NCBI RefSeq assembly: GCF_009754915.1 | Contig: NZ_WPIK01000012.1 | Span: forward strand, 62,001 to 126,000 | Source of the DNA: Mucilaginibacter arboris | GTDB taxonomy: Bacteria > Bacteroidota > Bacteroidia > Sphingobacteriales > Sphingobacteriaceae | Reading direction: 5' to 3' | Length of the DNA stretch: 64,000 bases | Shown here: positions 1-64,000 of the stretch, one piece after another | How positions within the stretch are numbered: position 1 is the first letter of the stretch | Layout: each line of letters begins with the position of its first letter | Made by a program: the position numbers and the translations under genes | Notes under the pieces: model-generated | Seen by the model: only the letters and a program-made list of their open reading frames with translations | Database searches by the model: none | Told to the model about the DNA's origin: nothing

Positions 1-407
1 ACAACTTGTCCTGATTTTGGCGAAATTGTTTTTCCTATCCGGGAGAAAAGCAATTTCAGGTAATCATAAATTTCGGTAGAAGTGCCAACGGTAGAGCGCG
101 GGTTAGATGTAATTACTTTTTGCTCGATGGCAATAGCGGGCGCAATGCCACGGATGTAATCAACGTCCGGTTTGTTCATCCGGCCTAAAAACTGACGGGC
201 ATACGAAGAAAGGCTTTCTACATATCTGCGCTGGCCTTCGGCATAAAGCGTATCAAAAGCAAGCGATGATTTACCCGAACCAGACATGCCTGTAATTACG
301 ACCAGTTTATTTTTGGGAATGGCCACGGTAAGGTTTTTAAGGTTATGCACCCTTGCACCTGCTATTAAGATATGGTTTTTTGAATCGGTATCTGTTTCTA
401 TATTCAT
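1..407 (-). CDS. uvrA: UvrA, excinuclease ABC subunit A (N-terminal part, cut by window edge)
   Basis: ATPase that loads UvrB on DNA lesions in nucleotide excision repair. The reverse strand from the ATG at 407 gives about 135 residues and leaves the window without a stop. It starts [20 protein letters not shown], then carries Walker [10 protein letters not shown] at about residues 40-48, followed by [20 protein letters not shown] and [18 protein letters not shown], the classic first UvrA ATPase half. The rest lies to the left of the window. Identity is nearly certain; the start is supported by the conserved distance to the P-loop. Confidence 0.96.
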
Positions 408-424
408 TTAATAATTATCTATGG

Positions 425-436
425 TAAAAGAAGCAT
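425..436 (+). repeat. Single copy of the TAAAAGAAGCAT motif
   Basis: Exact 12-mer, 17 bp upstream of the uvrA start codon, in the flank GGTAAAAGAAGCATCGGG. The same extended form recurs, minus one base, at 44166. Confidence 0.85.
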
Positions 437-473
437 CGGGCTAAAACTGTTTATAAAAAAACAAAAATACCGT

Positions 474-515
474 TTCATTGATATAAAATACCTCTTCATC
501 GATACAATATACCGA
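474..515. repeat. Two imperfect 21-bp direct repeats upstream of the sigma factor
   Basis: Positions 474-494 and 495-515 share TTCAT(T/C)GATA and AATATACC-like halves, one unit directly after the other, about 170 bp upstream of the ECF sigma gene. Spacing of 21 bp is two helical turns, which would suit an operator, but no regulator is implied by the sequence itself. Confidence 0.4.
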
Positions 516-684
516 TAGATTAATAGAAGCAGGTATTTTTAATTTAATATTTGATTTGTTTTATAATAAAAATTTTATTTTATTTGATATTGTATTTGTT
601 TAAACTCCTTTTAAAAACGGACTATCGATAGAACTCTACTATTTCAAATTTTTTTCACTTAAAAAGAATAAGGTAGGCAGGTCT

Positions 685-1269
685 ATGGAGTTTAGAGAGA
701 CGAGTGATCAGGAGTTGATCAATCTGTACATTTCTGGTAACGAAGCTGGGTTAACAGAACTCATCCGAAGGTACCAATCAAAAATATATACATCTATTTA
801 TTTATTAGTAAAAGACGAATATCTGGCCGAAGATATTTTTCAGGATACTTTTATTAAAGTTATTAATACACTTAAAGCAGGTAAATATAACGAAGAAGGT
901 AAATTTTTACCCTGGGTAGCCCGTATTGCACATAATTTAGTAATCGACCATTTCCGAAGGGAGAAAAGAACACCTTTGGTTAACAATGGAGAGGACTTTG
1001 ACATTTTTGAAGTTTTGGGCCAGTATGATGAAAGCGCAGAAGACAAAATGGTACGCGAACAAACCTATATTGATTTAAAAAAACTGATCCATTTGCTGCC
1101 ATCAGAACAGAAAGAAGTTTTGATTATGCGCCATTACGGCGACCTTAGTTTTAAACAGATTGCCGATATTACCGATGTTAGCATTAATACAGCTTTAGGC
1201 CGCATGCGTTACGCTTTAAATAATTTAAGAAGGATGATGTTAAGCAAGGAATTGTTACTGAAAGATTAG
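685..1269 (+). CDS. ECF-type RNA polymerase sigma factor
   Basis: Alternative sigma factor of the sigma-70 family, 194 residues, with only regions 2 and 4. Region 2 spans about residues 25-92 (QDTFIKVI, then the promoter-melting segment FLPWVARIAHNLVIDHFRR). Region 4 spans about 132-182 (LPSEQKEVLIMRHYGDLSF, with a helix-turn-helix). Start at the ATG at 685 gives the usual short N-terminus. No anti-sigma factor with a membrane helix is adjacent; the next gene is a small soluble protein 77 bp downstream, which may be co-transcribed. The target regulon cannot be read from the window. Confidence 0.93.
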   Translation: MEFRETSDQELINLYISGNEAGLTELIRRYQSKIYTSIYLLVKDEYLAEDIFQDTFIKVINTLKAGKYNEEGKFLPWVARIAHNLVIDHFRREKRTPLVNNGEDFDIFEVLGQYDESAEDKMVREQTYIDLKKLIHLLPSEQKEVLIMRHYGDLSFKQIADITDVSINTALGRMRYALNNLRRMMLSKELLLKD

Positions 1270-1346
1270 TATAATTTTTACACTTTATAATATTTTTTTT
1301 GGGTTTCCGTTCAAATGCTAACAGACTTTAAAATCTCTACAAGCTT

Positions 1347-1553
1347 ATGACCGAAACCTCTACAAAAAACAATGTAAACCCTGTTAGCAACAACGGTTGT
1401 GTAACCGAAGACATGGATGATTTTCCGGATGAATTAGATGCCAAGCACCAGCAGTTGTATTTAACGATAGCAACACATTTAAGCCTGATTCAAATTCATC
1501 CGAAAGAAGAAACTGTTCTTAAAATCATTAGCTACTCCAGGGCAAAAAAATAA
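1347..1553 (+). CDS. Small conserved-looking hypothetical protein behind the sigma factor
   Basis: 68 residues, soluble, acidic in the middle (EDMDDFPDELDAKHQQLYL), followed by a helical tail IATHLSLIQIHPKEETVLKI. I recognise no named domain. It is followed at once by a strong terminator, so it closes a transcript that probably starts at the sigma gene. A role with that sigma factor is only an inference from position; it has no transmembrane segment as a classic anti-sigma factor would. Confidence 0.7.
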   Translation: MTETSTKNNVNPVSNNGCVTEDMDDFPDELDAKHQQLYLTIATHLSLIQIHPKEETVLKIISYSRAKK

Positions 1554-1565
1554 TTTTTCATACAA

Positions 1566-1605
1566 AACAAAGCCTGTTTCTTTAAAAAATGAACCGGGCT
1601 TTGTT
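1566..1605 (+). terminator. Hairpin terminator after the sigma factor unit
   Basis: Arms 1566-1580 and 1591-1605 (AACAAAGCCTGTTTC with GAACCGGGCTTTGTT) pair over 15 bp with two G-T pairs and a 10-base loop. There is only a weak T run after it, and a motif copy begins four bases downstream. Confidence 0.7.
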
Positions 1606-1608
1606 GCT

Positions 1609-1620
1609 ATGCTTCTTTTA
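1609..1620 (-). repeat. Single copy of the ATGCTTCTTTTA motif
   Basis: Exact copy in reverse orientation directly after a terminator. Its flank TGGCAT then AAAAAT matches the flank of the copy at 32878. Confidence 0.85.
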
Positions 1621-1654
1621 TGGCATAAAAATTTAAATGAAATTTGTATGGAAA

Positions 1655-1682
1655 TTGGAAGGCTAAAATTTATTTAGGTTTG
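1655..1682 (+). promoter_or_regulatory. Bacteroidota-type promoter of nth
   Basis: TTG at 1655-1657 and TAGGTTTG at 1675-1682 match the -33 and -7 (TAnnTTTG) boxes with 17 bases between. The -7 box ends four bases before the ATG at 1687, so transcription would start at or next to the start codon and the mRNA would be leaderless or nearly so. Confidence 0.6.
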
Positions 1683-1686
1683 TAAC

Positions 1687-2460
1687 ATGCTTAAAACAGA
1701 TCGTTATAAAGCTTTTGTTGCTTATTTTTCTGCCCATCAACCTAATCCTGTTACAGAACTTCATTACAATTCGCCTTATGAATTATTGGTTGCCGTTATC
1801 CTTTCGGCGCAATGTACAGACAAGCGTATCAACCAGGTTACACCCGCCCTTTTTGCCCGTTTTCCAACACCGGAAAGTTTGGCAGCAGCAACAGTTGAGG
1901 AGGTTTATACTTACATCAAAAGTGTAAGCTACCCGAACAACAAAGCCAAACATTTGGTTGGAATGGCTAAAATATTAGTTGCAGAATTTAATGGAATTGT
2001 TCCGCAAGGCATAGATGATTTACAAAAAATGCCGGGCGTTGGCCGTAAAACAGCTAATGTAATTTCTTCTGTTGTTTATCAGGAACCTGCCATTGCGGTA
2101 GATACACATGTTTTTCGTGTGTCGAACCGGCTTGGCCTTACCTTTAATGCAAAAACACCTTTGGCTACAGAAATGCAGTTAATGAAGTATTTGCCGAAAG
2201 AATTACTGGGTGTTGCCCATCACTGGCTTATTTTGCACGGGCGTTATATTTGTGTTGCACGAAACCCTAAGTGCGAAATTTGCCCGCTTACCCATTTTTG
2301 CAAATACTTCCAGCAGATGAATACAGAAACGGCGTTGAAGAAAAAGGAACTTCAACAGATGCAAAAAGCAAAGCTAATTCAAAAAAACAGAAAACTGAAC
2401 CCAATTGCTGCCCGGCTTAAAAAATATACCATACCAAATACAGTTGATAGTATTGATTGA
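1687..2460 (+). CDS. nth: Endonuclease III
   Basis: DNA glycosylase/AP lyase that removes oxidised pyrimidines in base excision repair. The helix-hairpin-helix MPGVGRKTANV holds the catalytic lysine at about 121, and AVDTHVFRVSNRL holds the catalytic aspartate at about 139. A complete 4Fe-4S loop C-X6-C-X2-C-X5-C uses Cys189, 196, 199 and 205. The 257 residues exceed the usual 210-220 because of a Lys/Gln-rich tail of about 45 residues after the cluster, probably a flexible DNA-contacting extension. recA follows on the same strand, with its own upstream region. Confidence 0.96.
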   Translation: MLKTDRYKAFVAYFSAHQPNPVTELHYNSPYELLVAVILSAQCTDKRINQVTPALFARFPTPESLAAATVEEVYTYIKSVSYPNNKAKHLVGMAKILVAEFNGIVPQGIDDLQKMPGVGRKTANVISSVVYQEPAIAVDTHVFRVSNRLGLTFNAKTPLATEMQLMKYLPKELLGVAHHWLILHGRYICVARNPKCEICPLTHFCKYFQQMNTETALKKKELQQMQKAKLIQKNRKLNPIAARLKKYTIPNTVDSID

Positions 2461-2571
2461 ATTAAGTATGTTTACTACTTCTTTTATGCCTGTTTTTATT
2501 ATATTTTTTTGATAAAAAAATTAGCATAATATAATTATTTCATCTACCTTAGCGCCTGAAAAACTAAAATA

Positions 2572-3597
2572 ATGAGTACAGATAAAAATAGTACAGATAA
2601 ATTAAAAGCGTTACAGCTTACTTTAGATAAACTTGAAAAATCGTATGGTAAAGGTACGGTAATGAAATTAGGCGATACTGCTATTGATCCGGTAGAAGTT
2701 ATTTCTACAGGTTCCCTCGGTTTGGATATTGCATTGGGCGTAGGCGGTTTGCCAAAAGGACGTGTAATTGAGATTTACGGGCCAGAATCATCGGGTAAAA
2801 CCACGCTGGCAATCCATGCTATTGCAGAATGTCAGAAAAAAGGAGGCATTGCAGCTTTTATTGATGCAGAACATGCTTTCGATCGTTTTTATGCACAAAA
2901 ATTAGGCGTTGATATTGAGAATTTACTTATCTCGCAACCTGATAATGGCGAACAAGCTTTAGAAATTGCAGATAATTTGATCAGGTCCGGCGCAATTGAT
3001 ATTATTATTATTGATTCCGTTGCAGCTTTGGTACCAAAAGCAGAGATTGAAGGTGAAATGGGCGATTCTAAAATGGGATTGCAGGCACGTTTAATGTCGC
3101 AAGCGTTGCGTAAATTAACTGGCATGATCAGCAAAACCGGCTGTTGTTGTGTATTTATTAACCAATTACGTGAAAAAATCGGTGTCATGTTTGGCAACCC
3201 GGAAACAACTACCGGTGGTAACGCCTTAAAGTTTTATGCTTCTGTCCGGTTGGACATTCGCCGTACTTCGCAAATTAAAGATACGGACGAAGTTTCTGGT
3301 AACCGGGTAAAAGTGAAAGTTGTAAAAAACAAAGTAGCCCCGCCTTTCCGTTTGGCTGAGTTTGATATTATGTTTGGAGAAGGAATTTCTAAAGCCGGTG
3401 AGATTATTGATTTAGGTGTTGAATACAACATCATCAAAAAATCCGGCTCTTGGTTTAGTTATGGCGAAACGCGTTTAGGACAAGGCCGTGATGCCGTAAA
3501 AAATATCATCCTGGATAATCCTGAAATGATGGAAGAACTGGAAGTAAAAATCAGGGAAGCAGTTACCGGCGTAGAAGCTGTAACAGAACAAGAATAA
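2572..3597 (+). CDS. recA: RecA recombinase
   Basis: ATP-dependent strand-exchange protein of homologous recombination and activator of the SOS response. 341 residues, normal length. Walker [10 protein letters not shown] lies at 70-78, Walker B in [19 protein letters not shown], and the L2/filament segment in [29 protein letters not shown] sequence at 2545-2552 is one mismatch from the -7 box, about 20 bp before the ATG. I see no clear LexA box. The gene ends at a strong hairpin made from the repeated motif. Confidence 0.98.
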
Positions 3598-3599
3598 GT

Positions 3600-3662
3600 A
3601 TACTTCTTATAAAAAAATACCTGCTAAAAGAAGCATCTGATTTAACAGTCAGATGCTTCTTT
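3600..3662 (+). terminator. recA terminator built from three copies of the repeated motif
   Basis: Arms 3627-3640 (AAAGAAGCATCTGA) and 3649-3662 (TCAGATGCTTCTTT) are perfectly complementary over 14 bp around an 8-base loop. The arms are an exact copy (3625-3636) and a near copy (3653-3663) of the dispersed motif, here facing each other. A third degenerate copy, ATACTTCTTATA, lies at 3600-3611 and could pair with the first arm instead. The second arm overlaps the stop codon of the opposing mini-gene. Confidence 0.75.
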
Positions 3663-3831
3663 ATTTTCCGCCTGTTCTGGCATACATATAAATAATAGCA
3701 AGGATCACTCCTAAAACCAGGACTATTAAACCGGTAGAACGCCTTTTTTTATCCTGCCACATCACCCAAAACAAAAATGCAACTAACGGAACTACAAAAA
3801 TTGCCCAAAAAATTAAAGAAGCTGTACTCAT
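3661..3831 (-). CDS. Small two-helix membrane protein downstream of tsaD
   Basis: 56 residues, read from the ATG at 3831 to TAA at 3661-3663. Two hydrophobic helices (LIFWAIFVVPLVAFLFWVMW and LIVLVLGVILAIIYMYA) flank a basic loop QDKKRRSTG. It starts 9 bp after the tsaD stop on the same strand, so it is probably co-transcribed with tsaD. The coherent hydrophobic pattern and tight spacing support a real gene; no family or function is recognised. Confidence 0.65.
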   Translation of the reverse strand: MSTASLIFWAIFVVPLVAFLFWVMWQDKKRRSTGLIVLVLGVILAIIYMYARTGGK

Positions 3832-3840
3832 TTTATCCTA

Positions 3841-4842
3841 TTAAAATTGCATTCTGGCCAAAGGTGCTATTTGTTGGCCAACGAAATCCTGTTTTAAAAA
3901 TTTATAATATCCGGTCATGGCAATCATGGCAGCATTATCGGTACAATATTCAAATGCAGGAATATAACAGTTCCAATGCTGCTGATCTGCTGTTTGCTGC
4001 AATAAATTCCGCAAACCAGTATTAGCAGAAACGCCGCCAGCCAATGCTATTTCTTTTATTTGATATTGATCTGCTGCCTTTTTTAATTTATTGATCAAAA
4101 TTGTTGCAATTCTTTTTTCGATAGAAGCACAAAGATCATTCATATTCTCTTTTAAAAAATCAGGATTTGCGGCAACTTTATCCCTTACAAAATACAGGAA
4201 TGCTGTTTTTAGCCCACTAAAACTAAAGTTCAAACCCGGAATTTGCGGTTCAGGAAAATGAAAAGCTTCGGGATTACCGGTACGTGCATATTTATCAATT
4301 AAGGGTCCGCCGGGATAAGGCAACCCTAAAATCCGGCTTGTTTTATCCATTGCTTCCCCGGCTGCATCATCCAGTGTTTGCCCTATAATTTCAAAATCAA
4401 AATCAGTTTTAACCAATACAATTTGCGTATGTCCGCCAGAAACGGTAAGGCAAATAAAAGGAAATCTGGGTTTAGGCGCTTCAATAAAATTAGCCATAAT
4501 GTGCGCTTGCATGTGGTTAACTTCTATTAAAGGCAGGTTTCGGGCAAGTGCAAAAGCTTTTGCAAAAGAAACACCAACCAGCAAAGCGCCTAAAAGACCG
4601 GGACCGCGGGTAAAACTAACCGCATCAATATCATTTTTTGTAACTTTAGCCGTTAATATAGCTTGCTGAACGGCAGGGATAATATTTTGCTGATGTACAC
4701 GGGAGGCTAACTCCGGAACAACACCACCATAAGCAGCATGGATACTCTGGCTGGTAATTACGTTACTAACCACAGAGCTATCTATGCAAATGGCGGCAGA
4801 GGTTTCATCACAAGAAGATTCTATCCCTAAAATTACAGGCAT
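3841..4842 (-). CDS. tsaD: TsaD, tRNA N6-threonylcarbamoyladenosine transferase
   Basis: Transfers the threonylcarbamoyl group to A37 of ANN-decoding tRNAs, acting after TsaC and with TsaB and TsaE. 333 residues, usual length. The ASKHA-fold start MPVILGIESSCDETSAAI, the metal-binding HMQAHIMANF (His110, His114), TVSGGHTQIVLV, and LNFSFSGLKTA near 205-215 are all present. The gene is divergent from tamB with under 80 bp between them. A TsaC-type gene lies 8 kb away at 12975, but TsaB and TsaE are not in the window. Confidence 0.97.
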   Translation of the reverse strand: MPVILGIESSCDETSAAICIDSSVVSNVITSQSIHAAYGGVVPELASRVHQQNIIPAVQQAILTAKVTKNDIDAVSFTRGPGLLGALLVGVSFAKAFALARNLPLIEVNHMQAHIMANFIEAPKPRFPFICLTVSGGHTQIVLVKTDFDFEIIGQTLDDAAGEAMDKTSRILGLPYPGGPLIDKYARTGNPEAFHFPEPQIPGLNFSFSGLKTAFLYFVRDKVAANPDFLKENMNDLCASIEKRIATILINKLKKAADQYQIKEIALAGGVSANTGLRNLLQQTADQQHWNCYIPAFEYCTDNAAMIAMTGYYKFLKQDFVGQQIAPLARMQF

Positions 4843-4922
4843 TTGTTTATTTTATACTAAGCTGCAAAGTTATTAAAAAAGCACTCAAAATAACGTTACT
4901 GGTCCTGCTCCTCCTCATTCTG

Positions 4923-7900
4923 ATGCTGGGGCTGCTTGTATTTTCTTTTCAATTTAAGCCGGTACAAACCTGGGCAGCCAAAAAAGCAACGCATTATTTA
5001 TCAAAGGAACTAAATACAAAAGTTGATATTAAAAGCTTGTATATCAAACCTTTTTCTTCTGTTGTTCTGGAGGGTTTGTATGTTTTGGACAAGCAAAAAG
5101 ACACTTTATTAAGAACGCCGTTATTAACCGTCCAGCTTAGCGGTTTTTCTGTTTTTAACAGTATTTCCGACCGTAAAATTGATTTTAAAAACATCACGCT
5201 TACAGATGGCTCTTTTTACCTGAAAAAACTGAAGAACAAGCATACCAACCTGCAATTTATATTAGATTATTTCAACTCAGGCAGTAACGCTCCAAAAAAG
5301 AAAAGTAAACCCTGGACTACCAATTTTGAAAGAATAACCCTGAACAACTTTCATTTTAGGTATAAAAATCAATTGGTAGATACCATAATTAACGGCGTAA
5401 ACTTTGATGATATTAATTTGACCGGCTTAAATATTGCAACAAGCCATCTCGATTTAAAAAACCATTTGTTTAAAGCAGCTATCGAAAACTTAGCTTTTAA
5501 AGAAAAAAGTGGTTTTATCGTACAAAAACTTGCTTCCTTGGTCACGATTGATACCAACCAGATCGAACTGCAAAAGCTTACGCTAAATACGCCTCATTCC
5601 AGAGTAAGAAACTATTTCAGGATGGGCTTTAAAAGCTTTGATGATTTTGATAATTTTGAGCATAAAGTGATGATGACGGCAGATTTTAAAGATGCCCATT
5701 TATCATCTGCTGACATTGCTTTTTTTGCTGATAAATTGCACCATGTTAAGTTTGAACTTGGATTGGATGGCGTGGTAAAAGGTAAAGTGGATAACCTGAA
5801 AGCTAAAAACCTGGCTGTGCAAGCCGGACAGGCAACCTACATTAAGGGAAATTTCAGTATGAAAGGCTTGCCCGATTGGGAACAGACTTTGATGGAGCTG
5901 AACATTGAACAGGTTTCGACCAATAAAAAAGACCTCGATCTTCTATACAAGAATTTTGCCGATAAAAGAAGCAGTGCCATTCCGGCAATCGTAGATAAGT
6001 TTGGAAACATTAGCTTTAGCGGGCAATTCACAGGTTTCCAGAATGACTTTGTAGCTTATGGGAAGTTTAAAACCAAGCTGGGCAGTTTTAGCTCTGATGT
6101 GAACATGAAGATCAAAGGTGATGTGCCAAGTTACAGCGGCAACATTAAAACCTTTGATTTTAATTTCGGAAGTTTATTAAATGAACCTTCTTTAAACCGC
6201 GCTACCATTTCTGCCGATGTTAACGGCGCGGGTTTCGATTTAAAGACGCTTACTGGTAAACTGGATGCAAAAATCCAGTCGTTGGATTTTAACCGCTACC
6301 GTTACAGCAATGTAAACGTTAACGGTACTTTCCGCAAAAAATATTTTGATGGGGCAGTTTTGGTTAACGATCCGAACTTAAAATTAAATTTTAAAGGAAA
6401 CGTAGATTTAAACCCTGCTTTACCTGTGTTTCACTTTAAATCGGATATAAAAGGGGCACAATTGAACAAGCTTCATTTTTTAAAAGATACCCTTTCTGTT
6501 GATGCCCAGTTTAGTTCTAATTTTTCAGGGAACAGTATTGATAACATCAATGGCAATTTATTGTTAAGGCAGGTAAGGTTAACCAACCCAAGTAATAATT
6601 ACCTGGTAGATTCTTTGTATTTTGCTGCTGAAGGAACAGGCAGGTCACGGGAACTTACGCTAAAATCTTCTCTTGCCGACGGAAGCTTAAAAGGCGATTA
6701 CGATTTAAATACCTTGCCGTCCTACTTTAAAACACTGGTAAAAAAATATATTCCTTCGCTTCAAACTAAATTTGTTCCGCCAAAACCTCAAAATTTTGCC
6801 TTCCGCCTAAACCTGAAAAATTTAGACCCGATTACAACAATCTTTATCCCGAAATTAAAAATTCCGGAACAGGGAACTTTTGTAGGTAATTTTAATTCTT
6901 TCAACAAAACAGCAACGCTAAATGGTTTGATTAAAACAATCCAGTATGATAAAATGGTTTTTCATGATCTTTTGATCGATGAAAGTACGGTGGATGATTT
7001 TATTGGTGTAAATATTTCTTTAAGTAAGGTTAATATTACCGACAGCCTTTTTATCAAAGACATCAACATTACCAACTTTTTAAAGCGCGACAGCTTAAAC
7101 TTCAACATTAAACTTTCTGATAAAAATGCTATTAACCAATTGGATTTATACGGATTGGTTGAATTTGGAAGGGACACTACTGCAAAACTCAAAATTTTGC
7201 CTTCAGACATTATTATTGAACAGCAGAAATGGCGCATTGCAGAACAGGTAAGGATCAGGCTGCTGGAAAATGCACGAACACAAATTGCCAATTTTGTATT
7301 ATCAAACGGCGTACAAAAAATTGGAATTGATGGCTATATTTCTCCTAAACCTGACGATAAGCTCAAGGTTACTTTTGATAATTTCAACCTCGCTTCTTTA
7401 GATCAGTTAACCAAATCTGCCGGTATCAAGCTCAGTGGCGTTTTAAACGGAAATGCTGTATTAAACGCAGTTACCAATAATCCGGGAGTAGAATCTGACT
7501 TGCATGCAGATTCCATCAGCATTAATAAAACTTTAATTGGCAACCTGAAGCTTTCGGCCCAATTAGATAATGCCAATAAAACAGCATTAGTCAACCTAAA
7601 TTTACTAAACAAGGGTTTGGAAACATTGAATGTAAATGGCAAATATAACCTGGCAAGTGAGGACAATAAGCTTGATTTTCATGTTAAAATGAACCAGACA
7701 GAAGCTGTAATTCTTGACCCTTTGGTAAATGACCTGGTTTCTAAATTAAGCGGGCATATTTCTGCAGATCTTGACATAACCGGTATGCCGGAAAAACCTC
7801 AAATTAATGGCAGCATTAGTTTGCAAAATACGGGTTTAACTATTAACTATTTAAAAACCCCTTACATTATTAACGATAATGTTGTTGTTAAAAACAGCAT

Positions 7901-9338
7901 TATAGAAATTAATAACCTGCAACTGAAAGACAACAGGAAAGGCACTGGTATTGTAAATGGTACGGTCAATTTGAATAATTTATCAAACCCTGATATTGAA
8001 GCAACTATTGATGCAAGAAACCTGCTGGCTTTAAATACGGCCTTTAAAGATAACCGTTTGTATTACGGTACTGCTTTTACCACCGGAAAATTCAGTTTTA
8101 AAGGCCCGACCGACAATATGCGGATCGATATCAAAGCTAAAACGGAAGAAGGCACCGTGTTTAACATTCCGCTTAACTCATCCAGTACAGCGAGCAATTA
8201 CGATTTTATTACTTACATCAGCAGGAATTCTTCTAAAAATATAAAAAAAGACCGTTCGTTTAACGGCGTAACACTCAATTTTGACCTTACCATTGATGAA
8301 AAAACACTGGTTAAAATCACTACAGATTATGGTCAGTTAGAAGGAAGCGGAACAGCCAATAACCTCCAACTGAACATTAACAGTTCCGGTGATTTTGAGA
8401 TGCGCGGGGATTATTTAATTTCTAACGGAAAATTTGAGTTTACGGCACAAAACTTTATCAGTAAAGTATTCCAGGTAAACGAAGGAGGAACGATCCGCTG
8501 GACAGGCGACCCATCCAACGCAGAAATCAACTTAAAAGCAATTTACGAAGTACGTACAGATATTAACGATTTGTATAGGGCCGCAGGGTTACCAAATGCA
8601 CAAGAAAGCCAGCAAAAACTGGTAGAGGCAGAAATGATTTTGACCAAATCATTAACCCACCCGGAAATTGATTTCAACTTTAATTTTCCAAACGATCCTG
8701 CTATAAAAGATGAACTGGCCGCTTATTTAAACGATGCAACCAACCGCAATCAGCAAGCGTTAAGTTTAATTGTAAGACGGAAATTTGCAACCGGAACAGG
8801 CGGCGAAAATCTGACCAAAGAAGTTGGCAGCACGGCACAAGATGCTATTAGCGAGTTTGCTTTTAATAAACTGAACAATTTTATTTCGCAATCGAATATT
8901 AAAAACTTCGATCTGAATATCCGTTCTTTTAACGATGCCAGTGCATCTTTTCGATTATTTAATAACCGCTTGTTGTTAAACGGAAGTCTGTACAATAACC
9001 AGGTAGGAAACGACCTTTTTAATCAGAATACAACAACTCTTTTCAACTCAAATTTCAGTAATTTTACTAAAGATTTTGAAGCTCAGTATTTGATTTCTAA
9101 AGACGGAAAGTTAACGGCCAAATATTCTTACCGGGCTTTAAACAGCACGACTTTAAATACCATTAACGACCAATTGGGCCTGCAATATGTTAACGGTTTA
9201 GGTTTGGTTTACCAGCAGGATTTTGATTCCTTTTCAGAATTTTTAAGGAATATTTTTAACCGGAGAAGAAACAGCAGAAAAAATCCGGCACCGGGCAGCG
9301 GAACTTCCAAAACCAATACTGTATTGGATGATAATTAA
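4923..9338 (+). CDS. tamB: TamB-like translocation/assembly module protein (DUF490)
   Basis: Very long periplasm-spanning protein, 1471 residues from the ATG at 4923, with an N-terminal membrane anchor, a long beta-rich groove of repeated AsmA/TamB-like segments, and a C-terminal DUF490 domain (about residues 1050-1450; for example FEFTAQNFISKVFQVNEGG). Family members bridge inner and outer membrane and are linked to outer-membrane protein assembly or lipid transport. The ATG cuts the hydrophobic anchor in two: the frame stays open upstream and adds VIKKALKITLLVLLLLIL, so translation probably starts near 4870 at a non-ATG codon such as ATT at 4872. The gene converges with ribBA. Confidence 0.9.
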   Translation: MLGLLVFSFQFKPVQTWAAKKATHYLSKELNTKVDIKSLYIKPFSSVVLEGLYVLDKQKDTLLRTPLLTVQLSGFSVFNSISDRKIDFKNITLTDGSFYLKKLKNKHTNLQFILDYFNSGSNAPKKKSKPWTTNFERITLNNFHFRYKNQLVDTIINGVNFDDINLTGLNIATSHLDLKNHLFKAAIENLAFKEKSGFIVQKLASLVTIDTNQIELQKLTLNTPHSRVRNYFRMGFKSFDDFDNFEHKVMMTADFKDAHLSSADIAFFADKLHHVKFELGLDGVVKGKVDNLKAKNLAVQAGQATYIKGNFSMKGLPDWEQTLMELNIEQVSTNKKDLDLLYKNFADKRSSAIPAIVDKFGNISFSGQFTGFQNDFVAYGKFKTKLGSFSSDVNMKIKGDVPSYSGNIKTFDFNFGSLLNEPSLNRATISADVNGAGFDLKTLTGKLDAKIQSLDFNRYRYSNVNVNGTFRKKYFDGAVLVNDPNLKLNFKGNVDLNPALPVFHFKSDIKGAQLNKLHFLKDTLSVDAQFSSNFSGNSIDNINGNLLLRQVRLTNPSNNYLVDSLYFAAEGTGRSRELTLKSSLADGSLKGDYDLNTLPSYFKTLVKKYIPSLQTKFVPPKPQNFAFRLNLKNLDPITTIFIPKLKIPEQGTFVGNFNSFNKTATLNGLIKTIQYDKMVFHDLLIDESTVDDFIGVNISLSKVNITDSLFIKDINITNFLKRDSLNFNIKLSDKNAINQLDLYGLVEFGRDTTAKLKILPSDIIIEQQKWRIAEQVRIRLLENARTQIANFVLSNGVQKIGIDGYISPKPDDKLKVTFDNFNLASLDQLTKSAGIKLSGVLNGNAVLNAVTNNPGVESDLHADSISINKTLIGNLKLSAQLDNANKTALVNLNLLNKGLETLNVNGKYNLASEDNKLDFHVKMNQTEAVILDPLVNDLVSKLSGHISADLDITGMPEKPQINGSISLQNTGLTINYLKTPYIINDNVVVKNSIIEINNLQLKDNRKGTGIVNGTVNLNNLSNPDIEATIDARNLLALNTAFKDNRLYYGTAFTTGKFSFKGPTDNMRIDIKAKTEEGTVFNIPLNSSSTASNYDFITYISRNSSKNIKKDRSFNGVTLNFDLTIDEKTLVKITTDYGQLEGSGTANNLQLNINSSGDFEMRGDYLISNGKFEFTAQNFISKVFQVNEGGTIRWTGDPSNAEINLKAIYEVRTDINDLYRAAGLPNAQESQQKLVEAEMILTKSLTHPEIDFNFNFPNDPAIKDELAAYLNDATNRNQQALSLIVRRKFATGTGGENLTKEVGSTAQDAISEFAFNKLNNFISQSNIKNFDLNIRSFNDASASFRLFNNRLLLNGSLYNNQVGNDLFNQNTTTLFNSNFSNFTKDFEAQYLISKDGKLTAKYSYRALNSTTLNTINDQLGLQYVNGLGLVYQQDFDSFSEFLRNIFNRRRNSRKNPAPGSGTSKTNTVLDDN

Positions 9339-9356
9339 AGCTGAACATAAAAAGCA

Positions 9357-9418
9357 ATGCTTCTTTTATCACCTAAAAATTTTAATTGACACTATTTTTT
9401 AGGTGATAAAAGAAGCAT
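9357..9418. repeat. Perfect inverted repeat of the dispersed motif between tamB and ribBA
   Basis: Arms 9357-9379 and 9396-9418 are complementary over 23 bp with a 16-base loop. Each arm is the full half-site ATGCTTCTTTTA, TCACCT, AAAAA. It lies between converging genes, so the hairpin could stop transcription from both sides. Confidence 0.9.
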
Positions 9419-9436
9419 CCGGAAAAAATCAAAAAC

Positions 9437-10642
9437 TTATATATCTTTTAAAATGGCATGACCCATTTTATCGCGTTTTGTTTTTAAATACGTTTCGTTA
9501 TGTGGGTTGGAGGAAATTTCTATGGGTAAAGTTTCTACAATTTCCAATCCATAACCTGATAATCCGGTACGTTTTTTAGGATTATTAGTCAGCAGTTTCA
9601 TCTTGGTGATGTTTAAATCCCTGATTATCTGTGCGCCTACTCCGTAATCGCGCTGGTCCATTTTAAAACCCAGTTGTAAGTTTGCTTCAACAGTATCAAA
9701 ACCGTTTTCCTGCAAATGGTAGGCTTTTAATTTGTTAATCAAACCAATACCGCGCCCTTCCTGGTTCATATAAACAATCACGCCTTTGCCTTCTTTCTGG
9801 ATAATTTCCATCGCTTTGTGCAATTGCGGGCCGCAATCGCAGCGGCAGGAACCAAAAATATCACCTGTAATGCACGAACTATGTACCCTTACCAAAACAG
9901 GTTCATCCGGTTCCCATGTTCCTTTTACCAGTGCAATATGATGTTCGCCCGTACTCTTTTGGGTATAAGCAATCATATCAAAATCTCCCCATTGGGTCGG
10001 CATTTTTACCGAAATTTCTCTTTGGATAAGGCTTTCCGAATTCATCCGGTATTTAATCAGGTTTTCGATAGAAATAATTTTCATATCAAGCTCCTTTGCC
10101 ATTACCTCTAAATCAGGCATACGCGCCATATCGCCATCCTCTTTCAAAATCTCACAAATCACACCTGCAGGTTCAAAACCAGCTAAAACAGCCAAATCTG
10201 TTGCTGCTTCTGTATGGCCGGCACGCCTTAATACGCCGCCTTCTTTAGAAATTAAAGGGAAAATATGGCCTGGCCGCCCTAAATCAGAAGGTTGGGTTGT
10301 GGGATCAATAATGGCTGAAATGGTTTTAGAACGATCTGAAGCAGAAATACCGGTAGTGCAGCCGTGGCCAACCAGATCGACAGAAACGGTAAAATTGGTT
10401 TCGTGGGAAGCTGTATTATTGCCAACCATCAGATCAAGTTCGAGACGTTGCGCGATAGAACGGACCACCGGAACACAAATTAACCCGCGGCCATAACGTG
10501 CCATAAAATTAATTACTACAGGTGTTGCATGATGGGCAGGAATAAAAAAATCACCTTCATTTTCGCGGTCTTCATCATCCACAATAATGATCATTTTACC
10601 GGCTTTTATATCTTCAATAGCTTCTTCTATACTGCTTAACAT
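9437..10642 (-). CDS. ribBA: RibBA, dihydroxybutanone-phosphate synthase / GTP cyclohydrolase II
   Basis: Bifunctional enzyme supplying both riboflavin precursors: ribulose 5-phosphate to 3,4-dihydroxy-2-butanone 4-phosphate (N-terminal RibB, about 1-200), and GTP to the diaminopyrimidine (C-terminal RibA, about 205-400). The RibB acidic motif [10 protein letters not shown] is at about 22-31. The RibA zinc site is [18 protein letters not shown] and the GTP loop is NQEGRGIGL. 401 residues is the normal fused length. The upstream 190 bp show no recognisable FMN riboswitch. Confidence 0.97.
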
Positions 10643-10822
10643 CTTTTTATAATTAAAAAATAGTTTTACGGATAAATGGGATTCAGGACAGGAATGTTTT
10701 ATCCGTTATACTTAAAAGCAAAACTAAGTATTAATAAAGATGTGGCAGTCGGCAGATTGTCAAATCAACTGATACTGTTTTTAAGGGATAATTCTGGTTG
10801 TTCCGTTCCAATTTTTTGCCGG

Positions 10823-10834
10823 TAAAAGAAGCAT
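10823..10834 (+). repeat. Single copy of the TAAAAGAAGCAT motif at a gene end
   Basis: Exact copy in the flank GCCGGTAAAAGAAGCATCAG. Its last base is the final base of the permease stop codon (TCA on this strand). Confidence 0.85.
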
Positions 10835-12285
10835 CAGGCTGAAGCAGCATCCGAAGAGCCGAAAATTTTTGATTTTTTTTCGATCAGCTTTAAAAATACT
10901 TTTTTATAAATATCTACATCAAAAATGGCAGAATCTGTTGCAGCTTTATAAGTTAAAAATATGCCTAAAGGCGTTAAAACAACAATGGCAATCCACATGC
11001 CTATTGCCGGAGGAATATGGCCATCTTTAGCTGATTTTTCTCCAATGGTAGAAATGATATGATAAATGAGAAAAAAAGCTACCGAAACAACAACCGGCAA
11101 ACCTAAACCGCCTTTACGGATGATGGCGCCTAAAGGTGCACCAATTAAAAATAGCACTAAACAGGCAGCCGATAAAGTAAATTTACGCTGATATTCTACA
11201 ATCATGCTCCGTATGCCTCTCGAGGTATCTTTTTCTCGTTCAACTTTCGAATCTAACAGATCTTTTAAGGCCCTTGCTTCCCCCAAAGCAACATTAACTG
11301 CACCTAAGCGTTCGGTTGGTTTAAAAGAGGACAAAACACCTTTATCAATATTATAACCTATCTGATGCAGCTTTCGCTGGTAAGGAACAGCAAAATACTT
11401 AACATAAGGCCTGAAAACCTGAAATTCTGTTCTTAATGCACTATCCAGGCCATGCTCTGCAATTTTTCTGGTTTGGGCTAATTGTTTAATATTCATCATC
11501 TGGTAAGCGCTTTTAAACTCACTTTCGGATGTACGCTTAAATTTAAGGTTAGAAAGGTCGAACTTCTGTTCCGTTTCTTTAAACCTTAAACGGGTTAATC
11601 GCTGCCGCGGGTTAAAACCTTTATCGCCATTGGTTTCTTCGTAACGGATGCCGTTTTTAAGCTTTAACACTAAAAAAGAGTCATCCGGCGTGCGGTACAT
11701 GCTTCCCTCCTTTGCAAAAACAACAGAATTATTACCGGTAGATTGATTTTTTTCATAAATCATCATATCATAAAGCCTTTGCCCGTCCGGATCTTTTTTT
11801 CGGACACGGATAGAATAGCCGGGAAAATTGCTGCTAAAAATACCTTCGGGCAATAAATTGGTTGACTTTTGCTGACGGGCATCGTAGAGTAACGAATAAT
11901 ACTTGAGGTTGGCCACCGGAAGCATATAATCCGAAAACATAAAAGCAGTTATGCTTAATAATGCTACGACAATAACCATTGGGTACATAGCACGGCTTAA
12001 AGATACACCTGCCGATTTGATGGCAACCAGTTCATAATTTTCGCCCAGGCTGCCAAAAGTCATAATGGAAGAAAGCAAAATGGCAAGCGGCAGTGCCATA
12101 GCCACATTTGTGGCCGAAGCATACATCATTAATTCCAGGATGATATACCATTCAAAGCCTTTTCCTATCAAATCATCAATGTATTTGAACAGGAACAGCA
12201 TCAGCAAAACAAACATCACTATAAAAAAAGTGACGAAGAATGGCCGTATAAAAGCTTTAAGTATAAGCAGATGTATCTTTTTCAC
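10834..12285 (-). CDS. LptF/LptG (YjgP/YjgQ) family permease
   Basis: Inner-membrane permease of the lipopolysaccharide transport ABC system, which pulls LPS from the inner membrane for delivery to the outer membrane. 483 residues. Membrane helices fall at about 14-35 and 55-80, a third near 100-120, and three more near 370-460, around a large periplasmic beta-jellyroll (about 130-350): the family layout. The start is GTG at 12285 (MKKIHLLILKAFIRPFFVTF), the conserved family opening. LptF and LptG cannot be told apart from this alone. The partner permease is not in the window. Confidence 0.9.
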   Translation of the reverse strand: MKKIHLLILKAFIRPFFVTFFIVMFVLLMLFLFKYIDDLIGKGFEWYIILELMMYASATNVAMALPLAILLSSIMTFGSLGENYELVAIKSAGVSLSRAMYPMVIVVALLSITAFMFSDYMLPVANLKYYSLLYDARQQKSTNLLPEGIFSSNFPGYSIRVRKKDPDGQRLYDMMIYEKNQSTGNNSVVFAKEGSMYRTPDDSFLVLKLKNGIRYEETNGDKGFNPRQRLTRLRFKETEQKFDLSNLKFKRTSESEFKSAYQMMNIKQLAQTRKIAEHGLDSALRTEFQVFRPYVKYFAVPYQRKLHQIGYNIDKGVLSSFKPTERLGAVNVALGEARALKDLLDSKVEREKDTSRGIRSMIVEYQRKFTLSAACLVLFLIGAPLGAIIRKGGLGLPVVVSVAFFLIYHIISTIGEKSAKDGHIPPAIGMWIAIVVLTPLGIFLTYKAATDSAIFDVDIYKKVFLKLIEKKSKIFGSSDAASA

Positions 12286-12305
12286 GAATCGTTTTCCTTT
12301 TTGAC

Positions 12306-12317
12306 ATGCTTCTTTTA
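12306..12317 (-). repeat. Single copy of the ATGCTTCTTTTA motif
   Basis: Exact copy in the 42-bp gap between the START-like gene and the permease, both on the reverse strand. Confidence 0.85.
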
Positions 12318-12327
12318 GGCACTTAAA

Positions 12328-12708
12328 TTATGCGCCTAATACACTAATTAAATAAGCAATCTGGTTATTCCAGATCAAAGTACGTTCATTTATATTTTCT
12401 TCGGTAGCAAAATCAGTAATGCCCAATGCTACATCGTTTGTTAATTCATCCTGAATAATTTCCATTTCAAAATAACTCTGCGGGTCATCGTCCATCCACC
12501 TAAACCTAACAAACTTATTTTCTTTCATTCCTAACAACTTGGCATTCTGCTTTTCATCGTCCCATGAAAAAGTATAAATCTGGTCTTTTATGTTTACATC
12601 GTCTGCAAACCACTGCGCCAAACCATTTGGTTCGCTTAAAAAGCTGTACAAAATTTTGGGAGATGAATTTATTTCATATTCAATTTTAAATTTTTTCTTA
12701 TCGCTCAT
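12328..12708 (-). CDS. START-like (SRPBCC-fold) domain protein
   Basis: 126 residues forming a single helix-grip domain: KFKIEYEINSSPKILYSFLS, then EPNGLAQWFADDVNI, FSWDDEKQNAKLL and FVRFRWMDDD, a pattern of AHSA1/START-like small-ligand or co-chaperone proteins. Cytoplasmic, no signal peptide. It lies 42 bp upstream of the LptF/G-type permease in the same direction, so the two are probably one operon. Ligand unknown; the link with lipid transport is inference from position. Confidence 0.85.
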   Translation of the reverse strand: MSDKKKFKIEYEINSSPKILYSFLSEPNGLAQWFADDVNIKDQIYTFSWDDEKQNAKLLGMKENKFVRFRWMDDDPQSYFEMEIIQDELTNDVALGITDFATEENINERTLIWNNQIAYLISVLGA

Positions 12709-12780
12709 ATAACGTTATACGGAATTTTTAGGTTGAAAATGTAAATTTTAACAATTTTTCTTATTAAAACTAATTTCTGA

Positions 12781-12788
12781 TATATTTG
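12781..12788 (+). promoter_or_regulatory. -7 box (TATATTTG) of tRNA-Met
   Basis: TATATTTG matches TAnnTTTG and lies 17 bp before the tRNA. A clear TTG box at the expected distance is not visible. Confidence 0.6.
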
Positions 12789-12805
12789 CACCTTATTTAA
12801 AACGA

Positions 12806-12879
12806 GGCGGGGTAGCTCAGATGGTTAGAGCGTAGGATTCATAACCCTAAGGTCGGCAGTTCGATCCTGCTCCCCGCTA
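12806..12879 (+). tRNA. tRNA-Met (anticodon CAT)
   Basis: Cloverleaf: acceptor GGCGGGG with CCCCGCT (first pair G-T), D arm GCTCAGATGGTTAGAGC, anticodon loop TTCATAA, T arm GGCAGTTCGATCCTGCT, discriminator A. CCA is not encoded. The anticodon stem TAGGA/CCCTA has an A-C mismatch next to the loop. A CAT anticodon can also mean a lysidine-modified isoleucine tRNA; the body looks like elongator methionine, but I cannot exclude that. Confidence 0.93.
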
Positions 12880-12974
12880 CATTGTTACAAAGCCTTTAAG
12901 TTATAAAACTTAAGGGCTTTTTCTTTTAACGAAAACCTTTTCCGGTTTTTACAATTTACATTTTTATTTGAACT

Positions 12975-13595
12975 ATGCTGCTGAAAATTTACCCTGAAAA
13001 CCCAAATGAAAAAGCCATTGCACAAGTGGTTGAAGTATTGCGAAAAGGCGGACTGGTTATTTATCCAACCGATACGGTTTATGGTATAGGCTGTGATATT
13101 ACCAACCAGCATGCTATTGAAAAGGTTTGCCAGCTGCGGAAGATGAACTGCAGCAAGGCTAACTTATCTTTTATCTGTTACGACCTTAGCCATATTTCAG
13201 ATTACATCAAACCTATTGACAATACTGTTTTTAGGGTGCTAAAAAAAGCATTACCCGGTCCGTTCACTTTCATTTTTAATGCGAGCAATTTAGTACCAAA
13301 ACTATTAAGTTCGAATAAAAAAACGGTCGGTATCCGTATCCCGGATAATAATATCCCGCGCGAAATCGTAAAAGCTTTAGGCAATCCAATCCTCACTACT
13401 TCTATCAAAGATGACGATGATATTCTGGAGTATTCAACCGATCCGGAACTCATCCACGAAAAGTATGAAAACCTGGTTGATTTGGTAATTGATGGTGGTT
13501 ACGGCGATAATATTGCTTCTACAGTGGTTGATTGTACAACCGGCGAGTTTAATATTATTCGGGAAGGCAAAGGCGATTTGCAGCAATATTTATAA
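12975..13595 (+). CDS. L-threonylcarbamoyladenylate synthase (TsaC/Sua5/YrdC family)
   Basis: Makes threonylcarbamoyl-AMP from threonine, bicarbonate and ATP, the first step of tRNA t6A37 synthesis. 206 residues, YrdC domain only, without the Sua5 C-terminal domain. [18 protein letters not shown], then [31 protein letters not shown] and [10 protein letters not shown] are the family motifs; the KxR signature is altered to LRKMN-CSK. YciO-type paralogues look alike, so the exact subfamily is less sure. TsaD of the same pathway lies 8 kb to the left. Confidence 0.85.
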
Positions 13596-13652
13596 GAATA
13601 TATTTTTCAGCACGATTTTTTCTATATACTATTTGTATTAATCGTGTTACCA

Positions 13653-13946
13653 ATGAAAAATCTATTTTCTATCCTAAAAACAGTAGTAATCTGCTTCCTG
13701 ATCTACAAATCTTTGTTCTATGCCTTTCTGTTTTTAGTTTCAGGTATGTGGATTATTACTGTTTTACTGCTCATACTGTTTGCTTATCTATGCACCAGCT
13801 TATTTACAGAAGGCATCAGAATAAATAATTATTTAAAAAGTTTTAAACAACAGCAAAGTTTTAAACATATTGATTGGAAAGAAAAGTTTTCAAAACCAAA
13901 CCTGATCAGTAAGATCAGCAAACGCTTTTCTTCGGAAACTGCCTGA
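13653..13946 (+). CDS. Small membrane protein, unknown function
   Basis: 97 residues from the ATG at 13653; a GTG three codons upstream (13644) is possible. Two hydrophobic helices cover about residues 5-30 and 32-52 (ICFLIYKSLFYAFLFLVSG and MWIITVLLLILFAYL), followed by a basic cytoplasmic tail rich in Lys and Ser. It lies 57 bp after the TsaC-type gene and ends 33 bp before a terminator-like hairpin. No family recognised. Confidence 0.6.
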   Translation: MKNLFSILKTVVICFLIYKSLFYAFLFLVSGMWIITVLLLILFAYLCTSLFTEGIRINNYLKSFKQQQSFKHIDWKEKFSKPNLISKISKRFSSETA

Positions 13947-13979
13947 CAATCAATACAGCCTACATCTATTTACCTTAAC

Positions 13980-14024
13980 ATACTTCTTTTATCAGGCATT
14001 TTTTTTATGCCATAAAAGAAGTAT
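13980..14024 (+). terminator. Hairpin made of two GTAT-type motif copies
   Basis: ATACTTCTTTTAT (13980) and ATAAAAGAAGTAT (ending 14024) pair over 13 bp; GGCAT/ATGCC extends the stem after a two-base bulge, with a run of seven T between. Both arms carry the same A-for-G change in the core, so the stem is kept. It follows the small membrane gene and precedes the pyrG promoter. Confidence 0.75.
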
Positions 14025-14094
14025 ACAACTTCCATATTATTAAATTTATAAAGCCTTCTGTTAAGGTTTCCCGCCTTAAAACCGAAAAAAATCT

Positions 14095-14102
14095 TACTTT
14101 TG
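14095..14102 (+). promoter_or_regulatory. -7 box (TACTTTTG) upstream of pyrG
   Basis: TACTTTTG fits TAnnTTTG and stands 60 bp before the pyrG start. The -33 region lacks an obvious TTG. Confidence 0.5.
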
Positions 14103-14159
14103 CATCCCGTACACAAGGGTTTGTTTCAGATATAAATCTGCTACAGCCCATCAAGTTAA

Positions 14160-15785
<1,626 letters not shown>

Positions 15786-15805
15786 ATAGGTCACTTTAAA
15801 AAAGA

Positions 15806-17653
15806 ATGGATAGAAATACATTTACAGGGTTATTCCTGATCCTGGTTATCCTGGTCGGTTCCACATTTTTGCTCAAGCCATCGCAGGAAGAAATCAAAAA
15901 AGAACAGCAGCGAAAAACGTTAGATTCCCTCCGTAAAATAAACGGCGGCAAACTGAAAGCACCAACTACAAATGCTTCTTTTACCCCACAAAAAACGGTA
16001 ATAGCAGATTCTGCTGTATTAAAAGGGCCGTTGGGCAATGCCATTACAGCAGCACCCAAATTAGTAACGTTAGAGAATAAAGAATTAAAAGTTACTTTAT
16101 CTACACAAGGCGGACGCATTCTTTCGGTAGAATTAAAAAACGAAAAAACGTTTGATAAAAAACCGCTGATTTTACTTAGTCCGGAGCAAAGCAAGTTTGG
16201 TTTAAGTTTAAATGTAGAAGGCAAACAGATTCAAACTAACGATCTTAATTTTATACCAAGCGCACCAGCTTTAAATGTTAGCGGAAAGGATTCAAGTACA
16301 TTAACCATGCACTTAGCTTATGGCGTTAATCAATCCATCGATTATGTTTATTCTTTAAAAGGCGAAGGTTATAAAGTTGGATACACTTTGATATTGAACA
16401 ACATGAACAATGTTGTAAATGCCAGAAATAACCAGGTTACTTTGGATTGGGAAGCCAGTTTACGCAAGCAGGAACGCGATATGAAAATGGAGCGTACCTA
16501 CTCCACCGTTTACCTGGAAGATACAGAAGGCGGAATTAATGATTTAAGCTTAACCAAAGACGATCAGAAAAATTTTACTGATAAAAAAATCCAGTGGGTT
16601 TCTTTTAAACAGCGATTTTTCTCTAATGTACTGATTACTAAAGACGGCTTTACCAGCGCTGATGTTGCTGTTGCTACTGATATTAACTCTAACGATGTAA
16701 AACAGATGTCTGCCAAAATGCAATTGCCTTATTCTGGTGCTGCTTCTGTTAGTTATCCAATGGAGTTTTACTTTGGGCCAAATCGTTTTTCAACATTAAA
16801 AGCGCAAGGCTACCATTTGGAGCGACAGATCGATTTAGGCTGGGGGCCATTAAAATACATCAACCGTTTTGCGGTTTTGCCGGTGTTTAACTTCCTGAAA
16901 GCTTTTAACTGGAATTATGGATTGATCATTCTGGTATTGACCGTTTTATTGAAACTGGTTTTGTTTCCGCTTACCTACAAGTCATATTTATCGATGGCTA
17001 AAATGCGGGTTTTAAAGCCGGAAATGGATGAAATTAAAGGTAAAGTCGGCGAAGATAATCCAACTTTATTACAACAGGAATACTTGAAATTGTACAAAAA
17101 AGCAGGCGTAAACCCATTGGGCGGCTGTTTGCCTCTGGTAATCCAAATGCCAATTATCCTGGCTTTCTTCCGTTTTTTCCCAAATTTATTTGAATTGCGC
17201 GGACAAAGTTTTTTGTGGATGCACGATCTTTCGACTTATGATTCTGTCATCAGCTTTCCGTTAATTCCGTTTTTAAATTGGGACCACATTAGTTTAATGT
17301 GTTTGCTGATGACGATCTCAACCCTAATTCAAACTTATTTTAACAACCAAACTTCGGGTGCAACCGGGCAAATGAAATATATTGGTTACATCACGCCGCT
17401 TATTTTCTTTGGAGTTTTAAACAGTTATCCGGCAGGCTTAAATTATTACTATTTCTGCGCCAATATTTTAACGTTCTCCCAACAGTATTTTATCAGGTTG
17501 ATGGTAGATGATAAAAAAATTCACACTCAGATCCAGGAAAACAAAAAGAAACCGGAAGACCCGAACAAAAAGAAATCGGGCTTTGCTGCAAAAATGGAAG
17601 AATTGATGCGCCAGCAAAGGCAAACGCCAGCTATCCAAACCAAAAAGAAATAG
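15806..17653 (+). CDS. yidC: YidC membrane protein insertase
   Basis: Inserts and folds inner-membrane proteins, alone or with SecYEG. 615 residues: an N-terminal helix (TFTGLFLILVILVGSTFLL), a large periplasmic beta domain (about 60-345), then the conserved five-helix core (about 365-570: NYGLIILVLTVLLKLVLFPL, GGCLPLVIQMPIILAFFRFF) and a Lys-rich C-terminal tail of the ribosome-binding type. The dispersed motif occurs exactly inside this gene at 15972-15983, where it encodes the segment NASFT. Confidence 0.98.
   Translation: MDRNTFTGLFLILVILVGSTFLLKPSQEEIKKEQQRKTLDSLRKINGGKLKAPTTNASFTPQKTVIADSAVLKGPLGNAITAAPKLVTLENKELKVTLSTQGGRILSVELKNEKTFDKKPLILLSPEQSKFGLSLNVEGKQIQTNDLNFIPSAPALNVSGKDSSTLTMHLAYGVNQSIDYVYSLKGEGYKVGYTLILNNMNNVVNARNNQVTLDWEASLRKQERDMKMERTYSTVYLEDTEGGINDLSLTKDDQKNFTDKKIQWVSFKQRFFSNVLITKDGFTSADVAVATDINSNDVKQMSAKMQLPYSGAASVSYPMEFYFGPNRFSTLKAQGYHLERQIDLGWGPLKYINRFAVLPVFNFLKAFNWNYGLIILVLTVLLKLVLFPLTYKSYLSMAKMRVLKPEMDEIKGKVGEDNPTLLQQEYLKLYKKAGVNPLGGCLPLVIQMPIILAFFRFFPNLFELRGQSFLWMHDLSTYDSVISFPLIPFLNWDHISLMCLLMTISTLIQTYFNNQTSGATGQMKYIGYITPLIFFGVLNSYPAGLNYYYFCANILTFSQQYFIRLMVDDKKIHTQIQENKKKPEDPNKKKSGFAAKMEELMRQQRQTPAIQTKKK
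15972..15983 (-). repeat. Exact ATGCTTCTTTTA motif inside yidC
   Basis: One of four exact copies inside genes. It sits in the poorly conserved linker after the first YidC helix, where sequence is free to vary. Confidence 0.8.
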
Positions 17654-17668
17654 TAATTTTTAGGTGAT

Positions 17669-17706
17669 AAAAAGAGCATTGGAATTTGATTTTTGATGCT
17701 CTTTTT
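17669..17706 (+). terminator. yidC terminator from a diverged motif pair
   Basis: AAAAAGAGCAT (17669-17679) pairs perfectly with ATGCTCTTTTT (17696-17706), ending in a T run. The upstream flank TTTTTAGGTGAT matches the dispersed half-site, but the core reads GAGCAT instead of GAAGCAT and both arms carry the same change. Confidence 0.8.
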
Positions 17707-17740
17707 GTTTAAAGATAATTATCACTTTTGTTATATTAAA

Positions 17741-17768
17741 AAGATCTTTTTAGAAAGATCTTTTTAGA
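17741..17768. repeat. Two perfect tandem 14-bp repeats
   Basis: AAGATCTTTTTAGA is repeated directly at 17741-17754 and 17755-17768, about 95 bp upstream of the solitary antitoxin gene. Each unit contains the palindrome AAGATCTT. It could be an operator for that antitoxin, as Phd-type proteins repress their own promoters; that is inference. Confidence 0.5.
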
Positions 17769-17861
17769 AAGTTGCTTTGATTGATTCCCAAAAAACTGAT
17801 GTAGAATATTTGTCTTGTTAAAACAAAAGATGAAATTTGAAAAGATAAAAGCTTGCGTTTT

Positions 17862-18098
17862 ATGAAAACAATTTCTGTAGCTGAGTTTGAAAATAGTTTT
17901 TTAGAAGTGATTGAACAAGTAAAATCTGGAGAACAGATTGCTGTTACTTCTGAAAAAGCAGAGCAAATTATCGGTTATTTCCTTCCAGAAATCTCTTTGC
18001 AAAAACCTAAGCCTAAATTAGGGTTATTAGAAGGCAAAGCAACAGTAGTATTTCACGATGATTTTAAGATGACTGATGAAGAATTTATAAGTTTATAA
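17862..18098 (+). CDS. Phd/YefM-type antitoxin without a partner toxin
   Basis: 78 residues from the ATG at 17862 (a TTG three codons upstream is possible). The N-terminus MKTISVAEFENSFLEVIEQV matches the Phd/YefM DNA-binding fold of type II antitoxins; the C-terminus (LGLLEGKATV, FHDDFKMTDEEF) is the toxin-clamping tail seen in antitoxins that pair with VapC-like PIN toxins. Normally the toxin follows with a short overlap. Here only 100 bp without an ORF separate it from the next, unrelated gene, so it appears orphaned. Confidence 0.75.
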   Translation: MKTISVAEFENSFLEVIEQVKSGEQIAVTSEKAEQIIGYFLPEISLQKPKPKLGLLEGKATVVFHDDFKMTDEEFISL

Positions 18099-18198
18099 TT
18101 CTCTGAAGGAAATATTTCTCCAATTGTAACTTTTTATTCACACACCAATTTTTATCCTGTAAAAACAGCATATTTAAGCTTTAACGAAAGTTTAAATC

Positions 18199-21042
18199 AT
18201 GCAAAAATTATTACTACTGCCTTTACTGTGTTTTTTGTTTGCTACAACGTCGGCACAAACAACAGCTAAAAAACCATTAGACCATTCAGTTTACGATGGC
18301 TGGCAAAACATCGCTAATGACCGTATAAGCGATGATGGCAAATGGATTTTATATGTTGTAAAACCGCAAGTTGGCGATGCAAATCTGGTAATTTCCACTT
18401 CTAAAAACAGTAATAAAATAACAGTTCCGCGCGCAGACACTGCACGTATTACGGCTGATTCTAAGTATGCTGTTTTTCTGATCCGTCCTTTCTATGCAGC
18501 TACACGTTTGGCAAGGATTAAAAAGAAGAGACAGGATGAATTTCCAAAAGATACATTAGGATTACTTGCATTAGGTTCAACACAAATTACAAAAATCCCA
18601 TCCGTAAGATCATTTAAAATAGCAGAAAAAGCATCAGTAATCGCTTACTTGGCTTCCAGCGATACTTTAAAAAGGCCTGCTGCTTCGGATACTTCACGAA
18701 GAGCTGTTGCACAAACTATTGCACCGCCTACCCGCGAAGGCGCTGACCTCACTTTAAAACAATTGTTAAACAACAAACAGCGTACGTTTAAATATGTAAC
18801 GGACTACCAGTTAGATAAAAACGGCAAAATATTGGTGTACGCTGTTACAGCTCCGCGGAGAAATAATACCATTAAATCGGGCATTTATTTATATGATATT
18901 GAAAAAGATGCGGTAAAAACAGTAAGCACAGGCCGTGGCAATTATCGCAATTTAGTATTTGATGAAACTGGTAAACAATTAGCTTTCATGGCAGAAAAAA
19001 ATCCAGAAAGAGCTTTAGTTAAGCCTTTTAAGCTTTATTATTATAACAGTACAAAAGACAGTGCAGATGTAATTGCAGCAGCCGGATCGGCAGGAATACC
19101 TGCTAAATGGACTGTTAGCGGTGATGGTCGTGTTTATTTCAGTAAAAATGGAAGCAGGCTATTTTTTGGTACAGCGCCTATTCCAAAACCGGCCGATACA
19201 ACTTTGGTTGAGTTTGAACATGCTAAATTGGACATTTGGAATTATAAAGACGATTATCTGCAACCACAACAACTGAATACTTTGCAACGAGATTTGCGCC
19301 GAAGTTATCTTGCTGTTATTATTCCTGCAGAAGCTGAACATAAAGTGATACAATTAGCTAATCAAGGCATACAGGAAGTAATGCTACCCGAAAACAATGA
19401 TGTACGTTATGCTTTAGCTGTTACAGATACCGGTTCTCGAGTACAAGCGCAGTGGGAAGGCGGCGGAAGCCAGGAAGCTTATCTGGTTGATATTAATACT
19501 GGTGAGTACAAAAAAATCAATTCGCGTTTAAAATCAAGATATCAAATATCCCCGGGAGGAAATTATGTAATCTGGTTTGATCCAACCAGTCAAAACTGGT
19601 TTAGCTATGCTGTTTTTACTGGCAAAAAAACAAACCTGACAGCAAAAACAGGTGTAAAAATGGGTGAAGAAGATAACGATTTACCTACCGATCCTTCGGC
19701 TTATGGCGTTTCCGGCTGGACGAGTGGCGATAAAGCATTGTTAGTTTATGACCGATATGACATCTGGAGTATTGATCCTGCAACTGGGACAGCAACTAAC
19801 TTTACCAAAGGTTTAGGAAGGAAAAATAAGCTTATTTTCCGTTACCCGATCCAAGGTGCAAACAGACGTTTTAACGCTGCCGGAAATGATGAAGAGCGAT
19901 ACATTCCAACTAAAAAACCATTGATGTTATTGGTTCAAAATGAAGAAAATAAACAGTGGGGATATTACAAAAAAGCTTTCGACAGCAACAAAACTCCTGA
20001 AAAAATTCTAATGATTCCTTATAGCTTTAGTGCGCTTCAAAAGGCTAAAAATAGCGACGAATACATTTATACCAAAGGTAATTATGAGTATTCACCGGAT
20101 TTATATGTTTCTTCTGACCTGAAAAAAGAAACTAAAATAAGTGCAATTAATCCTCAGCAAAGCCAATACAATTGGGGAACAGCAGAATTGGTTAATTGGA
20201 AAACACCAAAAGGCTATCAGTCTAAAGGAATTTTATACAAACCAGAAAATTTCGATCCGCAAAAGAAGTATCCAATGCTGGTATATTTTTACGAAAAAGT
20301 AAGTGAGACTTTAAACAATTACATTCCTCCTGCCCCAACACCTTCGCGTTTACCAATTTCATTTTTTGTAAGTAACGGTTATCTCGTTTTTACACCTGAT
20401 ATTAGTTATGAAAGAGGTCAGCCAGGTGCTTCTGCCGTAGAATTTGTTAATTCTGGTGTTGAAAATTTAAAGAAGAATTCCTGGGTTGACGGCGCGCATA
20501 TTGGTATTCAGGGACAAAGCTGGGGCGGATATCAGGTTGCTTTTTTGATCACGCAAACCAATATGTATGCTGCTGCCTGGGCTGGTGCACCTGTTGCCAA
20601 CATGACTTCTGCTTATGGCGGTATCCGTTGGGAAAGCGGTAACTCCCGCGAAAGTCAGTACGAAAGAGGCCAGAGCCGTATTGGTGCTACTTTATGGGAC
20701 AGCACGCAATTATATATCCGCAATTCTCCGTTATTCCAGTTGCCAAAAGTAAAAACACCAGTTGTGATTATGTCAAATGATGCAGATGGCGCAGTTCCGT
20801 GGTATCAGGGCATTGAAATGTTTACCGCGTTGCGTAGATTAAACAAACCAGTTTGGCTATTGCAATATAATGGCGAAGCACATAATTTGGTGCAACGGCA
20901 AAACCGGAAAGATATTTCTATTCGTGAGCAACAGTTTTTTGACCACTTTTTAAAAGGTGCACCCATGCCTGTTTGGATGGCCAATGGTGTGCCGGCTGTT
21001 GATAAAGGGAAGGATTGGGGATTTGAACTGACGAAACAATAG
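18199..21042 (+). CDS. Secreted S9 family (prolyl oligopeptidase-type) peptidase
   Basis: 947 residues. A signal peptide ([20 protein letters not shown]) sends it to the periplasm or beyond. A beta-propeller of about 600 residues precedes the alpha/beta-hydrolase domain. The catalytic triad is visible: Ser774 in [11 protein letters not shown], Asp863 in [10 protein letters not shown], His895 in NGEAHNLVQ. It is longer than dipeptidyl peptidase IV or acylaminoacyl peptidases (about 700) but fits large Bacteroidota S9 proteins. Specificity is unknown. It stands alone and ends at a strong terminator. Confidence 0.93.
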
Positions 21043-21064
21043 TTTTATAAGGAGCAGTATTTTT

Positions 21065-21100
21065 AAAACAAGGCAGGAAAATATTTTCCTGCCTTGTTTT
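21065..21100 (+). terminator. Strong terminator after the S9 peptidase
   Basis: Perfect 18-bp inverted repeat without a loop spacer: 21065-21082 (AAAACAAGGCAGGAAAAT) and 21083-21100, ending in TTTTT. Confidence 0.85.
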
Positions 21101-21150
21101 TGTGTTTTATATGACTTGGTACTGTTTAAGCTTTGTTCGATTTATTTTTT

Positions 21151-21233
21151 ATACTTCTTTTATCACCTGAAAAGCAACAAATCTTCATACTTTTTTGTCC
21201 AGGCAAAACAATTTACTGGCCTAAAAGAAGCAT
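21151..21233. repeat. Divergent motif pair
   Basis: ATACTTCTTTTA with TCACCT flank at 21151-21162 and exact TAAAAGAAGCAT at 21222-21233. The 59 bp between them show no extended pairing, so this is not simply a terminator stem. Confidence 0.8.
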
Positions 21234-21340
21234 TACTATTTCCTGATGAAAATTTAAACCAAATCAATTAACCATTTAAAGGTAGTGTTTAACTTTATTT
21301 TTTTCTGAAATTATGGGATGTTTATTATTTATTATTAGCG

Positions 21341-21352
21341 TAAAAGAAGTAT
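21341..21352 (+). repeat. Single TAAAAGAAGTAT motif copy
   Basis: GTAT-type copy, 195 bp upstream of the first tandem glycosyltransferase. Confidence 0.7.
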
Positions 21353-21546
21353 AAAGAATAAATTTAAACACCCTCTTCGATACTATTGTAATTAACCTGA
21401 ACTTAAGCAGTTTTAATTTCTGAATCCTATCAGTTAATTTTTAATTTAAAAGTCCATTTTTTTACAATTTTACTAAAATTCTTTATGTTATTGATAATCT
21501 ACTGCAATTATTTCGATTTAATACTTAAGTTAGCATAAAATTATAT

Positions 21547-22413
21547 ATGAAAGCATCGTTTGTAATAGTTAATTATAATCGAAAAGAAGAAGTATTACTT
21601 ACTATTTCAAAAACAAAAAATATTATCAAGTTTGATCCGGCTAATTTTGAAATTATCATTATTGATAATGCTTCAACAGATGGTAGTGCAACTGCTATAA
21701 AAGATGAATACCCCGATGTTATTTTAATTGAGAATAAAGTAAATATTGGCATTTCAGCCTGGAATACTGGTTTTTCTATAGCAAAAGGAAATTATTTTAT
21801 AATTCTGGATGACGATAGCCACATAGACAATGGCCTTGAGAAAGCACTTTTATACTTAGATAATCATACAGATATAGGCGTGCTTGCTTTAAATATTACA
21901 GGAGGAGCATTTCAAACTTGTAATTGGAATAACCTTGCCGAATATGCAGGATTTATAGGTTGTGGCGCTATTATGAGTAAAGAGTTATATGAAAAAATTG
22001 GAGGATATGCAGACTGGATTTTTCTTTACACTCATGAATTCGAATACGCAATACGTTGCAAACAAGCAGGCTACAAAATTATATTTTTTGCAGATTGCCA
22101 AGTTACCCATCGTACAAGTGCTATAAATAGAACATCAAAGAGGCTTATTACATTATCCTTTAGAAATGAGCTAGGAATTGTATATAAATATTTTCAAAAA
22201 AAGGATAGAACCCTATACTTAACCAGAGTATTTTTTAACAATATAAAGTATATCTTCAGGCACGGTATCAAATCTGTTTCCTGGTATTATAATGGCTGGA
22301 AAGAGTTTAATAAACTAAAAAAAGATATACAATTTACACCAGTTAATGACGATGTTCAAAATTTTTATAGTAGGTATTATCCATCTACACAACCATTTCT
22401 AAAAATAATATAA
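21547..22413 (+). CDS. Family 2 glycosyltransferase, tandem copy 1
   Basis: 288 residues, GT-A fold, cytoplasmic, no membrane helix. The nucleotide-sugar site opens ASFVIVNYNRKEEVLLTI, with IIIDNASTDGSA at about 40-51 and the metal-binding acidic DDDSHID near 90. The acceptor half contains GGYADWIFLYTHEFEYAIRC. Donor and acceptor are unknown; the family typically makes surface polysaccharides. It is followed 7 bp later by a paralogue. Codons are visibly more A+T-rich than in neighbours, suggesting recent transfer or relaxed selection. Confidence 0.9.
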   Translation: MKASFVIVNYNRKEEVLLTISKTKNIIKFDPANFEIIIIDNASTDGSATAIKDEYPDVILIENKVNIGISAWNTGFSIAKGNYFIILDDDSHIDNGLEKALLYLDNHTDIGVLALNITGGAFQTCNWNNLAEYAGFIGCGAIMSKELYEKIGGYADWIFLYTHEFEYAIRCKQAGYKIIFFADCQVTHRTSAINRTSKRLITLSFRNELGIVYKYFQKKDRTLYLTRVFFNNIKYIFRHGIKSVSWYYNGWKEFNKLKKDIQFTPVNDDVQNFYSRYYPSTQPFLKII

Positions 22414-22420
22414 ATCATAA

Positions 22421-23305
22421 ATGAAAGCCTCCTTTGTATTAGTAAATTATAACAGAAAAGATGAAGTTCTGATTACAATAGCCAAATCATTAGAATTAGT
22501 AAAAAACAATCTTAATGATTATGAAATTGTTATTGTAGATAATGCTTCTACAGATGGAAGTGCTGCTGCAATTAACTCAACTTATCCGGATGTAGTATTA
22601 ATTGAGAACAAGGTAAATACTGGTGCTCCTGCCTGGAATTTAGGTTTTGAAAAAGCCAAAGGTGATTATTTTATTATCATTGATGATGATAGCCACATAG
22701 AATCTGGTTTAGAAGAAGCTTTAGTTTATTTGGATAAAAACAAAGATGTTGGCGTTTTGGCACTTAACGTAGTAAGTGGTCCTTACACCAGCAAAATGTG
22801 GGATTGGAAAGATGGGCAGGATATAGTTGGCTTTATAGGTTGTGGAGCAATATTAAGGCGTGAAACTTATGAAAAAGTAGGAGGCTATGCAGACTGGATG
22901 TTTTTGTATGTTAACGAGTGGGAATACGGATTAAGAGTTATAGATGCAGGATATAAAGTACGTTTTTTTGCCAATAGTGTTGTACAACACAGGGCAAGTG
23001 CTGTTAATAGAACATCCAAACGCTTTAGGGTTTATGTTACAAAGCACGAATTAGGAATTGTTTACAAGCATTTTTCTTATAAAAGATGGAATTATTTATT
23101 TCGCGTAGTTGTAAATAATTTGAAAACGCTTGGCAAAGGTGATTTTAAATATGCATGGTGGAATATATTGGGAATGTTTGAGTTCTTAAAAGCAAAAAAG
23201 CATCTTAAATATACCCCGGTTTCTAAAGATGCACAAGACAAGTTTGCTAATACTTATTTAACCACTCAAAATTCTGCTTTTGGTTTTTTGTTTAAGAAAA
23301 ATTAG
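22421..23305 (+). CDS. Family 2 glycosyltransferase, tandem copy 2
   Basis: 294 residues, clearly a paralogue of the preceding gene: both share NASTDGSA, YPDV, LIENKVN, the DDDSHI acidic site, GFIGCGAI, GGYADW and HR-SA-NRTSKR. Substitutions lie mainly in the acceptor-side half and the C-terminus, where copy 2 has KMWDWKDGQD in place of copy 1's CNWNNLAEY. The pair form one transcript (7-bp gap). Divergence in the acceptor half suggests different acceptors or linkages rather than pure redundancy, which is inference. Confidence 0.9.
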   Translation: MKASFVLVNYNRKDEVLITIAKSLELVKNNLNDYEIVIVDNASTDGSAAAINSTYPDVVLIENKVNTGAPAWNLGFEKAKGDYFIIIDDDSHIESGLEEALVYLDKNKDVGVLALNVVSGPYTSKMWDWKDGQDIVGFIGCGAILRRETYEKVGGYADWMFLYVNEWEYGLRVIDAGYKVRFFANSVVQHRASAVNRTSKRFRVYVTKHELGIVYKHFSYKRWNYLFRVVVNNLKTLGKGDFKYAWWNILGMFEFLKAKKHLKYTPVSKDAQDKFANTYLTTQNSAFGFLFKKN

Positions 23306-23327
23306 TGTTTTCGTATAATTTTATACC

Positions 23328-23342
23328 GATAAAAACAGCATC
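23328..23342 (+). repeat. Variant motif (GATAAAAACAGCATC) at a gene end
   Basis: Core changed from AAGAAG to AAACAG; identical cores recur at 18160 and 27825. It overlaps the stop codon of the reverse-strand carboxypeptidase gene. Confidence 0.5.
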
Positions 23343-24366
23343 AACTTTCATACAATCTACCTCCAATTTCATACACTTCCAACAAATGCTCCACACCACA
23401 TTTTAAAGCAAAATTATTTTTCTGATGACCGACCGGAAAATCAAAGCAAACCGGATAATCATATTCTTTTACTTTTTCCAGCACAATTTCGGCTACGGTT
23501 TTTCCGAATACTTCATCCGGTTCATCTGGTTTCAGTTTAAAACCTCCTATAATTAAGCCGTGCAAGTGTTCCAGCTTACCACTACGTTTTAAATTGTAAA
23601 ACATTCGATCGATATTGTACAGGTACTCACCTGTATCTTCCAAAAACAAAATTTTATGTTTAGTATTGATGTCAGATTTGCTTCCTGATAAACTTGTTAG
23701 CAGACTTAAATTTCCGCCAACCAGCCCTCCTGTTGCTTTACCTAAACGGTTAAATTCCGAAGCTGGCGAAGTATAACTTAGCTTTTCTCCTGTTAGCGCT
23801 TGTTTAATGGAAAGGATTGTTTCTACCTGAATTGGTTCTGCTAAATTCCAATCCGCAGGAAAACTGTTGCACATTTTAGAATGCAAGGTTGCAATATGAT
23901 AATTGCGATTGATGTGGCTATGCAAAACAGTAATATCACTAAAACCAATGATCCATTTTGGATAAGTTTTAAATTGATGAAAATTTAGCTGGTCGATTAT
24001 TCGTACGGCACCATAACCTCCGCGGGCACACATAATCGCTTTGATGTTAGGGTTATCCAGCATGTATTGCAGATCTGCTGCCCTTTCCTCATCCGTTCCT
24101 CCCAGGGTAAAGCTTCTTTTACCGACTGTTTTTCCGACTTCAACCACAAATCCCCAGCCTTGCATTAATTGAACCGCGGGCTGAATATCTTCTAAAGTGA
24201 TGTAACCGGCCGGACAAGTTATACCAATCGTATCGCCTTGACGCAAATAAGGAGGTATTTTTGAAGAACGGCTTCCTTCAAAAATAACCGTGTTTCCTAT
24301 TGCTTTTGCAGAGGACAAAGCGAAGGCGGCCGGTAAAAGCGACGAAAGAAAATGTTTGCGGTGCAT
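23341..24366 (-). CDS. LD-carboxypeptidase (S66 family)
   Basis: Cleaves the bond between L and D residues in murein tetrapeptides during peptidoglycan recycling. 341 residues: a signal-like N-terminus (HFLSSLLPAAFALSSAKA), then the S66 domain starting ITCPAGYI. The nucleophile serine lies in WIIGFSDITVLH, the glutamate in LFLEDTGEYLYNIDRM, and the histidine in FPVGHQKNNFALKCG. The predicted export suggests a periplasmic enzyme, unlike cytoplasmic LdcA of E. coli. Stands alone, opposite in direction to its neighbours. Confidence 0.93.
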   Translation of the reverse strand: MHRKHFLSSLLPAAFALSSAKAIGNTVIFEGSRSSKIPPYLRQGDTIGITCPAGYITLEDIQPAVQLMQGWGFVVEVGKTVGKRSFTLGGTDEERAADLQYMLDNPNIKAIMCARGGYGAVRIIDQLNFHQFKTYPKWIIGFSDITVLHSHINRNYHIATLHSKMCNSFPADWNLAEPIQVETILSIKQALTGEKLSYTSPASEFNRLGKATGGLVGGNLSLLTSLSGSKSDINTKHKILFLEDTGEYLYNIDRMFYNLKRSGKLEHLHGLIIGGFKLKPDEPDEVFGKTVAEIVLEKVKEYDYPVCFDFPVGHQKNNFALKCGVEHLLEVYEIGGRLYES

Positions 24367-24541
24367 AGTTCTAAGCAGGTAAATTACATTTTTTATGCTG
24401 ATTTGCCTGCTTAATTTTTTACACCGTTTTCTATTTCTTAAAAACGAAAAATAAAATAGGACCGTTATTGAACTGCGGTTTGTATATTGAACAAAAAAAT
24501 TAAAACTTTAGCCGGAATTTTAACAGGCCCTGATCCTATTT

Positions 24542-27166
24542 ATGAAATACTCAAAACGAATAATACTTCTTTTACCACTATTTTTTATGCTGATAAAAGA
24601 AGCATCGGCACAAAGAAAAGTAGATTATACTAAACTCGTTGATCCGTTTATTGGCACCGGCGGACACGGCCATACTTATCCCGGCGCAGTTGTTCCGTTT
24701 GGGATGGTGCAATTAAGTCCGGATACACGTTTAGAAGGCTGGGACGGCAGTTCCGGTTATTACGCTACCGATTCTTTGGTTTACGGCTTTTCTCACACAC
24801 ATCTCAGCGGAACCGGTGTTCCTGATTATTGCGATATTTTGTTTATGCCCACCACCGGAAAGCCGCAGTTAAACAACAAGGATTACCGCTCGCCTTTCCA
24901 GAAAAAAAACGAGGATGCTTCGCCGGGTTATTACACAACTGTTTTGGATAAATACCAGATTACGGCCGAACTTACCGCAACTACGCGTGTTGGTATCCAC
25001 CGTTATAGTTTTCCATCCACAAAAGAAGCAAATATTATTATTGATTTGCAGCATCGCGACAAAGTGTTGGATTCCTGGATTGAAGTAGTGAACGACCATG
25101 AAGTCCGTGGTTTTCGCCGTTCGTCTTCCTGGGCAAAAGACCAGTCGGTTTACTTCTACGCAAAATTCTCCAAACCTTTTAAAACTGATGGAATTGCTTC
25201 CGACGATCAGTTGAAAGAAGGCGAAAAGAAGTTGCAGGGAAAAAATATCAAAATGTACATGCAGTTCGATAATCCTGGAGAAGTAATTGCAAAAGTTGGC
25301 ATATCTTCCGTAAGCGCAGAAGGCGCATTAAAAAACCTGGATGCCGAAGTTCCGGATTTCGACTTTAAGAAAGTAATGCGTGCAGCAAAAGATACCTGGC
25401 AAAAAGAGTTGGCAAAAATTCAGGTAGAAGGCGGCGCACCTGTTGCTATGCCTGTGCCTCAATCTTCTAACATGAATTATGGCGGAGGTTTTGGCGGATA
25501 TGGCAGGCCTCAACCCAGAACAAAAACGGTTGATTATGCACGTCAAAAGCAAACCATTTTTTATACCGCTTTATACCATTGCATGCTGGCGCCAAATATT
25601 TACAACGATGTTGACGGACAATACCGGGGCATGGACCAGCAAATCCATAAAGCAGAAGGTTATAATTATTATACTGTTTTTTCTCTGTGGGATACCTATC
25701 GCGCCGAACATCCCTTGCTTCTTTTAATCGATAAAAAACGCAGTTTGGATTTTATTAAAAGCTTTATGGCGATGAACGAGCAGGGCGGATTGTTGCCCAT
25801 CTGGCCTTTAGCTTCCAATGAAACTTACTGCATGATTGGTAATCATTCTATTCCGGTTATTGTAGATGCTTATGCAAAGGGTTTACGCGGGTTTGATGCC
25901 GAAAAAGCATTTAAAATGATGAAAGATGCGGTAAATAGAAACCAGTTCGGGCTGGATTCGTATCGAAAGAACGGGTTAGTTTTGGCGGAAGATGAAAATG
26001 AATCGGTTTCTAAAACGCTGGAATATGCTTACGATGATTGGTGCATTGCGCAAATGGCCAAAATGCTAAAAAAAGACCAGGATTATGCCGAATACATCCA
26101 GCGGGCGCAATACTGGAAAAATGTGTACAACAAGCAAACAGGTTATGTGCAAACGCGTGCAAATGGTGGCTGGCTTTCTCCATTTAAACCTTCTGATATT
26201 GATAATAATTTTACAGAAGGAAACGCCTGGCAATTCTCCTTTTTTATGCCGCAGGATGTAAATGGTTTAATTTCAATGCTGGGCGGAAAAGAAAACCTGG
26301 AAAATAAACTCGACGCTTTGTTTGCTGCAAGTTCTGTAATGACTGGAAGAAGTTTGCCTGATATTACCGGAACTATCGGCCAGTATGTGCACGGAAACGA
26401 GCCGAGCCATCATATTGCTTACTTGTATAATTTTACAGATGACCCTTACAAAACGCAGTATTATCTCAACAAAATCATGAACATGTTATACAAAGCTGCG
26501 CCTGATGGTTTAGCCGGAAATGAAGATTGCGGACAAATGAGCGCCTGGTATGTAATGAATGCTTTAGGTTTTTATAATATTGCCCCCGGTCAGAATAACT
26601 TTCAAATTGGTATCCCAATTTTTGATAAGGCAACTATTAATCTTGAAAACGGAAAAAAATTTACCATCAGTTCATCCGGAAACGCAACCAATAGTTATTA
26701 TCTGCAAGGCATGCAACTCAACAAGAAACCGTATAATAAGCTGTTTTTATCGTATGAAAATATAGAAAATGGCGGCGATTGGGATGTTTTTATTGGCAGG
26801 CTTCCAAATAAATTATACATGGAAGATTTGGAAAAACCCGTTTCTGCAATTACCGATAACCTGATTGTTGTAAACCCTTATTTAACAGCTTCAACCAAAA
26901 CATTTACTAAACCGATAACCGTTACTGCTAATTCTGTGCAAGACAGCGTGCAAATTTATTATACTTTGGATGGCAGCACGCCAAACCTGCAATCAAAGGT
27001 TTACACCAGTCCTATAAGTATCAGCAATACCACTACCATTAAAATTATTGCTGCCAAAAACAGCATGCTTAGCAAGGTAGTAACAGGCACTTTCACTAAA
27101 ATAAAAGAAGACGTAAAGGCAGATGTGCCACACAAAACCGCGTTAACAAGCCAAACGGTTAATTAA
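24542..27166 (+). CDS. GH92 alpha-mannosidase with C-terminal chitobiase-like domain
   Basis: Calcium-dependent exo-alpha-mannosidase family acting on mannans and N-glycans. 874 residues: signal peptide ending EASAQ, then the GH92 opening DPFIGTGGHGHTYPGAVVPF, SLWDTYRAEHPLL, and the C-terminal GH92 motif AGNEDCGQMSAWYVMNALGF. After about residue 770 comes a small beta domain (VQIYYTLDGSTPNLQSKVYT) typical of the chitobiase/hexosaminidase C-terminal type. The signal-peptide codons contain two inverted copies of the dispersed motif (24563-24605). No SusC/SusD pair is adjacent, so this is not a full polysaccharide utilisation locus. Confidence 0.95.
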   Translation: MKYSKRIILLLPLFFMLIKEASAQRKVDYTKLVDPFIGTGGHGHTYPGAVVPFGMVQLSPDTRLEGWDGSSGYYATDSLVYGFSHTHLSGTGVPDYCDILFMPTTGKPQLNNKDYRSPFQKKNEDASPGYYTTVLDKYQITAELTATTRVGIHRYSFPSTKEANIIIDLQHRDKVLDSWIEVVNDHEVRGFRRSSSWAKDQSVYFYAKFSKPFKTDGIASDDQLKEGEKKLQGKNIKMYMQFDNPGEVIAKVGISSVSAEGALKNLDAEVPDFDFKKVMRAAKDTWQKELAKIQVEGGAPVAMPVPQSSNMNYGGGFGGYGRPQPRTKTVDYARQKQTIFYTALYHCMLAPNIYNDVDGQYRGMDQQIHKAEGYNYYTVFSLWDTYRAEHPLLLLIDKKRSLDFIKSFMAMNEQGGLLPIWPLASNETYCMIGNHSIPVIVDAYAKGLRGFDAEKAFKMMKDAVNRNQFGLDSYRKNGLVLAEDENESVSKTLEYAYDDWCIAQMAKMLKKDQDYAEYIQRAQYWKNVYNKQTGYVQTRANGGWLSPFKPSDIDNNFTEGNAWQFSFFMPQDVNGLISMLGGKENLENKLDALFAASSVMTGRSLPDITGTIGQYVHGNEPSHHIAYLYNFTDDPYKTQYYLNKIMNMLYKAAPDGLAGNEDCGQMSAWYVMNALGFYNIAPGQNNFQIGIPIFDKATINLENGKKFTISSSGNATNSYYLQGMQLNKKPYNKLFLSYENIENGGDWDVFIGRLPNKLYMEDLEKPVSAITDNLIVVNPYLTASTKTFTKPITVTANSVQDSVQIYYTLDGSTPNLQSKVYTSPISISNTTTIKIIAAKNSMLSKVVTGTFTKIKEDVKADVPHKTALTSQTVN
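24563..24605. repeat. Motif pair inside the GH92 signal-peptide codons
   Basis: ATACTTCTTTTA at 24563-24574 and exact TAAAAGAAGCAT at 24594-24605, encoding residues LLL and IKEAS of the signal peptide. It is the shortest-spaced pair in the window, and coding. Confidence 0.8.
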
Positions 27167-27192
27167 TCAGTATAAATAACGAAACACAAAAA

Positions 27193-27225
27193 TTGCAGAC
27201 ACGCGTATTTTAATTACTACGTTTG
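27193..27225 (+). promoter_or_regulatory. Promoter of the class A PBP gene
   Basis: TACGTTTG at 27218-27225 fits TAnnTTTG, with TTG at 27193-27195 about 22 bp upstream. It stands 25 bp before the ATG. Confidence 0.55.
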
Positions 27226-27250
27226 TACACCTTGAAAATTCTGTTTAAAT

Positions 27251-29557
27251 ATGTTTGAGCGCTTAAAGAATCCGATATTACGATACTTTGTTTATTTGGT
27301 TTATTTCATCATTATACTTTTTTGTGCGGTTGAATTGAACTTTCTATGGCTGTTTGGCCATTCTCCAAATACAGGTGATATTAAAAATCCAACACTTTCT
27401 ATTGCTTCCGATGTCTATACTGCAGACGGAAAACTGATTGGCCGTTATTACAAGGAAAACCGTTCGCCGGTTGATTTTCAAAAGATTTCGCCCAACCTTA
27501 TTCACGCTTTGGTTGCAACAGAAGATACACGTTTTTACCAGCATCATGGCGTAGATTTTTATGGCTTGTTCAGCAGTATGGTCTCTACGGCAACCGGAGA
27601 TCGCCGTGGCGCTAGCACCATCACGCAGCAATTAGCCAAGAACCTGTTCCAAACACGGAAAAAGAAATATCAGGGGCCAATTTCTCATGTTCCGGTTTTA
27701 AGCACTATCGCTTATAAATTTAAAGAATGGTTAACAGCTTTTAAAATTGAACGTGCTTACAGCAAAAACGAAATCCTTACATTGTACTTTAATACAGTCC
27801 CTTTCGGCAACAATTCTTTCGGCATAAAAACAGCATCACTTAAATATTTCGATAAAAATCCGGATCAGGTTAATCCCGCAGAAGCAGCCACTTTAATTGG
27901 TATGCTGAAGGCTACTTCAACATATAATCCTATTAAAAATCCAGGAAAATCGATGGAAAGGCGAAATGTAGTGCTTTCGCAAATGGAAAAATATGGCTAC
28001 ATCAGCAAGGCAGATTTTAGCAATTATAGCGCCAATCCAATCCAGTTGAATTTGAGCTATGTGGAAAACGAATCGCAGGGAGATTCTTATATCCGTTCTG
28101 CGGTAGATAAATGGCTGGAGAAATGGTGCAATGATAACGACTATGATTTGTATGAAGACGGCCTGAAGATTTACACAACCATTGATTCCCGTTTGCAGCA
28201 ATATGCAGAAGAATCGGTTGCCGAAAAAATGAAAATGCTGCAAAAACGTTTTGATGGCGTTTGGGGAAAAGAAAACCCGTGGCGCACATCTGACGGAAAA
28301 GAAATTGTTGATTTTCCGCAAAAAGCTGCCCAGCGTTTGCCTATTTACAAAATGCTGGAAAAGAAGTTTAAAAACAATCAGGATTCTGTTGATGCTTATT
28401 TTAACCGTAAAAAAAGAATGAAGGTTTTTACCTGGAAAGGCGGCGATCAGGATACTACTTTTTCTACTTTCGATTCCATAAAATATTATGCAAGATTATT
28501 AAACACGGGAATGATGACGATTGAACCATCTACCGGAAAAATTAAAGTTTGGGTTGGAGGCATCAATCACCAGTATTTTAAATACGACCATGTAAACCAG
28601 GCCAAACGCCAGGCAGGTTCTACGTTTAAACCTTTTGCTTACGTTGCTGCAATTGATAATGGTTTTACGCCTTGCGATAAATTTACTGATAAACCGGTTT
28701 CGATTAAATATATTAACAACGAGGGAAAACCAGATGTTTGGGAACCAAAAAATGCTGATTTTCATTTTTCCTATAACGAAATGAGCTTGCGTTGGGCAAT
28801 GGGGAAATCTGTAAACTCCATTACGGCACAAGTAACCGAAAAAGTAGGCTGGGATAAAGTAGTAGAATATGCGCATAAATGCGGAATTGATAGTCATTTG
28901 GAATCTGTTCCTTCTGTTTCTTTGGGTTCTAATGATGTTTCTGTTTACGAAATGGTCCGTGCTTACAGCACTTTTTTAAACAAAGGCCAGCGGATTGACC
29001 CGATATTAGTTTCCAAGATTACCGATAACAACGGTAACGTTTTAGCTGAATTTAAAGCAAAAAATACACCTGCGTTAAGCGAAGAAACTGCTTGGTTAAT
29101 GCTCTATATGTTTCGTGGCGGAATGGAAGAACCGGGAGGAACATCGCAGGCTTTATGGGAATACAACGATTTGTGGAAAAACAACAACAACCAGATTGGC
29201 GGCAAAACTGGTACTTCTTCGGATTATGTAGATGGCTGGTACATGGGCATTACCAAAGATTTGGTTACCGGTGTTTGGGTTGGAGCGGATGAACGTAGCG
29301 TGCATTTTAAAACTTCTCAAACGGGTGAAGGTTCTCGTACAGCACTTCCAATTTTTGGTTTATTTATGGAGAAAGTTTATGATGACCCAAAATCTGGTTA
29401 CGGCCCCGGCCCTTTCCCAAAACCCTGGAGCAAAATTACCAAGGAATATAACTGCCCGACACCAAGGCCTAAAGTTGATACCACACGGACAGACAGTAGC
29501 ACAATTGCGCCTATTGATACCACATCCGTAACCTTGCCCGAAATTGAGCCACAATAA
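27251..29557 (+). CDS. Class A penicillin-binding protein (PBP1A-like)
   Basis: Bifunctional peptidoglycan synthase of the inner membrane. 768 residues. One N-terminal helix (YFVYLVYFIIILFCAVEL), a GT51 glycosyltransferase with catalytic Glu91 in ATEDTRFYQHHG and GASTITQQLAKNLF, then a transpeptidase with Ser457 in AGSTFKPF, the SxN motif in GKSVNSITA and KTGTSSDYVDGW. The C-terminus is Pro/Thr-rich. Length and order match mrcA/ponA proteins of Bacteroidota. It lies 84 bp after the GH92 gene with its own promoter. Confidence 0.96.
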   Translation: MFERLKNPILRYFVYLVYFIIILFCAVELNFLWLFGHSPNTGDIKNPTLSIASDVYTADGKLIGRYYKENRSPVDFQKISPNLIHALVATEDTRFYQHHGVDFYGLFSSMVSTATGDRRGASTITQQLAKNLFQTRKKKYQGPISHVPVLSTIAYKFKEWLTAFKIERAYSKNEILTLYFNTVPFGNNSFGIKTASLKYFDKNPDQVNPAEAATLIGMLKATSTYNPIKNPGKSMERRNVVLSQMEKYGYISKADFSNYSANPIQLNLSYVENESQGDSYIRSAVDKWLEKWCNDNDYDLYEDGLKIYTTIDSRLQQYAEESVAEKMKMLQKRFDGVWGKENPWRTSDGKEIVDFPQKAAQRLPIYKMLEKKFKNNQDSVDAYFNRKKRMKVFTWKGGDQDTTFSTFDSIKYYARLLNTGMMTIEPSTGKIKVWVGGINHQYFKYDHVNQAKRQAGSTFKPFAYVAAIDNGFTPCDKFTDKPVSIKYINNEGKPDVWEPKNADFHFSYNEMSLRWAMGKSVNSITAQVTEKVGWDKVVEYAHKCGIDSHLESVPSVSLGSNDVSVYEMVRAYSTFLNKGQRIDPILVSKITDNNGNVLAEFKAKNTPALSEETAWLMLYMFRGGMEEPGGTSQALWEYNDLWKNNNNQIGGKTGTSSDYVDGWYMGITKDLVTGVWVGADERSVHFKTSQTGEGSRTALPIFGLFMEKVYDDPKSGYGPGPFPKPWSKITKEYNCPTPRPKVDTTRTDSSTIAPIDTTSVTLPEIEPQ

Positions 29558-29668
29558 TTTTTTATTAATTGAACTTATTGTTTCCGCAGTAGTCTAAAGC
29601 CTCATTGTAATACAAACAGGTGCATAAAAAAGTACCGTAAACAAAGCATCTATCCAAAAAGGGTATCT

Positions 29669-32600
29669 ATGGAAAAAACTAACTTATCCACCTACTCCTA
29701 CAAAAAAATATTTTTTTTCTTGTCCTTTCTGTCAATGCTGTTTTTACTGCATCAAAATGTGCAAGCGCAGTATTTCGGGCAAAATAAAGTAAGGTACAAA
29801 AACCTCAAGTTTAAGGTTTACAAAACGCCGCATTTTGAAATTTACTATTATCTAAAAAACGATAGCGTAATTAAACGTTTCGCACAGGAATCAGAGCTTT
29901 GGTACACAATTCACCAGCAGGTTTTCCAAGATACTTTCAGAAAAGCAAACCCCATTATTTTATATGCCGATCATCCTGATTTTGAACAAACAACCGCTAT
30001 TCAGGGAGAAATTGGGGTTGGAACAGGCGGTGTTACAGAAGGCTTGAAAAACCGGGTGGTAATGCCTTTAATGGAAACCAGCCAAACAACACGGCATGTA
30101 ATTGGGCACGAATTGGTGCATGCTTTTCAATATCATGCTTTGCTAGGCGATAATCCGGGAAATGGTAATGGTAATATTGGAAATTTGGGTAATCTGCCCT
30201 TATGGATGATTGAAGGTATGGCAGAATATCTTTCGCTGGGCAAAAAAGATGCTTACACTGCCATGTGGATGCGCGATGCTTATCTCAACAAAGATATCCC
30301 GACTTTAAAAGAATTAACAACCAGCAGCAAATACTTCCCATATCGTTACGGTGAGGCATTCTGGTCATTTGTTGGTTCTACTTATGGCGATTCTGTTATT
30401 GTACCTTTTTTTAGAAATACAGCTCGTTTTGGTTTGGATTATGGTATCCGCAGAACTTTTGGTTATGATGAAAAAACGCTATCCAGTTTGTGGAAAAACT
30501 CTATAGAAGCTACTTATAAACCTTATTTAAAAGATACGGTACAGGTTCCGGTTGGCGTAAGGGTAATTGATGACAAGAACAGTGGTAAAATGAATGTTGC
30601 CCCGGCTATCAGCCCGGATGGCAAGTATATTGCTTTTTTATCAGAAAAAAACCTGTTTACCGTTGATCTTTTCCTTGCTGATGCAAAAACTGGTCGGATC
30701 CTCAGAAAGCTCACCAGCAAAGTTTCAAACACACATATTGATGAATTTAATTTTATTGAATCTGCCGGAACCTGGTCGCCCGATGGGAAACGTTTTGCTT
30801 TCAGTGTTTTTAACGAAGGACGGAACAAGCTGATGATTGTGGACGTAAACAGCGGACATGTTTTACAGGAAACTTCGATGGGGAAAGCCAAACAGTTTAG
30901 TAATTTATCCTGGTCGCCAAACGGAAATGATATTGTATTTAATGCACTGGCAGAAGGACAAAGTGATTTATATCTCTATAATATTCCTTCTAAAAAAGTT
31001 ATCCAGCTTACTAACGATAAGTTTACAGATTATCAGCCAAGCTTTTCCCATGATGGTAAAAAAATAGTCTTTTCAAGTGACCGTACCACTTACGATCAAT
31101 CATTAACGCAAACTATTCCGTTTAATCTGGCTGTTTATGATCTGGCTACCAAAACCACAACCGACATTACAGTTTTTAATGGTGCAAATAATCTCAACCC
31201 AGCTTTTTCTTCTGATGATAAATACATCTACTTTTTAAGCAACCGCGATGGTTTCCGGAATATGTACCGTTATAATCTCGGTACTGCAACTACAGAACAG
31301 TTAACTAATTTATTTACTGGCATTTCTGGTATTACCGAGTTCTCTCCTGCTTTAAGTTTATCCGCTAATAATGATGTAATTTATTCGTATTACCGTGCAC
31401 AAAAATATGCTATTTACAATGCTAAGGCGGCTGATTTTAAACCTGTCCCGGTAGAAAACCAGTCCCTTAATTTTGATGCGGCTTTGCTTCCGCCGCCAAA
31501 ATCTGTTGGTGTTGACTTGATTAATACTAACCTGAACAATTTTCTGGCTTATCAGAAAATCCCTACAGATTCTATCCATAATATTCCTTTCCGCCCGCAG
31601 TTCAAACTGGATTATCTGTCAAGCAGCGGCGTTGGTGCAGGCGTAAGCCGTTTCGGCGCAGGGTTAGCAAGCGGGATACAGGGTTTATTTAGTGATATAG
31701 TTGGCCAAAACCAAATTTATGCAGGTGCAGCCGTAAACGGACAAATTTATGATTTTGGCGCACAGGTAGCTTATATCCGTCAGCGCGGACGCTGGAATTT
31801 TGGTGTTGGCGCTTCCCATATTCCTTATCAATATGCAACTTATCAGGAAGGTTTAAGTACCATTACACTAAACAACAAGCCAACGAGCGTTTACGAATCC
31901 CGCTATGATATTACCCGGACTTTTGAAGATGCTGTACAGGTTTTCACCTCTTATCCTTTTTCTAAAGTTTCCCGTATTGAGTTTGGGACCGGTGCTTCGC
32001 ATTATTATTACCGTGTAGATCGCTACAGCACGTATTACAATTATTCCACCATCAACAATGAAATTACACCAACTTCGGGTTTATATTCTGAGCATGAGAA
32101 GATCTCCCGGGACCAATACCGCCAGGAAACAGGGTATGACCTAAAGCCTTTTTCCTTGTTCCAGGTGAATACTGCTTTGGTTGGAGATAATTCTTATTTC
32201 GGTGTTGCCTCGCCTTTGGCTGGTTACCGTTACCGGATTGGAATTGAAGGTGATGTAGGCGATTACAAGTTTTTTGCCCCAACTATCGATCTTCGGAAAT
32301 ATGTGCGTACAAAACCTGTAACTTTTGCCGGCCGTATTTATGGTTATGGCCGTTTTGGCAACAGCAGTGAAGCTTTGTTCCCGTTGTTTATCGGTTATCC
32401 TTATTTAATTAGAGGTTATGAGGCCACCAGCTTTTATAATCATAATTCCAGGAATACAGGCAATTTCACCATCGATCAGTTGCAGGGAAGCCGTACCGCT
32501 GTAGTTAATTTTGAAGTAAGGTTACCATTTACCGGACCGGAAAGGCTTTCTCAAATCCAGTCTAAATTTCTGTTTTCAGAGCTAAACTTCTTTTTTGATG

Positions 32601-32878
32601 CTGGTTTGGCATGGAATGCAGGCGATAAAATTGCTTTCAAAAAAGAACCTGATGCAAACCAATATGAAGTTGATGCAAGCGGAAACCCAGTTTACGATAG
32701 GTTTGGACAATTGGTTTATCCGGCTGGTTATAATCGCGTTCCGGCTATGTCAACCGGTATTTCTTTGCGGATAAATATTTTTGGTGCTTTTGTGCTTGAA
32801 CCTTATTTAGCCATTCCTTTTCAACGAACAGATGTACAAAAACCTGTGCTGGGCTTAACATTTGCGCCAGGCTGGTAA
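29669..32878 (+). CDS. Secreted metalloprotease-like / beta-propeller / outer-membrane barrel protein
   Basis: 1069 residues in three parts. After a signal peptide (LFLLHQNVQAQ) comes a gluzincin-like domain with HELVH at 147-151 and a downstream WMIEGMAEYLS that supplies the third zinc ligand. Residues about 300-560 are TolB/WD40-like propeller blades (AISPDGKYIAFLSE, WSPDGKRFAF, WSPNGNDIVF). The last 400 residues resemble the Omp85/BamA-like surface barrel (AGVSRFGAGLASGIQG, YPYLIRGYE) and end in the aromatic-rich VLGLTFAPGW. Likely an outer-membrane protein with a periplasmic or surface peptidase module. The first base of a motif copy is the last base of its stop codon. Confidence 0.8.
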   Translation: MEKTNLSTYSYKKIFFFLSFLSMLFLLHQNVQAQYFGQNKVRYKNLKFKVYKTPHFEIYYYLKNDSVIKRFAQESELWYTIHQQVFQDTFRKANPIILYADHPDFEQTTAIQGEIGVGTGGVTEGLKNRVVMPLMETSQTTRHVIGHELVHAFQYHALLGDNPGNGNGNIGNLGNLPLWMIEGMAEYLSLGKKDAYTAMWMRDAYLNKDIPTLKELTTSSKYFPYRYGEAFWSFVGSTYGDSVIVPFFRNTARFGLDYGIRRTFGYDEKTLSSLWKNSIEATYKPYLKDTVQVPVGVRVIDDKNSGKMNVAPAISPDGKYIAFLSEKNLFTVDLFLADAKTGRILRKLTSKVSNTHIDEFNFIESAGTWSPDGKRFAFSVFNEGRNKLMIVDVNSGHVLQETSMGKAKQFSNLSWSPNGNDIVFNALAEGQSDLYLYNIPSKKVIQLTNDKFTDYQPSFSHDGKKIVFSSDRTTYDQSLTQTIPFNLAVYDLATKTTTDITVFNGANNLNPAFSSDDKYIYFLSNRDGFRNMYRYNLGTATTEQLTNLFTGISGITEFSPALSLSANNDVIYSYYRAQKYAIYNAKAADFKPVPVENQSLNFDAALLPPPKSVGVDLINTNLNNFLAYQKIPTDSIHNIPFRPQFKLDYLSSSGVGAGVSRFGAGLASGIQGLFSDIVGQNQIYAGAAVNGQIYDFGAQVAYIRQRGRWNFGVGASHIPYQYATYQEGLSTITLNNKPTSVYESRYDITRTFEDAVQVFTSYPFSKVSRIEFGTGASHYYYRVDRYSTYYNYSTINNEITPTSGLYSEHEKISRDQYRQETGYDLKPFSLFQVNTALVGDNSYFGVASPLAGYRYRIGIEGDVGDYKFFAPTIDLRKYVRTKPVTFAGRIYGYGRFGNSSEALFPLFIGYPYLIRGYEATSFYNHNSRNTGNFTIDQLQGSRTAVVNFEVRLPFTGPERLSQIQSKFLFSELNFFFDAGLAWNAGDKIAFKKEPDANQYEVDASGNPVYDRFGQLVYPAGYNRVPAMSTGISLRINIFGAFVLEPYLAIPFQRTDVQKPVLGLTFAPGW

Positions 32879-32889
32879 TGCTTCTTTTA
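32878..32889 (-). repeat. Single ATGCTTCTTTTA motif overlapping a stop codon
   Basis: Exact copy starting on the last base of the preceding TAA; the flank TGGCAT and A tract equals that at 1609. A near copy overlaps a stop codon the same way at 47381. Confidence 0.85.
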
Positions 32890-32897
32890 TGGCATAA

Positions 32898-32927
32898 AAA
32901 AAGCGGTTAAAATTTTAACCGCTTTTT
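32898..32927. terminator. Bidirectional terminator
   Basis: Perfect 15-bp palindrome, 32898-32912 and 32913-32927, with A and T runs at the ends. It can serve both the rightward giant and the leftward Pro/Glu-rich ORF. Confidence 0.8.
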
Positions 32928-32943
32928 GTGTAAAAATTAATTA

Positions 32944-33165
32944 TTAAAAACGTTGTATTTCTGAGGGAGAAGGCGTTCCGGGAAACTCGGGCTGAATAAT
33001 TGGGACCGGATTTTCTTCTGGAACTAAATCTGGTTCTGGCATTTCCGGTGATCGTAAAGGAGCCGGGTTTTCTGTAGGGATTTCTGGTTTAGGGTTCTCT
33101 TCCGGCAACTGGTCCGGTGTAACTTCCGGATCTGGTTCTGTATTATAAATTGATTTCGCGTTCAT
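32944..33165 (-). CDS. Pro/Glu-rich small protein
   Basis: 73 residues from ATG at 33165. About half the residues are Pro or Glu, in a loose repeat (LPEENPKPEIPTENPAP, VPEENPVPIIQPEFPG). No hydrophobic segment, probably disordered. It converges with the preceding giant on a shared terminator, and a motif copy sits one base before its start codon, so its upstream region has little room for a usual promoter. No family recognised; coding status is likely but not certain. Confidence 0.5.
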   Translation of the reverse strand: MNAKSIYNTEPDPEVTPDQLPEENPKPEIPTENPAPLRSPEMPEPDLVPEENPVPIIQPEFPGTPSPSEIQRF

Positions 33166-33166
33166 A

Positions 33167-33178
33167 ATGCTTCTTTTA
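33167..33178 (-). repeat. Single ATGCTTCTTTTA motif directly before a start codon
   Basis: Exact copy; on the reverse strand it reads TAAAAGAAGCAT and ends one base before the ATG of the Pro/Glu-rich ORF. Its purine-rich core AAAGAAG stands where a ribosome-binding site would be. Confidence 0.8.
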
Positions 33179-33256
33179 TCAGCATAAAACTGGTATAAAT
33201 GATAAATGTTTTCTGTTAAAACTTATCATCTTTACCCTTTCTACAATTTCATTTCT

Positions 33257-33706
33257 GTGAAAATTAAACAACAGCTTTACCAACTCTGCGCCGAACAGAT
33301 CTTATCCAGGATAAAAGATGCTGAAACGGCTATTGCAGAAGCCCGGAAAGCATCCGAAAATGACACTAAAAGCAGTGCCGGCGATAAATACGAAACCGGC
33401 AGGGCCATGATGCAGCAGGAAATCGACCTAAACTCGCGGCAGTTGTTAGAAGCAAGGAAATTACAAGCATTGCTACAACAAGTTAATGTGGATACAATTC
33501 ATACCGAAGCACAAGCCGGAAGTTTAGTAGAAACCGACCAGGAAAACTTTTATTTGGCTGTAAGTGCCGGTGCTTTGTTTATCGATGCAAAACGTTATTA
33601 TGCTATTTCTGTGGCTTCGCCGATTGGATTACAGCTAAAAGGCAAAAAAGCTGGAGAAATTTTTAAGCTGAATGGTAAGGAGTTTAAGATATTAAAGGTT
33701 ATGTGA
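33257..33706 (+). CDS. GreA/GreB C-terminal-like domain protein
   Basis: About 149 residues from GTG at 33257; an ATG at 33206 would add 17 unusual residues (YHLYPFYNF), so I prefer the GTG. The N-terminal half is a helical hairpin (ILSRIKDAETAIAEARKASE) followed by SSAGDKYETGRAMMQQEI, and the C-terminal half resembles the small beta domain of GreA/GreB (ASPIGLQLKGKKAGEIFKLN). A known Bacteroidota family, variously annotated. RNA-polymerase binding would be inference. It stands just upstream of a toxin-antitoxin pair but is separated by 64 bp. Confidence 0.7.
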   Translation: MKIKQQLYQLCAEQILSRIKDAETAIAEARKASENDTKSSAGDKYETGRAMMQQEIDLNSRQLLEARKLQALLQQVNVDTIHTEAQAGSLVETDQENFYLAVSAGALFIDAKRYYAISVASPIGLQLKGKKAGEIFKLNGKEFKILKVM

Positions 33707-33770
33707 GATTTTAAACAGTTAAGATCAAACCAAATTTTTTGCTAACTTAGAACAAACAAAATAAAAAGCG

Positions 33771-34001
33771 ATGTTGTACGGACAAGTAAGTATAGACCTT
33801 GAAGTTATGAGTGGTGCGCCGGTTTTTGCCGGTACAAGAGTTCCTATTCAAAATCTTTTTGATTATTTAGAAAGTGGTGAAGACTTGGCTGAATTTTTAG
33901 ACGATTTTCCATCAGTAACAAAGGAAGCAGCATTGGCAGTCCTGGAAATGGCAAAACGATCGATTACAACAGAAAAACTGCTCCATGAAAATTTTGCTTG
34001 A
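33771..34001 (+). CDS. DUF433 antitoxin (VapB45-like)
   Basis: 76 residues forming one DUF433 helix-turn-helix domain: SGAPVFAGTRVPIQNLFDYL, then LAEFLDDFPSVTKEAALAVL. Such proteins bind DNA and neutralise the DUF5615 protein encoded next to them. It overlaps the next gene by 17 bp, typical of antitoxin-first operons. Its own promoter should lie in the 64 bp upstream. Confidence 0.88.
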   Translation: MLYGQVSIDLEVMSGAPVFAGTRVPIQNLFDYLESGEDLAEFLDDFPSVTKEAALAVLEMAKRSITTEKLLHENFA

Positions 34002-34308
34002 TGAAAGTGTGCCTCGAAAGCTAAAATACGATTTTGAAGGCGAACATCAAGTTGTGACGGTAAGAGACATGGGTTGGTTAGGAAAAAAGAACGGTGAATT
34101 ACTTAAACTGTTGACAGAAAACCGTTTTGAACTATTTATAACTGTTGATCGAAATTTGCCTTATCAGCAAAATTTACAAAGGCTTCCGTTAACTATTATT
34201 GTTTTAAGGGCTAAAAACAACACAAGAGAAATGTTACAAAGGCTAGTACCAAAAATATTTATATGTATTTCAGAAGGCAATTTGCAAAATATTATAGAAA
34301 TATCTTAA
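33985..34308 (+). CDS. DUF5615 PIN-like toxin
   Basis: 107 residues. PIN-like fold of the DUF5615/Mut7-C type with acidic residues in KILLDESVPRKL (Asp6), VRDMGW (Asp28) and FITVDRNL (Asp55), fitting a metal-dependent RNase. Paired with the overlapping DUF433 gene it forms a predicted type II toxin-antitoxin module. Targets are unknown. The active-site acids are intact, so the toxin is probably functional. Confidence 0.86.
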   Translation: MKILLDESVPRKLKYDFEGEHQVVTVRDMGWLGKKNGELLKLLTENRFELFITVDRNLPYQQNLQRLPLTIIVLRAKNNTREMLQRLVPKIFICISEGNLQNIIEIS

Positions 34309-34364
34309 CTACCGGTTTTACAATTTTAGTAGGTTGCTAATTTTAGGTGATAAAAAAAGTATTT

Positions 34365-35534
34365 CTACTTCCGCTTAGATTTCTCCCAAGCCGCACTTTG
34401 TTCTCCGAATAAATACCTGAAAATTCCTGCCATAATGGCGTAATTCATCATACCAAAATAATATGGGATAAACAAAGCTTTGATCTTGATCTGCTGCTTT
34501 TCCATTAGCCAACCTAATAAAGCTAACGTGTAAAAAAGCACCTGAGCAGTTAAAATCAATTGGTAAATCAGCAAATGTGTTTGTGCAACGATGAAGAAAT
34601 TTAATATCAAAGAGGCAATCATTAAAAACGGAACAACCGTCCAACGTAAAACACGGTGGCTTATATACTGAAACGATAACAACGGTTGTTTAAACGGCAG
34701 CAATAAACTTTTAAGCCAGATGATGGATTGCAAACCACCTGCGGCAATTCTGATCTTTCTTTTTAGTTCTTCTTTAATATTTGCTGAGGAAGTTTCTGTG
34801 GCATAAGCTTCCGGCTCATAAACAATGCGATAACCTTTTTTGGCGATTAACATCGAAATCATGAAATCATCAATGATACTATCTGGATGAACAGCTTCGT
34901 ACAATACTGTTTTTACACTGAACAATTCTCCGGCTGCACCAACAACTGAGTTCAGTTCAGAGTCCCAGACTTTCAGTTTCGATTCGTACTTCCAGTAAAA
35001 ACCCTCTCCTGCTGTTGCATCTGATGTTTCATCAATCTGCACCCGTTTTTCTCCGGCCACTGCCCCTACTTTTGGATCAGCATAATGGCGGCAAAGTTTT
35101 ATCAGTGCATCCGGGTTTAAAAAAGTATTGGCATCTGTAAAAACCATCACTTCGGTTGTTACGGCTGCCACTGCCCGCTGTACGGCTGCAATTTTACCCT
35201 TCCTTTTTGCTACATGCATTAGTTTTATTTGCGGATAGTGGCTGATAATTTCCGGTGTTTTATCAGTAGAACCATCCGTAACAAACATAAAACGGATCTT
35301 ATCCGCAGGATAATTTAAAGCGAGCGTATTTTTAATTTTCTCCTCTATAAAATCCTCTTCATTATAAGCGGCAACAATAAGCGTACAACTTGGCAAAGCA
35401 TTTTCTACTCCAGCATTAATGCTTCTTTTACCGATAAAAAATTGGCGAAGCTTTACCAGAAAAAACAAAACCAAGCCGTATCCTACAAACGCATAAAAAA
35501 TAAGGAACAGGCTGAACCAGAAAAAGAAAATCAT
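34365..35534 (-). CDS. Membrane-bound family 2 glycosyltransferase
   Basis: 389 residues from ATG at 35534, whose ATGA overlaps the stop of the upstream glycosyltransferase; a longer frame to 35591 adds residues inside that gene and is unlikely. One N-terminal helix (IFFFWFSLFLIFYAFVGYGL), a GT-A domain (CTLIVAAYNEEDFIEEKI, VTDGSTDKT, FTDANTFLN, and GEKRVQ further on), and three C-terminal helices: the layout of processive, membrane-linked transferases. Probably builds an exported polysaccharide or lipid-linked glycan with its coupled partner. An exact motif copy at 35419 encodes GKRSI. Confidence 0.88.
   Translation of the reverse strand: MIFFFWFSLFLIFYAFVGYGLVLFFLVKLRQFFIGKRSINAGVENALPSCTLIVAAYNEEDFIEEKIKNTLALNYPADKIRFMFVTDGSTDKTPEIISHYPQIKLMHVAKRKGKIAAVQRAVAAVTTEVMVFTDANTFLNPDALIKLCRHYADPKVGAVAGEKRVQIDETSDATAGEGFYWKYESKLKVWDSELNSVVGAAGELFSVKTVLYEAVHPDSIIDDFMISMLIAKKGYRIVYEPEAYATETSSANIKEELKRKIRIAAGGLQSIIWLKSLLLPFKQPLLSFQYISHRVLRWTVVPFLMIASLILNFFIVAQTHLLIYQLILTAQVLFYTLALLGWLMEKQQIKIKALFIPYYFGMMNYAIMAGIFRYLFGEQSAAWEKSKRK
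35419..35430 (-). repeat. Exact ATGCTTCTTTTA motif inside a glycosyltransferase gene
   Basis: Encodes GKRSI just after the first membrane helix. The flank CCGAT then AAAAAAT keeps the bipartite half-site despite being coding. Confidence 0.8.
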
Positions 35535-36451
35535 TTCATCTCTGTTGGATAGCCTAAATATTGACTGCTGGTTGGGTTTGTAAAATTCCACCAGATGGAA
35601 CGGAACATAATACGAACGTAAGCTAAGTTGTTTTCGCGCAAATAAGCAATTAGGTTGCGCGGTGTTACCAGGAACAGAAAGTGCAGGTAAAAGATAACCT
35701 GCTTAAAAAATGGTGCATTGCGGCGGATGTACAACATGCGGTTCCGGTTCATAAAATAGGTTTTCAGCATACTGTTTTTACCTGTAGAAACTGATTCTTT
35801 ATGATAAATTACAGCCTGCGTATCTACCCAAATTTCGTAGCCGGCACGTTTAAAATGATCGCACCAGTCCAGTTCTTCATAATATAAAAAAAATTGTTCC
35901 GGCATTAAGCCTGCTTTTCTTAAAGCACATTTACGTACCATCATGGCAGCGCCATGAGCAAAGCCGGTTTTGCCTGTTAAATGGTCGTACTGGCCGTTAT
36001 CTTTTTCAAACTGACCAATGCACTCGTTACGCGCGCTGTAATAATTCATGCTGGTAAAGCCTGCATATTGTATCACATCGGGCGTATCAAAATATTTTAT
36101 TTTAGGGGAAATGATACCAATTTGCGGATGCTGCTCCAACTGGTTAGCTAAACGGCCAATTAAACCAGGCGTAACTTCTGTATCGTTATTGATGAGGAAA
36201 AGATAATCGCCTGTTGCTTCGCGGATACCTAAATTATTTCCTGCTGCAAAACCCAGGTTCTTTTCTGATCTTACAAAATGTACCCAGGGAAATTTAATCT
36301 TCCAGTTTGTGACAGGGTTTTGATCGCTTCCGTTATCAACCACAATCATTTGTATGGCTTGATAATCGTTTTTACTGATAACCGATTGCAGTAAAGCTTC
36401 GGTAACTTCAGGTTGGTTGTAATTTACAGTGATGACGGAAACAAGGTGCAT
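35531..36451 (-). CDS. Family 2 glycosyltransferase (rhamnosyltransferase-like)
   Basis: 306 residues, GT-A fold: VSVITVNYNQPEVTEALLQSV, MIVVDNGSDQNP, NLGFAAGNNLGI, LINNDTEVTPG (metal site), and FLYYEELDWCDHFKRAGYEI. This set is typical of WbbL-like transferases that add a sugar to a lipid-linked or cell-surface glycan. It is first in a two-gene operon with an ATGA overlap to the next transferase, so the two are probably made in equal amounts and act in one pathway. Preceded by the strong terminator of the PNPOx gene. Confidence 0.9.
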   Translation of the reverse strand: MHLVSVITVNYNQPEVTEALLQSVISKNDYQAIQMIVVDNGSDQNPVTNWKIKFPWVHFVRSEKNLGFAAGNNLGIREATGDYLFLINNDTEVTPGLIGRLANQLEQHPQIGIISPKIKYFDTPDVIQYAGFTSMNYYSARNECIGQFEKDNGQYDHLTGKTGFAHGAAMMVRKCALRKAGLMPEQFFLYYEELDWCDHFKRAGYEIWVDTQAVIYHKESVSTGKNSMLKTYFMNRNRMLYIRRNAPFFKQVIFYLHFLFLVTPRNLIAYLRENNLAYVRIMFRSIWWNFTNPTSSQYLGYPTEMK

Positions 36452-36457
36452 AAAAAA

Positions 36458-36499
36458 CGTATAAAGCTTCGTTTAAACAACTAAACGAAACTTTATACG
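36458..36499 (-). terminator. Terminator after the PNPOx-like gene
   Basis: Arms 36458-36475 (CGTATAAAGCTTCGTTTA) and 36482-36499 pair over 18 bp with one mismatch and a 6-base loop; on the reverse strand a TTTTTT run follows. Confidence 0.85.
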
Positions 36500-36553
36500 C
36501 CACAAAAAAATTTAGGTTGTTAAAAGACAGTTGTTTATACTGCTTTTATCATA

Positions 36554-37090
36554 TTAAACGTTGAGTTTACCTTCAACAGAATCATCAAAAGTTTTACCGA
36601 TAACCGAAGAAGCAGCTTGTTTAATAAAAGCAATAGCATCGCCGTGTTTGTTGTCCCAGTAATAAGCTTCTGCCGGTACTACTTTTATCACACTAATTCT
36701 TGGGTCGTCTTCGCCTTCTGTAAACCAGGCTTTCAAAATCGGGTCCCATAATTCTTTAATTTTGGCTTTGTCGTCGCTCATAAAAGCTTCGCCATAAATA
36801 TTTAAAAAACCGGAATGGTGGCTTTCCTGAAAAAACAAATGTACATGGTCGTCCTGTTTAATTTCAGAATCTTTATGACTGTCTTTACTACTTAAAAACC
36901 ACAAATTACCATCATCGTCCACTTTTTGTACCTGCATTGGCCGAACTGCCAGCGGCGAACCTGTTTTAATATTCGTACAGAAAAAGCAGGTTTGTGCACC
37001 TTCTGCAATTTCTTTCATCTTTTTTAACGCTTCTGTTCCGGCAAGGCTTTTTAAATTATCTTCCGGCTGATTTGAATTGATGCTATCCAT
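36554..37090 (-). CDS. PNPOx-fold (general stress protein 26-like) protein
   Basis: 178 residues with the flavin-binding split-barrel: AQTCFFCTNIKTGSPLAVRP, then VDDDGNLWFLSSKDSHKDSE, VHLFFQESHHSGFLNIYGEA and EAYYWDNKHGDA. Members of this branch often bind FMN or FAD and are stress-induced; a real pyridoxamine-phosphate oxidase is about 210-220 residues, so enzymatic identity is doubtful. No signal peptide. Monocistronic, ended by its own hairpin. Confidence 0.85.
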   Translation of the reverse strand: MDSINSNQPEDNLKSLAGTEALKKMKEIAEGAQTCFFCTNIKTGSPLAVRPMQVQKVDDDGNLWFLSSKDSHKDSEIKQDDHVHLFFQESHHSGFLNIYGEAFMSDDKAKIKELWDPILKAWFTEGEDDPRISVIKVVPAEAYYWDNKHGDAIAFIKQAASSVIGKTFDDSVEGKLNV

Positions 37091-37176
37091 ATTTATGTTT
37101 TGATTAGTAATTATGGTAACAGGTTTTTACAAAAGCTGTTTGAATATAATTTGCTCGTTTATCGTTTTTTAGTTGA

Positions 37177-37188
37177 TAAAAGAAGCAT
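37177..37188 (+). repeat. Single TAAAAGAAGCAT motif
   Basis: Exact copy with the upstream T tract and AGTTGA flank, in a 310-bp gap that also holds another palindromic repeat (37197) and the GH43 terminator. Confidence 0.85.
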
Positions 37189-37196
37189 TGCTCCTA

Positions 37197-37280
37197 TTGT
37201 CATTTCTCCCTGCGGTCGAAGTCTTATTTCAATAATATTTTCCCTTTGATTAAGATTTCTCCCTACGGCCGGAATGACAA
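37197..37280. repeat. 84-bp element with inverted ends, second repeat family
   Basis: Ends TTGTCATTTC (37197-37206) and GGAATGACAA (37271-37280) are inverted. Inside are two direct copies of ATTTCTCCCTRCGGYCG (37202 and 37255). Similar strings are scattered in intergenic regions of related genomes as far as I recall, so this is probably one member of a small palindromic repeat family. Nothing codes here. Confidence 0.6.
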
Positions 37281-37324
37281 AATAATGGTAAAAATTCCTC
37301 CAATTCTCTTAACGACAGCTTATA

Positions 37325-37336
37325 ATGCTTCTTTTA
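37325..37336 (-). repeat. Single ATGCTTCTTTTA motif
   Basis: Exact copy with CCGGC and A-tract flank, eleven bases from the GH43 terminator stem. Confidence 0.85.
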
Positions 37337-37346
37337 CCGGCAAAAA

Positions 37347-37378
37347 AAATGCGCCTTCATTTTTATAAAGGCACATTT
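37347..37378 (-). terminator. Terminator after the GH43 gene
   Basis: AAATGCGCCTT (37347-37357) pairs with AAGGCACATTT (37368-37378); on the reverse strand a run of T follows. Confidence 0.75.
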
Positions 37379-37400
37379 GATATTGGTTTAGGTTGAAGAA

Positions 37401-38528
37401 TTAATCAACAAAAGGATCAATCATTTTAATGCTTCCATCCGGATTATGGATCAGTTCGGTAACCTTTACATTGCGCAAATGGTTTTTGCCCGAAAGCTGT
37501 GTATCATGGTAAAAAAGATACCATTTTCCCTTAAATTCAATGATCGAATGGTGCGTTGTCCAGCCTTGTACTGGTTCTAAAAATGTTCCCTGATAAACAA
37601 ACGGACCGTAAGGTGTTTTGCCAATAGCATAAGCCAGAAAATGGGTATCGCCGGTAGAATAAGTTAAATAATATTTGCCTTTGTATTTGTGCATCCAGGA
37701 ACCTTCAAAAAACCGTTTATCATGGTCTTTTCCTAACAATGGTTTTCCGTTTTTATCTACAATAACACCATCGCGCGGTTTTTCTGAAAATTCGAGCATG
37801 TTGTTGGTCAGTTTTGCTACTTTAACAGTTAATGCCGGTTTTTCGTCCTGCTGCAAATCTGTTTTAGAACCGTTTGCATCATATTTTCCGTCTTTCCAGC
37901 GTTGCAATTGTCCACCCCAAATCCCACCAAAATACATGTAAGTAGAACCATCTGTATCGGTAAAAACAGCCGGATCAATACTAAAACTGCCTGCTATCGG
38001 TTTTGGTTCCGCTTTAAACGGACCTGTTGGTTTATTAGAAACAGCAACGCCAATATGGAAAACATCGTGCTTATCCTTCACCGGGAAATACAAATAATAT
38101 TTACCGTTTTTAAAGGCAGCATCCGGCGCCCATAATTGCTTGCCAGCCCAGGGAATGTTTTTAATATCCAGTGCCACGCCGTTATCGGTTACTTTTCCGC
38201 CAATTTTATCCATTGACAAAATATGGAAATCCTTCATGGCATATTGGTCGCCATTGTCATTATCCGGAATGCCGGCATCATAATCATGCGAAGGATAAAT
38301 ATAAATTTTACCGTTAAAAACATGGGCAGAAGGATCGGCTGTATAAATGCTTTTAATCAGCGGCTGCGATAAATAATGCTTTCCGTTTGGTGCTTTTGGT
38401 GATGCTGTTTCCGTTTTAGTTTGATTGCTTTTGGCTGAATTTTGAGCAGATGCAGTACCCATAAAGGCAAAGGCAATTACAGTCGGCGCAATTGCGGCAG
38501 GAATTTTCAGTTTAATCAGTTTTAACAT
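37401..38528 (-). CDS. GH43 family glycoside hydrolase
   Basis: Secreted five-bladed propeller enzyme acting on arabinose- or xylose-containing polymers. 375 residues with signal peptide (AFAFMGTASAQN). The three catalytic acids are visible in order: Asp in YTADPSAHVFNGKIYIYPSH, Asp in FSIDPAVFTDTDGSTYMYFG, Glu in FFEGSWMHKYKGKYYLTY. No second domain. Substrate cannot be set from the sequence. Stands alone with no SusCD genes, so it is a single secreted enzyme rather than part of a polysaccharide locus. Confidence 0.93.
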   Translation of the reverse strand: MLKLIKLKIPAAIAPTVIAFAFMGTASAQNSAKSNQTKTETASPKAPNGKHYLSQPLIKSIYTADPSAHVFNGKIYIYPSHDYDAGIPDNDNGDQYAMKDFHILSMDKIGGKVTDNGVALDIKNIPWAGKQLWAPDAAFKNGKYYLYFPVKDKHDVFHIGVAVSNKPTGPFKAEPKPIAGSFSIDPAVFTDTDGSTYMYFGGIWGGQLQRWKDGKYDANGSKTDLQQDEKPALTVKVAKLTNNMLEFSEKPRDGVIVDKNGKPLLGKDHDKRFFEGSWMHKYKGKYYLTYSTGDTHFLAYAIGKTPYGPFVYQGTFLEPVQGWTTHHSIIEFKGKWYLFYHDTQLSGKNHLRNVKVTELIHNPDGSIKMIDPFVD

Positions 38529-38677
38529 ATAAGTTTCAAGTTGGTTTATAAATGCAATCGATTGCTAAAAATAGGTATTAACAATGAGATGTGCTACAAC
38601 TAAATAATTTAGAAAGAAAAATAAGCAGGAGTAGAAAGCCAGAGCGGTGAGAAATACTGTTTTTAGCAACCCAAAAA

Positions 38678-38797
38678 TTAGGACAGGGATAAATAGAGGG
38701 CAGATAAGATGACGAGCAACCAGCCTGCACCAATAGCAACCCAATAAAACTGATTGGATTTTAGGCTGGCATCTAACTGTTGCTTTAACAAACTCAT
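38678..38797 (-). CDS. Very small single-helix membrane protein
   Basis: 39 residues from ATG at 38797: a polar start (SLLKQQLDASLKSNQ) followed by one helix (WVAIGAGWLLVILSALYLSL). A TAGTTTTG box (38805-38812, reverse strand) fits the -7 element and ends 7 bases before the ATG. The pattern of polar head and clean helix suggests a real gene; no family recognised. Confidence 0.45.
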   Translation of the reverse strand: MSLLKQQLDASLKSNQFYWVAIGAGWLLVILSALYLSLS

Positions 38798-39051
38798 TGT
38801 ATTACAAAACTACGTTTGTTGTTTAACGAGATTGTTAAGAAAAAGTTAAAGTTTTTTGGTGGAAAAAATAGAAAAAAAATAAAAATCAGCTCCTATCCAA
38901 TGCTTCTTTTATCACCTAAAAAATAGTCTGTCTTTGTAATAAATTGAAATAGTTTGAAAAGTAAACGAAGTCTGTTAGGCTATAATACAATGAAGGACAT
39001 CTAAAAAATTACAGTATGTTTTATAGGAAAAACATACTGTAAAAGAAGTAT
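38798..39051. other. 254-bp gap with two motif copies
   Basis: Contains exact ATGCTTCTTTTA at 38900-38911 (flank TCACCT and A tract) and TAAAAGAAGTAT at 39040-39051, immediately next to the tRNA-Leu 3' end. No coding signal. Confidence 0.6.
39011..39040 (-). terminator. tRNA-Leu terminator
   Basis: ACAGTATGTTTT (39011-39022) pairs with AAAACATACTGT (39029-39040); on the reverse strand AATTTTTTAG follows. A GTAT-type motif copy fills the space between tRNA and stem. Confidence 0.8.
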
Positions 39052-39138
39052 TGGTGCCCACGGAGAGACTCGAACTCTCAAGAGACAATCCTCAACGGCT
39101 TCTGAGACCGCAACGTTTACCAATTTCGCCACATGGGC
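39052..39138 (-). tRNA. tRNA-Leu (anticodon CAG)
   Basis: 87 bases including an encoded CCA. Acceptor GCCCATG with CGTGGGC, discriminator A, anticodon loop CTCAGAA (CAG), a long variable arm typical of leucine tRNAs, and T arm GAGAGTTCGAGTCTCTC. Own promoter and terminator on the reverse strand. Confidence 0.95.
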
Positions 39139-39541
39139 AGGTTTATCATCAGGAAAAGAAGCTAAATTTTAACAACAATAAAGCTGCTTAACCGCACTCA
39201 AACTGTAATAACATTGAGGCTGCAAATATAGAGTAGTTTAGGATAAATGGTATAAATAAAAACATAAATTATCCGTTATCTGCTGCTGTTATCAGCCGTG
39301 CATTAGTTCTTTAAGTAACGCAACTTTTTTTGCAACCGGTACATCTGGCACCAATATCACTAATAATGAAATTAAAAACTGGAAGTAAATTGATACAGCC
39401 AGCTATAATTTTTGCCGGAAAGAAAACATGGAAACTAAGTTTTATTAGCGGAAGATCAAGGTAAAACAGCCATATTTAAAAATTAGTAACTTGACGATAA
39501 AGTATTTACTCCGTTCGTTGCAAAATATTTTAACTTACGGC
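39139..39541. other. Gap between tRNA-Leu and tRNA-Lys
   Basis: About 400 bp with divergent tRNA promoters at its ends. A 32-codon frame at 39367-39465 has no support. I see nothing else of note. Confidence 0.5.
39223..39230 (-). promoter_or_regulatory. -7 box (TATATTTG) for tRNA-Leu
   Basis: CAAATATA on the forward strand, TATATTTG in the direction of tRNA-Leu, 84 bp upstream of it. Confidence 0.5.
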
Positions 39542-39572
39542 TTGCAAGCAATTATAAATACTTCTATATTTG
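39542..39572 (+). promoter_or_regulatory. tRNA-Lys promoter
   Basis: TTG (39542-39544), 20-base spacer and TATATTTG (39565-39572): the best full match to the Bacteroidota promoter in the window, 39 bp before the tRNA. Confidence 0.7.
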
Positions 39573-39611
39573 CACCACTTTAAAAAACACCAACGTTTTA
39601 TAAAGAAAGCC

Positions 39612-39684
39612 GATTCCGTAGCTCAGCCGGTAGAGCATAACACTTTTAATGTTGGGGTCCTGGGTTCGAATCCCAGCGGGATCA
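39612..39684 (+). tRNA. tRNA-Lys (anticodon TTT)
   Basis: Acceptor GATTCCG with CGGGATC, D arm GCTCAGCCGGTAGAGC, anticodon loop CTTTTAA, T arm CTGGGTTCGAATCCCAG, discriminator A; CCA is not encoded. Confidence 0.96.
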
Positions 39685-39688
39685 CCTG

Positions 39689-39729
39689 ATGGGACAACAC
39701 AGAATTTCTGTCGCTTGTCCCATTTTTTT
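39689..39729 (+). terminator. tRNA-Lys terminator
   Basis: ATGGGACAA (39689-39697) pairs with TTGTCCCAT (39715-39723), with an inner CAGAA/TTCTG stem, followed by seven T. Confidence 0.9.
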
Positions 39730-40033
39730 GCTTTTAATTCCTTATTAATTGTGCATGGTGCAAAGTTCAAGCGATTTAAGATTGTTTACGACTTGGTTTG
39801 GAGTTGCTACATTTGATTGGAGGAAAAAATAGTCAGATTTAAATAAAGATTAAATTTGACTGGAAATGAACAAACGGGTTTATAAAGTAGCAACTCCATT
39901 TTCCACAAGTACCGATTATAAACACAAAATTTACAGGCATAAAAGAAGCACTATAAACTTTTGTGTTTTGCGGATAGAAATTTAAACAGGCTCTATTTTC
40001 TATACAAATTCTCTATGATCTTTTTTAATCATA
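39730..40033. other. 304-bp gap with nested inverted repeats
   Basis: Contains a 12-bp perfect inverted repeat (TGGAGTTGCTAC at 39799-39810, GTAGCAACTCCA at 39887-39898) and a second stem (AAACACAAAA at 39920-39929 with TTTTGTGTTT at 39959-39968) that encloses a near motif copy, TAAAAGAAGCAC, at 39940-39951. No coding signal. Confidence 0.6.
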
Positions 40034-41365
40034 TTATGGAAATTTAACCGACCGGTAGCTTGCCACATTAGCCAATGGAATATTGGAACCATATTGGGTA
40101 TTAATAGCTTTAATAAATTGGTTGGCTACTACTGCATATCCCCTCGGTGTTAAGTGCACACCATCCAGAGAAAACAAACCACCGGTGATGTAATTTGAAC
40201 TCAGGCTCACGCCATCAACCACCAAACCATTTGCTTTAATATTATTCAGGAAAGTGTACATATCATTTACTGCAATTCCTTTTGATGCAGCTACTGCTTT
40301 AATGGTTGTATTGTACGATATTACAAAGTCTTTTGTAATAGCAACTTCGTTATTATCAAGTACATATTGATTTTCAATCGGTGAATAAGGCGTTAAACCA
40401 TAAGGCAGCATACCTGCAACGGTACTAACCAGCGTGCCGATTTTTGAAGTAGGAAAAGTAAGCACGATCAGATCATTGGCTGTAGCTGGCCTTGCAGCAT
40501 AAGTTGTATTGCTATTATCATTATTACTTTTTGCGTTGATGTAAATGGCTTGGACACTTGGACTTGATTTTTGCACAGTTGCTAAAATCAATGCAGGGGT
40601 AACTGTATTGAAATAAGGTATCGCTGTAACATCCGGAATGGTTGCCACCACGCCTTTCTGGTTATTTGCAGTAAGCCGACTTATCAACAAGGTATATAAG
40701 GAAGCAAAAGTTGCTTTATCCGTCAGCACGTCGCCTACACCGCCGGAAGTTGCGTAGCCCAGAGCATCATTGTTTCCTAACCAGTTGCTAAAAAAAGTAA
40801 AAGATTTTGCAGTAACAAAATCAAGATATGTTGTACTATTTGTACCAGCAGCACCGGGCAACAGCCTTTCATAATAACCATTTAAGTTACCATAAGGCGC
40901 GTAGGTGATGTTTAGCAATTTTATGCCCGGTACACCATAATTGTTAATGTCGCCGCTATATTTAGTGTAGGTAGTTACGTCACCAAAACCAGGGATAGTT
41001 ACAAAGCCTCTTATTGCCAGTTTATCGGTTACATTTGCAGTTATAGGCGAGCCGTTGGCATCAAAACCAGTCAGCTTTATATAACCTGAGCCATTAGATT
41101 GGGCATCCGTAAATAAAGGCTGTGTAAAAGCACCGCCGCCAATTTGCTGCATTTGCTTGCCAATGATAGATGGATACGAATTTTGCTGTCCTTCCAGGTA
41201 TAACCCACCATCGGCATAACCTGCAGTAAGTGAATTGCCTACAGCAATATATCTTGAAAAATTTGCAGCACCAGTATTGGGCGCAGGAGTTTTAAACTCT
41301 GGTTTGCAGGCAGCAAAGCTTAATATGCCTGCTGCTAAAATGAATATATTTTTAAACTTGTTCAT
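40034..41365 (-). CDS. SGNH/GDSL-type hydrolase lipoprotein
   Basis: 443 residues. Lipoprotein signal with lipobox LSFAAC (Cys20), so it is membrane-anchored, probably at the outer membrane. Block I reads AVGNSLTAGY: the usual GDSL aspartate is asparagine, with Ser45 as nucleophile. The late block SLDGVHLTPRGYAVVA supplies the Asp-His pair. About 150 residues of insert separate the blocks, giving a length above plain esterases. It follows the FadL-type channel gene by 18 bp on the same strand, so the pair is probably one operon handling a lipid or ester. Confidence 0.85.
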   Translation of the reverse strand: MNKFKNIFILAAGILSFAACKPEFKTPAPNTGAANFSRYIAVGNSLTAGYADGGLYLEGQQNSYPSIIGKQMQQIGGGAFTQPLFTDAQSNGSGYIKLTGFDANGSPITANVTDKLAIRGFVTIPGFGDVTTYTKYSGDINNYGVPGIKLLNITYAPYGNLNGYYERLLPGAAGTNSTTYLDFVTAKSFTFFSNWLGNNDALGYATSGGVGDVLTDKATFASLYTLLISRLTANNQKGVVATIPDVTAIPYFNTVTPALILATVQKSSPSVQAIYINAKSNNDNSNTTYAARPATANDLIVLTFPTSKIGTLVSTVAGMLPYGLTPYSPIENQYVLDNNEVAITKDFVISYNTTIKAVAASKGIAVNDMYTFLNNIKANGLVVDGVSLSSNYITGGLFSLDGVHLTPRGYAVVANQFIKAINTQYGSNIPLANVASYRSVKFP

Positions 41366-41383
41366 GTATCGTTTTTTTTGATA

Positions 41384-42607
41384 TTACCAGTGATAAGAAA
41401 GTGACAGGCCGGGAATGTAAACATCCGACCGAAAAGTACCAGCGAGTTGAGATTCTATATTAGTTTGTGTACGTGAAAACAGGTGCTCAAACTCAAAAGA
41501 AATATCTACATCTAACCTATTAGCAATTTTGTACCCAAGTCCACCGGTTAAATAATACCTGTTGGCATCCGGAACTTCAGGCGTTACATAACCATCCGGT
41601 GCAGCAGCAGAGGCATAACCCCCTCCTGCCCTAATTGCAAATTTATCGGCTGCTTTATACTCTGCACCGCCTCTCACACTAAAAGCATCTCTGTATAAAC
41701 GAGGAGAATAGGTGTCCTGTAGGGTGGATGTGTTCGAAGCATAATCAAAAGCAAGCGCTTTATAAACATGCCAGCCAACTAAATTGGCATCCAACGCCAA
41801 AGTCCATTGTTTACTTGGATAAAAACCAAAACCTAATGTAGTGGTTGACGGCAGCGGTATGCCCGATGTAAAAGTATTAGGCTGAGGGAAATTAGCCTGA
41901 ACCGATGCCGGCACTTTAAAAATAGCATTACCGCTGTTAATGGTAGTGTTTACTTTAGACCGATAATCAATACCAATGGTAATTCCAGCTTCGGTTTTGA
42001 TAAAAACCCCGGCATTCCAGCCGTAACCCTTGCCATTACCTGTAAGTTGCGCCTGTCCGTCGGCACCTGTTGCATCGGCTAAAGGTATCGCTCTGGTCAG
42101 GTTAACACTGGCCCGGTTATATACAAACCCACCGCCGATGCTTATAAAATCTGCAAGTTTAATACTTAATGTAGGCTGAAAATAAATTGCTTTCAAGTCG
42201 AGGCTTTCCAGTACATATTTACCTTCCCAGCTATTGCCCCAATTGGTTAAACCACCAAAAGGTGTATAAACGCCAAGTCCTAATTTCCACCAGGAGGATT
42301 TCGGGCCAAAAACAGCATATCCGGAAAATGGCGTCGCAAGTTTATCCGCATTATGATAAACATCATTGGTTCCCGAAGGGTTGAAAGCTGACTTAAAAAA
42401 TAGCGGGCTCATACCTGCCTGTATATAATTTTCTGGCAGCATGGCCATTGCACCGGGATTAAAATAAATGGAGGCACCGTCTTGCAGCAACCCGGTCCCA
42501 GTATGTCCCATTCCGATCTGTTTCTGACCTGCAAGGTTAACCTGAAAGCCCTGCGCGCATGCAATTACCGGCAAAAATGCTATCATTAAGAGTAGGAGTT
42601 TTCTCAT
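41384..42607 (-). CDS. OmpP1/FadL/TodX family outer-membrane channel
   Basis: 407 residues from ATG at 42607, which gives a clean signal peptide (RKLLLLMIAFLPVIACAQ); a frame to 42664 would add a poor N-terminus. Motifs fit FadL-type hydrophobic-compound transporters: AGQKQIGMGHTGTGLLQDGA, IYFNPGAMAMLPENY, and a C-terminal aromatic end GLSLSYHW for barrel insertion. It precedes the SGNH lipoprotein. A fatty-acid uptake role would fit the nearby beta-oxidation genes, but the family takes many hydrophobic compounds. Confidence 0.9.
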   Translation of the reverse strand: MRKLLLLMIAFLPVIACAQGFQVNLAGQKQIGMGHTGTGLLQDGASIYFNPGAMAMLPENYIQAGMSPLFFKSAFNPSGTNDVYHNADKLATPFSGYAVFGPKSSWWKLGLGVYTPFGGLTNWGNSWEGKYVLESLDLKAIYFQPTLSIKLADFISIGGGFVYNRASVNLTRAIPLADATGADGQAQLTGNGKGYGWNAGVFIKTEAGITIGIDYRSKVNTTINSGNAIFKVPASVQANFPQPNTFTSGIPLPSTTTLGFGFYPSKQWTLALDANLVGWHVYKALAFDYASNTSTLQDTYSPRLYRDAFSVRGGAEYKAADKFAIRAGGGYASAAAPDGYVTPEVPDANRYYLTGGLGYKIANRLDVDISFEFEHLFSRTQTNIESQLAGTFRSDVYIPGLSLSYHW

Positions 42608-42775
42608 AATAAGTAAAAATAGGTTTGATTGTATATTGTTATAATTGGATTTTCGAACATACAATATTTTGGTAAAAATAACCTCGTTTAATTTCAGAAA
42701 AAGGGTTGAATTTCGGAGATATTAGTCAAAAAGCCGGAAAATATTTATCCTGCAACTTTATTTCATTTACTGGTA

Positions 42776-42858
42776 ATGCTTCTTTTATCAATACAAATTA
42801 TATATTGGTAGTTGAAAAACTTAGCAGTTGGTTGATTTTTAGTTGATAAAAGAAGCAT
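42776..42858. repeat. Divergent motif pair 1 between the two promoters
   Basis: Exact copies at 42776-42787 and 42847-42858. The right one has the T tract and AGTTGA flank; the left one has TCAATAC and AAATT. Confidence 0.85.
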
Positions 42859-42923
42859 CTAAATCAATCATCCAAAATAAACAATTGCTTAAATCCCGTT
42901 TAAATTTAATTAATGTATAGTCA

Positions 42924-43016
42924 ATGCTTCTTTTATCCTGCAAAAACTTGTGATGTTCCTGTAATTTTTATTTAAACGTCATCCAAACACCAACTTTTTA
43001 TCGATAAAAGAAGCAT
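42924..43016. repeat. Divergent motif pair 2 between the two promoters
   Basis: Exact copies at 42924-42935 (flank TCCTGC, AAAAAC) and 43005-43016 (flank TTTTT, ATCGA). The inner 69 bp share no sequence with pair 1. Confidence 0.85.
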
Positions 43017-43153
43017 TGTATTTCTTATGCTAAAAATTTAAACAGGCCCATAATTCAACATAAATTAAATATGTTTGGCAAACAGGCTGCAGCGTTCATC
43101 TACATGCCTGAAACTTGTAAGGACCGTTATTATTTGAACCTGCATCATTTCAC

Positions 43154-44041
43154 ATGAGTAAAAAAGTTGCACAATTAAGCTTTCCAAAGTTTGCTGATTT
43201 ATATGCAGACAAGGCCATCGGTACTGATTTTTTTATTACAGAAGAGAAACATTTACTGGCTTTAAGCGAATATCCTTATCGCTCCGAAGGATATATTGTT
43301 GGGATTTGCACCCGGGGGACTGCCGAAGTGGAAGTGAACTTACAGGTTTACCATGCTAAAAAAAATGCGATATTGCTGGCAACACCCTTTCACATTTTAA
43401 GGATTTATAACAGCAGTGAAGATTTTTTATGCCGGTTCGTGGTTTTTTCGAAAGCGTTTTTAACAGAGAATAATATCAACAGTCACTTTTTAGAATCTTT
43501 TAGTTATTTCAAAACTTCCTCCACGCCGGTTATTTATTTAGAACATGAAAATGCAAAAGTTTTGCTGGAAGTTTTTACGTTGATCCAGCAGAAACTGCAG
43601 CGGGAAGGCCATCCTTATCACACCGAAATAGGCCGAAGTATTTTAACTATGCTTTTATATGAGGTTGCGGCGGTTTATGAGCATCAGCGTGTAATCATCA
43701 AAAGCAAGCAAACCCGGAAACAGGAGTTGAACAGGTTATTCCAAAACCTGGTCTTTCATCATTATAAAGAACACCGAAATGTACAATATTATGCTGATAC
43801 GCTGTGTGTTTCTTCCAAACATCTTACCGAAAGCATTAAAGAGGTAACCGGCAAAACAGCTGGCGAATGGATTGATGATGCAGTGGTTTTAGAAGCCAAA
43901 GTTTTATTGAGGAACCTTGAAAGGAGCATTGCACAAGTTGCTGATGAGATCCATTTTCCAGACCAGTCAACCTTTGGTAAATACTTTAAGAAACAAACCG
44001 GGCTTTCACCTTCCGAATACCGTATCAAAGCCAATAGTTAA
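43154..44041 (+). CDS. AraC-family transcriptional regulator
   Basis: 295 residues. The N-terminal cupin-like half (about 20-160) resembles effector-binding domains; the C-terminal half (about 190-293) has two helix-turn-helix motifs: YYADTLCVSSKHLTESIKEV and IAQVADEIHFPDQSTFGKYF, ending GLSPSEYR. It stands at the head of the beta-oxidation genes, 183 bp before etfB, and is divergent from the OmpP1 gene, so it may control either or both. The effector is unknown. Confidence 0.92.
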   Translation: MSKKVAQLSFPKFADLYADKAIGTDFFITEEKHLLALSEYPYRSEGYIVGICTRGTAEVEVNLQVYHAKKNAILLATPFHILRIYNSSEDFLCRFVVFSKAFLTENNINSHFLESFSYFKTSSTPVIYLEHENAKVLLEVFTLIQQKLQREGHPYHTEIGRSILTMLLYEVAAVYEHQRVIIKSKQTRKQELNRLFQNLVFHHYKEHRNVQYYADTLCVSSKHLTESIKEVTGKTAGEWIDDAVVLEAKVLLRNLERSIAQVADEIHFPDQSTFGKYFKKQTGLSPSEYRIKANS

Positions 44042-44224
44042 ATTAATAAGGTTCAGGCTTGCTGTTTGCTTTGGAAAGGTTACAAATTTCTCAACTGGAA
44101 TTTTTGACCAAAATCCCCGCAATTCAGCCCTTTTTTTAATTGTTGCTGAAGATAATTTTACACCGGTAAAAGAAGCTCGGGCCAAAACCTTTAATTTGGG
44201 AGCTTCAGCCAAAAAACTTATAAA

Positions 44225-44968
44225 ATGAAAATCTTAATTTGTATTTGTCAGGTTCCTGATACCGTGACCAAAATTGTTTTGAAGGATAATAATAGCACGG
44301 TAGAAGAGAACGGGACCACTTTTATCATCAACCCTTATGATGAATGGTATGCACTGGTACGTGCATTGGAATTGAAGGAAAGCGGCGCAGCAGAGAGCGT
44401 TCATATCATTAATGTAGGCCGGGCAAATGTGGAGCCGGTGATCCGGAAAGCGCTTGCTCTGGGCGGAGATGAAGCAGTTAGAATTGACGCTGACAGCACA
44501 GACTCTTATTCAATCGCTTATCATATTGCTGATTATGCCCGTGATAAGGGTTATGATTTAATTTTATGCGGAAAAGAATCCATCGATTACTTAAACGGTG
44601 CAGTGGGGCCAATGCTTGCAGAATTGCTGGATATTGATTATATCGGCTTTGCAACCAGTATCAATATTGAAGGAAATTCTGCTGTAGTAAAGCGTGAAAT
44701 TGATGGTGGCGAAGAAACAGCTACTTGTAATTTTCCGTTGGTGGTTTCCTGTCAGAAAGGAGTTGCAGAAGCACGGATAGCAAATATGCGCGGTATTATG
44801 ACTGCACGGACGAAACCGTTAAAGGTGGTTACACCAACTGCAATAGCAGCATTAACAACTATTGCTTCTTATGAATTACCGCCGGCAAAAGCGGGTGTAA
44901 AATTAATCGATCCAAACCAAATGGACGAACTGGTGAATTTGCTTCATACTGAGGCTAAAGTAATTTAA
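44225..44968 (+). CDS. etfB: Electron transfer flavoprotein subunit beta
   Basis: 247 residues, normal. Small subunit of ETF, which takes electrons from acyl-CoA dehydrogenases. Motifs: ILICICQVPDTVTKI, FIINPYDEWYALVRALELKE, ILCGKESIDYLNGAVGPMLA and VVSCQKGVAEARIANMRGIM. It is followed 21 bp later by etfA and sits with the acyl-CoA dehydrogenase gene 6 kb downstream, as expected for a beta-oxidation unit. Upstream is an almost-intact motif (GGTAAAAGAAGCTCGGG at 44165). Confidence 0.96.
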   Translation: MKILICICQVPDTVTKIVLKDNNSTVEENGTTFIINPYDEWYALVRALELKESGAAESVHIINVGRANVEPVIRKALALGGDEAVRIDADSTDSYSIAYHIADYARDKGYDLILCGKESIDYLNGAVGPMLAELLDIDYIGFATSINIEGNSAVVKREIDGGEETATCNFPLVVSCQKGVAEARIANMRGIMTARTKPLKVVTPTAIAALTTIASYELPPAKAGVKLIDPNQMDELVNLLHTEAKVI

Positions 44969-44989
44969 GGCGTAAATAATTTAAAACTC

Positions 44990-45967
44990 ATGTCAGTAAT
45001 CGTATTAGTTGAACATACAGAGGGCGTTATCAAAAAGAAAAGCCTCGAAGCTGTACAGTATGCATCAGAAATTGCAAAAAAAATGAATACTACGGCTGCA
45101 GCAATTGTAGCAGGAAAAGCAACAGACGAGGAAATGAAAAACCTTGGCCAGTACGGCGCGCAAAAAGTTTTGCATGTTCAGGACGACCGTTTAAACGAAT
45201 TGCATGCCCGTGCTTTTACTCGGATCTTGGTCACTGCCGCTAAAAAGGAAAGCAGCCAGGTAATCATTACATTGCATGATGTGAATGGATCGTCCATTGC
45301 GCCGCGTGTTGCCATTCAGTTAAATGCAGCTTTAATTACAGGAGCGCTTTCTTATCCTGATTTGGAAAAAGGTTTTGTGGTTAAAAAATCGGTTTTCTCA
45401 GGCAAAGCATTTGCTTTTGTGCAGGCAGCAAGTGATAAAAAAGTAATTACCCTGATGCCCAACAGTTTTCCGTTAATAAAAAATGAAGGAACTGCAACCA
45501 TAGAAAAACTGGAAGTTGCCTTTGAAGAAAAAGATTTTGGGGTGAAAGTAAAAGAGGTAAATAAAATTACCGGTGAAATTCCATTGTCTGATGCAGAGCT
45601 GGTTGTTTCTGGCGGACGCGGAATGAAAGGGCCTGAAAATTGGGGGTTAATAGAAAACCTTGCTCACGAATTAGGTGCGGCAACAGCCTGTTCCCGGCCG
45701 GTTGCAGATGCGCACTGGCGGCCGCATCACGAGCACGTTGGGCAAACCGGTACCACCATTCGGCCAAATTTATACATTGCGGCAGGAATTTCAGGTGCAA
45801 TCCAACATCTTGCAGGCGTAAGCGGTTCTAAAACGATTGTTGTGATCAACAAAGATCCGGAAGCGCCATTTTTTAAAGCTGCAAACTACGGCGTAGTTGG
45901 TGATGTAACGGAAATTTTGCCGCAACTGACAGCAGCTGTAAAAAAATTCAAAGAACAACAACACTAA
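44990..45967 (+). CDS. etfA: Electron transfer flavoprotein subunit alpha
   Basis: 325 residues. The N-terminal alpha/beta domain is followed by the FAD-binding C-terminal domain: [58 protein letters not shown] and [19 protein letters not shown]. Partner of the EtfB next to it; reduced ETF is probably re-oxidised by the Fe-S proteins at 56785-58944. The thioesterase gene follows after 8 bp. Confidence 0.97.
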
Positions 45968-45975
45968 AATAATCA

Positions 45976-46428
45976 ATGCATATTTATTATGAAGGCCAGG
46001 TAATCTGGTCGCAAATAGATGCCAATCAGCACATGCGGCATTCTGCTTATGCTGATTTTGCTGCACAAGCCAGGTTGTGTTTGCTTGAAAGTGTTGGCTT
46101 AAACCCAAAAACACTCTTCCAGCAAAAAATTGGTCCGATATTATTTAAAGAAGAGCTTTTTTACCTGCGGGAAGTAGCCATTAACGATTATATAAAAGTT
46201 ACCTGCGAGGTAATAAAATCCAGGGCCGACGGTTCGCGCTGGGCCATCAGGCATGAGATTTATCGCGGCGACGGCATAAAAGCTGCGATCATCCATGTAG
46301 AAGGTGCCTGGATCGATATGGAAAAACGCAAGCTGACTGTTCTGCCTTCGGACCTGAACAACCTGTTTCTGCATTCGCCCAGAAGCAGTGATTATGTCGA
46401 AGAAATCCCCAAACCTAAATCAACCTAA
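45976..46428 (+). CDS. Acyl-CoA thioesterase, hot-dog fold (4HBT type)
   Basis: 150 residues. Opens YYEGQVIWSQIDANQHMRHS and YADFAAQARLCLLE; the aspartate in IDANQHM is the usual catalytic acid of 4-hydroxybenzoyl-CoA thioesterase-like proteins. 8 bp after etfA, so translated from the same message. It may release CoA when the pool of acyl-CoA is high. Substrate unknown. Confidence 0.88.
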   Translation: MHIYYEGQVIWSQIDANQHMRHSAYADFAAQARLCLLESVGLNPKTLFQQKIGPILFKEELFYLREVAINDYIKVTCEVIKSRADGSRWAIRHEIYRGDGIKAAIIHVEGAWIDMEKRKLTVLPSDLNNLFLHSPRSSDYVEEIPKPKST

Positions 46429-46923
46429 ATAAATGATACATTTAAAAGAGCGGGATTGCGATAAAAGAAAGCAAGGAGCAAAAGAATGTCGGCAGAAACT
46501 TCTATAAACGGATACATTAAAAGTATAGATCAATTAAAGCAACTTAACTTGTAATTATATAAAGTTTTGGTTTGATAATTACAATGCTTCTTTTATCGAT
46601 AAAAAATTGAAGCTTGTATATGTAGTTATAAAACGTTGCTAATTTTAAGGCGATAAAAGAAGCATGTAAAAAAGTTAAAATTTTTTTGATCAAAGTTGAT
46701 TTTGAATACCGAACTTTTGACAAATCATTCCGAAATACAGACCTTTTTTACGCCTTTTTAAACATGATATTTGTTTAAAGAAACCTAATAGTAAACTAAT
46801 TTCCATTTTAACAATAGCTTCTTTTATAAACAGTGATTTAAAGCTTTCGTAATCCACAAATCATTATTTGTGATTTTTTAAAATTTCCTTTATAAAAAGG
46901 ATAATGTTTTTACAATATAAATT
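46429..46923. other. 495-bp gap with a motif pair
   Basis: Contains the inverted pair 46584-46665, a one-base-insertion variant (ATAGCTTCTTTTA at 46814) and another near copy at 46460. A 24-codon frame at 46434 is not supported. No RNA gene seen. Confidence 0.6.
46584..46665. repeat. Divergent motif pair
   Basis: Exact copies at 46584-46595 (flank TCGAT, A tract) and 46654-46665 (flank TTTTAAGGCGA). Confidence 0.85.
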
Positions 46924-47382
46924 ATGAAAATATACCATCTAAAAAAGCGTTTAATATTGTGTTTATCGATCTTGATTTGTACCCTATTATCATTCAAAAT
47001 TGCACATGCACAAAATGACAAGATTGAAGGACTTTGGTACAATGATATCAAGACGGCGAAAATTTTAATATCCAAAGGGAGCAACGGTAAATTTAGTGGC
47101 AAAATTGTTTGGTTAAAAGAACCAATGGAAAAAGGAAAGCCAAAAGTTGATGAAAATAATCCCGAAGAAAAGTTGCGCAACCGACCGATTATAGGCTTGC
47201 AAATACTTTCTGATTTTGAAAAAGATGGCGACAACAAATATGTTGACGGAACAATTTACGATCCTAAAAATGGTAAAACCTACAGTTGTAAAATAACCTA
47301 TAAAGGAAAAACTTTGGATATCAGAGGTTACATCGGCATTTCTTTATTAGGAAGAACTACTGTTTGGGAACGCACCAGTTAA
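46924..47382 (+). CDS. DUF2147 secreted protein
   Basis: 152 residues with signal peptide (ILICTLLSFKIAHAQ) and one DUF2147 domain: EGLWYNDIKTAKILISKGSN, KFSGKIVWLKEPME, DGTIYDPKNGKTYSCKIT, GYIGISLLGRTTVWER. Lipocalin-like small beta barrel of unknown ligand, frequent in Bacteroidota and Proteobacteria. Lies just upstream of the beta-oxidation fusion protein (25-bp gap), so it is probably co-transcribed by position. A near motif copy overlaps its stop codon (AAGCTTCTTTTA at 47381). Confidence 0.88.
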   Translation: MKIYHLKKRLILCLSILICTLLSFKIAHAQNDKIEGLWYNDIKTAKILISKGSNGKFSGKIVWLKEPMEKGKPKVDENNPEEKLRNRPIIGLQILSDFEKDGDNKYVDGTIYDPKNGKTYSCKITYKGKTLDIRGYIGISLLGRTTVWERTS

Positions 47383-47407
47383 GCTTCTTTTATTTGCTAA
47401 ATATTGT

Positions 47408-49786
47408 ATGGACCCGAAAAGAATTATAAAAAAAGTAGCTGTGCTTGGTTCTGGTGTAATGGGCAGCAGGATTGCCTGCCATTTCGCCAATATTGGGTTG
47501 CAGGTTTTGTTACTTGATATTGTACCGAAAGATGCTGCAAATAACCCTGCTTCCAGAAATAAGCTGGTAAACGAAGCATTAAATGCAGCATTAAAATCGA
47601 ACCCCTCTCCTATTTATTTGAAGGCCTTTGCTAATCGCATCATAACCGGAAATTTCGAAGATGACCTATCTAAAATTGCTGATTGTGATTGGATTATTGA
47701 AGTAGTGGTAGAACGGTTGGACATCAAGCAAAAAGTGTTTGAAAATGTAGAAAAATTCCGCAGACAAGGCACATTGGTTACTTCCAATACTTCAGGGATT
47801 CCAATCCATTTAATGGCTGAAGGCAGAAGCGAGGATTTTAAAAAACATTTCTGCGGAAGCCACTTTTTTAATCCGCCGCGCTATTTAAAACTGCTGGAAA
47901 TTATTCCAACAAAAGATACTTTGCCAGAAGTAGTTAAATTTTTACTGAATTACGGCGAGAAATATCTGGGCAAAACTACTGTTCTTGCTAAAGACACGCC
48001 TGCATTTATTGGTAACCGCATCGGCGTTTTTAGCATCATGAGTATTTTGCATTATGCAGAAAAAACCGGGATGAGTATCGAAGAAATTGATAAACTGACC
48101 GGACCGGTAATTGGCCATCCCAAATCAGCCACTTTCCGAACCAGCGATGTTGTTGGTATTGATACAATGGTACACGTTGCAAATGGTTTAAGCCAGAACG
48201 TACCTGATGATGAAGCAAAAGCCTTGTTTCAAATACCAGATTTTGTAAATAAAATGGTTGCCAATAACTGGCTGGGCAGCAAAACCAAACAAGGATTTTA
48301 CAAAAAGGAGAAAGTTAACGGTGCAGACGCTTTTTATACGCTTGATTTAAAATCGCTTGAATATCAGCCTGCGCAGAAAGTAAAGTTTCCTTCACTTGAA
48401 ACTACAAAAACAGTTGATAATTTGAAAGACAGGATGAACATCTTGTTTGCAGCAAAAGACAAAGCCGGAGATTTTTACCGCACAATTTTTTATCAGCTTT
48501 TCGCCTACTCCAGCAACCGTATTCCTGAAATTTCGGATGAGATTTATAAGATCGATGCCGCTATGAATGCAGGCTTTGGATGGGAAACCGGGCCATTTGA
48601 AAAATGGGACGCATTAGGTTTAGAAACCACAGTTAAACAGATGGAAACTGCCGGTTATCCGCCAGCAAAATGGGTTTATAAAATGCTTCAAAGTGGTGTA
48701 ACAAGTTTTTACAAAGTTGAGGACGGAAAGCGTTTGTATTACGATATTTCTTCAAAAACTTATCAGGTTATTCCAGGTACTGAAGATTTTATTTTGCTTG
48801 ACAACATCCGCAGCACAAACACCATCTGGAAAAACAGCGGAACTACAATTATTGATCTTGGTGATGGTATTTTAAACCTTGAATTTCACACTAAAATGAA
48901 CACCATAGGCAGTGAAGTAATTGAGGGCATAAACAAAGCAATTACGATAGCCGAGCAAAATTATAAAGGTTTAGTTATCTCTAATGAAGGAACTAATTTT
49001 AGTGCCGGCGCCAATGTCGGAATGATTTTCATGGCTGCTGTTGAGCAGGAATTTGATGAATTGAACATGATTATCAAGGCTTTTCAAAATACCATGATGC
49101 GGATTCGGTATTCATCAATTCCGGTTGTAGCTGCACCTCATCAGATGGCTTTAGGCGGCGGTTGCGAGCTTTGTTTACATGCTGATAAAGTTGTAGCTCA
49201 CGCCGAACTATATATGGGTTTGGTGGAATTTGGTGTCGGCTTAATCCCCGGCGGAGGTGGCACAAAAGAATTCGCGCTTCGTTTATCAGATGAATTACAA
49301 TCAGGCGATATCGAACTGAATACTTTCCGCGATAAATTCCTAACCATTGGCCAGGCTAAAGTTTCTACTTCTGCTGATGAAGCTTTTGATTTGGGATACC
49401 TCAAAAAAGGCCGGGACATGGTTGTAATTTCAAGGAACAGGCTTCTCTCCGAAGCAAAAAAACAATGTTTAATGATGGCTGAAGAAGGTTATGTACAACC
49501 TGTCCAACGCAAAGATATCCGGGTTCTGGGCAACCAGGCGCTTGGTTTGGGTTATGCCGGGGCTAATGCTATGTTCAGCGGTAATTATATCAGCGAGCAT
49601 GATGTTAAAATCTCACAAAAATTGGCTTATGTACTTGCAGGAGGCAACTTATCACAGCCAACTTTAGTGAGCGAAGAGTATTTACTGAACCTGGAACGGG
49701 ATGCTTTTGTATCGCTTTGTGCCGAACGGAAAACGCTGGAACGGATACAATCCATTTTAACAGGCGGAAAAATATTAAGAAACTAA
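47408..49786 (+). CDS. 3-hydroxyacyl-CoA dehydrogenase / enoyl-CoA hydratase fusion (FadN-like)
   Basis: 792 residues. The NAD-dependent dehydrogenase comes first (GSGVMGSRIACHFANIG at about 14-30, then SNTSGIPIHLMAEGR, HFFNPPRYLKLLEIIP), a second dehydrogenase C-terminal repeat follows, and the crotonase domain is last (about 480-700: FSAGANVGMIF, GGGCELCLHADKVV, EFGVGLIPGGGGTKE). Order is the FadN/YusL type, opposite to FadB. Catalyses the hydration and second oxidation of beta-oxidation, directly upstream of its thiolase. Confidence 0.95.
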   Translation: MDPKRIIKKVAVLGSGVMGSRIACHFANIGLQVLLLDIVPKDAANNPASRNKLVNEALNAALKSNPSPIYLKAFANRIITGNFEDDLSKIADCDWIIEVVVERLDIKQKVFENVEKFRRQGTLVTSNTSGIPIHLMAEGRSEDFKKHFCGSHFFNPPRYLKLLEIIPTKDTLPEVVKFLLNYGEKYLGKTTVLAKDTPAFIGNRIGVFSIMSILHYAEKTGMSIEEIDKLTGPVIGHPKSATFRTSDVVGIDTMVHVANGLSQNVPDDEAKALFQIPDFVNKMVANNWLGSKTKQGFYKKEKVNGADAFYTLDLKSLEYQPAQKVKFPSLETTKTVDNLKDRMNILFAAKDKAGDFYRTIFYQLFAYSSNRIPEISDEIYKIDAAMNAGFGWETGPFEKWDALGLETTVKQMETAGYPPAKWVYKMLQSGVTSFYKVEDGKRLYYDISSKTYQVIPGTEDFILLDNIRSTNTIWKNSGTTIIDLGDGILNLEFHTKMNTIGSEVIEGINKAITIAEQNYKGLVISNEGTNFSAGANVGMIFMAAVEQEFDELNMIIKAFQNTMMRIRYSSIPVVAAPHQMALGGGCELCLHADKVVAHAELYMGLVEFGVGLIPGGGGTKEFALRLSDELQSGDIELNTFRDKFLTIGQAKVSTSADEAFDLGYLKKGRDMVVISRNRLLSEAKKQCLMMAEEGYVQPVQRKDIRVLGNQALGLGYAGANAMFSGNYISEHDVKISQKLAYVLAGGNLSQPTLVSEEYLLNLERDAFVSLCAERKTLERIQSILTGGKILRN

Positions 49787-49803
49787 ATTTTATCAGAACA
49801 AAA

Positions 49804-50982
49804 ATGAATGCATATATAGTTGCAGCCTGCCGAAGTGCTGTTGGAAAAGCAAATCGCGGCGGGTTCAGGTTTACCCGGCCGGATACGCTGGCTGCGGATG
49901 TAATTAAACATCTGATTGCTTCTGTACCAAATGTTGATAAAGAGGAAATTGATGATGTTATAGTTGGAAATGCCACGCCAGAAGCCGAGCAAGGCTTAAA
50001 TGTTGCCCGTTTGATTTCTTTGATGGCTTTAGATACAGACAAAGTTCCGGGAATGACTGTGAACCGTTATTGTGCTTCAGGCCTGGAAACCATTGCCATT
50101 GCTTCTGCAAAAATCCACAGCGGAATTTCAGATTGCATCATTGCCGGAGGTGTGGAAAGTATGAGCTTATTGCCAATGGGAGGCTGGCGCGTAGTGCCTA
50201 ATGTTGATGTTGCCCTCGCCCATCCGGATTATTACTGGGGAATGGGACTAACAGCTGAAGCAGTAGCCAAAGAGTTTAAGATTAGCCGGGAAGACCAGGA
50301 CAAATTTGCTTATCAGTCTCACCAAAAAGCAATCCGCGCAATAGCAGAAGGAAAATTTAAAGACCAGATCGTTCCGGTTAATGTAACAGAAGTTTATGTG
50401 GATGAGAACGAAAAAAAGAAAAAAAGGGAGTTTTTGATCGATACAGACGAAGGCCCGCGTGCGGATACATCAATGGATGCGCTGTCTAATCTCAAACCTG
50501 TTTTTGATGCGCGAGGCGTTGTAACCGCTGGCAATTCATCCCAAACCAGCGATGGCGCAGCCTTTGTAATGGTAGTAAGCGAGCGTTTTTTAAAGCAAAA
50601 TAATTTAGAACCGATTGCGCGGCTGGTTAATTATGCGGTTGCCGGAGTCCCTCCGCGCATTATGGGGATCGGACCGATGGAAGCCATTCCGAAAGTGTTA
50701 AAAATGGCTGGGATGAAGCAGGACGATATCGAATTAATAGAGCTAAACGAAGCATTTGCTTCACAATCATTAGCAATTATTAATGGTTTGGATTTGAATC
50801 CGGAAATTGTAAACGTGAATGGGGGTGCCATTGCGCTTGGCCACCCGCTGGGTTGCAGTGGCGCTAAACTCTCTGTGCAGCTTTTTGATGAAATGAAAAA
50901 ACGGGACCAGAAATATGGCCTGGTAACCATGTGTGTAGGGACCGGCCAGGGTGCGGCAGGAATATTTGAGCTATTAAAATAA
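49804..50982 (+). CDS. Acetyl-CoA acyltransferase (thiolase)
   Basis: 392 residues from ATG at 49804, 17 bp after the fusion gene; a longer frame reaching 49717 would overlap that gene and is unlikely. Nucleophile Cys90 in TVNRYCASGLETIA, His in GGAIALGHPLGCSGA, second Cys in TMCVGTGQGAAG. Last step of each beta-oxidation round, releasing acetyl-CoA. Fits the FadA/FadI branch rather than biosynthetic thiolases because of the operon. Confidence 0.96.
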   Translation: MNAYIVAACRSAVGKANRGGFRFTRPDTLAADVIKHLIASVPNVDKEEIDDVIVGNATPEAEQGLNVARLISLMALDTDKVPGMTVNRYCASGLETIAIASAKIHSGISDCIIAGGVESMSLLPMGGWRVVPNVDVALAHPDYYWGMGLTAEAVAKEFKISREDQDKFAYQSHQKAIRAIAEGKFKDQIVPVNVTEVYVDENEKKKKREFLIDTDEGPRADTSMDALSNLKPVFDARGVVTAGNSSQTSDGAAFVMVVSERFLKQNNLEPIARLVNYAVAGVPPRIMGIGPMEAIPKVLKMAGMKQDDIELIELNEAFASQSLAIINGLDLNPEIVNVNGGAIALGHPLGCSGAKLSVQLFDEMKKRDQKYGLVTMCVGTGQGAAGIFELLK

Positions 50983-51011
50983 GCTTTTTAAAAAATATTA
51001 AATCAAGAATT

Positions 51012-52808
51012 ATGAGCGTAGCAGTAGAAAACAAGCTTTTAAAAGGTGGTGAGTTTCTGATCAAAGAAACAAACGCAGAAGATATTTTTATCCCGGAAAA
51101 CTGGGATGAGGAACAGTTGATGATTGCACAAACCTGTCAGGATTTTGTGGACCAAAAAGTAGTTCCAAACCTAAACCGTATTGATGCACAGGAAGATGGT
51201 TTAATGGTTGATCTGGTTAACCAGGCCGGCGAACTGGGTATTTTAAGCGTTTCTATTCCCGAAGAATATGGCGGTTTTGGCAAAGACTTCCCTACGGCTA
51301 TGCTCATCAGTGAAAAAACCGGCCCGGGTGCATCTTTTTCTGTTGCCGTGATGGCGCATACCGGAATTGGCACGCTGCCAATTCTTTACTATGGGAATGA
51401 AGACCAGAAAAATAAATACATCCCGAAACTGGCTTCCGGTGAGTGGAAAGGCGCATATTGCCTTACCGAACCGAGCGCTGGTTCTGATGCAAATTCTGGC
51501 AAAACACGAGCAACGCTTTCTGCCGATGGGAAGAATTACCTTATCAACGGACAAAAAATGTGGATCACGAATGCAGGTTTTGCCGATGTATTTACCGTTT
51601 TTGCCAAGGTTGATCATGACGAAAACCTAAGTGCTTTTATCGTTGAAAAAGGGTTTGAAGGGCTTTCCCTCAACCCCGAAGAACATAAAATGGGTATTAA
51701 AGGAAGTTCAACCCGCCAGGTATTTTTTAACGATTGCAAAGTGCCCGTTGAAAATATGCTTTCCGAAAGAGGTAACGGCTTTAAAATCGCTGTAAATATT
51801 TTAAACCTCGGCCGGATCAAATTGGGTGGCGCTGCTTTAGGGGCGTCAAAATCTGTGATTACGCAATCTATCCGTTATGCCAATGAACGTGAGCAGTTTG
51901 GCCGTCCGATCTCTAAATACGGAGCGATTCGTTACAAACTTGCTGAACAGGCCATTCGTGCTTACGCAGCAGAATCAGCAATGTACAGAGCAAGCCAGAA
52001 TATTGAAGATGCCACGCACCATTTGATTGAAAACGGCATGGAAGCTTCCAAAGCAAAACTTAAAGGCACAGAACTTTTTGCCATAGAAGCAGCGATCATT
52101 AAAGTTCATTCCTCAGAAGTGCTGGATTATATTGTAGATGAAGGCGTACAAATTTACGGCGGAATGGGTTACAGTGCAGAAGCGCCCATGGACCGCGCCT
52201 ATCGTGATAGCCGCATCAACCGGATTTTTGAAGGTACGAACGAAATCAACCGCATGTTAACGGTAGATATGATGCTGAAACGTGCCATGAAAGGTGAACT
52301 CGACCTGATGGGGCCAGCACAAAAAGTAGCCGGAGAATTGATGAGTATCCTGGATTTTAACATGGCTGAGGAGGAAGATATTTTCAGCAAAGAAAAAAAA
52401 TACATTGCCAATTTTAAAAAAGCAGTTTTATTGGTTGCCGGTGCTGCAGTGCAAAAACTAATGATGAACCTTGCCAAAGAACAAGAAGTTTTAATGTATC
52501 TGGCCGATATGCTGATTGAAACTTACGTGAGCGAATCTTTACAGTTACGGGTTGAAAAATTGCTTGGACAACGCGGCGAAGAAAGTGTGAAAACGCAGAT
52601 CGATATGATGCAGGTTTACATACGCGATGCAGGCGATAAAATTTTAAAAGCGGGCAAGGAAGCTTTAAATTCTTTTGCCGAAGGCGATGAACGCAGGATG
52701 ATGATGGTTGGTTTAAGGCGTTTTACCAAAACTGATGACATCAATACTACAGCAGCACGACGACGGATTGCCGCACAACTGATAGAACAAAATAAATACT
52801 GTTTTTAG
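51012..52808 (+). CDS. Acyl-CoA dehydrogenase, long form with C-terminal domain
   Basis: 598 residues, about 200 more than MCAD-type enzymes and like VLCAD/ACAD9. FAD and substrate motifs: YCLTEPSAGSDANSGKTRAT, GQKMWITNAGFADVF, GFKIAVNILNLGRIKLGGAA, and the catalytic base region YGGMGYSAEAPMDRAY with Glu in IFEGTNEINR. After about residue 420 comes a helical domain, which in VLCAD-like enzymes binds membranes. First oxidation of beta-oxidation; delivers electrons to EtfAB encoded 6 kb upstream. Confidence 0.95.
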   Translation: MSVAVENKLLKGGEFLIKETNAEDIFIPENWDEEQLMIAQTCQDFVDQKVVPNLNRIDAQEDGLMVDLVNQAGELGILSVSIPEEYGGFGKDFPTAMLISEKTGPGASFSVAVMAHTGIGTLPILYYGNEDQKNKYIPKLASGEWKGAYCLTEPSAGSDANSGKTRATLSADGKNYLINGQKMWITNAGFADVFTVFAKVDHDENLSAFIVEKGFEGLSLNPEEHKMGIKGSSTRQVFFNDCKVPVENMLSERGNGFKIAVNILNLGRIKLGGAALGASKSVITQSIRYANEREQFGRPISKYGAIRYKLAEQAIRAYAAESAMYRASQNIEDATHHLIENGMEASKAKLKGTELFAIEAAIIKVHSSEVLDYIVDEGVQIYGGMGYSAEAPMDRAYRDSRINRIFEGTNEINRMLTVDMMLKRAMKGELDLMGPAQKVAGELMSILDFNMAEEEDIFSKEKKYIANFKKAVLLVAGAAVQKLMMNLAKEQEVLMYLADMLIETYVSESLQLRVEKLLGQRGEESVKTQIDMMQVYIRDAGDKILKAGKEALNSFAEGDERRMMMVGLRRFTKTDDINTTAARRRIAAQLIEQNKYCF

Positions 52809-52854
52809 CGCCTGTTTTTGGTTAATCCTTTTTATCCTAATAATCAGGATCAAT

Positions 52855-52927
52855 GATGCTTCTTTTATCACCTAAAAATTAGTGTTTATATTTGATCTAC
52901 TGATTTTTAGGTGATAAAAGAAGCATC
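52855..52927. repeat. Longest perfect motif inverted repeat in the window
   Basis: Arms 52855-52879 and 52903-52927 are complementary over all 25 bases, loop 23 bases. Each arm holds the full half-site (core, TCACCT, AAAAAT). It stands between two genes in the same direction, 47 bp after the acyl-CoA dehydrogenase stop. Confidence 0.9.
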
Positions 52928-52998
52928 GAAATAAATCCAATTTAAACAATCGTTACAAACTTGAAACTTTTATTTCTGATCTTTTAAATTATGCTTTC

Positions 52999-54843
52999 AT
53001 GAAGAATGCAGCCAGGTTATTTGATTGTATTGATATTCAGAAACAAACTCCGAAAGATGATCTTTTGAACGGTAAATTCAACGGCGTTTGGAAATCGTAC
53101 AGCACAGCAGAGATGCACGAAAAGGTTTATCAGTTAGCGGCGGCATTTCTTGAAATGGGCATTTCAGCCGGAGACGGAACGACTGAAGGCAGGGATAAAG
53201 TTGGTTTGATCAGCAATAGCAGGCCCGAATGGCTGATTGTTGATTTGGCCGTTCAACTCATTGGTGCCATCTTGGTGCCGCTGTATCCCAACACGGGCAT
53301 TAAAGAAATTGAACAAATTCTGCTGGAAGTGGAAATGAAGTGCCTGTTTATAGGCCAGGCAGAATTGTTTGAAAAGGTAAATCTGGTAAGCGGGAAAGCT
53401 CCTTTTTTAAAATCCATTTTTTCATTTGATGAAGTCCAAGGTTGCAGCAACTGGAAATCATTACTGAAACCAGTTCAAGAAACTGAGCTGAAAAATATAG
53501 CAGCAATCAGTTCAAGGGTTAAGGAAGATGATGTTACAACCATCATTTTTACTTCCGGCACAACTGGCCGCCCGAAAGGCGTAATGCTCACCCATAAAAA
53601 TATTTTGAGCAATGTGCAGGCATCCGGAAAAGTGCTGGAACAAATACCTTTAAATTATAAACGTGCCCTGAGTTTTTTGCCGCTTAACCACATCTTTGAA
53701 AAAATGGTAACTTATATTTATCTGTTTTACGGCTTTTCCATTTTTTACGCTGAAAGTATGGATACTATTGGTGCGAATATGAAGGAAGTAAAACCGGATT
53801 TGTTCACTGCTGTTCCCCGGCTCCTTGAAAAAGTTTTTGAAAAGATATTATTTGAAGGGCAAAAACTTTCCGGTGTTAAAAGAAGTATCTTTTTGTGGTC
53901 GATAAAAATTGCCGAACAATTTGAAAATTCCGGTACAAGCATTTGGTACAAAATTAAACTTGCGATTGCTGATAAGTTGGTTTACAGCAAATGGCGAAAT
54001 GCAATTGGTGGAGAAGTAAAAGCAATTATCGTAGGCAGCTCTGCTTGCCCGGTACGTTTAGAAAGGATTTTTACCGCTGCAAAAATGGTTGTTTTAGAAG
54101 GATACGGACTGACGGAAACTTCGCCTGTAATTGCAGTAAATCATTATCAAAACAAAGGCCGTAAGTTTGGAACGGTTGGACAATTGCTTGAAAATGTGCA
54201 GGTAAAGATTGCTGCAGACAGCGAAATTCTTTGTAAAGGCCCAAGCATAATGCCCGGATATTATAAAAACCCGGAACTAACAGCTGAAGTTTTTACAGAC
54301 GGATGGTTTCATACCGGAGATATTGGAACACTCGACCAGCATTCTTTTTTAAAAATAACCGATAGAAAAAAAGAGATCTTTAAAACTTCCGGAGGCAAAT
54401 ACGTTGCACCGGTGCCCATTGAAAACAGGATGAAAGAAAGTCCGTTTATCGAGCAAATGATGGTAATCGGAGCAGAAAGGAAATTTACTTCAGCCTTAAT
54501 TGTTCCCTCCTATCCAAGCATCAAATTATGGTGCGATCAAAACAAGATCAGCTTTTTATCAAATCGTGAAATTATCAATGATTCTAAAGTTATCGCTTTA
54601 TATCAATCCATCATCAATTCTTTTAACATGGAATTTAATCATGTGGAACAAGTTAAAAAGTTCACTTTGCTTTCAGAAGAATGGACAATTGATGGCGGCG
54701 AACTTACACCAACCGGTAAAATGAAACGTCGTGTTATCCTTGAAAAATACAAAACAGAAATAGAAGAAATGTATGCCGGCACAATTGATAATACAAAACC
54801 AGTTCATTATGAAACTTCCGCAACCATTCATTCAAAATCTTAA
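52999..54843 (+). CDS. Long-chain acyl-CoA synthetase (AMP-binding)
   Basis: 614 residues, ANL superfamily. Activates fatty acids to acyl-CoA via acyl-AMP. P-loop IIFTSGTTGRPKGVMLTH at about 184-201; PLNHIFEKMVTYIYLFYGFS; GYGLTETSPVIAVNHY; GWFHTGDIGTLDQHSF with the hinge aspartate following in TDRKKEIFKTSGGKYV. Lacks a signal peptide. Follows a motif hairpin, so it may have its own transcription start, though no TAnnTTTG was found. A motif copy in the gene (53877-53888) encodes VKRSI. Confidence 0.95.
   Translation: MKNAARLFDCIDIQKQTPKDDLLNGKFNGVWKSYSTAEMHEKVYQLAAAFLEMGISAGDGTTEGRDKVGLISNSRPEWLIVDLAVQLIGAILVPLYPNTGIKEIEQILLEVEMKCLFIGQAELFEKVNLVSGKAPFLKSIFSFDEVQGCSNWKSLLKPVQETELKNIAAISSRVKEDDVTTIIFTSGTTGRPKGVMLTHKNILSNVQASGKVLEQIPLNYKRALSFLPLNHIFEKMVTYIYLFYGFSIFYAESMDTIGANMKEVKPDLFTAVPRLLEKVFEKILFEGQKLSGVKRSIFLWSIKIAEQFENSGTSIWYKIKLAIADKLVYSKWRNAIGGEVKAIIVGSSACPVRLERIFTAAKMVVLEGYGLTETSPVIAVNHYQNKGRKFGTVGQLLENVQVKIAADSEILCKGPSIMPGYYKNPELTAEVFTDGWFHTGDIGTLDQHSFLKITDRKKEIFKTSGGKYVAPVPIENRMKESPFIEQMMVIGAERKFTSALIVPSYPSIKLWCDQNKISFLSNREIINDSKVIALYQSIINSFNMEFNHVEQVKKFTLLSEEWTIDGGELTPTGKMKRRVILEKYKTEIEEMYAGTIDNTKPVHYETSATIHSKS
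53877..53888 (+). repeat. GTAT-type motif copy inside the acyl-CoA synthetase gene
   Basis: TAAAAGAAGTAT, in the lysine-arginine-serine frame also used by coding copies at 35419 and 5963 (a near match). Confidence 0.65.
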
Positions 54844-54865
54844 TTAGCTGAGCAATAATTTCACC

Positions 54866-55639
54866 ATGAAAACAATTCAGATCAGCATAAAAGATAAACT
54901 GGCAATTATTACTTTGGATAGGGGCCGGTCTAATCCAATTAATGCAGAAATGGTTTTGGAGCTCACTTTTGCTATAAAAGAGATTAAAGAAGATGATGGT
55001 TTGGAGGGTTTGATCATCACCGGAAAAGAAGGTTTTTTTTCTGCAGGAATTGATTTGATAGAAGTTTGCCATTATGATCAGGATCAAAGTAAGGAATTCT
55101 GGAGCAATTTTTTGGCACTTGAAATCAGACTGTTAACCTTCAAAAAGCCACTTGTTGCAGCAATAACCGGCCATAGTCCGGCGGGCGGATGTGTTATGGC
55201 TTTGTGTTGTGATTACCGCGTGATGGCAAAAGGCAACTTTATCATCGGCTTAAATGAAATTCCGGTTGGCATTATTGTGCCTGATGCGATATTTCACTTG
55301 TATTCATTCTGGATCGGAAAACACAAAGCTTACCAGTATTTGCTGGAAGGCAAATTGTTAAATGTTGACGAAGCTTTTCATGACGGATTGATTGACGAAA
55401 TTACTGCGCCGGAAGATTTGCTGGCTGCTGCCGAACAAAAGATAAGGTTTTATATGAAACAAAATCCGATAACCTGGCAGCAAAGTAAAATGAATTTCAG
55501 AAAAGAACTTTCTGCTCATTTTCAAAAAGATCAAAGTGAAGCTTTGGATAAAATGTTGCAGCAATGGTGGTCGCCTGAAATCCGTTTATCCCTGCAAAAA
55601 ACAATTGAAAAGTTAAATAAAGCAACGGTCAAAAGTTAA
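54866..55639 (+). CDS. Delta3,Delta2-enoyl-CoA isomerase-like crotonase
   Basis: 257 residues, crotonase fold. Oxyanion-hole segments GFFSAGIDLIEVCH and the second motif SPAGGCVMALCCDYRVM, followed by FIIGLNEIPVGIIVP. The last two match mitochondrial enoyl-CoA isomerase (ECI1) closely, where the glutamate of GLNE is catalytic; normal hydratases have a different pair. Shifts double bonds of unsaturated fatty acids into beta-oxidation. It starts 22 bp after the synthetase and is followed by a dienoyl-CoA reductase-like gene, which supports the role. Confidence 0.85.
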   Translation: MKTIQISIKDKLAIITLDRGRSNPINAEMVLELTFAIKEIKEDDGLEGLIITGKEGFFSAGIDLIEVCHYDQDQSKEFWSNFLALEIRLLTFKKPLVAAITGHSPAGGCVMALCCDYRVMAKGNFIIGLNEIPVGIIVPDAIFHLYSFWIGKHKAYQYLLEGKLLNVDEAFHDGLIDEITAPEDLLAAAEQKIRFYMKQNPITWQQSKMNFRKELSAHFQKDQSEALDKMLQQWWSPEIRLSLQKTIEKLNKATVKS

Positions 55640-55667
55640 AATAAAATCCAAGTTAATATACAATATG

Positions 55668-55756
55668 ATGCTTCTTTTAGCACAGTAAAATCCATGTTTG
55701 GATATTGCAAGATTAGAAATAGTACAAGTTAAAGTTTTACCTGATAAAAGAAGCAT
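55668..55756. repeat. Divergent motif pair
   Basis: Exact copies at 55668-55679 (flank GCACAGT, AAAAT) and 55745-55756 (flank TTTTACCTGA) between the isomerase and reductase genes. Confidence 0.85.
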
Positions 55757-55771
55757 TGTAATCTAACTAAT

Positions 55772-56632
55772 ATGTTAAAAGAAGATACTTTCAAAGATAA
55801 AACCATCATTATAACTGGCGGCGGGACCGGGCTTGGAAAAGCGATGGGAACTTATTTTCTGGAATTAGGCGCTAATCTGGTAATTACAAGTCGCAAGTTA
55901 AACGTTTTGCAGGAAGCAGCCCGCGAAATGGAAGCCCAAACCGGCGGCAAAGTATTGGCGTTAGCTTGTGATGTAAGAAATTATAATGAAGTAGAAAACA
56001 TTTTAAATCAGACAGTTAAAACTTTTGGAAGTGTACATGCGCTTATTAACAACGCAGCAGGCAATTTCATTTCTCCAACGGAACGTTTATCGGCCAATGC
56101 TTTTTCTACTATTATTGATATTGTGCTGAAAGGTTCCGTCAATTGTTCACTTGCTTTAGGCAAATACTGGTTGCAAGAAAAGCTTCCCGGCAATTTGCTT
56201 AACATTATTACCACTTACGCTTTCACTGGCTCCGGCTATGTTGTGCCGTCTGCCTGTGCCAAAGGCGGCGTATTGGCCATGACGCGCTCGTTAGCTGTAG
56301 AATGGGGCAGACATCAAATTCGTTGCAACGCTATTGCACCGGGGCCATTTCCAACAAAAGGTGCCTGGGACCGTTTATTACCGGGTAAAATGGCCCAAAA
56401 GTTCGACTTTAAAAACCGGGTCCCGCTAAAAAGAGTGGGCAAACATCAGGAAATAGCTAACCTTGCCGCTTTTCTGGTTTCTGATTTCTCGGGTTATATC
56501 AATGGCGAAATTATTACGATTGATGGCGGCGAATGGTTGCAAGGCGCCGGCCAGTTTAACGGTTTGGAAATGGTTACGGATGAAATGTGGAATACTATTG
56601 AACAACAAACCAGAGCTGCAAAAGGAAGTTAA
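55772..56632 (+). CDS. 2,4-dienoyl-CoA reductase-like SDR
   Basis: 286 residues, NADPH-type short-chain dehydrogenase: TGGGTGLGKAMGTYF, NNAAGNFISPTERL. The classical YxxxK tyrosine is absent: the lysine lies in VVPSACAKGGVLAM with serine four before it. Mitochondrial 2,4-dienoyl-CoA reductase has just this arrangement, using an upstream tyrosine (here in TTYAFTGSGY). Together with the isomerase before it, it would allow degradation of polyunsaturated fatty acids. Starts 15 bp after the motif pair. Confidence 0.85.
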   Translation: MLKEDTFKDKTIIITGGGTGLGKAMGTYFLELGANLVITSRKLNVLQEAAREMEAQTGGKVLALACDVRNYNEVENILNQTVKTFGSVHALINNAAGNFISPTERLSANAFSTIIDIVLKGSVNCSLALGKYWLQEKLPGNLLNIITTYAFTGSGYVVPSACAKGGVLAMTRSLAVEWGRHQIRCNAIAPGPFPTKGAWDRLLPGKMAQKFDFKNRVPLKRVGKHQEIANLAAFLVSDFSGYINGEIITIDGGEWLQGAGQFNGLEMVTDEMWNTIEQQTRAAKGS

Positions 56633-56647
56633 TGTTGATTTGATGCG

Positions 56648-56736
56648 ATACTTCTTTTATCAATAAAAAATTTGTGCTGATATTGCAGCTTCCTTAAAAG
56701 CAACAAAAATTTGTTTTAGGGTGATAAAAGAAGCAT
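56648..56736. repeat. Divergent motif pair
   Basis: ATACTTCTTTTA at 56648-56659 and exact TAAAAGAAGCAT at 56725-56736 (flank TTTTAGGGTGA). Mixed GTAT and GCAT arms, so the outer stem has one mismatch. Confidence 0.85.
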
Positions 56737-56784
56737 AATATTTACGAAAAAATTAATCCTAAGCCTGATAATCCATTAATATAA

Positions 56785-58083
56785 ATGATTGCTCAACTCC
56801 TGTTTCTAATCATACTGGCAGCTGCAATTTTCCTGTTCAGCAAAAATGCGGGAAAAATCAGGCGTAATATTTTACTGGGAAAAGATACCGGCCGAAGCGA
56901 TCATCCGGCAGAACGCTGGAAAACAATGGCAAAAGTAGCTTTAGGTCAAAGTAAAATGACCAAACGGCCGGTTGCCGCGCTGCTGCATTTGTTTATTTAT
57001 ATGGGATTTGTAATTATCAATATTGAAGTGCTGGAGATTATGATCGACGGACTTTTTGGTTCGCACCGAATATTTTCAAAGCCTTTGGGCAGCTTATATG
57101 GTTTGTTGATCGGCAGTTTTGAAGTGCTGGCTTTACTTGTACTTTTTTCGTGCGTTGTATTTTTAGCAAGAAGAAATATCTTGAAACTGAAAAGGTTCAG
57201 CGGAAAAGAAATGACCAAGTGGCCGCGTTCAGATGCCAATTACATCCTGATTATCGAAATCCTTTTAATGTCGGCATTCCTCACCATGAATGCTGCTGAC
57301 TACAAACTACAGCAATTGCATTTCGGGCATTATTTGCAGGCAGGCAGTTTTCCGGTTAGTGCATGGCTAAGTTTACTTTTACCTGCAAGTCCTCAATCTT
57401 TAGAAATAATTGAGCGTAGCTGCTGGTGGTTTCACATCATCGGAATTCTGGCTTTCTTAAATTACCTGCCTTATTCCAAGCACTTCCATATCCTGCTGGC
57501 TTTTCCGAACACTTATTATTCCAAACTCACGCCAAAAGGACAATTCAGCAACATGCCATCAGTTACCAATGAAGTAAAAGCTATGCTTGATCCGGCTTTT
57601 GTTCCGGAAACAATTGAACCCGGACGTTTTGGTGCGAAAGATGTAACTGATCTCACCTGGAAAAACCTGATGGATGCTTACACTTGTACAGAATGCGGGC
57701 GTTGTACCAGCGTTTGTCCGGCTAATATTACCGGAAAACTGCTTTCGCCGCGTAAAATTATGATGGATACGCGCGACCGGATTACCGAAGTTGGCAACAA
57801 CCTGGATAAACATGGAAAGGATTACAACGATAATAAAAACTTGCTTGACGACTACATTTCCCGCGAAGAACTTTGGGCTTGCACAACTTGTAATGCCTGC
57901 ACGGAAGCTTGTCCGGTAAATATTGATCCGCTTAATATCATCACTGATATGCGCCGTTACATTGTAATGGAAGAATCTCAGGCACCAGCCAGCCTGAATA
58001 ATATGTTCGGAAATGTGGAGAACAACAGTGCGCCATGGAAATACGCAAGTGCCGACCGTTTAAACTGGGCAAAAACTAATTAA
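56785..58083 (+). CDS. Membrane-bound 4Fe-4S protein (HdrC/GlpC-like, ETF electron acceptor candidate)
   Basis: 432 residues. Several membrane helices in the first 230 residues (IAQLLFLIILAAAIFLFS, LLHLFIYMGFVIINIEVL, VLALLVLFSCVVFLA), then two 4Fe-4S motifs: C-X2-C-X2-C-X3-CP starting at Cys301 (CTECGRCTSVCP) and Cys366 (CTTCNACTEACP). With the next gene it resembles membrane complexes that re-oxidise ETF and reduce quinone during beta-oxidation (EtfD type). The cytochrome b-like helices would carry electrons to menaquinone; that is inference. Confidence 0.88.
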   Translation: MIAQLLFLIILAAAIFLFSKNAGKIRRNILLGKDTGRSDHPAERWKTMAKVALGQSKMTKRPVAALLHLFIYMGFVIINIEVLEIMIDGLFGSHRIFSKPLGSLYGLLIGSFEVLALLVLFSCVVFLARRNILKLKRFSGKEMTKWPRSDANYILIIEILLMSAFLTMNAADYKLQQLHFGHYLQAGSFPVSAWLSLLLPASPQSLEIIERSCWWFHIIGILAFLNYLPYSKHFHILLAFPNTYYSKLTPKGQFSNMPSVTNEVKAMLDPAFVPETIEPGRFGAKDVTDLTWKNLMDAYTCTECGRCTSVCPANITGKLLSPRKIMMDTRDRITEVGNNLDKHGKDYNDNKNLLDDYISREELWACTTCNACTEACPVNIDPLNIITDMRRYIVMEESQAPASLNNMFGNVENNSAPWKYASADRLNWAKTN

Positions 58084-58122
58084 ATTTTCTTTTACGGGAG
58101 AATTAAAATCAATTTTAATCAC

Positions 58123-58944
58123 ATGAACGAAGTAAATATAGCAGCAGATAAAATCTGGAATGGTGTAGTGCCTACAATGGCTGAAATGGCTGCTGAAGGC
58201 AAAATACCAGAGATTTTATTTTGGGTAGGCTGCGCCGGAAGCTTTGATGAACGGGCACAGCAAATCACTAAAAGCATTTGCAAAATCCTGCATTATGTAG
58301 GCATGAGCTATGCAGTTTTAGGAACTGAAGAAAGTTGTACCGGCGACCCGGCAAAACGCGCAGGAAATGAGTTTTTGTTCCAGATGCAGGCCATAACAAA
58401 TATTGAAGTTTTGAATGCTTATAAAGTCAAAAAGATTGTAACTGGCTGTCCGCATTGTTTTAATACATTAAAAAATGAGTATCCGCAGCTTGGCGGAAGT
58501 TATGAAGTAATCCATCATACACAGCTCATCCAGCAGTTAATTGACGAAGGAAAGTTAAAAACGCAGGACGGCGAAAGTTTTAAAGGCAAGCGCATTACTT
58601 ATCATGATGCCTGCTATCTTGGCCGCGGCAATCAAATTTATGAAGCCCCAAGAAGTGCATTACAGGTTTTAGATGCCGAACTGGTAGAAATGAAACGTTG
58701 CCGGAGCAATGGCCTGTGCTGTGGAGCAGGCGGTGCACAAATGTTTAAAGAACCCGAACCAGGCAAAAAAGAGATCAGCACTGAACGTATTGAAGATGCC
58801 ATACAAGCCAAAGCGCAAATTGTAGCTTCCGCCTGCCCCTTTTGCATGACCATGCTGCGCGACGGCGTGAAACATAAAGAAAAAGAGCAGGAAATACAGG
58901 TATTGGATATTGCGGAAATTACGGCAAGAGCAAATGGATTATAG
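58123..58944 (+). CDS. CCG-domain Fe-S protein (HdrB-like)
   Basis: 273 residues with two cysteine-rich CCG domains: GCPHCFNTLKNEYP with HDACYLGRGNQIYEAPR, and RSNGLCCGAGGAQMF with ASACPFCMTMLRDG. In heterodisulfide reductase-like complexes this subunit holds a non-cubane cluster; in ETF:quinone systems it may receive electrons from ETF. 39 bp after its membrane partner, same direction, last gene of the beta-oxidation block. Confidence 0.9.
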   Translation: MNEVNIAADKIWNGVVPTMAEMAAEGKIPEILFWVGCAGSFDERAQQITKSICKILHYVGMSYAVLGTEESCTGDPAKRAGNEFLFQMQAITNIEVLNAYKVKKIVTGCPHCFNTLKNEYPQLGGSYEVIHHTQLIQQLIDEGKLKTQDGESFKGKRITYHDACYLGRGNQIYEAPRSALQVLDAELVEMKRCRSNGLCCGAGGAQMFKEPEPGKKEISTERIEDAIQAKAQIVASACPFCMTMLRDGVKHKEKEQEIQVLDIAEITARANGL

Positions 58945-59145
58945 ATTTATAAAAGAAGATTAAACACATGAATATTAAAAACACACGAGAGTGTAAATAA
59001 ACTGTGCTGAAGTTTAATTAATTACCTTCTATGATTAGTAAGGTTCTTCTAATTATGGCAGTAGAACAACAATGGCGACACTGGAGGTTCGCCTGTTCCC
59101 GTAAGATTTATTACGATGCCAATTCGTAACAGCAGTACAAGGCAA
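58945..59145. other. Gap between beta-oxidation block and batE
   Basis: 201 bp between converging genes, with one deletion-variant motif (TAAAAGAAGAT at 58950). No clear terminator stem. A 32-codon frame at 59031 lacks support. Confidence 0.4.
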
Positions 59146-59931
59146 TTAAATATCCTTTACATTATCTACAGTTATCCAGCCCGAATTTCCGTTAGGAAGC
59201 TCGATCTCTATCCAGTTTCCGTTCTTTTGGTTTACATCAACCTTGGTGCCTTCATGCATTACAAAAAGCGGTTTGGCATTCACATCGGGCGAACCTTTTA
59301 CAATAACAGAATTGCTGAAGATGATGGCCTGGTGATGCGAATTGAAATAATTAATTTGCCTGTTAGCCATAAAAATGGTGATAATTCCGAAAAGAATAGC
59401 TACAATACCTGTAAAAAAAGATGCTTTTTTTAGGATAAGTGAGCCTGCAAAAAGATAAGCTATTAACAATAGGAACCCGCCTAAAAAAAGCAGGTCACTT
59501 ATTATGGAAAGTATGTTAGCGGGTAAAACAAGGATAAAATTGTGCCACCATCGGGCAACAAAAAAATCAGGCTGCGGCTCTATTTTGTCGGCAATTTTGA
59601 GATTGGCAAACTGGATATTGATATTGATATCTTTATCATTTGGGGCGAGCTTACGGGCCTTTTCGTAATAGAGAATAGCGGACGCCATATCGTCTAACTT
59701 GTAATAAGCGTTGCCAGTATTAAAATAAATAACGGCTGATTGGTAACCATCGTTCAATATCTGCTGGTAAGTTTGTGCGGCCTGCTGATATTGTGCTTTG
59801 GCATATAGCTGATTGCCTTTTTCAAATAAGACGTTCTCCTTGTTATCACCCAAAGAAAACATGGGTAAAAGAAGCATCAACACCAGATACAACCCACTGG
59901 TTAGCCGATTATATTTTATCTTCAATTTCAT
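59146..59931 (-). CDS. batE: BatE, TPR and SH3 domain protein
   Basis: 261 residues. Signal peptide (YLVLMLLLPMFSLGD), TPR repeats at about 33-105 (FEKGNQLYAKAQYQQAAQTY, AVIYFNTGNAYYKLDDM), two membrane helices near 130-190, and a C-terminal bacterial SH3 domain (GTKVDVNQKNGNWIEIELPN). Start at 59931 overlaps batD by 23 bp, showing translational coupling. Bat proteins of Bacteroidota are linked to aerotolerance and envelope stress, but their function is unsettled. A motif copy in its signal-peptide codons (59866) encodes LMLLLP. Confidence 0.88.
   Translation of the reverse strand: MKLKIKYNRLTSGLYLVLMLLLPMFSLGDNKENVLFEKGNQLYAKAQYQQAAQTYQQILNDGYQSAVIYFNTGNAYYKLDDMASAILYYEKARKLAPNDKDININIQFANLKIADKIEPQPDFFVARWWHNFILVLPANILSIISDLLFLGGFLLLIAYLFAGSLILKKASFFTGIVAILFGIITIFMANRQINYFNSHHQAIIFSNSVIVKGSPDVNAKPLFVMHEGTKVDVNQKNGNWIEIELPNGNSGWITVDNVKDI
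59866..59877 (+). repeat. Exact TAAAAGAAGCAT motif inside the batE signal peptide codons
   Basis: Second case, after GH92, of a motif copy in a signal-peptide region, where leucine codons CTT and TTA accommodate it. Confidence 0.8.
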
Positions 59932-61708
59932 TGATCGTATTTTTTGCTTTGTCGAACACCTGCTGCTCCGATATTCCTGTCACGGGTGCAAAACGGGCCA
60001 TTTCGCACAAGTCCATCGTATCAACCAAATGATTAATGGTTATTGAATTTATTGAGTGTGATTGTAGTTGTGCGGTAATATTTTCTTTATTCAAGTTGGC
60101 AACGGGAATATTTAGCTTGTCGCTTAAGTAACCATACAAGCCTTTGGCAATTGCATCGTAAAAGGCTGATCTGTTACCCGCTGTTAATTCCTTTTGTGCA
60201 TTGGCTAAATGTTTTGCAGCCATTTTTCCCGCGCCTCTGCTTTTAACTTTAACCAAATCGCTGTTATATTGCCGGTTCCACTTGCGGTAAAATAATGCTG
60301 CTGCAAATAAGATTGGCCCCAGTAAAAGCAATATATAATACATTGCCGAATTATAAAAGCCTTCACCATCTTTATACAAATCAGCTGCTGTTGTTTTGAT
60401 ATATCTGATATCGTTACCAAGCAATTTAATATCCTGCTGATCTGAGGAATTGAAAGCAGGTGCATTAGCCTGGGCATCGCCTTTATTTACTTTAATACGG
60501 AATGCCTTTCCTGGCAGGGTTATATACTTTTTAGAAGCCGGATTAAAATAAGTGAAATTAACAGGGTTAAGCGTAAAATCGCCCTGATGGCGCGGAATTA
60601 GCAGGTAGCTGAATTTCCTGCTGCCCGAAACGCCATTTGAATCTACGGTGATCCGGTCGGTTGTTTTAGGGTCGTATTTTTCAAGATCAGCCGGTAAATT
60701 AATTTTAGGTGCGTCTATCAGATTAAGATTTCCCGTACCTGAAATTTCGACTGTATAATTAAGGGTTTCGTTTGCTTTTAATTCTTTTTTATCAGCATCA
60801 GTATAAAGGGAAAATGATCCCACAGCTCCGGTAAAATCAACAGGTTTTCCTGTAGTGGGAAGAGGAATAACATGGATAATTATGGGCTGGCTTTTTGCCT
60901 TGTACGGAACGTCCTTAAAATTATTATACATAGTGCCTAAAACGTTTATTGCAGGAAGCGGCAAACGCACACCAAAGTTCACGGTTAATGGATCGATACT
61001 AAGATCGCCGGCATGTTGAGGGAAAAGAATGCTTTGTTTGATAGTGGTTACGTTATATCTTAAACCTTTATAAACTTCACTTTTCCATGAATTACCATTT
61101 TTGTTAACCACATCCTGGTTCCAGAAGCCATTCAGTTCCGGGGCTTTATCGGGCTGTCCCCCCAGGATATCTACACGCGTATATATTTTGTAATCAACTT
61201 TAATTTGCTCGCCCACATAAGCATGTGTTTTATCAACCACAGCCCTTATAAATATTTGTTTAGAGATATCCCTGGTATCGGCTTTACTGTTATCAACGGG
61301 CGCAGCAGCGGCTTGCTGAGCCTGCTTCTGAACAGGAGGGGCTTGCCCTTTTACCGTTACTTTTAACGGGCTTGAAACCAAAGTATGCCCGTTAATTACA
61401 ATAGCGGCCGCATCAATCGTAAATGTACCTTCTTTTGTGGGAACAAGAATATAGCTGTAGGTAATATTAAGGGTAGTATTGCCGTTAACAGATGTCATAT
61501 CGGATGACATGTTTGGCCCGGATATTACCTGAAAGTTATTAAAATTGGGCGGTGTAAAATGAGTGCCGCCAGCATTCATTGAAAAATCAACCTCAAACTG
61601 CTCGCCTACGCCAACATTGCTTTTGCTTACTGAAGCTGTAAATTTTTGGGCAAACAGCAGTGTTGAAAACAGCAGTAAAATTGATAATATACCAAGTCTT
61701 TTTTTCAT
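59909..61708 (-). CDS. batD: BatD family protein
   Basis: 599 residues. Signal peptide (LGILSILLLFSTLLFAQ), then repeated immunoglobulin-like beta domains (SVSKSNVGVGEQFEVDFSMN, DKTHAYVGEQIKVDYKIYT), and a membrane helix at about 456-478 (MYYILLLLGPILFAAALFY) with a cytoplasmic helical tail. Typical BatD, the periplasmic scaffold of the Bat system. Upstream is a motif pair instead of a promoter I can recognise. Confidence 0.92.
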   Translation of the reverse strand: MKKRLGILSILLLFSTLLFAQKFTASVSKSNVGVGEQFEVDFSMNAGGTHFTPPNFNNFQVISGPNMSSDMTSVNGNTTLNITYSYILVPTKEGTFTIDAAAIVINGHTLVSSPLKVTVKGQAPPVQKQAQQAAAAPVDNSKADTRDISKQIFIRAVVDKTHAYVGEQIKVDYKIYTRVDILGGQPDKAPELNGFWNQDVVNKNGNSWKSEVYKGLRYNVTTIKQSILFPQHAGDLSIDPLTVNFGVRLPLPAINVLGTMYNNFKDVPYKAKSQPIIIHVIPLPTTGKPVDFTGAVGSFSLYTDADKKELKANETLNYTVEISGTGNLNLIDAPKINLPADLEKYDPKTTDRITVDSNGVSGSRKFSYLLIPRHQGDFTLNPVNFTYFNPASKKYITLPGKAFRIKVNKGDAQANAPAFNSSDQQDIKLLGNDIRYIKTTAADLYKDGEGFYNSAMYYILLLLGPILFAAALFYRKWNRQYNSDLVKVKSRGAGKMAAKHLANAQKELTAGNRSAFYDAIAKGLYGYLSDKLNIPVANLNKENITAQLQSHSINSITINHLVDTMDLCEMARFAPVTGISEQQVFDKAKNTINEIEDKI

Positions 61709-61761
61709 TTATATTTTAAAGGCTAAACTGCCTGTTTAAATTTTGTTTGGGCTGATTTTAG

Positions 61762-61842
61762 ATGCTTCTTTTATCACCTAAAAATCAGCAACCTTTAATT
61801 TTTTTATCAATTTCACTTAAAATTATACGATAAAAGAAGCAT
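61762..61842. repeat. Divergent motif pair between batC and batD
   Basis: Exact copies at 61762-61773 (flank TCACCT, AAAAAT) and 61831-61842 inside the bat operon, so it would lie within the transcript if the operon is continuous. Confidence 0.85.
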
Positions 61843-61864
61843 CTAAACCAATCGGCCTTTTAAA

Positions 61865-62632
61865 TTACCAGTCTTTTAAAATTCGTGCCTGGCCACCTTT
61901 TAATTTTTTATTTTTTAGCTTATCCTGCGTGCCCTGTTCCTGGTTGTTCAGCGCATCCAGCATCCGTTGGGCATCGTCTTTTGATATTTGATTGGGTTGT
62001 TGCTGATCTTGCTGATCCTTTTTGTCCTGGTCTTTTTTGTCCTGGTCCTTGTTCTGCTGGTTCGGGTCTTTATTCTGATCGTTTTTACCCTGGTTGTTTT
62101 TGTCCTGGTTTTTTTTATCCTGATCGTTTTTATTGTTCTTATTCTGATCCTTGTTCTGCTGATTTTGCTGGTTGTTATGTTGATTTTGCTTGTTTTGCTG
62201 CTGCTGTTTTTTCAGCATTTCCTGGGCATAAGCCAGGTTGTAACGTGTGGCATCATCTTTTGGATTATTAAGCAATGATTTTTTATAAGCATCGATGCTT
62301 TCCTCATACTTTTTAGTTTCCAACATAGAATTGCCCAGGTTATGATAAGCCCTTGCCTTTACAGATGAATTGGTTGCAGTTGATGCAATATCTGTAAAGT
62401 TCTTTGCTGCGTGATCAAACTTTTTTTGCTTGTATAAGGCATCACCCAAATTAAAATTTCCTGTTAAATTCTCGTTCTTTTTTTCGACTGCTTTCCGGTA
62501 ATCCGCTTCAGCTTCTTTAAACTTTTTCTGCTCATAAAGCTGGTTGCCCCGGTGGATAAGACTTTTTGCATCCTGAGCTAAAAGCACGGAAACATTCAAA
62601 ATCAATATAATAGTTATAACAAACTGCTTCAT
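61865..62632 (-). CDS. batC: BatC, TPR protein with charged low-complexity segment
   Basis: 255 residues. Signal peptide (ITIILILNVSVLLAQD), three TPR repeats at about 22-130 (GNQLYEQKKFKEAEADYRKA, FNLGDALYKQKKFDHAAKNF, YEESIDAYKKSLLNNPKDDA), then about 75 residues almost wholly Gln, Asn, Asp and Lys (about 140-215), and a short conserved end LKGGQARILKDW. Low-complexity tracts are usual in BatC. The start codon overlaps the batB stop (ATGA), so both are translated together. Confidence 0.9.
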   Translation of the reverse strand: MKQFVITIILILNVSVLLAQDAKSLIHRGNQLYEQKKFKEAEADYRKAVEKKNENLTGNFNLGDALYKQKKFDHAAKNFTDIASTATNSSVKARAYHNLGNSMLETKKYEESIDAYKKSLLNNPKDDATRYNLAYAQEMLKKQQQQNKQNQHNNQQNQQNKDQNKNNKNDQDKKNQDKNNQGKNDQNKDPNQQNKDQDKKDQDKKDQQDQQQPNQISKDDAQRMLDALNNQEQGTQDKLKNKKLKGGQARILKDW

Positions 62633-63669
62633 GGCTTTTTCACTTCAAACAATTTTAACCTGCTTAACCTTAAACTTTTCCTGCTGGAGATAAAAAACTC
62701 GATAACCAGCAACAACAAGGCGATAACCAGGAAAAACTGGAAACGATCTTCATAATCCTTAAATGATTTGCTGTCGTACGTTTTTTGCTGCATTTTGTGC
62801 ACCTGGTCCATTACGATACCTAATCCGCTATTGGCATTGGTTGCCCTTATGTAAACGCCGTTTCCGGCCAAAGCAATCTCTTTACACATATCTTCGTTCA
62901 GCTTGCTGATTACGGTATGCCCTACACTATCCGTATGAAAACCGGCCTGCTTGCCATTATCATAAATAGGAATAGGTGCTCCCTGCGGTGATCCAAAGCC
63001 GATAACGTGAATAGCAACACCTTTTTCGTGTGCGTTTTTTGCTGCTGCAACCGCATCGTCTTCGTGGTTTTCTCCGTCTGTCATCAGGATCATGGCTTTG
63101 CTGGTGCCATCCTTAAAATCAAAAGATTTCATCCCCATATCAATAGCGGCACCAATTGCGGTGCCCTGAACAGGAACGATACCTGTATTAATAGTATTTA
63201 AAAACAGCTTGGCAGCCGAATAATCTGTGGTTACGGGCATTTGCACATATGCTTCCCCAGCAAAAACAATAATACCAATGCGGTCATCGTGCAAATTATT
63301 AATCAGCTGGGCTAAAGCACTTTTTGCGTTTTCCAAACGGTTCGGTGCAAAATCCTGTGATAACATACTGTTTGAAACATCCAGCAAGATCATCAAATCG
63401 GCACCTTTTTTCTTCACTTCATCTATGTGTGTACCAACCTGCGGACCAGCTAAACCAATAATCAGCAGCGTATAAGCCACAATAAAAAAGATAAATTTAA
63501 GCGTTGGCCTTGAAAAGGAAACATCGGGCATAATCCGGCTGATCACCGCTTTATCTCCAAAAGCAGCAAGTGCCTTTTTTTTCCATCTCCTGATTATGAT
63601 AAATATGATAATCAGCAATGGCACAAGCAACAAAGCCCATAAAAGATATGCATTTGCGAAACGTAGCAT
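62629..63669 (-). CDS. batB: BatB, von Willebrand factor A domain protein
   Basis: 346 residues. Two N-terminal helices (LLWALLLVPLLIIIFIII and FIFFIVAYTLLIIGLAG), a VWA domain with MIDAS residues Asp97, Ser99 and Ser101 in LLDVSNSMLSQDF, the threonine in PVQGTAIGAAIDMG and Asp in MTDGENHEDD, and a C-terminal helix (FFLVIALLLLVIEFFI). Four-base overlaps on both sides join it to batC and batA. The MIDAS is complete, so it can bind a divalent metal ligand. Confidence 0.92.
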   Translation of the reverse strand: MLRFANAYLLWALLLVPLLIIIFIIIRRWKKKALAAFGDKAVISRIMPDVSFSRPTLKFIFFIVAYTLLIIGLAGPQVGTHIDEVKKKGADLMILLDVSNSMLSQDFAPNRLENAKSALAQLINNLHDDRIGIIVFAGEAYVQMPVTTDYSAAKLFLNTINTGIVPVQGTAIGAAIDMGMKSFDFKDGTSKAMILMTDGENHEDDAVAAAKNAHEKGVAIHVIGFGSPQGAPIPIYDNGKQAGFHTDSVGHTVISKLNEDMCKEIALAGNGVYIRATNANSGLGIVMDQVHKMQQKTYDSKSFKDYEDRFQFFLVIALLLLVIEFFISSRKSLRLSRLKLFEVKKP

Positions 63670-64000
63670 CAGGTTAAAGCTCCTTTAAAAATGGTGTTGT
63701 TCAATAAAAATTCTATCGATAAAAACAGCAGTGCCAAAATTGCAAACGGTAAATATCGCTCTGTTTTTTTATGGTATCGGGTAACTGCTATTTTGACTTT
63801 TTCCAACTTGTCAATCTGCTCATATATCTGTGCTAATTCATTGTTATTTCTTGCCCTGAAATATTTTCCTCCGGTTATATTACTAATTTTTATTAATGTA
63901 TTTTCATCTACATCAACAGGGACCATTTCGTAATGTGTATTGCCAAACTGGTCTTTAAAAGGATAACGCGCCGAGCCATTAGTCCCGATACCCACCGTAT
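63669..64000 (-). CDS. batA: BatA, VWA domain protein (C-terminal part, cut by window edge)
   Basis: The last 109 or so residues, running off the right edge. GIGTNGSARYPFKDQFGN is the end of the VWA domain, EMVPVDVDENTLIKISNITG and GKYFRARNNNELAQIYEQID are typical of BatA, and the helix PFAILALLFLSIEFLLNN closes it. The stop overlaps the batB start. The MIDAS lies outside the window. Confidence 0.9.
   Translation of the reverse strand, partial: TVGIGTNGSARYPFKDQFGNTHYEMVPVDVDENTLIKISNITGGKYFRARNNNELAQIYEQIDKLEKVKIAVTRYHKKTERYLPFAILALLFLSIEFLLNNTIFKGALT

Follow-up and report, generated by a model that had tools for sequence, protein, structure and literature searches.

Two divergent genes, encoding an OmpP1/FadL-family outer-membrane protein and an AraC-family regulator, are separated by a 546-bp interval in the window, the whole 64,000-nucleotide stretch of DNA that was analysed. 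The interval contains four exact copies of the 14-mer ATGCTTCTTTTATC, arranged as two inverted pairs, and the positions of these and of the other features are collected in the table below. The preliminary description had reported the four copies, and this observation was confirmed, including the length of the interval: the OmpP1 ATG lies at 42607-42605 on the minus strand and the AraC ATG at 43154. The second coordinates that it gave for the pairs, 42847 and 43005, are the same sites counted from the inner 12 bases. It had not recognised that the second pair lies inside a dispersed MITE-like element of about 155 bp. The two genes were identified with Pfam, the OmpP1 stretch that was scanned beginning two codons before the ATG.

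Features of the window and of the comEC locus L204; positions are those of the window unless a locus is given
Feature	Position	Strand	Remarks
OmpP1/FadL-family outer-membrane protein gene	41384..42607	-	Points away from the interval; PF03349, E 1.5e-46
Pair 1, first copy	42776..42799	+	Core 42776-42789, A/T tract about 42795-42799; the sister genome G001 has ATGCTGTTTTTATG at the matching place
Pair 1, second copy	42835..42858	-	Core 42845-42858, A/T tract 42835-42840; G001 has GGTAAAAGAAGCAT 30 bases after its first copy
MITE-like dispersed element carrying pair 2	42893..43049		Terminal inverted repeats CCCGTTTAAATTT at 42895-42907 and AAATTTAAACAGG at 43034-43046; outer ends approximate
Pair 2, first copy	42924..42947	+	Core 42924-42937 plus A tract, inside the MITE-like element
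Pair 2, second copy	42994..43016	-	Core 43003-43016 plus A tract, inside the MITE-like element
AraC-family regulator gene	43154..44041	+	Points away from the interval; PF12833 (AraC-type HTH), E 1.7e-19
Another inverted pair	9357..9418		9357 (+) / 9405 (-); between the ends of the convergent ORFs 4923-9338 (+) and 9437-10642 (-)
Another inverted pair	46584..46665		46584 (+) / 46652 (-)
Another inverted pair	52856..52926		52856 (+) / 52913 (-)
Another inverted pair	61762..61842		61762 (+) / 61829 (-); left flank reads CTGCCTGTTTAAATTT, like the MITE terminal repeat
tRNA gene	12806..12879	+	Rfam
tRNA gene	39055..39138	-	Rfam
tRNA gene	39612..39684	+	Rfam
comEC	L204:9823-11943	-	
~680-aa protein beside comEC	L204:11947-13995	-	HHH-like N-terminus, barrel-like C-terminus

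An unrecognised gene or an RNA ending in the interval had been named beforehand as the finding that would overturn the argument against termination, and none was found. Apart from the two genes, the ORFs of at least 25 aa (the lower limit used) are 25-46 aa long. No terminator-like site was found in 42550-43250 (0, shuffles 0.5), promoter-like hits were at chance level (5 against 4.2), and Rfam at gathering threshold found only the three tRNAs elsewhere in the window.

The motif is far above chance. The window holds 18 exact copies against 0.00 expected, and 48 copies with up to 2 mismatches against 1.38 expected. The whole genome containing the window (G000; 4.16 Mb in 83 contigs) has 422 + 376 exact copies and none of the reversed control. 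The sequence ATGCTTCTTTTAYC occurs 1357, 1479 and 711 times in the three genomes of the genus that were examined, and 0-4 times in each of 298 other genomes of the family, drawn evenly from a larger group. A scan of a collection of genome contigs with the core plus A tract returned at least 67 stretches. Apart from five single matches in unrelated taxa, these came from two metagenome-assembled genomes, CAHJWG01 (Sphingobacteriaceae bacterium Lichen_MAGs_lobaria3) and NZ_CALMAT01 (uncultured Mucilaginibacter sp.), which are the sister genomes G002 and G001, respectively. A viral or phage origin was rejected, as a collection of viral contigs gave a single stretch with an exact motif-plus-tract match. 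In samples of 464, 396 and 400 kb from the three genomes, a word of the motif is the highest-scoring over-represented 11-mer (245, 237 and 158 copies, 2.4-3.7 expected), while in 40 kb from each of 8 other genera no 11-mer reached 6 copies, where the densities in the genus would give about 16-24. The position-by-position statistics below rest on these samples of 0.40-0.46 Mb per genome, and not on whole genomes.

The anatomy of the motif was determined from 205 sites with up to one mismatch. It is asymmetric, with a 14-bp core AT[G/A]CT(TC|GT)TTTTA[T/C/G]C, then a short R-S-Y-like stretch, and then an A/T tract at about +18 to +23, usually A-rich and then T. The AT fraction in the tract is 0.89-1.00, except for one column of clustered sites at 0.86. 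The 129 isolated sites show the same pattern as the 76 clustered ones, so the unit is the single site and not the pair. Variation is concentrated at position 3 (G/A), positions 6-7 (TC or GT, rarely the intermediates TT or GC), position 13 (T/C/G) and the end letters. At ten inner positions single mismatches are rare (4, 5 and 7 against 79, 65 and 55 exact copies), but counted over all 14 letters the singly mismatched copies outnumber the exact ones (139 against 79 in G000), mostly through position 13 and the dialect and end positions. The generalised core occurs at 0.52, 0.64 and 0.52 per kb. Some tight inward pairs (spacing 27-31) share one tract between two cores, and some wider ones (56-81) are extended imperfect palindromes, as read by eye.

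Sites were assigned to genes with crude gene calls made in a script, by which the samples are 84, 81 and 84% coding. Of 241, 254 and 208 sites, 143, 172 and 110 are intergenic, 79, 69 and 82 are coding (on both strands), and 19, 13 and 16 lie at gene edges. Of all 703 sites, 555 are single, 115 are in inward pairs and 33 in close outward pairs. Intergenic density was 3.75, 4.97 and 4.07 per kb between convergent genes, 2.26, 2.26 and 1.83 between tandem genes, and 1.54, 2.19 and 0.96 between divergent genes, the last two classes being nearly equal in G001. Intergenic outward-pair sites were 22 tandem, 18 convergent and 3 divergent, and inward-pair sites 59, 25 and 20. Judged from the orientation of called genes alone, pairs appear to favour gene ends, but they also occur between divergent genes. 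No orientation bias was seen along any of 8 contig stretches (lowest p 0.10). Inside genes the orientation opposite to the gene is commoner (48/31, 45/24 and 46/36; pooled 139 against 91, p 0.002). Spacing between site clusters is slightly more even than random (ratio 0.83-0.87).

The evolution of the sites was followed between G000 and G002, which align at about 80% identity over about 200 kb. Of 195 G000 sites in that contig, 94 were not aligned, 10 were gapped and 91 ungapped. Of the 91, 68 are unchanged in G002 at the ten strict positions, 71 fit the full motif and 77 fit it with free end letters. In the reverse direction (208 sites: 111 unaligned, 16 gapped, 81 ungapped) the corresponding figures are 64, 71 and 75 of 81. 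Random aligned 14-mers are unchanged at the same positions in only 16% and 15%. The sites stay in place and differ by substitution. In coding sites where the amino acid is kept, 150 of 157 codons are identical against 103.0 expected (sd 5.4) from the same codons elsewhere, a control which assumes that codons behave alike inside and outside the motif, and the A/T character of the tract is kept in 0.983 against 0.870. The DNA word itself is being maintained. A comparison with genera lacking the motif was weaker, giving 16 alignments for only 15 of 227 coding sites; 14 are ungapped in the motif stretch and 2, both in poor alignments of about 30% identity, are gapped, against 3.2% of control stretches. 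Depletion in accessory coding DNA is only a trend (2 sites in 26.7 kb against 48 in 178 kb, Fisher p 0.058), and the overall density in unaligned DNA is not lower (0.58 against 0.50 per kb).

At the locus itself, pair 1 has a counterpart at the matching place in G001, consisting of one tight pair with the alternative core spelling in one copy; the alignment beyond it is poor and was read by eye. G002 gave no DNA-level match to the two genes. The element around pair 2 has terminal inverted repeats near GAGCCTGTTTAAATTT, and 12 copies from G000, this one included and some of them partial, were aligned (the window copy and loci L056-L064, L066 and L071). It was not seen in the orthologous G001 interval, again by eye. 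In being short, non-coding, dispersed and bounded by terminal inverted repeats it resembles MITEs, but it accounts for only a minority of the sites and carries the motif rather than being it. The locus thus holds a shared pair plus a mobile-like element with two tags.

The interpretation in the preliminary description was partly supported. It had argued that termination cannot explain motifs lying between genes that both point away, and its central inference holds: termination cannot be the motif's primary role, as sites also occur in divergent intergenic regions and inside genes on both strands, and most are single. It had also presented this interval as the strongest local argument for another function. 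However, as one of the two pairs came with a MITE-like element and the sister species has a single pair here, the locus is a weaker argument than it looks. A promoter-specific or pair-specific recognition site is not what the data show, since single sites carry the full motif, and the function must be genome-wide.

We consider that the motif is most likely a self tag for DNA uptake which works like the uptake sequences (USS and DUS) of Pasteurellaceae and Neisseriaceae, with a probability of about 0.65. In this view the core, followed about one helical turn downstream by the A/T tract, would be bound by a surface DNA receptor during natural transformation. Tagged, own-species DNA would be taken up preferentially and recombined into the chromosome, so that copies accumulate and are kept by this drive in coding and non-coding DNA, in either orientation. 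Inverted pairs would arise secondarily, some perhaps serving as hairpins at gene ends and others riding on the MITE-like element. The abundance of the motif, its restriction to the genus, its anatomy, its evolution in place by substitution, its conservation at the DNA level, the lack of polarity along contigs, the contexts of the pairs and the presence of comEC and ComEA-like genes come directly from the analysis. That the cells are transformable, that tagged DNA is preferred, that a receptor reads the motif, and which machinery is used (by the genes found, not a type IV pilus) are inferences from sequence.

The features match much of what is listed for uptake sequences in PMC1626085, ie copies near one per kb, in coding and non-coding DNA, a strict consensus (here seen at the ten inner positions but not over all 14 letters), a 3' AT motif with As then Ts, and origin by substitution. 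The USS of Pasteurellaceae shares with the present motif a strict inner core followed 3' by an A-then-T tract, and hundreds to thousands of copies in both orientations (PMC1626085, PMC1852404). Its inverted pairs at gene ends, which favour terminators (PMC1852404), appear to have a counterpart here, as judged from gene orientation alone. It differs in its core letters, in having two tracts where one is clear here, in its higher density, in lacking the coupled TC/GT alternatives, and in phylum. The DUS of Neisseriaceae is likewise a clade-restricted, abundant motif with dialects (PMC3630211), concentrated between genes, and it has pairs at gene ends, as the present motif appears to have, but it has no flanking motifs (PMC1626085). 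Its receptor is ComP (PMC3630211). ComP is a minor pilin of a type IV pilus. The density found here, 0.5-0.6 per kb, is below the roughly 1 per kb of known systems. The commoner orientation within coding sites also counts against this reading, although PMC2346458 reports one commoner orientation in known systems too. So do the excess of singly mismatched over exact copies when all 14 letters are counted, the depletion in accessory coding DNA that is only a trend, with no lower density in unaligned DNA overall, and the 2 gapped alignments of 16 to genera without the motif.

The main difficulty is the machinery. The known uptake-sequence systems use type IV pili, but a profile search for the type IV pilus/T2SS ATPase (PF00437), the only pilus part searched for, gave nothing above the cut-off of 24.9 bits in any of the three genomes of the genus, with weak partial matches of 22.9 and 19.9 bits in G000 and G002, while 7 of the 25 genomes in that search do have it. 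Uptake would therefore need other machinery, as in Riemerella. In R. anatipestifer a transposon screen named eight essential genes, among them ComEC, DprA, ComF, RecA, an HHH protein, a DUF1343 protein, a DUF5689 protein predicted in the fimbrium and a predicted outer-membrane protein, with no type IV pilus gene among the eight (PMC8459023), and R. columbina prefers its own DNA (PMC7965970). A k-mer count in Riemerella listed only A-rich words and no clear uptake sequence (PMC7965970). Apart from that inconclusive count, no report of an uptake sequence in Bacteroidota was found in a partial search of the open-licence literature (which included PMC7811141 and PMC1939737). ComEC, an HHH_3 protein and a PF07075 protein (DUF1343 in PMC8459023) are present in all three genomes of the genus, and the 306-aa HHH protein of G000 is ComEA-like, but DUF5689 (PF18942) was found in none of the three.

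Next to comEC lies a protein of about 680 aa without a Pfam or NCBIfam match and without a relative of solved structure in a PDB sequence search at E up to 1. From its sequence alone, it has a signal-peptide-like start, an HHH-like N-terminal stretch and a C-terminus ending in aromatic letters (YRF or FQF/YQF), as outer-membrane barrels do. It is a candidate for the outer-membrane step, perhaps as a DNA channel. ComEC and this neighbour each occur in 23 of the 25 genomes searched, the neighbour in some as partial or split matches, and in all 13 family genomes in which both were found they lie on the same contig within a few kb. Most of these genomes lack the motif, and neither gene is diagnostic. 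A more far-reaching possibility, which we regard as tentative, is that this is a third, independent origin of sequence-tagged DNA uptake, the first in Bacteroidota, working without a type IV pilus. The tag would be read by an outer-membrane system, perhaps the comEC neighbour, and the two core spellings would coexist as dialects in each genome.

Uptake sequences are described from two proteobacterial families, both with type IV pili, and no further clades are known. How such a preference starts is an open question, and an independent case in another phylum, confined to one genus and without the pilus, would show that self-tagging of DNA can evolve on different machinery. It would also give a handle on the unknown outer-membrane step of transformation in Bacteroidota, as whatever binds the motif would be the receptor. 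In practical terms, this reading predicts that these lichen-associated bacteria are transformable, and which tag to put on DNA to transform them.

Of the alternatives, the one that survives best, although we consider it unlikely, is a binding site for a chromosome-organising (nucleoid, domain or segregation) or other intracellular DNA-binding protein unique to the genus and kept by ordinary purifying selection. The genome-wide spread, the conservation at the DNA level and the bipartite core plus A tract would fit a protein that bends DNA. Against this, there is no polarity along contigs, the inner core is stricter than is usual for intracellular sites (a contrast drawn in PMC1626085), and the many copies inside genes would need individual selection. 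None of this excludes it.

Intrinsic transcription terminators, with the inverted pairs forming hairpins, are very unlikely as a general explanation. In all three samples sites are densest in convergent and least dense in divergent intergenic regions, and some outward pairs are followed by T-runs. However, 555 of the 703 sites are single, 230 lie inside genes on either strand, and no terminator-like site was found in this interval, where both genes point away. Of the 33 sites in close outward pairs, 22 have an A-rich and 10 a T-rich tract, so the tract is not a terminator tail in general. Termination is at most a co-opted role.

Debris or active copies of a MITE/REP-like mobile element are equally improbable. 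The dispersed element with GTTTAAATTT terminal repeats does carry two inward-facing copies, many inward pairs are 56-81 bp apart, and some of these have element-like flanks. Yet a search for such flanks on inward pairs 50-95 bp apart found few (scores of 3 of 11, 6.5 of 24 and 0 of 6, with half marks for one-sided flanks), so the element does not explain most pairs. Isolated sites show no conserved flank beyond core and tract, aligned sites differ between species by substitution, coding sites keep the reading frame (such as NASFTG and PVKEAS), and 14 of 16 alignments to genera without the motif are ungapped. A mobile element loaded with uptake-like tags could itself spread by transformation.

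A recombination signal of the Chi kind, or another polar chromosome signal, would fit over-representation in both strands, retention in conserved genes and the bias towards the strand opposite to the gene, but is made very unlikely by the lack of orientation bias along the stretches and by the length of the motif, 14 bp plus an A/T tract, whereas Chi sites are 5-8 bp.

The two spellings at core positions 6-7 are not fixed at a given site. Of the 91 aligned G000 sites, 9 switch from TC to GT and 3 from GT to TC between the species, although the intermediates TT and GC are rare.
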